Position numbers and translations under genes: made by a program. A DNA stretch of 32,856 nucleotides from a bacterium (GTDB lineage: Bacteria > CSSED10-310 > JAJRTK01). The stretch lies in contig JAJRTK010000355.1 in NCBI GenBank assembly GCA_024278345.1, positions 1 through 32,856 on the forward strand, written 5' to 3'. Shown here one piece after another: positions 1 to 32,856 of the stretch. The notes beneath the pieces are model-generated. The model made no database searches. It saw nothing but the letters and a program-made list of their open reading frames with translations, and had not been told where the DNA came from. Within the stretch, counting starts at the first letter, position 1; the number at the start of each line of letters is the position of its first letter.

Positions 1-233
1 GGACTGTGGAATCGCAAGCGTCCGGGCAACGCCTCGCTATCGCTCGGCGGGTCACGTTTGCGTGACTCGAAGGGTCACGCCGCGCGTTACCCGAAGGTGG
101 TCCGGGGATTCCATCCCCCGTCCCCTGGCAGGGCATCGCCCTGCACCCACCAGGGAGCGCGCTCCCTGGACCCACGTTTTTGTACGCTGCGCGTCTTTTT
201 TTGGGGCGCGTGTCCCGGCTTACGTTGATACCC
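1..233 (+). repeat. Family A hairpin-rich dispersed repeat, copy A1 (left end outside window)
   Basis: This is a chain of short palindromes: GTCACG-TTTG-CGTGAC near 55, GGCAGGGC..GCCCTGC near 126-152, and GGGAGC/GCTCCC near 155. It ends with the family A terminal sequence (TGTCCCGGCTTACG...GATACCC) at 211-233. The opening 100 bases match the reverse complement of copy A4 (26617-26881) closely, but A1 carries an extra GTCACG/CGTGAC hairpin module that A4 lacks. No convincing gene lies in it; the translated peptides (R-P-L-A-G-x-R-P-A-P-T-R) merely recur with the repeat. The remaining 234-313 leads to the BMP gene. Confidence 0.75.
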
Positions 234-313
234 GAAACGACCGTTTGAGCGGGATCTGGCTGCTTCGGGGCGAGATTTTTTGGCTGATGGGCGACAACTA
301 GAGGGAGGGCCGT

Positions 314-1366
314 ATGTTGACAGCACGGGGGAGATGGTCTCTGGGACTGGTTTTGTTGGCGATGATTCCCAACTGTAGCCGAGAGACTCCGGTCCCCGTT
401 TCCAAGCAGCGGTCGGTGTTCGTTCTTCTGGACACTGATGGGGCGGACGACAAGTCGTTCAACGAGTTTACTCGGAAGGGCGCGGAGATAGCGGCCAAGG
501 AAACGGGGCTGGCCTTTTCCTTCCTGACTTCGCCCTCCACCAGCGAGTACGAGCGGCTGCTGGAGAGCACGATTTCGTCGCGCAAACCGGATCTGGTTGT
601 CACCGTGGGCTTCCTGATGAGTGACGCCACGGCAAAAGTGGCGCGGCGCCATCCCGCCGCGTGGTTCGCCGGAATGGACACGGCCTATTTTCCGGGGTTT
701 GGCTGTCCGGAAAGGGTGAAGGACTGTTATTCCAAGGAGGGCGGCCTCACCAACGTCACCAGCCTGGTGTTTGCTGAAGACCAAGTTGCCTATCTTGCGG
801 GAGTGCTGGCCGGCTGCATGACGAAAAGTGGAATTGTGGCCGTGGTGGCCGGGCGCGAGATTCCCCCTGTCGTTCGATATGTGACAGGGTTCCAGACAGG
901 CGCTCTCAGCTTTCGGTCCGACCTGACAGTATTCCACCGATATATCCCGGACTTTGGTTCTCCCATGACCGGAAAACTCGTGGGCCAGGGGTTTATCCAG
1001 CAAGGAGCCGATGTGGTGTTCGCCCCTGCGGGGAAGACGGGGACTGGGGCCTTGGAATCGGCGAAGGAAGCTGGCATCATGGCCATCGGTGTCGATGTCG
1101 ATCAGTACGAGACACTGCCCGTTGTCCGAGAAGTTTTGGTGACCAGCGCCTCAAAAAAGGTAGATCTGGCCGTTGCTGCGCTTGTCCGGGACTTTGCCGC
1201 CGGAAATCTGGAGGCGGGTATCCGCCGGATGACTCTTCGCCAGAACGCTGTGGGCTTGGCTCCGTTCCACGACTGGGAGGAGCGAATCCCTGATGAATGC
1301 AAGGAGGCGATCGCCGAGGCGCGCCGTGCGATCCTCGCCGATCCATCGATCACGGACGCGGATTGA
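314..1366 (+). CDS. BMP/PnrA-family substrate-binding lipoprotein, putative sensor partner of the adjacent kinase
   Basis: The 350-residue protein has an N-terminal signal ([12 protein letters not shown]) with Cys21 as possible lipidation site; the lipobox is atypical (Ile-Pro-Asn before Cys). The mature part carries the BMP family hallmark near residues 42-58 ([14 protein letters not shown]), and continues as a two-lobed type I periplasmic binding protein, including a GVDVDQYE segment near 258. Family members such as PnrA bind purine nucleosides, usually for an ABC transporter. No ATPase or permease gene is nearby; instead the next gene, overlapping this one, is a hybrid histidine kinase. 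I infer a sensory role like LuxP with LuxQ. The ATG at 314 has a strong GAGGGAGG Shine-Dalgarno. The ligand is unknown. Confidence 0.85.
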
Positions 1367-4300
1367 ACCGCGGCAACACGCAACGAGGGGCGCGAAACTG
1401 AACGAGTGTTTTGAACGTCTTCGCCATCCCTTTTGGCCGGTCACTCTGGTCTCCGGTGCCGCGGTGCTCGGAACCGTTGGGGGTCTTGCGGTCGGTGCCT
1501 GGGGGACAGGTGAGGGAAGGCTTCTGGATGCCTCAGCCGTTGCGGGAGGACTGTTTCTAGCCCATCTGTGGGCCTGGATTTACGTCTGGAGATGCAGGCG
1601 ATACGGCGTGGGCATCGGTGTCATCGCCATCGCCCAAATGCTCATGGTGGCTGGCGGAGCTTGCCTCTTGTCGGACTTCTGGTTGTACGGCCTCATGGCC
1701 CTGGCCCTAGTTCCCTTGGAGGTAGCCATCGCCGACCGGCCGGCACGGATGGTCCCTTTTTCCCTCGTCACTCTGTTGAGCGCCGTGGTGATGATGGGAA
1801 TCGAGCTTTGGGATTTTCCGGGCCGTGCGAGCCTACTTGCGGGAATTCCCGGCTTAGCCTTTTGGGCGCCGGGGATCTTGGCGCTTCACGGATTCTGTCT
1901 GCTGGCCTTTTTGTGGATCTTCCGCCTTCGCCGGGGAGGACGGCACGAGATCCGCATCGACCTGGCCACACAGCAGTTCATGCTCTTGGTGCCGGTGGTC
2001 GCTTTCTCCATTGTTCTGGTCACCGGCGTGCTCATCGCGCAGATCCGTCATGCCAAGATCGAGGAAGTCAGCAGAAACTTCCGGACCCTGGCGGAAATCC
2101 AGGGGAGCCGGGTCGCGCGACTCCTGGAAGAGCAGGTTCGGGAGCTGGAGTCCGTCGGTGCGCGGGAGCCACCGATGCTGGAGAGTCTCAGCGTGGCCAA
2201 CGCCAACTACTCGACTTCCAGGACCCGGGTTCAAGGTATGATCCGAACCCGGGAGAAGCGTTGGCAAGAGCCGAATGAGCGGCGGCGGATCATAATGGAA
2301 AAGTTCACGACGGCAGAGTCGATTGCTCTGAGCAAGTTCCGTAGCTACAACATGTTCCACAACAACCTGCTCTTGCTGGATCGGTACGGAGGTCTGGTGG
2401 CGGTCCAGGGGGAGATCCCGGAGAGGTTCTACCACGGCACGGAAGAGTGGTTCCGGGCTGCGTGGAACGAGGGGCAAGGCGGAGTGTACCTGGGCCGGCG
2501 CGAATTCCAACCGGAGACCGGAACGGCCACACTCCGGATCGCCGTGGCCCTCCGGAGCCTGTACACGAATCGCGTCATCGGAGTCTTGACCTCCACCTTC
2601 AAGCTTGCGAGCATCGAGCACTCCATCGAGCTTGCCTCAAAGCGGATCGCCGGAAACCTGCTGCTCCTTGGCCATGACGGTGAGGTGATCGCAGGGCCTG
2701 ACGGGCCGGGCGCGCCTTCGGGGTTGCCTCCCACGTTATTGCTTCTTGAGGAGACTTCGCCACCAGGGGGCATCGATTCGGGCTGGCGGCTGTGGGGTGA
2801 GCAGGCCGGCAGGCCTCTTCTCTTGGGGTTTGCCTCCGTGGGGCGCTCCGATCCTGCATCGTTCGAATCCCTGGGTCCGTTGGGGTGGCGGGTGGTGGTG
2901 AGTGACACGCAGAGGCGTGCTCTCGCCGGTGTGACTCGTTCCACGAAGATCGCCACGCTGGTGGGAATTCTGGCGATGCTGGTGGGTCTCTTCGCGGCGA
3001 CGGCCTTGGCCAAGCTGGTAGCGAGGCCGATCCAGGCTCTCACCGAAACTGCCTCTGCCCTCCGGGAAGGCAACTTCAGCAAGCGGGCAAAATATGCCGG
3101 CCCCGTGGAGCTCGTGACGTTGGCGGAGGCCTTTAACGGCCTTGCATCGCGACTTGGGATGCTCATCAACCGCCTGCAAGACGAGGTGAGGCAGCGGACG
3201 GCACAGCTTGAGTTCCGGCTGACAGAACTGGAAATGCTCAACCAGATCACGCAGGTGGTGGCGTCGGTCCGAAACCTGGAAGCAGGGCTGCACCGCGTCT
3301 GTACTAAGTTGACTCGCCTGCTGCAAGTGTCAAGCTGCTGGATCACGGTTCTCCATGCGGAAAAAGGCGAGCTGACCGTGTTGGCGGAGCACTCCTCCTT
3401 CGACGCCAAGACAGGCGCCACCGGGATTCGGCTTCCCCTGGTGGCGAGTCCCTGTTTTCGGGAGGCCGTGGAATCAAGGACGTCACTCTTCGTCCAGGGA
3501 GCAGCCTCGAGTCCTCTCACCAGCGGAATTCAGGATCTTCTGGAGGAGCGCGGCATTTCGAACCTGCTTCTGGTTCCTCTTCTCTCCATGGGCGAGGTCA
3601 CGGGTGTCATCATGTTGGGGCGAGGGGAAGCCGAGGAGGCTTTTGGAAGTGTGGAGAACCGGCTTGCCGAAACCGTCGCCGGCCAGATCGCTGGCGCCAT
3701 TGAAAACGTCCGCCTTTTCCAAAGCCTGGCCATGGACAAGCAGCGCTTGGAGCTCTTGAATACACTGGGCCAGAATCTTTCCACCCGCCTGGAGCCGGAA
3801 CGGGTTTACGAAGCCATCTATCAGGCGGTGGTTCAGCTCATGGTGACGGAAGCCTTCACGATTGCCCTTCTTGATGAAGACAAGAAGGAGATCGAAATTG
3901 TCTACACGATTCTACGGAACGAGCGGATACCGAGCATCCGGATTCCGGCACACCATGGGCTGAGTGGCCACGTCATCGACACGGGAGAAGCGCTCCACAT
4001 TCACGATGGACAAGAGCCACAAGAGGTCTCTGTTTTTCACTTCGACGACTCCAACCCGACGCGGTCGGCTCTGGCCGTCCCCCTCTGGCGCGGGAACGAG
4101 GCTATCGGGATGCTCACGACCCAGAGCTATCAGCCGGGTGCGTACACCAAAGAGGACCTGCGGACTCTCCTGACCCTTGGGGCGCAGGCAGCCATCGCCA
4201 TAGAGAATGCACGTCTTTTCAAGGAGACAGAAAGGGCCAAGATTGCGGCGGAAGTGGCCAACGAAGCAAAAAGCACCTTTTTGGCCACCATGAGCCACGA

Positions 4301-6455
4301 GATCCGGACTCCCATGAACGGGGTCATCGGCATGACGAGCCTTCTTCTGAACACGGAGCTCACCGACGAGCAGCGGGACTACGTGGAGACAATCCGCGCC
4401 AGCGGAGATGCCCTCCTGACGATCATCAACGACATCTTGGACTTCTCCAAGATCGAGGCTGGAAAGCTCGAACTGGAAAAACAGCCCTTCCACCTCCGAG
4501 AATGCGTCGAAGGCGCTCTGGACCTCCTGGTTCCCAAAGCCGTGGAGAAGGGAATCGAGCTGGCGGCGAGGATCAATCCGAACCTCCCGGAAGTCCTGGT
4601 CGGCGATGAAACCCGCCTGCGGCAGATTCTCATCAACCTCGTGGGCAATGCGCTAAAGTTTACCGACGATGGCGAAGTCGTTGTTTCGGTCTCCTCCAGC
4701 ACCCCCGGGCCGACGATCTCCGGGGATGAGGGAAACCATTCCTCCGCGGGATTGGGCCGGGGCTTGGAGGAGAAAGAGGCGAGCAGTGGGCGCAGGCTTG
4801 CGCCCGATGAGAGCGGCGCACAGCCCAAAAAAGACACACACTTTCCTTCACGGGCCGATGCACTGGGAGGAAAGATTCAAGCTCTGGAAGCCCATGGACC
4901 CATGGAGATCCATTTCATGGTGCGGGACACGGGAATCGGGATTCCACCGGAGAAGATGGAGGGGCTTTTTGAGTCGTTCCGGCAACTGGATGCCTCCACG
5001 AGCCGTCGATACGGAGGAACTGGACTCGGGCTCGCCATCAGCCGCCGGCTGTGCGAGATGATGGGCGGCTGCATGTGGGCAAAGAGCGAGGTGGGCAGGG
5101 GAACCACTTTCCATTTCACGCTCGTGGCTCGGGGCGTGGTAACTCCGGACAGGGAGCCACTCTTTTCACCAAAACCGGTCCTCCAAGGCAAGAAGCTTCT
5201 GTTGGTTGAACGGAGCCAGACCAATCGCGATATTATCAAGACTTGGGGGGCAGCGTGGGGTCTTGAGGTTCGGCAGACTGACTCGCCGGCCGAAGCCCTG
5301 GAGTGGACGGCTTCGGGGGAGAGCTTCGAAGCGGCTCTCCTGGGAGCTCCCATGACGCAGATGGGAGTTGGCGTGCTGGCCGCCACGTTGCGGAGCGAGC
5401 AACCGCGGATCGCGACGGTGGCTTTGGCTACGCTCCACGAATGGGAGAAGATCCGGCTGTCCGGAATGGGCTCCGAGTTCGTCGATTACGTGGTCAAACC
5501 CCTCCGCCTGGAGCACCTCCTGGAGACGCTCCACAAAGTCTTGGGCGACAGCAAGGAGGCGGTGAAAGGGAAGCTCTGGAAATCCCCCAAGTCGCTGGAC
5601 GAGTCCCTGGGCGATCGCCTGGAGCTGCGGATCCTTCTGGCGGAAGACAATCCCACGAACCAAAAGCTGGCCGTGGCGCTCCTGGGCCAATTGGGATTCA
5701 GGGTGGACGTGGCGGGCAATGGCCTCGAAGTCTTGGACGCCTTGGAGCGGCAGACTTACGACCTTGTGCTCATGGACATGCAGATGCCGGAAATGGATGG
5801 GCTCGAAGCGACTCGCGGCATTCGCCGGCAGTGGCCCGGCAAGGAGGGTCCCCGCATCGTGGCCATGACAGCCAACGCAATGCAAGGGGACCGCGAGCGG
5901 TGTCTGGCTGTAGGGATGGACGACTACGTGAGCAAGCCGGTCCGAGTGGACGAGCTTGTCCAAGCCCTTGTGAGAACGGGAGATGCCCTCAACGCCTGGG
6001 TCGAGCCGCAAGAAATCTCCTCAGAGGAGAAGGCGGGCCAAAAAACTGGTGTGTCAGCCTTGGGGAGAGGAGTGGGAACTGGGCCGCCACCGGTGGCAGC
6101 CCGTGGCGAAGAGACGGAGGAATTCGATCCAGCGGCCTTGGAGCTCCTCCGGGAGATGGTGGGAGGCTCCGAGCCGTTGATGGAACTCGTCGGTGTCTGG
6201 TTGGAGGATGCACCCAACCTTCTGGAGCAGATGAACGATGGGGTGGTGGGAGGCGAGGTGGCAGAAGTCCGTATCGCCGCCCACAGCCTGAAGGCGAGCG
6301 CCGCCGATTTCGGGGCACGCCGCCTTTCCCGGATCTGCGGTCAAATCGAGAAGATCGCACGAACCGAGAGCCTTGAAGGCGTGCGAGAACTGGTAAAAGA
6401 GGCCCACGCACAGTATGAGAAGGTTGAGGCGAAATTGAAAAGGGCCACGGCCTGA
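1293..6455 (+). CDS. Large hybrid histidine kinase: 7 TM, Cache-like, HAMP, 2 GAF, HisKA, HATPase, two REC, Hpt
   Basis: The 1720-residue protein has TM segments near 50-70, 81-99, 107-127, 130-146, 155-173, 189-210 and 229-250. A Cache-like region (about 255-545), another TM (550-572) and HAMP follow, then GAF domains near 660-800 and 840-980. HisKA carries [10 protein letters not shown] with His1002. The HATPase has its N box (NLVGNALKF) near 1115 and DTGIGI near 1212, separated by an unusual loop of about 75 residues containing a family B repeat. The first receiver (about 1300-1425) is degenerate: the phospho-Asp position is Gly (LLGAPM). The second is canonical ([11 protein letters not shown], Asp1495). 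A C-terminal Hpt (AHSLKASA, His1664) completes a phosphorelay. The ATG at 1293 overlaps the BMP gene by 74 bases; the Arg-rich start is doubtful, and GTG 1326 is an alternative. Confidence 0.93.
4768..4840 (+). repeat. Family B palindromic repeat inserted in frame in the kinase ATPase domain
   Basis: The stretch contains a perfect hairpin (GGGCGCA-GGCT-TGCGCCC, 4789-4806) between GAAAGAGGCGAGC on the left and GAGAGCGGCGCACAGCCCAA on the right. The same flanks and order occur at 27058-27125, 8299-8375, 21843-21895 and, reversed, 25508-25580. It is translated here as [19 protein letters not shown], and the corresponding frame elsewhere gives similar peptides. It lies between the N and D boxes of the ATPase domain, where most kinases have a short connection. 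Confidence 0.7.
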
Positions 6456-6594
6456 AACCGGTAAGGGACAGGGCTCCTTCCGTGACTCCCACCTGCCCTA
6501 CCCATGGCTCAATCACCAAAATACTAGCAAGAAGAGCGCCTCTTTTTCACCACAGGGCATCGCAAAACCGACTAAACCGCCCCGGGGGGCACCC

Positions 6595-7260
6595 ATGAAG
6601 TTTCTTATCGTCGATGATTCCGCGAGTCAGCGGGTTCTCATCAAATTCATTCTCCAGAAGGCGGGTTATGAGGAGCCGAAGCTCGCCGCCTCCGGAGACG
6701 AGGCACTGGGGATTCTTGGTCTTGGTGGTGTGGCCGAACCTGCCACGGTTGACGAGATTGATCTCGTCCTCATGGACGTACATCTTGGGAAAACCAACGG
6801 AATCGATCTTTGCCGAACTATCAAGAGATCCGAACGGGGCCGGGATTTGCCGATTTTGTTCGTGACGGGCAGCATCGCCGGCGAGGAGCTCGAGGCAGGG
6901 ATTGCCGCCGGTGCCTTCGATTTCGTCATGAAGCCCATCAACAAGCTCGAGCTCCTCTCCCGTGTGCGGGCGGCCGTCCGCCTCCGAAAGGAGTTCAGGC
7001 TTCGAAGAAAACAGGCCATGGAACTGGCCAGGGCGAAACGACAGCTCCAGGGAATCTTCGAGGCGGTGGATTCGGTTGTGGGTCCGGAAGGGTTCGCATC
7101 GAACCTGGAGGCCGCTTTGGAGGAGGTCCGCTCCATGCGAGCGGGCCGCTGTGGGCAAACGCTGGAACAGCTCGGCCCGCGCTTGGGGAACGTCGAGGCG
7201 AAGCTGATCCTCCTTGCCCCCGTAATCAAGTGCCTTCGAGAGTTCCAAGGAATTGAATGA
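6595..7260 (+). CDS. Response regulator: single receiver plus helical C-terminus
   Basis: The 221-residue protein begins with a complete receiver domain: acidic pair Asp7-Asp8, phospho-acceptor Asp61 in LMDVH, Thr91 and Lys113 (VMKPINK). After about residue 125 comes a charged, helix-rich segment (RKEFRLRRKQAMELARAKRQ) and a tail of about 75 residues that I do not recognise. There is no DNA-binding, GGDEF or HD-GYP domain. It lies 139 bases after the hybrid kinase on the same strand and is a natural receiver for its Hpt domain; that link is inferred. The ATG at 6595 has only a weak upstream GGGGGGC. Confidence 0.88.
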   Translation: MKFLIVDDSASQRVLIKFILQKAGYEEPKLAASGDEALGILGLGGVAEPATVDEIDLVLMDVHLGKTNGIDLCRTIKRSERGRDLPILFVTGSIAGEELEAGIAAGAFDFVMKPINKLELLSRVRAAVRLRKEFRLRRKQAMELARAKRQLQGIFEAVDSVVGPEGFASNLEAALEEVRSMRAGRCGQTLEQLGPRLGNVEAKLILLAPVIKCLREFQGIE

Positions 7261-7340
7261 GCGGGCCCCTTCCCGCGGAACAAGGGACGGAGCGGTTTGC
7301 CACTATTGCAGAGCGTAGAGACAGCATGGAGGTCTAGATC

Positions 7341-8162
7341 ATGAGCACACTTCAGGGGAAAACTCTCTTCATCACGGGCGCGAGCCGAGGGATTGGGAAG
7401 GCGATCGGTCTCCGAGCCGCCGCCGACGGAGCCAATATCGTCATCGCCGCAAAAACCGCCGAACCCCATCCCAGATTGCCCGGGACGGTCTATTCGGCGG
7501 CCAAGGAGATGGAAGAGGCAGGGGGGAAAGCCCTGCCTTGCATCGTGGATATTCGCTTTGAAGACCAGGTGCAGGCGGCCATAGACGAAGCGGTGAAAAC
7601 CTTTGGCGGGATCGACATTCTGGTGAACAACGCTAGCGCCATCAGCCTCACGGGCACTCTCGAAACCCCGATGAAACGCTATGACCTGATGCACCAGGTC
7701 AACACCCGAGGCACCTATCTCACGTCGAAGACGGCTCTCCCCCACCTGCTCAAGGCAGCCAATCCGCACATCCTGAACATCTCGCCTCCCTTGAGCATGA
7801 AACCCCGTTGGTTCAAAAACCACGTCGCCTACACCATGGCAAAATATGGCATGAGCATGTCTGTCTTGGGGATGGCCGCGGAATTCGAAGAAGCAGGCAT
7901 CGCCGTCAATGCTCTCTGGCCAAGGACCGGCATCGCAACAGCGGCCATCAGGATGATCGCTGGAGAGGCGGCGGTGGCTGCCTGTCGCAAGCCTGAAATC
8001 ATGGCCGAGGCGGCCCACGCCATCGTTACCAAGCCCAGTGGGGAGGCAACGGGAAACTTTTTCGTCGATGAGGATGTTCTTGCCAAGGAAGGCGTGACTG
8101 ATTTCGAGCAATACGCGGTCACACCGGGCGTCGAGCTCATGGTCGATTTTTTTCTTGACTAG
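7341..8162 (+). CDS. HSDL2-like short-chain dehydrogenase
   Basis: The 273-residue protein is an NAD(P)-dependent SDR with the cofactor motif TGASRGIG (12-19), NNAS (96-99), Asn121, Ser148 in ILNISPP, and catalytic Tyr164/Lys168 (YTMAK). Stretches such as ANIVIAAKTAEPHP, LPCIVDIRFEDQ and KYGMSMSVLGMA closely resemble the dehydrogenase domain of animal HSDL2 as I remember it. The protein stops after that domain, with no SCP2 sterol-carrier domain. HSDL2-type enzymes are linked to fatty-acid metabolism, but the substrate here is unknown. The start has a clear TGGAGG Shine-Dalgarno eight bases upstream. A FadR-type regulator gene converges on it from downstream. Confidence 0.9.
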   Translation: MSTLQGKTLFITGASRGIGKAIGLRAAADGANIVIAAKTAEPHPRLPGTVYSAAKEMEEAGGKALPCIVDIRFEDQVQAAIDEAVKTFGGIDILVNNASAISLTGTLETPMKRYDLMHQVNTRGTYLTSKTALPHLLKAANPHILNISPPLSMKPRWFKNHVAYTMAKYGMSMSVLGMAAEFEEAGIAVNALWPRTGIATAAIRMIAGEAAVAACRKPEIMAEAAHAIVTKPSGEATGNFFVDEDVLAKEGVTDFEQYAVTPGVELMVDFFLD

Positions 8163-8298
8163 GAGCCTGTTGATGAATTGAGGCCATGATCAATCACAGT
8201 GAGGACTCCGTGGGCCTTCCAATGGCCACAAAACTCGCGTTCTTCGGTTGAGAGGACCTGGGAGGGTCTATTGTCCGCCGGACTGCCGAACAGAAGAG

Positions 8299-8375
8299 GG
8301 GGAAAAACGGCAAGCAGCGGGTGCCGGACGGTGCCCGATGGGAGCGGAACTCAGAGCAAAGAGAGCAAAGGGGTA
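8299..8375 (+). repeat. Family B repeat, diverged copy in the spacer between SDR and GntR genes
   Basis: The segment reads GCAAGCAGCGGG, an imperfect hairpin CGGGTGCCGG..CGGTGCCCG, then GATGGGAGCGGAACTCAG and CAAAGAGAG. This aligns base by base with the copy inside the kinase (4768-4840). The matching frame gives TASSGCRTVPDGSGTQSKES. The rest of 8163-8426 shows no gene or clear terminator. Confidence 0.55.
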
Positions 8376-8426
8376 GACGGATCCAGCTCGAAGAATGGAG
8401 GGCATTGCCGGCATGGAAGCGAGGTA

Positions 8427-9197
8427 TCAGCCCCTGTTGTCAGAGAGGAGCTGTCCAAGGGGCTGCTGAAGGCTCTGGGCCAGGAAACGGGCGATTTCGA
8501 GGATTCTGGGGTCGGTCTGCTGGAAATGGCGTAAAACAATGGCGTGTGCCTTCTCGCCATGCCCGGTTTCCACGGCTGTTACAAGGGAATCGAGAAACTC
8601 TAGGTAACCCTCGGGAATGATCCAGAGCTGGGGAAAAGTCTCCAGCACCTGATCGTAAATGGGCACGAAGCTATTGAAAAGCCAGCGCATGACGATACTG
8701 CCGCTGGCATCAACCAAGCGGGAAAAAAAGGCGATGTCAGTTCGCGCCCGATCGGCGTCATCTCGATTGTCGCTGGTTTGGAGCGTGTAGAGCCTGCGCA
8801 AATCAAGAAGCACCTCCCCCTCCATCCTAGAGGCCGCCCGGGCAGCGGCAAGCGCCAGGAGAGTTCGCCGCATCTGGAGCATGTCTTCCAACAACTCCAG
8901 TGCCTCGGCATCAAGGATATGCTCCTTGAGATAGTAGGGCAGGAGGTTGATCTCGCCATACCGTCTGAAGTCCTGGACACGGACGCCGTCTCCTTGCCGG
9001 GCCCGGACGAGGCCAAGGCTCTCAAGCCCGCGGATGGCTTCTCGAAGGGTGTTCCTGTTCGTTCCCAGGTTTTCGGCCAGCTCTCTTTCTGGCGGCAGAC
9101 GCGTCCCGGGATCGAACTTGCCGGCGAAGATCTTTCTGCGAAGTTGTTCGGCAATGGACTCCGCGATACTTTTCCTCTGGATAGGCACAATCTTCAT
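8427..9197 (-). CDS. GntR-family regulator, FadR/FCD subfamily
   Basis: The protein (256 residues from ATG 9197; 263 from ATG 9218) has an N-terminal winged helix-turn-helix with the GntR signature PGTRLPPERELAENLGTN, followed by TLREAIRGLESLGLV. An all-helical FCD ligand-binding domain makes up the rest, with conserved features such as ELLEDMLQMRRTLLALAAARA and a C-terminal HGEKAHAIVLRHF helix. FCD regulators sense small organic acids or acyl-CoAs. The two SDR genes on either side make a metabolic operon regulator likely, but no operator was identified. The shorter start is preferred because CGGAGC lies seven bases upstream. Confidence 0.88.
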   Translation of the reverse strand: MKIVPIQRKSIAESIAEQLRRKIFAGKFDPGTRLPPERELAENLGTNRNTLREAIRGLESLGLVRARQGDGVRVQDFRRYGEINLLPYYLKEHILDAEALELLEDMLQMRRTLLALAAARAASRMEGEVLLDLRRLYTLQTSDNRDDADRARTDIAFFSRLVDASGSIVMRWLFNSFVPIYDQVLETFPQLWIIPEGYLEFLDSLVTAVETGHGEKAHAIVLRHFQQTDPRILEIARFLAQSLQQPLGQLLSDNRG

Positions 9198-9397
9198 GGC
9201 TTGCTCCGGCGCTAACATAACCGATCCCCCTGCCCAACGCGAACCAATGCACCAGATGCTCAGCTCGGAGTTCTCATCGCGTGCCGCGGCGGTCGATCCA
9301 TCGTGTTCACCGTCGGCCTCGTCAGGCGGCCCTAGACGTCATGCACGGGTAGGTTGAGAAACCCACCGTAGTCTGCCTCTGAATTGAAAACTCTGGC

Positions 9398-10246
9398 TCA
9401 CAGGGCATAGCTCAAGATCGTCCGCCCGTGGGGATGCAGCACGTAGAGCCGCCGATACCGAAAACGGGCCAAGGCGATGGAGGAGACCTCCTGGCCTTGG
9501 GAGTCGAGCAAGCGCAAAGGGACGGCGGTTTCGCCCCATTGCCGCCAGATCCGGCCATCTTGCCCAAGGCTCATGACTTCCCCTACCGCGCTCCATCCCA
9601 CAGCCTTTGGCGCCCCGCACTGGGGACCAGAAATGGGGTTTCGCCTCGGGGGACCCAGTCGGACGTACTGAGTCTTGCCGTTCCCATCGAGTCCTCCCAA
9701 TAGCCCGCGCTCCCCCAAACAGGTCCATTGGACGGCTGGATCGGCCCCCGCGGCAGTCTTGCCGTGGTGTTCGTCTTCGTGGTGGGTCAGGAAGAGAACG
9801 GGGTCCTGAGTTTCCCTCGGGTCATCCTGGAGCAGGAAGAGGCCTCCTTGGGCCGGCACCAAAGCGTCTCGCAGCGCAAACCGGAAGTGAAACGCGGCCA
9901 AGATGCGCCCCTTTTCGTCGATGGCGAAGCCACTGGGAACCCGTCCATCTGAACGTCTTCCCCCCAGCAAAAACAGAGTGCGGTGGCGAACCCGTAGACA
10001 AGAAAAGGGCAGCTTTTGGAGCATCTCTGGAAGAGCGATGACTCTGTACGAGACAGACCTGCAATCGACGCGGAAAAGTTGCGATTCCTCCCCTCCGGGG
10101 CTTCTTCCAAAACGGTATACCCACAGGAGCCCATCCTTGTCGCCGTCGAAGTCAACATGAAAGACTTCATCAAGGGGTAGAAATCCCTCGATCCCTACGA
10201 CGGTTTCTGCTCGATGCTCGAAAGGACCTCTTCCATCGGGTTGCAT
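9398..10246 (-). CDS. Hypothetical beta-rich protein with a DxDxDxDG calcium-type loop
   Basis: The 282-residue protein resembles no family I can name. It is rich in short beta-strand-like repeats and has an Asp-rich loop, VDFDGDKDG, near residue 32, as in FG-GAP or calcium-binding beta-propeller repeats. No signal peptide is evident from this start. Later segments such as GQDGRIWRQWGE and ARFRYRRLYVLHPHGRT fit propeller blades. The ATG at 10246 has an excellent AGGAGA Shine-Dalgarno five bases upstream; a longer frame from 10288 would overlap the upstream SDR. It is probably translated with that SDR, 29 bases away. Confidence 0.7.
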   Translation of the reverse strand: MQPDGRGPFEHRAETVVGIEGFLPLDEVFHVDFDGDKDGLLWVYRFGRSPGGEESQLFRVDCRSVSYRVIALPEMLQKLPFSCLRVRHRTLFLLGGRRSDGRVPSGFAIDEKGRILAAFHFRFALRDALVPAQGGLFLLQDDPRETQDPVLFLTHHEDEHHGKTAAGADPAVQWTCLGERGLLGGLDGNGKTQYVRLGPPRRNPISGPQCGAPKAVGWSAVGEVMSLGQDGRIWRQWGETAVPLRLLDSQGQEVSSIALARFRYRRLYVLHPHGRTILSYAL

Positions 10247-10275
10247 GCAATCTCCTCTCCCCGCGGCCACGTTTC

Positions 10276-11019
10276 CTAGAGCCGCCACCCACCGGCGACT
10301 TCGATGTTGGTTCCGGTGATGTAATCTCCAGTGGGCGCCAAAAGATAGAGAGCGATGTCAACCATTTCCCCGTGGCGGCCCAGCCGGCCCGCCGGGATTT
10401 CTTGAAGGGGCTTCGATTCGGAGCTCTCAAGCACTCCCGGCGACAGCATGTTCACAGTGATGCCGTGGGAAGCTAAAACCGCGGCATAGCTCTTTGTAAG
10501 GGTCAGCAGACCGGTCTTGGCGATGTGGTACGCCGTGATCCACGGTTCCGCCGACACCTGGCCGGAGGATGCAAAGCCGATATTCAAGATCCGCCCCCAG
10601 CTATTCTGGTGCATCACCGGAATTACGGCCTGAGAAGAATAGAACGCCGAATGGAGGTTGCTCTCGAAAATGGAAACCCACTCTGCCGGCTCTACTTCCA
10701 GTAGATGCTTTTTGTGGTAATCCCCGACGTTGTTCACCAGGATGTCCAACTGCCCAAACTGCTTTATCACCGCTGCCACGAGTTTCCTTACGGCATCGGA
10801 ATCCCGAACGTCCGCGGGAAACACCTCGGCTTGGACCCCGTAATCCCTGGCCTTCCCCGCAACTTCCAAGGCTTCTGGCCGGCTTCGGAGATAGTTGATG
10901 GCCACGTCAGCGCCGGCGCGGGCAACGGCCAAGGTCAAATCCCTGCCAAGCCCTCGGCTAGCTCCGGTGACCAACGCGACCCGCCCTTGGAGAAAACTCT
11001 GTTCGCACGCCCTCGACAC
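10276..11019 (-). CDS. FabG-like short-chain dehydrogenase/reductase
   Basis: The 247-residue classical SDR has TGASRGLG (18-25), NNVG (96-99), Asn121, a Ser-containing GFASSGQ near 149-154, and catalytic Tyr164/Lys168 (YHIAK). The C-terminal DYITGTNIEVAGGWRL is typical of FabG-type 3-oxoacyl-ACP reductases and related alcohol dehydrogenases, so the substrate cannot be fixed. The start is GTG at 11019 with CGGAGG eight bases upstream. It is the first gene of a minus-strand run with the hypothetical protein and possibly the GntR regulator, and it diverges from the secreted-protein gene at 11222. Confidence 0.88.
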   Translation of the reverse strand: MSRACEQSFLQGRVALVTGASRGLGRDLTLAVARAGADVAINYLRSRPEALEVAGKARDYGVQAEVFPADVRDSDAVRKLVAAVIKQFGQLDILVNNVGDYHKKHLLEVEPAEWVSIFESNLHSAFYSSQAVIPVMHQNSWGRILNIGFASSGQVSAEPWITAYHIAKTGLLTLTKSYAAVLASHGITVNMLSPGVLESSESKPLQEIPAGRLGRHGEMVDIALYLLAPTGDYITGTNIEVAGGWRL

Positions 11020-11221
11020 TCACGCCTCCGACAGAAAAAGGTAGAACAGAAACTCCTTATCCCTGCATGGGCATCGCTGTCCATCTGGGTCGCGGAAAGA
11101 GTTCCCCACACTGGCACTCAGCTCCATGCCCCTGATAAAGATGAGGGGGGATGGCGCCGATGCCACCTGCCTGAAACACAACAACGCGCCACACAAAGCG
11201 AAACGCTCAGGGGGCAAAACG

Positions 11222-12295
11222 GTGAACAGGATTTCAGCTCTCGTTCTCTCCCTCTCCATGACCATCTCATTTGGAATTCCGCAACCCATTGAAGCCAAAG
11301 GCAATTATCGTCACGAGCTCATCAACCTGGGCGCCGCGCGAACGCAACGCAAGCTCTTCTTCTATCCGGAACTCCCCGAGGATGGAGGAGACCTGGCCAG
11401 GCTCCGTGTCTACCAGCTCCCCTGCGGGACCCCGCTGATTCCCGCAGCCTACCAGATTGGGAAGGTCGGCGGCGAAACCATGGGTTTTCTTTCGTTTCGG
11501 GCCCCTCACCTCACAGGGCATATCCTGGTAGACGAGGAAGATAGAGAACGTCTCGACCTCCTTGACTATTTCCTGTTCGACTCGCGGGGCACACCCTTTT
11601 GTGAGTCAAAACTGGAGCAGACACTCAGCCAGTGTGGCTCCGTAGGCGTGATCCTTTCCTACAACTCCCACTCAGTATTGGAAGCCACGATCGAAAACCT
11701 GTCGAGCAATCAGTTTCTCTTCTTGGACTGGAACGGCGCCTCCCTCATTGGTCCCTCGGATGAATCTCCAGTGCTGCCATCAGACTACCTCATCCAAGCG
11801 GTGGAACTGGATCTCCGAAGCAAGGCCAATTCCCTTTTGTACCAGGTGCATCCGCTGATGAATTTGGTCATGCTCGGACTGGGCACTCGCTCAGGTTTCC
11901 AGGGATTCGCGGCGGATACGACCGAACAGGATCTCGTTGCGCTCTGGGAACTCACAAAGAAGGTCGATATTGACGTGGGCCGCTTCCCCCTCGAGGCACT
12001 GGGTCCGAAACAGATCCGGAAGGCACCTCTAAGCATCCGATTGGGACAGGGCTGGAAGACGAGCGGACTTCTTCTTCCGACAACTCGAGGGCAGCGCTAT
12101 ACTCTGTCGCTCCCCGTAGCCCGATCCACGCTTGCCGCGGGCGAAAAACAGACGAAGGAAAGTGAAGGTTCGGAAAAAACGGCGCCACCAAGAACCATTG
12201 TTCAAACGGAAAACCTCCAAAGAGGCTCCGTGGAGTTCTCCGACACCAAGCCCGCTGCCACCGAACGCTGCGCCATCGTCTTTCGCATTCCCTAA
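11222..12295 (+). CDS. Secreted protein of unknown function
   Basis: From GTG 11222 the 357-residue protein starts with a typical signal peptide (NRISALVLSLSMTISFGIPQ) with likely cleavage after PIEA. This start is better than upstream ATGs because it puts the signal at the N-terminus and has AGGGGG seven bases before it. The mature part alternates beta-strand-like segments, contains three widely spaced Cys residues (in LPCGT, PFCES and SQCGS), and ends in a Lys/Glu/Thr-rich low-complexity stretch. I recognise no domain. It ends 28 bases before the convergent EcsC gene. Confidence 0.75.
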   Translation: MNRISALVLSLSMTISFGIPQPIEAKGNYRHELINLGAARTQRKLFFYPELPEDGGDLARLRVYQLPCGTPLIPAAYQIGKVGGETMGFLSFRAPHLTGHILVDEEDRERLDLLDYFLFDSRGTPFCESKLEQTLSQCGSVGVILSYNSHSVLEATIENLSSNQFLFLDWNGASLIGPSDESPVLPSDYLIQAVELDLRSKANSLLYQVHPLMNLVMLGLGTRSGFQGFAADTTEQDLVALWELTKKVDIDVGRFPLEALGPKQIRKAPLSIRLGQGWKTSGLLLPTTRGQRYTLSLPVARSTLAAGEKQTKESEGSEKTAPPRTIVQTENLQRGSVEFSDTKPAATERCAIVFRIP

Positions 12296-12323
12296 GCCAG
12301 CCCTGGACTTCTTCCAAGATTGC

Positions 12324-12935
12324 TCAGGCAGACGCCGCTTTATTGGCGGCAGCGGAGCGATAGTAGCGGAGCGCGATTTCCCCGGCCTCTTCGATGCTCG
12401 AATAGTTGAGCAGCCCCCCCACGACCGATCCAACGATGGGCAAAAAACGGGAGCCCAACCGAAGAGACGCCCGCTGCGCGATCTTCACAAGCCCACGCCC
12501 GGCAAGTTTCTTCATAGCTTCTCGGGCGGCTTCGGCGCCCTTTTCTTCCGAACCGGCCCGGGGATCCTCGCGCCCAAGAATGGCAAAAACCTCAAACAGC
12601 CGGGGCTCTCGATCAAAGGGGTCGAAGCCAAAAAAGGCACCGATCTTCAAGATCACGTAGACCTCCTGAGCCAGCAGATAGGCCACCTCGGTCCCCAAAG
12701 TCGGCAGTGAGATCAAGCCTCCAATCACGGGCAACAGGCTGGTCATCCCCGACGCAACACCAGCGCTGGAAGCCGTTGATTTCGCCTCGCTCAATATGAC
12801 GCGGGCCAAGTCGGTAGGCGTCCGTGTGGGATCAGCCTCCCGAAGTTGCCGTACCTCCTCCAACAGCTTGCTCTTGTCCAACTTGTCGTAAAGCTTCGTC
12901 ACATAAGAATGAAGGATGCCTTGTTCGTTTTCCAT
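12324..12935 (-). CDS. EcsC-family protein
   Basis: The 203-residue protein has the small-residue-rich core typical of EcsC-like proteins: SAGVASGMTSLLPVIGGLISLPTLGTE, then LLAQEVYVILKIGAFFGFDP, and a second Gly-rich helix pair near 160-180 (LPIVGSVVGGLLNYSSIEE). Such proteins probably associate with membranes; their biochemical role is not settled. The ATG at 12935 has a GGGAGA sequence about eight bases upstream. The 242-base spacer up to the antiporter stop holds no recognised feature. Ala/Lys-rich residues end the protein. Confidence 0.78.
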   Translation of the reverse strand: MENEQGILHSYVTKLYDKLDKSKLLEEVRQLREADPTRTPTDLARVILSEAKSTASSAGVASGMTSLLPVIGGLISLPTLGTEVAYLLAQEVYVILKIGAFFGFDPFDREPRLFEVFAILGREDPRAGSEEKGAEAAREAMKKLAGRGLVKIAQRASLRLGSRFLPIVGSVVGGLLNYSSIEEAGEIALRYYRSAAANKAASA

Positions 12936-13177
12936 GAGGGATTCTCCCGGCTGCGGATTAGGCCAACACCGTCGGAGTGGTCTTGAACTCAGGTGACCAA
13001 CCATGTGGCCTCGGTCATCGGTGGTGGGCGAAGCCGACTCTCGCTGAGCTCGGTCCACCCTTTGAGGCATGGTATGCAGGGTGGCGAAAGTAGGCAATTG
13101 CGATAGTCTCGGGGCAAAGCCACGGCGAAGCTCAAGGATATCGGGCGGCTCCCCCCACCGCAAATGACCACGTCCCC

Positions 13178-15043
13178 CTAGATGGATCCCAAGCCAACTT
13201 GAGAGGCCTCCGATCCTGAACAGGCAGCCCCGATATTCTGACGATGTTCCGCTGAAATCGGCCGAACAAGGCTCAGCAGTGTTTGTCCCGGTTCTGGAGA
13301 AACCGGTGCCTCCACGGTGACGACAATGGGCCGCCCGCTCTTGGGAAGGAGGACCATGGGCACGGCTCCCGGGTATTTCTCCAAGAACTGAGGGTAGGAG
13401 AACTCGTGGCTGAATTGTGTCCGTTTGACGACCCAACCTCCCTTCACCAGGGTTGCCAAACGCTGAAAGGTCGCTTCAGGGGCGAATAGATGACGGCCCC
13501 TGAGATGAAGCGGTGACTCCGCGCCTTTGAACCCCGGTTTTCGCGTGGAAGGCGGCAACTGGTAGCTAGATCCCCTTCCGAAGAGATCGGCGGCGTGGAG
13601 CGCAGCCAACGCGTTGACCTGGGAGTTTGGTGTCATGGCCAGGAGTTGCCCGATTCCACCGAGGTCCAGATCTTTGAAGATCGATTCAGAAAGGATGTTC
13701 CCGAATTGGGCGTCCACCCCGGCAAGGCGTGCCTCGGAGACTCGTTCGAAGTTGCTGTCCACCAGGACCACCCGATGTCCGGCATTTCCTAGAAGCTTGG
13801 CGAGCCCGAGGCTGACGGAGTGGATGCCCACGAAGAGCATTCCCGAAGAGTCTGGGGCGGCCAAGCCCAGCTTCCTGGCAAGAAGCGAGCCTGACAATCC
13901 ATAGATGGCAACGGTCACGACGATCACTAGAAACGTCGCGGGGACCAGTTTGTCGGCGCCCGCTACTCCGGCATGAACCAGCCTCTCGGCGAAGAGCGCC
14001 GACACCGCCGCCGCTACGATTCCCCTGGGGGCCAGCCCGGCAATGAAGGCGCGTTCCTTGAGTGTCAAGCTGCTTTTCAACGTCGATAGAGCCACGCCTG
14101 CCGGTCGGATGAAGAGAATCAGAGCCAGCGGAAAGAATAGACCGCGCCAACCCAGACCCGTCAGGCTCTCCAGTTCCAGGCGAGAGGAAAGCAGAATGAA
14201 GAGCGTAGAGATCAAAAGGATCCGGAGGTTTTCCTTGAACTCGATGATGTGATGGAGCTCCACCGACTTCTGGTTGACCAGCAAAACCCCCATGACCGTG
14301 GTTGCCAAGAGCCCAGCTTCCTCTTGAAAACCATTGGCCACGGCGAAGGCGGCCACGACCACCGCCAAGGCAAAAAAATTTTGAAGATCGTCGGGAACCC
14401 AATAGCGAAGGAAGAAGAAGTAGATGATGGAGGCGCCCAAAACGCCTACTCCGCCTCCGACCAACAGACTTTTCATGACGCCCCACGAGACCAACCAAAG
14501 ATGCGATCCCCGCTCCGTGGAAAAAACCGCCTCGAACACCAGCAGCGCTAGAGTGGCGCCTACAGGGTCAATGACGATCCCCTCCCACTTGAGGACTGCT
14601 CCCGAATCCCCCTCTGGCCTTACCAACAAGAGCAATGGCCCAATGACCGTGGGACCTGTCACCACCAGGATCGCTCCAAGGAGGACCGACAGATTCCAAC
14701 TCAACCCCAAGATCCAACTGGCGGCGACGGCTCCGCCGAGCCAGCTCACGAAAACGCCGACGCTCACAAGATTTCGCACAACACCGCCGATGCTCCGCAA
14801 TTCCCCGAGATCGAGACTCAGGCCCCCCTCGAACAAGATGATTCCCACGAAAAGGGAGACCAGCGGGAAGAGAACGGGACCAAAGAGAGCATCCGGCTGG
14901 AGAAGCCCCGCCACGGGACCAGCCAAGACTCCTGCCACCAACAACAGCAAAATCGACGGAAGTCGGAAGCGCCAAGCCAGCCACTGCGAAAAAATCCCGA
15001 GGACGAGAATGCCGGCCAAACCAAAAATGAGATGCTCGCCCAA
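13178..15043 (-). CDS. NhaP/CPA1-type cation:proton antiporter with TrkA-N-like C-terminus
   Basis: The 621-residue protein has about a dozen TM helices in residues 3-385. These include the antiporter core VTGPTVIGPLL (about 128-138) and GIVIDPVGA with the likely transport Asp159. A cytoplasmic region follows: a Rossmann-like TrkA-N domain (about 390-510) whose glycine loop is degenerate (VGIHSVSLGLAKLLG), though VVLVDSNFERV is retained, then about 110 C-terminal residues. It likely exchanges Na+ or K+ for H+. The chosen TTG at 15043 has a perfect AAGGAGGG Shine-Dalgarno six bases upstream; the longer open frame would add 66 hydrophilic residues before TM1. Confidence 0.9.
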   Translation of the reverse strand: MGEHLIFGLAGILVLGIFSQWLAWRFRLPSILLLLVAGVLAGPVAGLLQPDALFGPVLFPLVSLFVGIILFEGGLSLDLGELRSIGGVVRNLVSVGVFVSWLGGAVAASWILGLSWNLSVLLGAILVVTGPTVIGPLLLLVRPEGDSGAVLKWEGIVIDPVGATLALLVFEAVFSTERGSHLWLVSWGVMKSLLVGGGVGVLGASIIYFFFLRYWVPDDLQNFFALAVVVAAFAVANGFQEEAGLLATTVMGVLLVNQKSVELHHIIEFKENLRILLISTLFILLSSRLELESLTGLGWRGLFFPLALILFIRPAGVALSTLKSSLTLKERAFIAGLAPRGIVAAAVSALFAERLVHAGVAGADKLVPATFLVIVVTVAIYGLSGSLLARKLGLAAPDSSGMLFVGIHSVSLGLAKLLGNAGHRVVLVDSNFERVSEARLAGVDAQFGNILSESIFKDLDLGGIGQLLAMTPNSQVNALAALHAADLFGRGSSYQLPPSTRKPGFKGAESPLHLRGRHLFAPEATFQRLATLVKGGWVVKRTQFSHEFSYPQFLEKYPGAVPMVLLPKSGRPIVVTVEAPVSPEPGQTLLSLVRPISAEHRQNIGAACSGSEASQVGLGSI

Positions 15044-15299
15044 AGAGAACCCTCCTTCTTCTTGGAAAGCAGGTTTCAGATGGTGGCGCCGGCCATCGGT
15101 GGTGCCTTCGACAGACCGCTGCCAGGGAGCCAGCAAGGAGCCGTTGCAATGGAAAGCAGGTACCGAGCCCCAGGCAGTACCGGAGGTTCCATCACCATGG
15201 AGATCGCCGAAAATGTTTGTTCCATGGCGCGGCTCGTCCACCTTGGAGTTCCAAGATCAAGCATGGCGGAAGAAGAAGGGAACTTACCATAAATGAAAC

Positions 15300-16373
15300 T
15301 TGGGGCGAAAAAAAAAGACGACTGGAGTCCCTCCAGAGATCCGGCTCTTGCTTCCGTCGGAGGTTTGGGAAAGAATAGGAGCATTATTTCAGAGAAAGAG
15401 GGGGTTGGAGCGACGAGGCACGGCCCCGTTGTTTTTCGACCTTCCGGCGGGCCGCTCCATGTTTTTTGTCAACAGCTCCAAACGCCTCCAAGAGGCGACC
15501 AAGCTCCTTGAAGGGAGCAGCCGTATCGGCGTCGATACCGAGAGCAACGGTTTTTTTGTCTATTACGAAAAGGTCTGCCTCATCCAGATTTCCACGACCG
15601 ACGAAGACTTGGTTATCGATCCTTTCGTCGTGCCGGATCTTTCTCTCCTGTCCAGGATCTTCCGGTCGCCAGAGATCCAAAAAATCTTTCATGGCGGGGA
15701 CTACGACATCGTCTGTCTGAAAAGGGATTTTGGATTTCAATTTGCAAACATTTTCGACACGGCTCTGGCCTGTCGCCTCCTGGAAGGCCAGGAAATCGCT
15801 CTTTCCAAGCTCCTGCATCACTATTTTGATGTCGATCTCGACAAGTCTTACCAGCGCTCTGACTGGGGCCGCCGCCCCTTGACTCGATCCCAGCTTGAAT
15901 ATGCCGTCCTTGACTCCAAGTATCTTGTGCGGATGTGTGACATCCTTTCCGAACAGCTTGTGAATGCTGATTTATGGGAACGATCTCAAGAAGCCTTCAA
16001 AGCCCTCTGCCGCCGAACATGGACTCGCTCTCTCTTCGATCCGGAAGGCTACCGCAAGATCAAGGGGCAGCGGGACCTCTCCCCGGAACAGGCCAAGATT
16101 TTGCGGGAGCTCTACCTTCTCCGAGATCGCTGGGCTCGAAGAAAGGATCGGCCTCCATTCAAAATCGTCGGAAACCTCGGCCTCCTCACGCTGGCACGCC
16201 AGCAGCCCGCCACCTACGAGGGAATCCGTTCGGCAAAGGGTTTTCCCCGGCGGGCCGAGCAGGCCATGGTCCAAGAGATACAGAAGATTCTGGTTTCCTC
16301 GGGCCAACAGACGCCCAACAGATCATCGGCCTCCGCTCCCAGCCGGCACCGCGGGTCTTGGCGGCGGAGGTAG
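15300..16373 (+). CDS. rnd: Ribonuclease D-like 3'-5' exonuclease with HRDC domain
   Basis: The protein has DEDDy exonuclease motifs: Asp79/Glu81 in GVDTESNG, Asp136 in HGGDYDIVCL, and Tyr201/Asp205 in LEYAVLDSKYL, preceded by the family-typical DWGRRPLTRSQ. An HRDC-like helical domain follows at about 235-325, and the end is a basic Ser/Arg tail. RNase D trims tRNA and other RNA 3' ends. The start is uncertain: TTG 15300 has no good Shine-Dalgarno, and an ATG at 15293 leads into the same gene only through the A9 run at 15308-15316 with a frame change. TTG 15405 and ATG 15459 are shorter options. Confidence 0.9.
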   Translation: MGRKKKTTGVPPEIRLLLPSEVWERIGALFQRKRGLERRGTAPLFFDLPAGRSMFFVNSSKRLQEATKLLEGSSRIGVDTESNGFFVYYEKVCLIQISTTDEDLVIDPFVVPDLSLLSRIFRSPEIQKIFHGGDYDIVCLKRDFGFQFANIFDTALACRLLEGQEIALSKLLHHYFDVDLDKSYQRSDWGRRPLTRSQLEYAVLDSKYLVRMCDILSEQLVNADLWERSQEAFKALCRRTWTRSLFDPEGYRKIKGQRDLSPEQAKILRELYLLRDRWARRKDRPPFKIVGNLGLLTLARQQPATYEGIRSAKGFPRRAEQAMVQEIQKILVSSGQQTPNRSSASAPSRHRGSWRRR

Positions 16374-16401
16374 CGGACCCTCAGCACCCGGAAAATGAAC
16401 G

Positions 16402-16698
16402 ATGCCCAAGATCCAGATTCAACGGCAACATGCCCTTCCTTTTGAAGAGGCCAAGAAAAATGTCCAGGCGCTCGTGGAGCACGTCCAAGATCGGTTTCCC
16501 AGCCTTGTCTCCCGAATCTATTGGAGCCCCGACGGTCGTGTCGCCAATGTCGAGGGAAGCGCCTTTCGTGGCACGTTCGCCTTGACGGATGGGGAGGTGA
16601 CGGGGGTCATCGATCTCTCTTGGTTTGCTCGGCCCTTCCTACCCAGGATCCAGCGAGAGATCGAATCGACTCTTGAACACTACTTTGGCCCGAATTGA
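16402..16698 (+). CDS. Polyhydroxyalkanoic acid system (PHA granule) family protein
   Basis: The 98-residue protein matches the small PHA_gran_rgn family in length and pattern: an opening like MPKIQIQRQHALPFEEAKKN, a middle SPDGRVANVEGSAFRGTFALTDG forming beta strands, and an ending IDLSWFARPFLPRIQREIE followed by an acidic/aromatic terminus. The family is often linked to polyester-granule loci, but it is also widespread without PHA synthase and its function is poorly known. It starts 28 bases after the RNase D stop and may be co-transcribed. No PHA synthase or phasin is in the window. Confidence 0.8.
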   Translation: MPKIQIQRQHALPFEEAKKNVQALVEHVQDRFPSLVSRIYWSPDGRVANVEGSAFRGTFALTDGEVTGVIDLSWFARPFLPRIQREIESTLEHYFGPN

Positions 16699-16871
16699 CC
16701 TGACACCAAACTCCTGTGACGCCTCTGACTCGGCCTCTTCACCACTGGCGGCCTCGGCGGACGGTGCCTCGATCTGCTCCTTGACATCGTCTTCGGTGCC
16801 TGCCTCGCTACGATCCGTGGCGGGATATCCATGATGAAATGTCCGGCCTAGCCCAAAAGCTAGCCAGGGAT
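16699..16871. other. Spacer after the PHA-family gene
   Basis: No complete gene is seen. On the minus strand about 16700-16830 reads as an open, acidic Ala/Glu-rich frame (EDDVKEQIEAPSAEAASGEE) without a start, perhaps a decayed gene end. A weak hairpin (CTAGC..GCTAG) lies near 16850-16862 but lacks a T-run. Confidence 0.35.
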
Positions 16872-16918
16872 TGTCTCATTATGAGACAGTGGGTGGAGAA
16901 CTGTCTCGTTTCGAGAGT
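16872..16918. promoter_or_regulatory. Paired TGTCTC palindromes, candidate activator-binding site
   Basis: TGTCTCAT-T-ATGAGACA (16872-16888) is a perfect palindrome. A second, imperfect one (TCTCG-TTT-CGAGA, 16904-16916, preceded by TG) is centred 30 bases away, about three helical turns. This spacing is typical of cooperative dimer sites, such as enhancers of sigma-54 activators. The protein that binds is unknown. A candidate sigma-54 promoter lies downstream beyond a transposon-like repeat. Confidence 0.5.
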
Positions 16919-16925
16919 ATCTACG

Positions 16926-17219
16926 GGGTATCCACGCAAAGCGGGACAATGGGTCGCCGGGGAAAACACTTGACATCGGGCAGCGCCGCGCTCCGCTCGG
17001 CGGGTCACGTTTGCGTGACTCGAAGGGTCACGCCGCGCGTTACCCGAAGGTCGTCCGGGGACGCTGTCCCCCGTCCCCTGGCAGGACTTCGCCCTGCACC
17101 CACCAGGGAGCTCGCAAGGACCCGTTGCAATGAAAAGCAACGAGTTCCCCACCCACATTTTTGTGCGCTGCGCGTTTTCCTTTTATTTCCAATCTTTGTC
17201 CCGCCTTGCGTGGATACCC
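16926..17219 (+). mobile_element. Family A element A2a: intact 294-bp MITE-like unit with 8-bp target duplication
   Basis: The element starts GGGTATCCACGC and ends GCGTGGATACCC; the inverted repeats are 23 bp with one mismatch. It is flanked by a perfect direct repeat TATCTACG at 16918-16925 and 17220-17227. Inside are the family hairpins: GTCACG/CGTGAC, GGGGAC/GTCCCC, GGCAGGAC..CCTGC, GGGAGCTC and CGTTGCAA..AGCAACG. It encodes no transposase. Eight-base duplications with GG-type ends are known for IS families such as ISL3, IS1595 and IS256, any of which might mobilise it; this is inference. Confidence 0.8.
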
Positions 17220-17290
17220 TATCTACGCAAGGCGGGACAGGTCGCTGGGGAAAACACTTGGCCTCGGACCCCGCCGCGCTTCGCCACTGG
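17220..17290. repeat. Truncated older family A copy A2b, target of the A2a insertion
   Basis: After the direct repeat the sequence continues as a second family A end (CTACGCAAGGCGGGACAGG), then GGGGAAAACACTTGGCCTCGG. This parallels the left interior of A2a (GGGGAAAACACTTGACATCGG) before the similarity fades near 17290. A2a therefore inserted into the tip of this older remnant. Confidence 0.7.
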
Positions 17291-17313
17291 CCCTTATGGC
17301 CCTAGACCTGCAC

Positions 17314-17330
17314 TTGGCCCGGCTTTTGCT
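17314..17330 (+). promoter_or_regulatory. Candidate sigma-54 (-24/-12) promoter
   Basis: TTGGCCCG-N4-TTGCT matches the sigma-54 consensus TTGGCACG-N4-TTGCW at all but one position with exact spacing. It lies about 120 bases upstream of the lipoprotein start at 17453. A sigma-54 activator gene is in the same window (20249-21769), but no link between them is shown. Confidence 0.55.
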
Positions 17331-17452
17331 CCCTGTGTTGCCCGGGACAGTTGACTGCGGTGTTTCACACTGCCAGTGCTTCTTGGAAGTCTGTGGCACC
17401 GCCCCAGAAATGCAGCGCCGGTCGCTGTCAAACAACCAGATGGAGGCAGAAG

Positions 17453-17989
17453 ATGAAGGGTCTCATGAACAGAAACCATAAAGCCGGAATGTTTGGTCTA
17501 GCGGCGGTAATGTCCGTTGCCACTCTTGGCTGTTCCGGCGCCGCGGGAGGGCTAGGAACGGCGGAAGCTCCCATGATCGTGGAAGCGACAATTCGGATCG
17601 ACGGTGTTCCCGTCCAGAACAGCACGATTCCTAAGGGAATGGGTAATTCAACAGTCTTCCATGTCCGCATGGACGATCCCCAGGGTGCGGGCAACGTGGA
17701 GTGGGTCCAGATGCACTATTCGGTGCCGGGCCAGGGAATGCACCGAGACCAAGGTATGGTCCAGCTTCACGATGACGGTCAAGGGTGTGACGAGATGCCG
17801 GGGGACGGACATTACTGCTACGAAGATGGCGGCACACACGGCGGAATGCACGATGGCCACCACCAAGGCGACGGGTTTGGTTGCCACGGCTCAGGCTCCA
17901 TGACAGGGGAATACCGTTACGAATTCCGCGGCGGCGACCGGGAAGGGCACGAAAGCAACCCCGTGGTGCATGTCGTTCGCGTTGAATAG
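17453..17989 (+). CDS. Lipoprotein with Ig-like domain and His/Gly/Asp-rich insert
   Basis: From ATG 17453 (GGAGG six to seven bases upstream) the 178-residue protein has a lipoprotein signal ending in ATLGC, with Cys27 as lipidation site. The mature part reads as one beta-sandwich-like domain. The loop LHDDGQGCDEMPGDGHYCYE resembles the D-D-G-x-x-G-D-x-x-x-G-D-G-x-Y motif of secreted Ig-like domains. It is followed by a stretch rich in His, Gly, Asp and Cys (GGTHGGMHDGHHQGDGFGCHG) that could bind metal. The ending YRYEFRGGD..VVHVVRVE gives the last strands. The gene has its own candidate promoter and a strong terminator. Function is unknown. Confidence 0.8.
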   Translation: MKGLMNRNHKAGMFGLAAVMSVATLGCSGAAGGLGTAEAPMIVEATIRIDGVPVQNSTIPKGMGNSTVFHVRMDDPQGAGNVEWVQMHYSVPGQGMHRDQGMVQLHDDGQGCDEMPGDGHYCYEDGGTHGGMHDGHHQGDGFGCHGSGSMTGEYRYEFRGGDREGHESNPVVHVVRVE

Positions 17990-18005
17990 CCTCTTCCGAA
18001 GCGTT

Positions 18006-19238
18006 CTATGCGAGGGCGGCAGCTTCATTCCGAAGCTGCCGTGCTTTTTTTTCATTTCCTACCATCCCAAACAGCGTAGCCGCCCTCATCAGGGTCTTCC
18101 GGGCCACGCCGAGATCCCCGCGAGCCCTGGCAATCCGGGCCGTGATCTCCGTGGTTTCCGCTTCCCCCAGCGGGCTGCCATGCTCCTGGAAAAGGCGTAT
18201 CGAAGAATCACACGACTTTTTTGCCGTCTCGAGATCGCCCTCTTGCAGGGCAATTGTCCCCAGCACGCGGCCAGCCTCGGCGACGCCAAGAAGGTCACCA
18301 GTCCCAGTATAGCTCTCACGCGCCCTGGCGGCATGAAACCTGGCCAACTCCAACTCTCCCAGATCCACGTAGAGCTCGGCTTCTCCCAAATCGACGTTGG
18401 CGGCAGTGGTCCCGTCTTGGGCGAGTGCGGCATTAATGGCCGCATGGCGGAAATAGTCGCTGGCCGCCGCTCCTCGGCCCATCTGCCGGGCAGCCATCCC
18501 CAGGTTATGGTAGGTTTCGGCATAACCCTTGGCGTCGCCCACGCGATCACGAGACACCAGGGCCCGGTTCAGAAGGCGATACCCTTCTTCCACCTCACCG
18601 CGGATGCAGGCGCTCACTCCCAAGTTGTTGGCAAGATGCCCGGCCAGCCGGGGATCATCCAGAAGCCAGGCCAACTCCAGAGCAGTCTGGAAACGGATTT
18701 CAGCTTCCGCTGGCTTCCCCACTTCCAAAAAGATGTTGCCCAATCCATTGAGGGCGTCAGCCTCTTCTCTTCGCATTCCCCACTGGCGAGCTTTCTTGAC
18801 CACCCGGCTCAAGAGTTCTTGGGCCTCCGCAAAACTTCCGCACCGCCGGAGCAAGTCGGCCTTCTCCATCTTGGCCACCAGCGCGACCTTCTTTTCTTGG
18901 GCGGCTTCCGCTAGCTGAATGGCGCTATCCAGGTGTGCCAGGGCATCCCGGCGACGGTTTACCCGGTCGAGAATACGGGCCCAAGCAAGGGAGATCCGGG
19001 ATCGCACGGCCTGCGCCTCACTGCCGAGCCCAGGTTGTTCCAGGGCCGTGATTCGCGAATCAAGATCGCTCCAGGGGGCAGCGGATCCCCGGGACAAGAG
19101 AAGCAGAAGCTCAGCGTAGACCTGCCGCGCCAAGGGTTGCGCCACGGGATCCTGGCTCCGGCAGGCGCCGTACAGATCGTCGAGCTGCTCGACGATCCAG
19201 AGCCAGCGGCTCGCCCATTGAGCTTCTCTATCTTGCAC
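18006..19238 (-). CDS. TPR-repeat protein
   Basis: The protein (about 410 residues from GTG 19238) is almost wholly helical and made of roughly nine tetratricopeptide-type repeats. Clear units include ADALNGLGNIFLEVGKPAEA, ETYHNLGMAARQMGRGAAAS, and EAGRVLGTIALQEGDLETAK, with the TPR pattern of Gly8, Ala20 and similar spacing. No enzyme or DNA-binding domain is visible, so it is probably a scaffold. The start has GGGAG six bases upstream and lies 38 bases after the upstream lipoprotein stop; a longer open frame overlapping that gene is unlikely. Its 3' end doubles as the terminator of the convergent lipoprotein gene. Confidence 0.82.
   Translation of the reverse strand: MQDREAQWASRWLWIVEQLDDLYGACRSQDPVAQPLARQVYAELLLLLSRGSAAPWSDLDSRITALEQPGLGSEAQAVRSRISLAWARILDRVNRRRDALAHLDSAIQLAEAAQEKKVALVAKMEKADLLRRCGSFAEAQELLSRVVKKARQWGMRREEADALNGLGNIFLEVGKPAEAEIRFQTALELAWLLDDPRLAGHLANNLGVSACIRGEVEEGYRLLNRALVSRDRVGDAKGYAETYHNLGMAARQMGRGAAASDYFRHAAINAALAQDGTTAANVDLGEAELYVDLGELELARFHAARARESYTGTGDLLGVAEAGRVLGTIALQEGDLETAKKSCDSSIRLFQEHGSPLGEAETTEITARIARARGDLGVARKTLMRAATLFGMVGNEKKARQLRNEAAALA
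18018..18052 (+). terminator. Rho-independent terminator of the lipoprotein gene
   Basis: GGCAGCTTC-ATTCC-GAAGCTGCC is a perfect 9-bp stem with a 5-base loop, followed by GTGC and eight T residues. It starts 28 bases after the lipoprotein stop. On the other strand the same bases encode the last residues of the TPR protein. Confidence 0.85.
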
Positions 19239-19276
19239 GGTGACTCCCGCAAGGGCAGAGCGCCCCTTGATACTCT

Positions 19277-19798
19277 CTATTTTGTGGTCTGCCCGTTGGC
19301 GGACAAGGAATATCGCGAAAAGTGCTCGATGGGTCCTGAATAGCGGTGGTGCCCGGACTCTTGGACCATGTTGGCCGCCACGACCCACTTTTCGAGACCT
19401 TCGTCGTAGAGCAGGAGCAAAAGGCTTTGGACGTCGATGGAACCCATCATCCCGTAGCTCAGCCTCAGGGTTGCCGGCGGGTTGAATCTGGTCCCTGAAG
19501 GACTGAATTCATACTCGTTCCGCGTGATATCGCACTGGGTCACACTCACTTGGACGGCGATCTCTGTATCTTGCTCCAGAGATCCCGGCGGAATCTCCAA
19601 GGAGCCTGAGTGGAACTCCAAAGTACCGCCGCCCGCGGCTCCCACAATGCCGCTGTCCCGGAAGACGCGAGTCACTCCGGGAGTCGTGCAGTGGGGCATG
19701 GGCTCCCCCGGGTTTTCAGGCCCCGTCACGTGGTCCAAAGAGCAGGCGACGACGCTGAGTGCGGCGAATAAAGCCAATATCCTCAAGGTGTTGTTCAT
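19277..19798 (-). CDS. Lipoprotein with ZU5-like domain
   Basis: From ATG 19798 (AAAGGAC upstream) the 173-residue protein has a lipoprotein signal, LRILALFAALSVVACS, with Cys19 as likely lipidation site. The mature part contains a segment typical of ZU5-like beta domains: GGGTLEFHSGSLEIPPGSLEQDTEIAVQV, then FSPSGTRFNPPATLRLSY, ending with LLLLLYDEGLEKWVVA and HFSRYSLS. Such domains are found in surface lipoproteins of many environmental bacteria. It is 38 bases upstream of the TPR gene and probably co-transcribed. The family call rests on these patterns alone. Confidence 0.8.
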   Translation of the reverse strand: MNNTLRILALFAALSVVACSLDHVTGPENPGEPMPHCTTPGVTRVFRDSGIVGAAGGGTLEFHSGSLEIPPGSLEQDTEIAVQVSVTQCDITRNEYEFSPSGTRFNPPATLRLSYGMMGSIDVQSLLLLLYDEGLEKWVVAANMVQESGHHRYSGPIEHFSRYSLSANGQTTK

Positions 19799-19959
19799 TG
19801 TGTCCTTTCCAATCCGCGGATTCTCAGCCCTCAGCCCGAAACCGCGACACTGCTCTTCGTCCAGGGCCTGATTCCAGGTAAACTTACCGTGAAAGTACAC
19901 GCCATACAGAGATTTGTCTTTGTGCCGTAGGTGCGGTTTAGGACCTTTGGTTCGTGGGA

Positions 19960-20180
19960 TTTCTGGCCTCCGGGCAATGCCTCGCTCCGCTTGGCGGGGA
20001 ACGCCTCGCGTTACTCGGCAGTTGTCCGAAAACTGTAGCATGCGGGTCTCCCGGCCCGCATGCATCGGGCTTTGCCCTGCACCCACCAGGGAGTTATCTT
20101 AGGTCCCGTTGCAACTGACGGGCAACGGGATCTCCACCCACATCTTTATACCTGCGCGGTTTTTTGACGCTCCGCGTCTT
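19960..20180 (+). repeat. Family A copy A3, lacking terminal repeats
   Basis: This copy has the family modules in order: GGGCAATGCCTCGCTCCGC, GGGAACGCCTCGCGTTAC, a module GCATGCGGG..CCCGCATGC unique to this copy, GGGCTTTGCCCTGCACCCAC, CAGGGAG, and CCGTTGC..GGCAACGG. The terminal inverted repeats are absent and the right side runs directly into a family B copy. The remaining 19799-19959 is the leader region of the lipoprotein gene. Confidence 0.65.
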
Positions 20181-20248
20181 TTCTTTCATTCTTTGGGGTG
20201 GTTCGATTCTCCCATAAACGTTATTCTCTTTGTGCTCCACTGCGCCCC

Positions 20249-20272
<24 letters not shown>
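20181..20272 (-). repeat. Family B repeat overlapping the sigma-54 activator 3' end
   Basis: Read on the minus strand it starts CTAAAGAGGGATGA and ends ATGGGAGAATCGAACC, CCCAAAGAATGAAAG, matching the two ends of family B (TAAAGAGGCGAG...GGGAGCGGA..CCCAAAGAAAG) with a diverged middle. The activator's last residues (LAKEG, then stop) fall in the left end. Confidence 0.5.
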
Positions 20273-21769
<1,497 letters not shown>

Positions 21770-21842
21770 TGGGTGGAGCTCCAGGAATCGGGGAATTTTC
21801 AGGACCGGGGAGCAAGATCCATCGTGGGGGCGATGATTGGCG

Positions 21843-21895
21843 ATGGGCGCGAACGGCCGTGAGCGACGGGAGCGGAAGGCAACCCAAAGAAAGAG
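21843..21895 (+). repeat. Family B repeat, copy upstream of the sigma-54 activator
   Basis: GACGGGAGCGGAAGGCAACC then CAAAGAAAGAG matches the right half of family B. The left part (GGCGATGGGCGCGAACGGCC) is more diverged. The matching frame reads SDGSGRQPKERAS. The rest of the 21770-22016 spacer has no recognised gene; a sequence GGTGGATAATCCCGTGAATC near 21963 has no assigned role. Confidence 0.55.
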
Positions 21896-22016
21896 CCTCG
21901 GGTTGACTTCTCTTGCCGACGGAAAGGGAAAGAGATCCTCCGGCGCGCAATTAGGGGAATAGCCCGGTGGATAATCCCGTGAATCGGGGAGTCATCGTGT
22001 CACCAAAGCTGCGGCG

Positions 22017-23249
22017 CTACCACTGAATACGAACCTCCTCCACCACCTGTGGCGCGGCACTGTGGATGGTGAAAGTAAGGTCCCGATATTGGAAGATCTG
22101 CCCCACCTCGGGAACGTCCCGAGCCAACTCCAAGAGAAAGCCCGACAGAGTGGCGTATCGGCCTTTTGGGAGCTCGATGCTGAGCTTTTCTTGGATCGTA
22201 TCGATTTCTACCCTTGCACTCACCAGATAATGGTGCTCCCCGAGTTTGCGAATCCACTGGGAGTCCCCTTCTTCCTCGTCGAATTCGTCTCGAATATCTT
22301 CCACCACCTCCTCCATGATGTCCTCGATGGTGACGATTCCCTCGGCCCCGCCGAACTCATCCACGACGACGGCCATGGACCGGTGTGCTTGGCGAAGCTC
22401 GCTAAAGAGGTCGCTGATGCTCTTGGAGGCCGGGACGTATTCCACGGGATTGACGTAGTGGGCGATGGGTTCGTCGCCGGGAATCCCCAACAGGTTGAGG
22501 GTGTCCAGGAGCCCCACCACCTGATCGACCCGTTGCCTGTAGACGGGCAGGCGCTTGTGAGCACGCTCCACCGCAAACCTGACGGCATCTCCACACGTGG
22601 AGGACTCCTCGATGGCCGCGACATCCACAAGGGGCACCATGATCTCGTGGACCGTCGTCTGGCGAAAATCGAACAGCCGTTGGATCATCGTCTTTTCCAT
22701 AGGCTGGATATCGCTTTCCGACCCCGACATTTGCAGCATCGTGAGAAGCTCTTCCTTCATGGTGAAGGGATTTCGTCGATCTGTCCCCGCCATCCGAGTA
22801 AGGACTCGCGTGATGGCGGAAAAAACAGTGAGAATCGGGTAAAAGAGGATCGAGGCGCCCCTGAGTAGAAAAATCGCCTTGGGCGTGATCGTATTGGCCT
22901 TTTGCTGGAAAACGCTCTTGGGGACAATCTCCCCCAAAACCCAAATGAGCGGCGCGATGATGACGATGGCCACCCAGACCCATGCATCGCCCAAGAGATC
23001 CCTGGCAAGAGCTGTGGCCACGGTCGTATTCATCACCACGGCGATATTGGTTCCCACAAGAGTCGTAGCCAAAAGCCACTCGGGTTTCTTGAGCATCTCC
23101 AATGTGAGTTTCGCGCCCCGGGAGCCCTTGGCCGCCTGATGCCTAAGCTCCATGGGGTCCACGCTGACGATCCCAAGCTCGGAGCCCGAGAAGAAGGCCT
23201 CCACAAGAAGGCAGACGACGATAATCAGCAAACCGATTCCCAAGTCCAC
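22017..23249 (-). CDS. CorC/HlyC (CNNM-DUF21, CBS) membrane protein, second of tandem pair
   Basis: The 410-residue protein has an N-terminal CNNM/DUF21 domain with four membrane segments (LLIIVVCLLVEAFFSGSE; LLATTLVGTNIAVVMNTT; VWVAIVIIAPLIWVLGE; AIFLLRGASILFYPIL). A CBS pair (about 205-325: VHEIMVPLVDV, VVVDEFGGAEGIVTIEDIMEE) and a C-terminal CorC_HlyC domain (YLVSARVEIDTIQEKL ... LTFTI) follow. Family members are linked to Mg2+/Co2+ homeostasis; despite the HlyC name, haemolysin activity is not expected. It starts seven bases after the previous gene, so the two are an operon and may form a heterodimer. Confidence 0.92.
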   Translation of the reverse strand: MDLGIGLLIIVVCLLVEAFFSGSELGIVSVDPMELRHQAAKGSRGAKLTLEMLKKPEWLLATTLVGTNIAVVMNTTVATALARDLLGDAWVWVAIVIIAPLIWVLGEIVPKSVFQQKANTITPKAIFLLRGASILFYPILTVFSAITRVLTRMAGTDRRNPFTMKEELLTMLQMSGSESDIQPMEKTMIQRLFDFRQTTVHEIMVPLVDVAAIEESSTCGDAVRFAVERAHKRLPVYRQRVDQVVGLLDTLNLLGIPGDEPIAHYVNPVEYVPASKSISDLFSELRQAHRSMAVVVDEFGGAEGIVTIEDIMEEVVEDIRDEFDEEEGDSQWIRKLGEHHYLVSARVEIDTIQEKLSIELPKGRYATLSGFLLELARDVPEVGQIFQYRDLTFTIHSAAPQVVEEVRIQW

Positions 23250-23255
23250 AACCGT

Positions 23256-24797
23256 CTATCCTTCCTTGTTGATGGTAACGCCCGATGGCTGAGATCCCGA
23301 ACTCTTCCACCCATTGGCTTGGGCGGCTGAATCGCCTTGGGCTCCAGAAAGGGGCTCCCGCTGCTCTCCATCACCTTGGGCTCCAGAAAGGGGCTCCCGC
23401 TGCTCTCCATCAGCCGGGCTCGCAGATACAAGACTCGGCTCCCCGTCCTCCGTGAGCTCCCGGGAAGAAGAATGAGCAACTTTTTCCCTCCCATCGCCGC
23501 TGGCCGGGGCAGGGCTTTTGGCGGGAGACACCACAGCCGCGGGCTGCCCGGGCTTCATCAATTGGAGCTCGTGGAGCCGGTTCCCCTCCACACGCCGAAT
23601 CACGAAGCGCAACGTCCCCAGCGAGATCGCCGCCCCCTCCGGCGGAAGCTCGCCATATTCGTGAAGGAGCAGGCCAGCGACAGTCTCGGCGCTATCTTCG
23701 TCCAGCGTGAGCCGCAGGATCTCGTTGAGGCGGGTGACCGGCATTGCCCCTGGCACCAGATAGCCGCCCTCGTCCAAAGGCTCGAGCTCTTGTCTCCACC
23801 GAAGATCCGAAGCGCTGTAGATGTCGCCGAAAATGCACTCCAGGAGGTCTTCCATGGTCACAAGCCCGGTGAGGCCGCCGTACTCGTCCACCGCCAGCGC
23901 CAAAGAGAGCTTCCGGCGACGGAAAGCGTGGAAGAGATCGGACAGTGGCTTGGTTTCCGGAACAAAATAGGCGGGCCGAAGAAGCTCCCGTGGCAAAACG
24001 CTTTCGTTCTTCAGCGCAGCCAAGTCCATGCCCAGAAGATCCCTAGAAAAAAGGATTCCCACCACGTTGTCCCGGGTCTCCCGGAAAACGGGAACTTTCG
24101 AGTACCGAGTCCGCCGAAACTCCTTCACCACCATCTCCAGCGGCGTCTCCTCCGGAAAGAAGAAGATACCGGCCCGGGGCGTCATCACTTCTTCCACGGT
24201 AAGGTTGCCAAAATCGAAGATTTGCGAGATATATCGCGCCTCCTCGTCCCCTAGTGAACCTTCTCCAACCGCTTCTCCCGCCAACGTTCGGAGCATGTCC
24301 TCGGTCATGATGTTTCCCCGGGAACGCTCCTTCCCCACAAGGCGTGTGATGCACCAGTCCGCCACCTTTCGAACAATTCGCCGAAGAGGCGTAATCAGCC
24401 TGGCGAATCGGTCGATGAACGGCGCTTGAAAAGCCGCGAAGCCGACGTTGTTCCGGATCGCAAGTGTCTTCGGCGTGATTTCCCCAAAAAGCAACAGGAG
24501 CGGAACCATGATGAAAAGATTCGCAAACTTGTTGTCCGCACCCAGCAATTCGATGACCAGGGAAGCAGAAATCGCTGTCGCCGAAACATTGACAAGCTCA
24601 TTCCCAATAAGAATCGTGATAATGAGCCGCCTTGGCTCGCTCACCAGCCGTTCCACAAGCTTGGCCCGCTTGTGGCCTTTTTCCTTCATCGCCCGGAGTT
24701 GCCGATCCGTGAGCGAAAAAAGGCTCGTTTCCGAGCTCGAAAAGAAACCAGAAAAACCAAGCAGAATGATGAAGAGAGCCACTTGAAACCAGAACAT
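23256..24797 (-). CDS. CorC/HlyC (CNNM-DUF21, CBS) membrane protein with long repetitive tail, first of tandem pair
   Basis: From ATG 24797 the protein has 513 residues: CNNM/DUF21 domain with four hydrophobic segments, CBS pair (VEEVMTPRAGIFFFPE; LALAVDEYGGLTGLVTMEDL) and CorC_HlyC domain (YLVPGAMPVTRLNEIL ... GTLRFVIRRVEG). After about residue 425 comes a low-complexity tail rich in Ser, Pro, Gly, Glu, containing two identical 13-residue units. TTG 24806 has better Shine-Dalgarno spacing (GGGAG) and is a possible start. The tail has no counterpart in the downstream paralogue, whose two-gene order is common in bacteria. Confidence 0.9.
   Translation of the reverse strand: MFWFQVALFIILLGFSGFFSSSETSLFSLTDRQLRAMKEKGHKRAKLVERLVSEPRRLIITILIGNELVNVSATAISASLVIELLGADNKFANLFIMVPLLLLFGEITPKTLAIRNNVGFAAFQAPFIDRFARLITPLRRIVRKVADWCITRLVGKERSRGNIMTEDMLRTLAGEAVGEGSLGDEEARYISQIFDFGNLTVEEVMTPRAGIFFFPEETPLEMVVKEFRRTRYSKVPVFRETRDNVVGILFSRDLLGMDLAALKNESVLPRELLRPAYFVPETKPLSDLFHAFRRRKLSLALAVDEYGGLTGLVTMEDLLECIFGDIYSASDLRWRQELEPLDEGGYLVPGAMPVTRLNEILRLTLDEDSAETVAGLLLHEYGELPPEGAAISLGTLRFVIRRVEGNRLHELQLMKPGQPAAVVSPAKSPAPASGDGREKVAHSSSRELTEDGEPSLVSASPADGEQREPLSGAQGDGEQREPLSGAQGDSAAQANGWKSSGSQPSGVTINKEG
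23335..23412 (-). repeat. Perfect 2 x 39-bp tandem repeat in the CorC-like gene
   Basis: Two identical 39-base units (23335-23373 and 23374-23412) encode GEQREPLSGAQGD twice. Identity at synonymous positions points to recent slippage or unequal recombination. The number of units may vary between strains. Confidence 0.9.
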
Positions 24798-24889
24798 CGT
24801 CAGCAAAGTCACTCCCGGCGTTGAAGGTGGATAAAGGCTAGCAGAATCGGCGTTTTCCCTCAATTCACATCCGGCGATTCACAAAAACG

Positions 24890-25345
24890 CTAGCTCGAAG
24901 CCAAGAGTCTCTTGACCATGGTTACAAAGGACTCGGGAGATCCCGCCGTGGAGATTCGCTGCGGTTTGTGGCGCATGCTCTTGTGGTAGAAGAGCGCGGG
25001 GATTCCGCTCACCCCGTAACGCTCCGCCAAGACGCGGGCGTCGGGTTTGTCAACGTTGATCCGGATCTTGACAACATCCTCCAACACCTCTTGAACCTCG
25101 TCATTGGTCAGGATTTCCCCTTGAAGCTTCCGGCAATAGCCGCACCAATTGGCATAGAAGAGCACCATCATCGGCACTCGCGAATCCCGTGCATCGGCAA
25201 CACCTTCCCGGTATCCTCTGGACCCCTGATACCAGTCTCCCAGGTCACCTGCCGCGGACAGGCCAAAGGCGCAGAACAGTGACACACAGAAAAAGGACCA
25301 GAGCACGAGCTGCAACCTCCCGCGCCTCAGCACACCATCCCACAT
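24890..25345 (-). CDS. Periplasmic thioredoxin-like protein
   Basis: From ATG 25345 (GGAGG seven bases upstream) the 151-residue protein has a signal peptide or anchor (LQLVLWSFFCVSLFCAFGLSAAG) and one thioredoxin-fold domain. The fold has VLFYANWCGYCRKLQ (active-site Cys68-Gly-Tyr-Cys71), the cis-proline motif GVSGIPALFYHK, and the ending SFVTMVKRLL. The motif and length fit thioredoxin-like oxidoreductases of the DsbD-gamma/thioredoxin-fold type, acting on cell-envelope proteins. It lies upstream of the CorC-type pair, 92 bases away, with possible co-transcription but no obvious shared function. Confidence 0.88.
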   Translation of the reverse strand: MWDGVLRRGRLQLVLWSFFCVSLFCAFGLSAAGDLGDWYQGSRGYREGVADARDSRVPMMVLFYANWCGYCRKLQGEILTNDEVQEVLEDVVKIRINVDKPDARVLAERYGVSGIPALFYHKSMRHKPQRISTAGSPESFVTMVKRLLASS

Positions 25346-25507
25346 GGGTAGACCTCCATTCGTCCAATCCAAACGCTTCATCAAACAGGCAGACTTCCAC
25401 CGGGGATCCCCGGCTCATTGAACTTATACGCGCTTCGGCCCGATCTTGTCACCTTGAAACGCCTTCCGCCCATGCCATTCCACTGGGCCACGGCCCCGTT
25501 AGCTCGC
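25346..25507. other. Spacer between thioredoxin-like gene and family B repeat
   Basis: This divergent region should hold the promoters of the thioredoxin-like gene (minus) and the secreted-protein gene (plus). No clear -35/-10 or palindrome was recognised. After the repeat, 25581-25694 is similarly featureless, apart from TTTCCCAATTCTCGAATTCTCGG near 25620. Confidence 0.3.
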
Positions 25508-25580
25508 TCTTCTTTTCTTGGGTTGAGTCCGCTCCCGTCATCGTCCATCCGGCCGACGCCACTCGCCTCTTTAGCGCCCG
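25508..25580 (-). repeat. Family B repeat, reverse orientation
   Basis: Read on the minus strand: CTAAAGAGGCGAGTGGCG, a GC-rich imperfect stem, GACGGGAGCGGACTCAACCC, AAGAAAAGAAGAG. It aligns over its full length with the copy at 27058-27125 and with that in the kinase gene. Its frame reads AKEASGVGRMDDDGSGLNPRKEE. Confidence 0.68.
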
Positions 25581-25694
25581 TGACCAACCTCCTCCCCCAC
25601 GCCGGAATCGCCACCCCGTTTCCCAATTCTCGAATTCTCGGTTGCTTTTCCCAAAGCAGTGTCCTATTCCAAGAATACCCTGAAAGAAGACGGT

Positions 25695-25784
25695 AACAAG
25701 GAGACCTGCCATGAATCGGAGCTCCTGTCACGGAACAAAAACAAGGAAACCTACCATGAACCGAAGACCGCGCCATGGATCTGG
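25695..25784 (+). repeat. Tandem imperfect 45-bp repeat of a ribosome-binding site plus start codon
   Basis: AACAAGGAGACCTGCCATGA at 25695 recurs as AACAAGGAAACCTACCATGA at 25740, and the following roughly 20 bases are also similar. Both ATGs (25711, 25756) are in the frame of the downstream protein and each has an AAGGA-type Shine-Dalgarno at good distance. Confidence 0.75.
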
Positions 25785-26556
25785 TGCGGCGTCTCAGGTG
25801 GCCTCACGATGGCACGGGCCATCCTCTCGGCCACCGAATGGGGCAGAGCCGCCGCCGGCTGTGCAAAAGGCCATTTCATCGCAGTCGAGGGCGACTGCGA
25901 CCTCCTTGCCGGTTCCTGGCCAGAACGATGACCAAGGCCCCTCACGATTCTCCGTGTTGAGGAAGCCGGGGATGGCGGCGGCTCTGGCCTGTTGCATCCT
26001 GCCTCTCTTGCTTCTTGGCGGAACAGCATCAGCGGCGCCCAAGGAAAGGACCTCCTTCCAATGGAAACAGTATGAGCTGGCATACCCGGCAGATTGGCGC
26101 TTGGCGCGGAACGAAGAGCGCGGCGGCACTCGGTTCGTGGAGTTCCGCCCGTCGGAAAAATGGCCACTGAGGCTCTTTTTTACTTTTTTCTCCCACACAC
26201 CGGAGCCCGATGAGAATTATCGGTCACGACCGGCCATGGCGGGACTTTCCATGGGGCTTCCCCTGGCGCTCCGCCTGGCGGGAAAAGCGGGAGAGAAAGC
26301 GATATCCCTCAGCTTTGGCAGCATCGAGCTTTCCACCGGCCCTCAACCTTCCGCGAGGCTGCGCATCCTCCTTCCCGACGAACAGGGAGCCGTGCATCTG
26401 GAGTGTTTCCTTTTCGCCCAAACGGGAGCCATGTTCGCCGGAATCATCAGGACGGATATTTCCTTGGGCCAGGTGATGGGAGAAAAGGAATTTCACGACC
26501 TGGTGGCGCAAGTTTATCAAGCCATCCGAACCCTTCGTATCACCCCCGCCGGGTGA
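25711..26556 (+). CDS. Exported protein of unknown function with internal-looking signal peptide
   Basis: The frame from ATG 25711 gives 281 residues. Residues 88-108 form a typical signal peptide (GMAAALACCILPLLLLGGTA, cleaved after SAA), preceded by an unusually long Arg/Ser/Pro-rich stretch. ATG 25972, with AGGAAG upstream, would place the signal at the N-terminus (194 residues). The duplicated ribosome-binding sites at 25711 and 25756 argue for the longer forms, so the start is undecided. The mature domain (YELAYPADWRLARNEERGG ... MVG-like LGQVMGEKEFHDLVAQVYQAIRTLRI) has the pattern of small secreted proteins with a PsbP-like fold, a weak resemblance only. Confidence 0.65.
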   Translation: MNRSSCHGTKTRKPTMNRRPRHGSGAASQVASRWHGPSSRPPNGAEPPPAVQKAISSQSRATATSLPVPGQNDDQGPSRFSVLRKPGMAAALACCILPLLLLGGTASAAPKERTSFQWKQYELAYPADWRLARNEERGGTRFVEFRPSEKWPLRLFFTFFSHTPEPDENYRSRPAMAGLSMGLPLALRLAGKAGEKAISLSFGSIELSTGPQPSARLRILLPDEQGAVHLECFLFAQTGAMFAGIIRTDISLGQVMGEKEFHDLVAQVYQAIRTLRITPAG

Positions 26557-26616
26557 AGAGACCCCATCACCCAGTCAGATACCGAAAGGTAATCCGAGGA
26601 CACCGGCCCGGGATTC

Positions 26617-26881
26617 GCGTATCCACGCAAGGCGGGACAGAACAGAAAAAAAAGGAGAACGCGTAGCGTATAAAAACGTGGGCTGGGAGCCCGTTGCTCG
26701 CAAGTTGCAACGGGAAGAGGAGCACGCTCCCTGGTGGGTGCGGGGCGAAGCCCTGCCAGGGGATGGAATCCCCGGACCACCTTCGGGTAACGCGCGGCGT
26801 GACCCGCCGAGCGATAGCGAGGCCTTGCCCGGACGCTTGCGATTCCACGGTCCCGGGAATGTCCCGCCTTGCGTGGATACC
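26617..26881 (-). mobile_element. Family A element A4, intact, flanked by direct repeats
   Basis: The element runs from GTATCCACGCAAGGCGGG to CCCGCCTTGCGTGGATAC, with perfect inner inverted repeats. CCCGGGATTC flanks it directly at 26607-26616 and 26882-26891, consistent with a target duplication of about 8-10 bases. Inside are GTTGC..GCAAC, GGGAGC-type, GGGGCGAAGCCC, GGGGATGGAATCCCC and GGGTAACGC..CGTGACCC modules. It carries no coding sequence of note and closely matches A1 apart from one missing hairpin. Confidence 0.75.
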
Positions 26882-26896
26882 CCCGGGATTCTCATC

Positions 26897-27133
26897 ATGG
26901 ATCCGCAAGACATCTTCCCCACCCTTCCACCAGCCTCCTCGGCGGCGGGAGCCCCGACGGTTGACACGACTGCGCCTCCGGGGGCCGCCTCTTCGTCCCC
27001 CTGGTGGAAACAGGCCCCACTGCCTTGCTATGATCGATCTGCTAGGGAGCCCGTAGATAAAAAGGCGAGTGGCGGCGGAGGGATTTCCGCCGACGTGAGC
27101 GGACCCAACCCAAAGAAAGAAAAGCTGTATTAA
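26897..27133 (+). CDS. Possible small Pro/Ala/Ser-rich protein ending in a family B peptide
   Basis: An open frame of 78 codons starts at ATG 26897, directly after element A4, without a visible Shine-Dalgarno. It is rich in Pro, Ala and Ser in its first half (FPTLPPASSAAGAP) and ends with the family B peptide KKASGGGGISADVSGPNPKK. No known domain is seen. It may be a gene remnant whose start was displaced by A4, or not a gene at all. Confidence 0.3.
   Translation: MDPQDIFPTLPPASSAAGAPTVDTTAPPGAASSSPWWKQAPLPCYDRSAREPVDKKASGGGGISADVSGPNPKKEKLY
27058..27125 (+). repeat. Family B repeat, copy upstream of the serine hydrolase gene
   Basis: TAAAAAGGCGAGTGGC, a hairpin GGCGGA-GGGATT-TCCGCC, then GACGTGAGCGGACCCAACCC and AAAGAAAGAAAAG. 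This is the clearest copy of the family, ending about 65 bases before the hydrolase start. Confidence 0.7.
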
Positions 27134-27191
27134 CGATTCATGCCCCGCGGCAGGCAACAACCCACTGAAAAGGCAGGAGGATGACCACCAA

Positions 27192-28292
27192 ATGCTGGAT
27201 TGTCGCCGGATCGAGGCTTTTCTGAAAGAGCAGGCCCGCGCCGGACAGTTCCCAGGCGCCGTTTATGCCCTCGTGGATTCGCGGGGCCTCCTGGCTTGTG
27301 GGGCTATCGGTCTCACCAGGATTGTGCCGTTCGGCGAGGTGGCAAACGTGGAAACGGCCTATGACTTGGCCTCGCTGACCAAACCGATCTTGACGGCCAC
27401 GATCCTTTTGAGTCTCCAGGAACAGGGAGTTTTGTCCATCAGCGATCCCTTGGGGCGCTGGCTTCCCGAGTCCCCTTGGCCCGAGATTCAGCTTGAGCAA
27501 CTTTTGCTCCACACTTCCGGCCTCCCCCCTTGGAGTCCGCTTTATGGACTGCGAGGCGTCTCACCTGTGCGGGCGCTTTTTCGCCTGTCCCGGCTGGTCG
27601 CTTCTGGAAAACGCGTCCAGTACGGCTGCCCCAATTTCATCTTGCTTGGCCTCGTTCTGGAACGGGCCACGGGAAAGGAGCTTCGGCAGCTCGCCAGAGA
27701 GATCGTCCTTGAGCCCCTGGCCATGGAGCACTCCTTTTTTGGTGGCAAGGCGGTGTGCCAGACGGTTGCTCCCACGGAGTGGGGAAACCGCCATGAGCAG
27801 GGGATGAGCCTGGCAGAGGGCCTTCGCCCGCTGGTTCGCCACGGCATCATCGAAGGTGCCGTTCACGACACCAATGCTTTCTCCCTGGGCGGCCTCGCTG
27901 GGAACGCGGGCCTTTTCTCCACTGCGGAAGATGTTGGCAAATACGCGGTGTTCCTTCTTCGGGCCCTCGGCGGCCAGAACTCTATTCTCCGGAGCGAAAC
28001 CGTCCGCCAAATGCTCTTTCCCAGGGCGTTCGCCGCCGATGAGGTCCGGAGCTGGGGATGGCTAGTCCGGGACCCGGGCATCAATCCGAGCCCGGGACTG
28101 GAAAGTCAGAAGTTGGTGGGGCATACTGGGTTCACGGGGACGAGTCTCTTCCTGGCGCCTCAGCTCGATTTGGGTATGGTTCTCCTGACCAACCGGGTGC
28201 ATCCCACGGTTCGACCGACTCCCATGGCGGCCATCAGAAGCCGTTTCCATGGGCTCTGCGTGCAGGCACGCCTTCGGTTCCGGAGTACTTAG
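27192..28292 (+). CDS. Beta-lactamase-fold serine hydrolase (class C/esterase type)
   Basis: The 366-residue protein has the serine beta-lactamase/penicillin-binding fold: catalytic SLTK (Ser61-Lys64), the second motif at YGC (Tyr144-Gly-Cys146) in VQYGCPNFILLG where YxN is usual, and HTGFTGTSLF as the KTG-like box near 314. Such stand-alone proteins act as esterases, peptidases or cell-wall enzymes; an antibiotic-resistance role cannot be assumed. LLLHTSGLPPW is a family signature. No signal peptide is seen. A GGAGG lies 11 bases before ATG 27192. It precedes the HD-GYP and SpoIID genes on the same strand. Confidence 0.9.
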   Translation: MLDCRRIEAFLKEQARAGQFPGAVYALVDSRGLLACGAIGLTRIVPFGEVANVETAYDLASLTKPILTATILLSLQEQGVLSISDPLGRWLPESPWPEIQLEQLLLHTSGLPPWSPLYGLRGVSPVRALFRLSRLVASGKRVQYGCPNFILLGLVLERATGKELRQLAREIVLEPLAMEHSFFGGKAVCQTVAPTEWGNRHEQGMSLAEGLRPLVRHGIIEGAVHDTNAFSLGGLAGNAGLFSTAEDVGKYAVFLLRALGGQNSILRSETVRQMLFPRAFAADEVRSWGWLVRDPGINPSPGLESQKLVGHTGFTGTSLFLAPQLDLGMVLLTNRVHPTVRPTPMAAIRSRFHGLCVQARLRFRST

Positions 28293-28312
28293 CTTGAAGA
28301 AGCGGTGCAAAT

Positions 28313-28333
28313 GGGGTTAAATGGGGTAACCCC
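28313..28333. other. Hairpin before the HD-GYP gene
   Basis: GGGGTTA-AATGGGG-TAACCCC forms a perfect 7-bp stem with a 7-base loop, between the hydrolase stop and the Shine-Dalgarno GAGGT of the next gene. There is no T-run, so it is not a standard terminator. It could be a processing or attenuation structure, or an operator. Confidence 0.4.
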
Positions 28334-28350
28334 TGGACCGAGGTAGCGCA

Positions 28351-29871
28351 GTGTCGATTCGTAGGCTCGAGACGGAAAACAAGACAATTGAAGGTTCGAA
28401 CCGGCGCTGGCGCCTCCTCATCGTCGATGATGAGCCCAGCATTTGCCAAACCCTCAAACACCTTCTGGCGAAGACTTATGAGGTGGAGACAGCGGAGAAC
28501 GGCACTCAGGCGATTGCCCTCCTGCGGAGGCTCCCTTTCGATCTCCTCCTCACCGACATGAAGATGCCGGATGTGGATGGCGTGCAGGTCATGAAGGTGG
28601 CCAAGGAGCTCCAGCCCGACATCGAAGTCATTATGATCACGGGCTTTTCAGATATTTCATTGGCCGTGAAAGTGGTGCGCCAAGGGGCTTTCACCTACAT
28701 CACGAAGCCCTTCAAGATCGACGACATCCACCTCAATGTCCGCCATGCTCTGGAAAAACGGCGGGCGGAACTGGAACGGCGGCTCCTTTTGCAGCGGCAA
28801 CGGGAGTTGAAAGAAGAGCTGCTCCGGGAAGAGGAACGGCGGAGGGTCCAGGAAGAAACCGTCGTCGGCAATATCACCTCCCTGATCAAAGCCCTGGAGG
28901 GCAAGGATACCTATACGCGCGGGCATTCGGAGCGGGTCACGATCTATGCGGGTGGGATTACGCGCTATCTCAACGTCGATTCCGACTTTGCCATTATTGT
29001 CGAGCGGAGCGCCAGGCTGCACGACATCGGGAAAATCGGGATCCGCGACTGTGTCCTCCAAAAACCCGGGCGTTTGACGCCGGAGGAATACGCGGAAATC
29101 AAACTTCACCCATCCCTCGGGGCCGAGATCATTCGCCCCGTGCCCTTTTTGCGGAATACCATCGAAGGCATCGGACACCACCACGAATCGTTCGATGGAC
29201 ACGGCTATCCCGACGGGTTGGAAGGAAAAGACATCCCCCTCGTGGCCAGGATCATGGCCGTGGCCGACACCTACGACGCCATGACAAGCACGCGAGCGTA
29301 CCGGGTCAAGCTTGCCCGGGAAATAGCCGTCAACGAGCTGCTTCGCTGTAGCGGCTTGCCTTTCGACGTACACCACCTTCACGAGCACCGAAGAGGAGAA
29401 TTCGTCAACCAGATATGCCAGAGACGAATTCACCTCGAGACAAACTTCTTGCTCAGTCGCTCGCTCCATGACGCGGCCCCTCGAATTCAGAAACTTTTGA
29501 AGCCAGAACAAGATTACCGACAGGAATTTGTCGAGCTTCTTCCCTCGGCTCACGCTCGGGAGCTCTACCGCGAGCTCCGCGAACGTCTCGATGACGTCGA
29601 AATGCTGGCCCGGCAAGCCATGGCCGAGCGCGACGGGAATATCCTCTCCCGACTCGCCACCAACCTGAAAACGATCACGGCATCGGAGCCTCTTGCCGAA
29701 CACCTCAATGGATTCATCCACGGTCTTCGCAAGGAAGCCAAGTACTGTCTCGTCAACTTGATGAAGCCCCGAATGCAGTTCGATCCGGCCATTGTGATGA
29801 CCTTCCATGAGTACGTCACTGCCGAACCAGCTCTCGAAGCCGATATCCCCAGCGCGTTTCTGCCCACCTGA
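28351..29871 (+). CDS. Response regulator with HD-GYP domain carrying a 139-residue insertion
   Basis: The 506-residue protein has a complete receiver (Asp26/27, phospho-Asp69 in LLTDMKMP, Lys119), a charged coiled coil (about 132-170), and an HD-GYP domain with HDIGKIG (His224-Asp225), HHHESFDGHGYPDGL (277-291) and VADTYDAMTS. HD-GYP proteins hydrolyse cyclic-di-GMP and control motility, biofilm or pili. The family's usual ending, RC(S/A)G-x-QFDP-x-(I/V)V, is split: RCSG is at 332-335 and MQFDPAIV at about 475-482. The 139 residues between (336-474) are helix-rich and unrecognised. The start is GTG 28351 with GAGGT seven bases upstream. Confidence 0.9.
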   Translation: MSIRRLETENKTIEGSNRRWRLLIVDDEPSICQTLKHLLAKTYEVETAENGTQAIALLRRLPFDLLLTDMKMPDVDGVQVMKVAKELQPDIEVIMITGFSDISLAVKVVRQGAFTYITKPFKIDDIHLNVRHALEKRRAELERRLLLQRQRELKEELLREEERRRVQEETVVGNITSLIKALEGKDTYTRGHSERVTIYAGGITRYLNVDSDFAIIVERSARLHDIGKIGIRDCVLQKPGRLTPEEYAEIKLHPSLGAEIIRPVPFLRNTIEGIGHHHESFDGHGYPDGLEGKDIPLVARIMAVADTYDAMTSTRAYRVKLAREIAVNELLRCSGLPFDVHHLHEHRRGEFVNQICQRRIHLETNFLLSRSLHDAAPRIQKLLKPEQDYRQEFVELLPSAHARELYRELRERLDDVEMLARQAMAERDGNILSRLATNLKTITASEPLAEHLNGFIHGLRKEAKYCLVNLMKPRMQFDPAIVMTFHEYVTAEPALEADIPSAFLPT

Positions 29872-29951
29872 AACTTTTTCTCTCCGGATCTTGCCGCCCC
29901 AGAGAGCCCAACCCGTCCGATCTCGACGCGAGTCGCGGAGTTCCTGCTGTT

Positions 29952-31163
29952 ATGAATGGAAGAAGTCGTTTGTTGCTTCTGCTTTGGGTAACTCTCGTGG
30001 GAGCGGCCCCAGCAAAGGATGTTCCGATCCGAACCTCGCTGCGGGTCGGCTTGCGCTCACTGGATGGAAAAGCGCTGAGCCTTACCGTGGGTCGCGGGAC
30101 GTTCCAACTCCGAGCTGGCAAGGGCCGGATTCTCGTTTCCTTTGGCGAAGGTCAGGGGTTCGACGTGCAAATCCGGCCCGACGCCAGGATCAATGTCGTC
30201 CTGAAGAAAAAGACCCTCGTCGTCAGGGATTTCTTGCTCCTTCCAAAAGGCCGTGGGGGCTCACTTTTCGTGAAGTCGGGCCAGGCCCGGCGCTACCTTT
30301 GGGGAAGCCTTTCGGTCAGCGTTCGGAGAGGCCGCCTTCGAGCCGTGGAAACCCTCCCCCTGGAAGATTACCTGCTGGGTGTCGTACCCGCGGAAATGCC
30401 CGCCTCCTGGGGAATGGAAGCTCTCAAGTCCCAGGCAATCCTGGCGCGGACCTACACCCTTGTTCACATGGGAGAACGGCACAAGGACTATGACCTTTGT
30501 GACCTCTCCCACTGCCAGGTCTACCTGGGACAAGGGATTTCCACGGCAGCGACCAACCGCGCCGTCCGGGAGACCGCTGGCAGGGTGATTCTCTTCCGCG
30601 GCCGGCCCGCTGAAGTCTTTTACCATTCCACCTGCGGCGGAGCGACCGTGGGGCCAAGTCTCGTGTTTGGCCAAGGTATGAGTGGTAATTCGCCCAGTCA
30701 GCCAGGGGTTCAGGACAAGACCCAAAAAGGGGTACTTTGCCGTTTGTCGCCTCATTACCACTGGGAATATCGCGTGGACAAAAACCGCTTCCAGCGATTC
30801 CTGGGGAACCTCGGACCCCAGGCCAGTGGACTTGGGAAAATCCTCAAGGTCCGAATCCTCAAGCGGGACAAGACACGTCGCGTGGAAATCATTGAGCTCG
30901 TTGGGCGCAAGGGATCACTAGAAATGTCCGGCCACGATTTCCGAATGCGTTTCCTTCGCAGTTTCAGCGGCGATAGCCTCAAGAGCACCATGTTCTCTCT
31001 GAACATCGACAAGGGGGAAGTCGTTTTCCGCGGCCGAGGATTTGGTCACGGTGTGGGGCTCTGCCAGTGGGGAGCCCAAGCCCTTGCCAAACAAGGATAC
31101 GACTTCCGCAAAATCCTCCTCCACTATTTTCCATGGGGGAAAGTCGGACGCCTGACAAAGTGA
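29952..31163 (+). CDS. SpoIID/LytB-domain cell-wall protein
   Basis: The 403-residue protein has a signal peptide (SRLLLLLWVTLVGAAPA) and a SpoIID/LytB domain. The conserved regions are LEDYLLGVVPAEMPASWGMEALKSQAI with the Glu equivalent to the SpoIID catalytic residue, HSTCGGATVGPSLVFGQG, and the ending GRGFGHGVGLCQWGAQALA..GYDFRKILLHYFPW. SpoIID is a lytic transglycosylase of peptidoglycan in spore formers; in non-sporulating bacteria these proteins are taken to remodel denuded glycan. No sporulation genes are here. It is 80 bases after the HD-GYP gene. Confidence 0.92.
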   Translation: MNGRSRLLLLLWVTLVGAAPAKDVPIRTSLRVGLRSLDGKALSLTVGRGTFQLRAGKGRILVSFGEGQGFDVQIRPDARINVVLKKKTLVVRDFLLLPKGRGGSLFVKSGQARRYLWGSLSVSVRRGRLRAVETLPLEDYLLGVVPAEMPASWGMEALKSQAILARTYTLVHMGERHKDYDLCDLSHCQVYLGQGISTAATNRAVRETAGRVILFRGRPAEVFYHSTCGGATVGPSLVFGQGMSGNSPSQPGVQDKTQKGVLCRLSPHYHWEYRVDKNRFQRFLGNLGPQASGLGKILKVRILKRDKTRRVEIIELVGRKGSLEMSGHDFRMRFLRSFSGDSLKSTMFSLNIDKGEVVFRGRGFGHGVGLCQWGAQALAKQGYDFRKILLHYFPWGKVGRLTK

Positions 31164-31226
31164 AGACGACGGCTATCCCGGCCAGGGAACCCATGCACCA
31201 CGGCTGCACAGCCCTAGGGAGCCTGC

Positions 31227-31805
31227 TCAGGGCAGCTCTTTGATGAGGAAGAGGACGACGGTCCACAGGGTGCCGAACGCGATTCCCAAACCAAAGGGAA
31301 TCGGCAAACTATCTTCCTTTTTCAATGGCTCTGCTTCCATCCCGGGCGCCAGAAACGTCCAGACTGTCCTGGCCACGTTCTTGAGGCTTTTCAAGAGCCG
31401 CCCCTTCATGGTCATGGCGACGATGGCAATGAGGCCGCCGGCCAGTGCTGAATAGAAGACGACCCAGATGATGAAGAAGTAGCCAAAATGAAAGGGGTCA
31501 ATCGCCCCAATGGCGGCCACGAACTTGACATCGCCTCCCCCCATGCCGCCAAAAAGGAAAAGCACGAAGAAAACCACGAATCCCACAGCCAATCCCGTCA
31601 AGCTCGAAAGGAGATAATGGACGCCCACCTGCGGCTGTATGATGGCTGCTACAAGATTGATGGCAACTCCGAGGGCGATGGCCGGCAATGTCACCTTGTT
31701 GAATATCTTGTGGTAAAGCAGATCCGTCGTACCGCATACGACGAGCACCACCATCAAGAGGCCCATGGAAAAAAGATCGAGGATTCCGAGAGCTTGAAGT
31801 TGCAT
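31227..31805 (-). CDS. Prepilin peptidase (A24 family, CpaA/TadV-like)
   Basis: From ATG 31805 the 192-residue protein has about five TM segments and the two A24 aspartates: CGTTDLLYHKIFN and the hallmark GMGGGDVKFVAAIGA. The short length without a methylase domain matches CpaA/TadV enzymes of Flp (type IVb) pili, so the two adjacent Flp pilins are its likely substrates. The start is uncertain since no good Shine-Dalgarno precedes it; ATG 31880 (near residue 47 of the longer frame) would add a hydrophilic N-terminus. Other tad genes are not in the window. Confidence 0.85.
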   Translation of the reverse strand: MQLQALGILDLFSMGLLMVVLVVCGTTDLLYHKIFNKVTLPAIALGVAINLVAAIIQPQVGVHYLLSSLTGLAVGFVVFFVLFLFGGMGGGDVKFVAAIGAIDPFHFGYFFIIWVVFYSALAGGLIAIVAMTMKGRLLKSLKNVARTVWTFLAPGMEAEPLKKEDSLPIPFGLGIAFGTLWTVVLFLIKELP

Positions 31806-31938
31806 GGGGAAGTCCGGCGGCGGGAAAAAATCTGGCCAGAAGCCCTCGCCCGTAGAAAGACGAGTACTCCTGGCTTCCATCGGTGTCGATGTTCCCGTGG
31901 GCTGTCCAAAGGGGACATCCTCCGGGAAAATCCGCGGC

Positions 31939-32112
31939 TTAGGTCTTGGAGAAGACCTCGTCAGCGGACGAGTTGACTTTTGTGTTGAGCTGATCGCGGA
32001 AATAAGTGAAAGCAACAATCGCCGCGATAGCGATAAGAACGACGATGAGGATGTACTCGGTCATGCCTTGACCACGCTCATCCTTTAGGCAGCGCTGCAG
32101 ATATGCGAGCAT
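31939..32112 (-). CDS. flp: Flp-type pilin 1
   Basis: The 57-residue prepilin has a short leader, predicted cleavage ERG|QGMTEY with Glu at +5, then the hydrophobic core YILIVVLIAIAAIVAFTYF and a polar tail (NTKVNSSADEV). This is the Flp/Fap pattern. The ATG at 32112 has a perfect AAGGAGG seven bases upstream, one of the strongest in the window, as expected for an abundant structural protein. It lies between the second pilin and the prepilin peptidase on the same strand. Confidence 0.93.
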   Translation of the reverse strand: MLAYLQRCLKDERGQGMTEYILIVVLIAIAAIVAFTYFRDQLNTKVNSSADEVFSKT

Positions 32113-32303
32113 TGAGAAACCTCCTTCGATGGGAAGCTGGTTTGACATTATTGACTCTGAATCGCCTGCTATGCCCCACAAGCTCGCGGGAACAGACCTC
32201 AGAGCAGTCACGAAAAGAAACCCCGGCAGCATCGAGCCAGCGTCCGCGGACTCTTCGCCGAGTATCGACGAAACCGCGAACAGCAGCACCGTGTCCATCC
32301 GGA

Positions 32304-32471
32304 TCAAGGAATCGGAAGGCTGACTACCTGAGTGATTCTCTGATAGTAACCCACGAGCCCTTCATTGAACAAGTTAAAAGCTCCAAGCGCCGAGATGACA
32401 ACGACGACGACGAGCAAGATGTACTCAGTTGCCGTCTGGCCGGTTTCGTCGAAGGCCAGACGGGCAAGCAA
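32304..32471 (-). CDS. Flp-type pilin 2, start disturbed next to element A5
   Basis: The coding frame gives a short leader, ETG|QTATEY with Glu at +5, and a hydrophobic core (ILLVVVVVISALGAFNLF), so it is an Flp pilin. No ATG with a Shine-Dalgarno is present. Alignment with pilin 1 places the start at TTG 32471 (55 residues), 23 bases from the terminal repeat of element A5; further upstream the frame runs through A5. The native start or ribosome-binding site may have been replaced by the insertion, so expression is doubtful. The tail is polar, ending VVSLPIP. Confidence 0.75.
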   Translation of the reverse strand: MLARLAFDETGQTATEYILLVVVVVISALGAFNLFNEGLVGYYQRITQVVSLPIP

Positions 32472-32494
32472 GCTCTGTTTTTTTGATTGCTTTT

Positions 32495-32707
32495 GGGGTA
32501 TCCACGTAAGGCGGGACAAAACGAGAAACAAAGAGACAGGCGCGAAGCGCCCCACCACGTGGGTCCAGGGAGCGAGCTCCCTGGTGGGTGCAGGGCAACG
32601 CCCTGCCAGGGGACGGGGGACGGAGTCCCCGAACGACCGCCGAGCAACGCGAGGCGTTGATACGACGCAAGATAATACCGAATTGTCCCGCCTTACGCGA
32701 ATACCCC
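32495..32707 (-). mobile_element. Family A element A5, upstream of pilin 2
   Basis: The element is bounded by GGGGTATCCACGTAAGGCGG and CCGCCTTACGCGAATACCCC, inverted repeats of about 24 bp with three mismatches. It contains GGCGCGAAGCGCC, CAGGGAGCGAGCTCCCTG, GCAGGGCAACGCCCTGC, GGGGACGGAGTCCCC and AACGCGAGGCGTT hairpins in a row. No direct repeat flanks it; its right end meets copy A6. Confidence 0.75.
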
Positions 32708-32712
32708 AGGGC

Positions 32713-32856
32713 GGATATCAACGTAAGCCGGGACACCCGCCAAAACCAAGACGCAACGCGTCGTACATGAATGTGGGCAGGGATCCCGTTGCCCTTCGTT
32801 GCAACGGGAAGTTGAGCGAGCTCCCTGGTGGGTGCAGGGCAAAGCCCTGCCGGGGA
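32713..32856 (-). repeat. Family A copy A6, cut by the window end
   Basis: It starts GGATATCAACGTAAGCCGGG, the same terminal repeat seen at the end of A1, and continues through CGTTGC..GCAACG, GGGAGC-type and GCAGGGCAAAGCCCTGC modules to the window edge. It is head-to-tail with A5. Confidence 0.7.

Follow-up and report, generated by a model that had tools for sequence, protein, structure and literature searches.

A dispersed bacterial repeat, probably a MITE family, with a strand-specific hairpin core and one copy inside a sensor kinase gene

The window analysed here, a stretch of 32,856 nucleotides, encodes a hybrid sensor histidine kinase (positions 1293-6455, plus strand; start placed at 1464 by the gene finder) whose architecture, judged from Pfam and the translation, is dCache-HAMP-GAF-GAF-HisKA-HATPase-REC-REC-Hpt. 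The original prediction held that a portable palindromic repeat had created an extra in-frame loop in the ATPase domain of this protein. The question raised by this locus is whether such a repeat is kept as a piece of protein, or whether its nucleic acid is the part under constraint. The loop itself is borne out by comparison with related kinases. Between the KF and DTGIG motifs the window kinase has 90 amino acids, compared with 36, 34, 29, 29 and 29 in the comparators, which comprise four homologues (L156, L159, L179 and L180; 29-36 amino acids) and a paralogue from the same genome (L167; 29 amino acids), with L170 left out because its value is a parsing artefact. Alignments to the best listed homologues split into two pieces around the loop. 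Together, homologue alignment and spacing indicate 54-61 additional amino acids (162-183 nucleotides) in a plus-strand stretch of approximate extent 4701-4892 that is absent from the aligned homologues. The homologue L158 carries its own shorter and unrelated extra loop at this site, according to an alignment in which L167 and L179 were given no weight, and the site therefore tolerates length changes.

A repeat core is present at 4774-4836 on the plus strand, in frame in the kinase (70.5 bits and E = 1e-20 with our covariance model, R1). Both nhmmer and R1 agree on four further copies in the window, in both orientations: 8305-8367 (plus, 67.0 bits), 21835-21895 (plus, 57.9 bits), 25510-25571 (minus, 65.5 bits, flanks weakly recognisable) and 27060-27121 (plus, 73.1 bits, with the next gene 71 nucleotides downstream). 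Each of the five has an R1 E-value below 1e-15, and by the gene finder calls only the kinase copy is internal to a gene, the others being intergenic. A sixth copy had been proposed at 20181-20272, and this one was reported by neither method, the R1 search having listed hits up to E = 1. The view that the repeat belongs to no known family has held so far, in that the 4227 Rfam models gave no gathering-level match in the window, and a scan of ten loci with the cutoff relaxed to E = 5 brought up no relevant family. The window also contains a second, unrelated family of GC-rich dispersed repeats (1-238, 16915-17284, 19979-20143, 26614-26893 and 32493-32856; up to 122 nucleotides at 93% identity, ends of the TGTCCCGCCTTACGTGGATACCC type occurring in both orientations), as well as a 39-bp tandem duplication with 97% identity at 23331-23408, inside a CNNM/CBS transporter gene.

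The family is far larger than the window suggests. Whole-genome BLAST with positions 4740-4860 as the query yielded 40 places. With R1, the window and 20 large-contig stretches, 397 kb in all, yielded 61 copies, the E-values jumping clearly from below 2e-6 to above 0.08. R1 found a further 83 copies at E<2e-6 in 636 kb (contigs C1-C61) and 58 copies at E<1e-5 in 394 kb (contigs C62-C102), these two sets having been picked by contig number and not by hits. Together these make 202 copies in 1.43 Mb. At this density of about one every 7 kb, the 6.06-Mb genome would contain roughly 860 copies, or about 800-900, and a genome-wide R1 search gave at least 150. Several near-identical copies sit at contig ends, so the assembly probably understates the true number. 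Among 114 copies that a simple gene finder could classify in 1.03 Mb (two-thirds of the sample), 111 are intergenic and 3 lie within confidently called genes, with another 25 copies beside contig or stretch edges left out of this count. In gaps between genes of the same direction there is a mild orientation bias, with 47 copies co-directional and 27 opposite.

What the copies have in common is an oriented core of about 63 nucleotides, for which an alignment of 32 copies from the first BLAST set gives the consensus AAnAGGCGAGCAGCGGGnGCCGGACnGCGCCCGATGnGAGCGGAACnCAACCCAAAGAAAAA. It comprises one hairpin with a G.A-rich internal loop, followed by a conserved, unpaired, A-rich tail. The hairpin is laid out as a closing GC/GC, a 3x3 GAG/AGA internal loop, CA/UG, a G.A pair and then a variable stem, which stays paired although its sequence differs between copies; in the kinase copy, RNAalifold and pair counts place it at 4779-4814, and the tail (consensus GGAACnCAACCCAAAGAAAA) occupies 4815-4836, both on the plus strand. 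When given the alignment alone, RNAalifold predicted a single hairpin with the same pairs that had been drawn by eye beforehand. Similarity among the copies might have fallen to chance in a proper alignment, and this did not occur: the number of paired cells, the double changes and the covariation each exceed all 500 shuffles. Cells changed on both sides number 37, whereas the shuffles give 9.8 and none of the 500 attains 37, and the covariation score is 0.378 versus at most 0.125 when the pairing partners are slid. Outside the core, the whole element offers only weak consensus pairs.

The mismatches are as informative as the pairs. Over 202 copies, the non-Watson-Crick cells comprise 193 G.U, 14 A.C and 291 others (mainly G.A and C.U at recurrent upper-stem positions), all counted per copy and not per mutational event, such that subfamily inheritance inflates them; even so, G.U equals or exceeds A.C in each of the 12 pairs. 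In the seed copies, which were collected purely by sequence, there are 36 G.U and 1 A.C. An artefact of detection by covariance model was considered and rejected, given that a base-pair-free model (R2) recovers 127 of the 141 source copies and no structure-broken extras. If the hairpin were recognised as a double strand, a C-G pair should turn into T-G as readily as into C-A, so the polarity indicates one folded strand and disfavours a double-strand palindrome. Compensatory changes exceed the controls and the wobble pairs are strand-polar, and we have good confidence that constraint acts on the core in its folded, single-stranded form. Tolerance of G.U fits RNA and folded single-stranded DNA equally and does not distinguish between them.

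Around this core, the youngest copies reveal a larger element of 146-172 bp with imperfect inverted ends GGTGGTGCTC...GAGCACGACC, no transposase gene and 8-bp target duplications, a length made by many DDE transposases. Direct repeats of 8 bp flank copies in L054 (AGAAGATC), L058 (CGTTTTCG), L103 (TGTTTTCG) and L216 (CGATCTCT, where the right end is slightly extended), and CGGTTTCT, GGAATCCT, CGATGACC and GAAAGAGG are distributed among L082, L108 and two copies in L076; a further repeat, CAGCTTCA, spans two contig ends (L056/L053), and L087 has a duplication with one mismatch. About ten young copies carry an 8-bp duplication, and clear ends or duplications are confined to a minority of all copies. 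Exact repeats of 9, 10 and 11 bp occur in 9, 6 and 3 of 139 copies, versus 2.2, 0.2 and 0.1 in controls, the extra length over 8 coming from matching bases of the element ends that adjoin the duplication. Two copies, both full-length, have empty-site counterparts in other copies of their host repeat: L224:171 compared with L135 and L075 (an insert of about 150 nucleotides with an imperfect 8-bp duplication), and L108:396 compared with L109 and with another site in L108. Of 31 end-like sites located without using the core, 27 adjoin a core. Core-adjacent duplications in flank-less copies are not clearly above control. We consider it very probable that the young copies are MITEs. The kinase insert of 162-183 nucleotides fits a full-length element plus its duplication better than the 63-nucleotide core, and we read this copy as an old in-frame insertion in a length-variable ATPase loop, its core intact and its ends no longer recognisable.

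A DDE transposase would presumably move the element in trans. Genome-wide searches for four families, in a genome that is 88% complete, found no mobilising transposase with these ends: there was no IS256-type gene, one IS4/5-type fragment, only broken ISL3-type copies and one RAYT. The ISL3 copies are rejected as partners because they are broken, as is the IS4/5-type fragment, whose ends are unrelated. In 1.43 Mb there is no credible autonomous insertion sequence with the same ends and an exact 8-bp repeat, and the longer hits obtained at 3 mismatches have ends unlike those of the MITE and look like chance. One ISL3-type transposase is split by another inserted repeat (L099, about 341-547), with ends TGGTCATAGTACCGGCCAC and GTGGCCCGTACCATGACC. 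Each of the two reverse transcriptase genes has a copy of the family within about 0.7 kb, where the background density is one copy per 7 kb; the retron-like reverse transcriptase at L094 1408-2280 has its copy on the opposite strand, about 70 nucleotides beyond the end of the gene.

Two quite different accounts of the family can be measured against these observations. One is that it represents a protein-inserted element like those of Rickettsia, which persists because the cell tolerates or profits from its peptide. In-frame sense copies lie in the kinase, in a DUF2298/PMT protein (L090) and in an M14 peptidase (L086), and the copy in the DUF2298/PMT/NHL fusion protein (L090 284-6190) falls in an interval about 97 amino acids longer than in phylum homologues. 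The Rickettsia elements (PMC10969869) are similar in having a palindromic unit of about 150 bp that lies in frame in unrelated genes, although they are reported to lie mostly inside genes, whereas here the genic copies number 3 of the 114 that could be classified and the family has neither a mostly coding location nor a fixed frame. The original prediction was thus correct about the kinase copy itself and less so about the family. All three genic copies are on the sense strand, in frames 1, 1 and 0; since two frames are used, the related peptides that had been proposed for a single frame are by-products of the common nucleotide core. The conserved columns, moreover, follow the pairing and the G.U polarity. 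We therefore regard a protein-level explanation as very improbable.

The other account supposes that the core is a mobile single-stranded DNA hairpin, of the REP or IS200/IS605-like kind moved by a Y1 HUH transposase, that was captured by MITEs. REP/REPIN-RAYT systems place hundreds of short intergenic hairpins with a GTAG/GGAG foot in a genome. The similarities to such systems (PMC3116915) include the hundreds of short intergenic hairpins and the presence of a RAYT gene, and a strand-specific hairpin with many copies lacking ends or duplications would suit this model. The only RAYT found (L092 1012-1737) has a diverged copy of the repeat overlapping its 3' end. However, this RAYT has its own GTAG-type hairpins, GTAGGGGCGGGTT, which are unlike the core, two of them lying in its frame and encoding GSEPAPTQPDTTDRA. 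The core of our family has the foot GGCGAG in place of GTAG/GGAG, is longer, has a conserved tail and resides in elements with inverted ends and target duplications, and on these grounds we rejected REP/RAYT identity. Given that both copies with empty sites are full-length MITEs, and that the kinase insert is not the approximately 65 nucleotides to be expected of a mobile core, this account is improbable.

A further question is whether the core is constrained only in active source elements, copies in place having no function, with the intact cores beside unrecognisable flanks coming from subfamilies with other flanks or from short gene conversion between copies. In the 12 youngest full-length copies, non-consensus positions amount to 4% of the left flank and 2.5% of the right flank versus about 2% of the conserved core, a slight difference in variability that is in keeping with such a model. 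Among 34 full-length copies with diverged flanks the values are 18% for flanks and 5-7% for the core, with the variable stem changing about as fast as the flanks. There are also at least two, and perhaps three, flank types (L224, L111/L223). L111:548 and L223:9259 have flanks of 68 and 66 nucleotides in common; their outer ends, CCWYCCCCTCATTT, are of another kind, and the main difference between the two copies is the length of the hairpin tip. They represent either a further, third type of element or a nested one. L076:4534 or L108:396 and L082:11822 have flanks that are 88-93% identical and hairpin stems that are entirely different, including a tip about 24 nucleotides longer, as if the stem had been swapped between copies, which would be a sign of exchange.

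Against a transposon-only explanation stand the copies whose flanks are no longer recognised. Two flank profiles, which drifted together and define no clean subfamilies, recognise 105 of 197 copies and leave 92 that match neither, and the cores of the latter are as intact as the rest: GGCGA is kept at 0.70 in recognised versus 0.76 in unrecognised copies, GAGCGGA at 0.80 versus 0.84, and the 92 copies have G.U and A.C in a ratio of 18:0 in near-invariant pairs. A single subfamily profile had left 98 of 139 copies with unrecognisable flanks; these have inverted ends at background level, and a search for alternative inverted ends among them found none. Two explanations offer themselves, namely that cores are retained once inserted, or that there is a greater variety of flanks than the two profiles cover. 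Variety of the latter kind is at least partly real, since L111 and L223 have different outer ends, and part of the flank-less class may represent unrecognised subfamilies rather than decayed copies. On balance we consider constraint in source elements alone to be a possible but rather unlikely explanation. Our preferred reading, to which we assign a probability of roughly 0.6, is a lineage-specific, non-autonomous MITE family with a strand-specific structured core, of which the kinase copy is an old insertion.

The family seems restricted in its distribution. An exact pattern was absent from 84,980 other species genomes and from viral contigs, a set in which its own or near genomes were possibly masked. 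R1 gave no convincing score in the other genomes searched, seven of them of the same phylum; the best match overall, in G031, reached 26 bits with E = 1.8e-4 per genome. The closest parallels are the prokaryotic MITEs Correia/NEMIS, QMITE2 of Coxiella, Chunjie and ERIC, which are similar in size, inverted ends, target duplications, a mostly intergenic location and the occurrence of truncated relics without ends, and which are described in a review as forming stable transcript structures, with ERIC reaching 711 copies in Photorhabdus (PMC10969869). In contrast to these, our family has an internal, oriented hairpin that is separate from the inverted ends and outlasts them, with compensatory changes and a G.U/A.C polarity; sequence relationship to them was checked through Rfam only. 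The BOX, RUP and SPRITE repeats of Streptococcus pneumoniae are likewise small and dispersed with predicted RNA structure, and are thought to be parasitic and sometimes transcribed, although BOX is built from A-B-C modules in a different lineage, whereas here a single core sits in a MITE with 8-bp duplications (PMC3049150).

If the preferred reading is right, constraint would fall on one strand of the core in its folded form, the simplest case being an RNA bound by protein, and this constraint might act during mobility, after insertion, or both. Selection on the core in place after insertion is plausible, though somewhat less likely than not. Any claim on the hairpin's binding partner or activity would be speculation. 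It is common to regard small dispersed bacterial repeats as parasites in decay whose foldback structure is incidental. In this family, several hundred insertions reveal which strand and which pairs are kept, and the copies themselves serve as the test. Selection in place, if confirmed, would define a route by which a genome can gain many copies of one structured RNA module. It is a tentative and rather doubtful further proposal that the MITEs disperse a sequence-diverse but structure-conserved RNA module that is selected at hundreds of sites after the ends decay. If true, bacteria would have in this family their equivalent of SINEs with a conserved core, and its copies would build an RNA regulatory or protein-binding network specific to the lineage.

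Follow-up and report, generated by a model that had tools for sequence, protein, structure and literature searches.

Target duplications identify a gene-less repeat with a chain of hairpins as a mobile element in a bacterial genome

The window analysed here, a stretch of 32,856 nucleotides corresponding to contig C285 of the genome of an uncultured bacterium (the source genome, G000; 6,061,821 bases, or 6.06 Mb, in 550 contigs, 87.9% complete), carries a 294-bp unit belonging to a repeat family that we call family A (Table 1). The unit reads GGGTATCCACGCAAAGCGGGACAA ... TTGTCCCGCCTTGCGTGGATACCC between two perfect copies of the octamer TATCTACG. Its inverted arms are paired at 23 of 24 nt (96% complementary); a sequence-only reading of the window had given the length of the unit correctly but had set its inverted ends at 23 bp, one base too short. 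The longest open frame over the unit (16871-17305, 144 aa) crosses both inverted ends, and we do not regard it as a credible gene.

On the right-hand side, TATCTACG runs on as a family end, TATCTACGCAAGGCGGGACA (17220-17239), and the end of this older copy, at 17217-17239, shows 4 mismatches to the consensus end. When the flanks were joined after removal of the unit and of one TATCTACG, 57 of 69 positions were identical to the unit's own left end, with gaps accounting for 3 of the 12 differing positions. These data bear out the sequence-only reading in its description of the site: a perfect 8-bp duplication brackets the unit, and the right-hand octamer continues as the end of another copy. Flank joining restores the left end of this older relative, into which the unit jumped. 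The older copy is truncated, with only about 65 bp left, and the end-motif scan detected no right end for it in the window; it serves as an internal empty site for the 294-bp unit. Since the octamer belongs to the older copy's own end, the nested site alone is not decisive. Additional family A copies are present elsewhere in the window, including two neighbours at 32496-32856, the first without a duplication and the second cut by the contig end.

Table 1. Positions in the window of the 294-bp unit, its insertion site, its interior hairpins and the other family A copies.
Feature	Positions	Strand	Remarks
Family A MITE, 294 bp	16926..17219	+	Left type L2; modules m1 and m2 present; CAACGAG middle module; right type R2
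Left target-site duplication	16918..16925	.	TATCTACG
Right target-site duplication	17220..17227	.	TATCTACG; also bases of the older copy's end
Left terminal inverted repeat, 24 nt	16926..16949	+
Right terminal inverted repeat, 24 nt	17196..17219	-
Left-end remnant of the insertion target, an older family A copy	17220..17284	+	From the joined-flank comparison
Hairpin in module m1	17004..17019	+	GTCACG/CGTGAC; module missing from many copies
Hairpin H4	17057..17071	+	GGGGAC/GTCCCC; closing pair C-G or T-A, depending on the copy
Hairpin followed by ACCC	17081..17097	+	GCAGGAC/GCCCTGC; one mismatch here; core recurring in some other bacteria
Hairpin of the CAACGAG middle module	17123..17142	+	CGTTGC/GCAACG
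Second intact family A copy, 266 bp	26617..26882	-	9-bp duplication CCGGGATTC at 26608-26616 and 26883-26891
Third family A copy, 211 bp	32496..32706	.	No duplication
Further family A copy, partial	32713..32856	.	Cut by the contig end
Further family A copy, right part	1..233	+	Cut by the contig start; right end at 211-233

A genome-wide search for the end motif TGTCCCGCCTTGCGTGGATAC, as the sequence-only reading had proposed, located it 428 times in the source genome when up to 3 mismatches were allowed, the reversed control giving 0, and 318 times with up to 2 mismatches. At the latter threshold, the motif was missing from all 59 other genomes searched, including 7 from the same phylum. The exact 21-mer was absent from the genome_contigs collection, a looser form of the motif was absent from viral contigs, the 294-bp unit had no match in plasmids, and comparison of the unit with Rfam gave nothing above gathering scores. 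Altogether, 1.52 Mb were read as 141 stretches, a non-random sample of the source genome comprising the window, 60 stretches chosen for known copies and 80 unselected ones (contigs C421-C506). Within the 758,365 unselected bases, 1.26% were family A-like and 0.71% resembled a second family, family B, two figures that overlap on account of the sequence common to both families.

Inverted end pairs with both flanks available numbered 46, and perfect duplications were observed at 17 of them. Nine of these duplications are 8 bp and eight are 9 bp long, so the 8-bp length put forward in the sequence-only reading applies to nine copies and is not strict. In a control in which the left flank of one copy was compared with the right flank of another, a match of at least 8 bases occurred in 1 of 2070 comparisons; intact copies are therefore far from consistently lacking duplications. 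Three further pairs show an 8-bp duplication with one mismatch, and the remaining 26 have neither; one of the 46, a 3853-bp pair on L157, corresponds to two separate copies enclosing ordinary genes, one of whose frames we take to be SufB-like. When only pairs with at most one mismatch in both ends were considered, 8 of 17 were perfectly duplicated. Family A pairs without a perfect duplication may have recombined, lost one side by deletion, or been misjoined by the assembler. Most paired copies are 168-317 bp long, and the duplication-bearing ones have a G+C content of 63%, versus 58% for the sampled genome. Family A thus does not display the AT-richness typical of MITEs, a property that excerpts of PMC10969869 present as usual rather than defining.

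We also inspected the joined flanks of the 17 duplication-bearing sites by means of open frames. No clear restored gene emerged for this multicopy family, and the frames in general did not exceed those of frame-shifted controls, for which reason we claim no restored gene at any family A site. As none of the 17 sites was shown to lie in a restorable gene, it is the nested insertion that provides family A with a clean empty site. The transposition reading is nonetheless settled by the other family A copies, which carry duplications in unrelated flanks, and the proposal of a mobile unit devoid of any gene is upheld by the 17/46 duplicated pairs and the lack of a credible frame. Taken together, the inverted ends, the many copies and the target duplications lead us to regard the unit, with high confidence, as a MITE: a transposon without genes of its own, mobilised in trans by a transposase of the DDE type that recognises the ends GGGTATCCACGCAAGGCGGGACA. 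This transposase, encoded elsewhere now or formerly, would make a staggered cut of 8-9 bp, and the copies would have arisen by cut-and-paste or copy-out movement, the hairpin chain inside being perhaps passive cargo or a structural aid.

Which enzyme moves the unit was addressed by searching the source genome, an 87.9% complete MAG broken at repeats, for eight transposase families. Profile matches were obtained for ISL3 (C5 and C395), IS1595 (C322 and C295), IS1 (C400 and C548) and DDE_Tnp_1 (C373; a fragment that is presumably ISAs1-like, judging from its C-terminus), together with ISKra4 fragments at C17, C481 and C464, all below the curated cut-off; the IS256, IS6 and DDE_Tnp_1_2 profiles had no match in this genome. 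The ends adjoining these genes were then read by eye, with C395, C481 and C548 falling outside the set and only a likely right end guessed on C373. They start with GGCTCTTCGCC... beside ISL3 and GGCTCTATATGCG... beside IS1595, the end beside IS1 on C400 is GGTAGTCCTGATTAGG, and the ISKra4-like ends on C17 and C464 start with GGGTGCGGCTCTTT, which has GGGT in common with family A and diverges from its end after these four bases. Scanning the transposase loci for the ends of families A, B and C located family A ends no nearer than hundreds of bases, where they belong to separate copies. Because the readable ends differ from those of family A, none of the enzymes with readable ends owns the family A ends. 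Likewise, no IS with matching ends was retrieved, either from the 1.52 Mb or from the neighbourhood of the matched transposases: no autonomous element with family A ends turned up, nor any transposase frame between inverted ends. A list of the unpaired ends in the 1.52 Mb, with frames checked at some of these ends, yielded nothing either.

The sequence-only reading had suggested an ISL3, IS1595 or IS256-like enzyme. This suggestion is not supported: the ends read beside the ISL3 and IS1595 remnants are other than those of family A, and IS256 is without a match in the genome. Based on the combination of 24-bp GG...CC ends with 8- and 9-bp duplications, the Mutator superfamily (ISKra4/ISMich2/IS256-type) appears to be the most likely class of enzyme, although this is unproven. 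According to excerpts of PMC3942029, prokaryotic Mutator-like elements share inverted repeats of 18-39 bp, a terminal C, and duplications of 8 or 9 bp. Family A exhibits 8/9-bp duplications and a 24-bp inverted repeat ending in ...ACCC; the agreement is one of type and not of sequence, and the terminal cytosine is a weak criterion, as other IS families may have such ends. We therefore consider, tentatively and with somewhat less than even confidence, that a transposase of the Mutator superfamily moves the unit, the ISKra4/ISMich2 group being the likeliest source, and that its IS was lost, left unbinned or broken in the assembly. The near-equal numbers of 8- and 9-bp duplications (9 and 8 of 17) and the agreement of the GG...CC ends with the shared features excerpted from PMC3942029 support this possibility, as do the ISKra4-like fragments with their GGGT-sharing ends; the sub-threshold scores of every ISKra4 match, the divergence of the ISKra4-like end past four bases, and the fact that the C17 gene is itself split by a unit of another family, family D, argue against it.

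A transposase of the ISL3, IS1595, IS1 or ISAs1 type is an unlikelier mover. These families produce duplications of 8 bp or of 8/9 bp, and transposase matches of these types do exist in the genome, but the adjoining ends differ from those of family A, and the family A ends at those loci are the distant, separate MITEs mentioned above.

Family A is not the only small repeat in this genome, as further families were revealed by de novo k-mer extension. Family B has ends GGCCTCGGTCATGGTACC, a length of 199-201 bp, and 8- or 9-bp duplications in 4 of 6 pairs. Family C, with ends GGGACCTATCA and a length of about 154 bp, shows strict 8-bp duplications in 14 of 20 pairs; examples are found at L065 16842-16994 and L101 136-289, and C ends also occur inside family A copies. 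Finally, family D has ends CTGAGCCATCCCCTCATTT, measures 192-219 bp, and displays 9-bp duplications in 2 of 4 pairs. Two of these insertions interrupt transposase genes. On C5, the ISL3 transposase gene is split exactly by a family B unit (L081 335-535) flanked by the 9-bp duplication GTTCAAGCG; one half of the gene aligns with profile positions 53-161 and the other with 161-235, and a single open frame runs across the joined flanks. On C17, the family D unit that splits the ISKra4-like gene (L262 481-699) is flanked by the 9-bp duplication GGTCTGGGC. Families A and B have unrelated ends and yet share a hairpin chain, over 55-79 bp with 76-89% identity.

The interior of family A is built from interchangeable parts. 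Its copies draw on three types of left end and three of right end, with alternative middle hairpins and two hairpin modules that are optional, and 27 distinct module combinations were counted among 32 aligned copies. The alignment started from the 39 family A pairs measuring 200-330 bp, from which five that could not be oriented were dropped, as were L064 and L071, the latter two for no good reason. The three middle modules and the three right ends occur in all nine combinations. Restricting the comparison to 14 duplication-bearing copies, the other 3 of the 17 falling outside the alignment, still yielded 11 distinct combinations, and five marker pairs displayed all four two-state combinations. 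Mosaicism in family A may be partly an effect of assembly: assuming a short-read metagenome assembly, the interior of a many-copy repeat may have been wrongly chosen even where both flanks are right. In the 70 matches to the GGGGAC/GTCCCC hairpin in all sequence read, the closing pair is C-G in 36, T-A in 29 and another pair in 5, showing that the stem is kept while its sequence changes. Folded as single-stranded DNA, the unit reached a z of -6.4 relative to shuffled sequences, 0 of 200 of which folded as well, a strength due in good part to the inverted ends.

The hairpin core GCAGGGCNNNGCCCTGCACCCNCCAGGG was detected 128 times in the source genome and in 0 of 385 other sampled genomes. In a named collection, it was present in at least 53 stretches, with Magnetococcales, Desulfovibrionaceae, Rhodospirillales, Acetobacteraceae, and Clostridiales or related Firmicutes represented among the matches listed. 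Inspection by eye of 26 of these at least 53 loci disclosed no family A ends around the core. In several inspected loci (L209-L261), the core with its ACCC spacers seems, by eye, to lie shortly past a gene end. The recurrence of the core in distant clades may reflect common descent, transfer or convergence of hairpin repeats. Literature searches with the letters of the chain motif returned, among the matches listed, no paper on such a repeat by title or abstract, and those for hairpin repeats in Magnetospirillum or Desulfovibrio found only unrelated work. One might regard the chain as a structure-conserved cassette that travels between transposon families, the MITE being one of its vehicles. 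We think this rather unlikely, even if several observations are in line with it: A and B carry the same chain between unrelated ends, left ends, hairpin modules and right ends combine almost freely among the copies, paired changes preserve the stems, and the core turns up in a few distant clades with no family A ends around it in the loci inspected.

Spread by recombination, or by slippage of replication at the hairpins, with octamers that are coincidental or parts of the repeat, is very improbable: the copies are indeed mosaics of interchangeable modules, and the octamer at the nested site does fall within a family end, but such a process is at odds with the 17/46 duplications in unrelated flanks set against 1/2070 in controls, and with the 8/9-bp duplications that families B and C also show. 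Least credible of all is an assembly artefact, namely the misjoining of short reads from a many-copy repeat. Of 150 contig ends in the unselected set (L129-L208), 65 lie in families A, B or C, compared with 5 of 320 inner samples; the assembler evidently struggled at these repeats, which account for much of the genome's fragmentation. The order of interior modules in single copies could be affected, but misjoins would not create matching 8/9-bp duplications on both sides.

We conclude that the target duplications show that a chain-of-hairpins repeat moves as a transposon, and that family A is a new MITE family, with a few hundred units in this genome. Of greater interest is the wider pattern, in which four families that differ in their ends live side by side and insert into one another as well as into transposase genes, with a shared hairpin cargo and mosaic copies. 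If the mosaicism is real, this genome offers a system for asking how hairpin modules swap between copies, and also why GC-rich hairpin chains accumulate in some bacteria.

Several known elements resemble family A in part, as judged from excerpts of the papers that describe them. The p-MULT elements (IS256/ISH6/ISLre2/ISKra4; PMC3942029) are like it in their 8/9-bp duplications, the length of their ends and the terminal G/C; unlike it, they encode their own transposase, and none with family A ends was found here. The Chunjie MITE of Geobacter uraniireducens (via PMC10969869) is gene-less, 178-235 bp long, with conserved inverted ends and direct repeats. It is present in tens of copies, mostly intergenic, alongside many partial ones (38 copies with conserved ends and 57 partial, versus 428 end motifs here), whereas the interior of family A, a chain of interchangeable GC-rich hairpin modules, sets it apart from Chunjie. 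In the pneumococcal BOX, RUP and SPRITE repeats (PMC10969869, PMC3049150), likened here by description only, several small families inhabit one genome and insert into each other, as in the present case; the difference lies in families A and B, which have an interior hairpin chain in common despite unrelated ends. By contrast with family A, whose hairpin modules form no tandem array, the 19 copies of the BrickBuilt MITE of Porphyromonas gingivalis (PMC4596501) contain a tandem 23-nt minisatellite, although both place a repetitive interior between short inverted ends.
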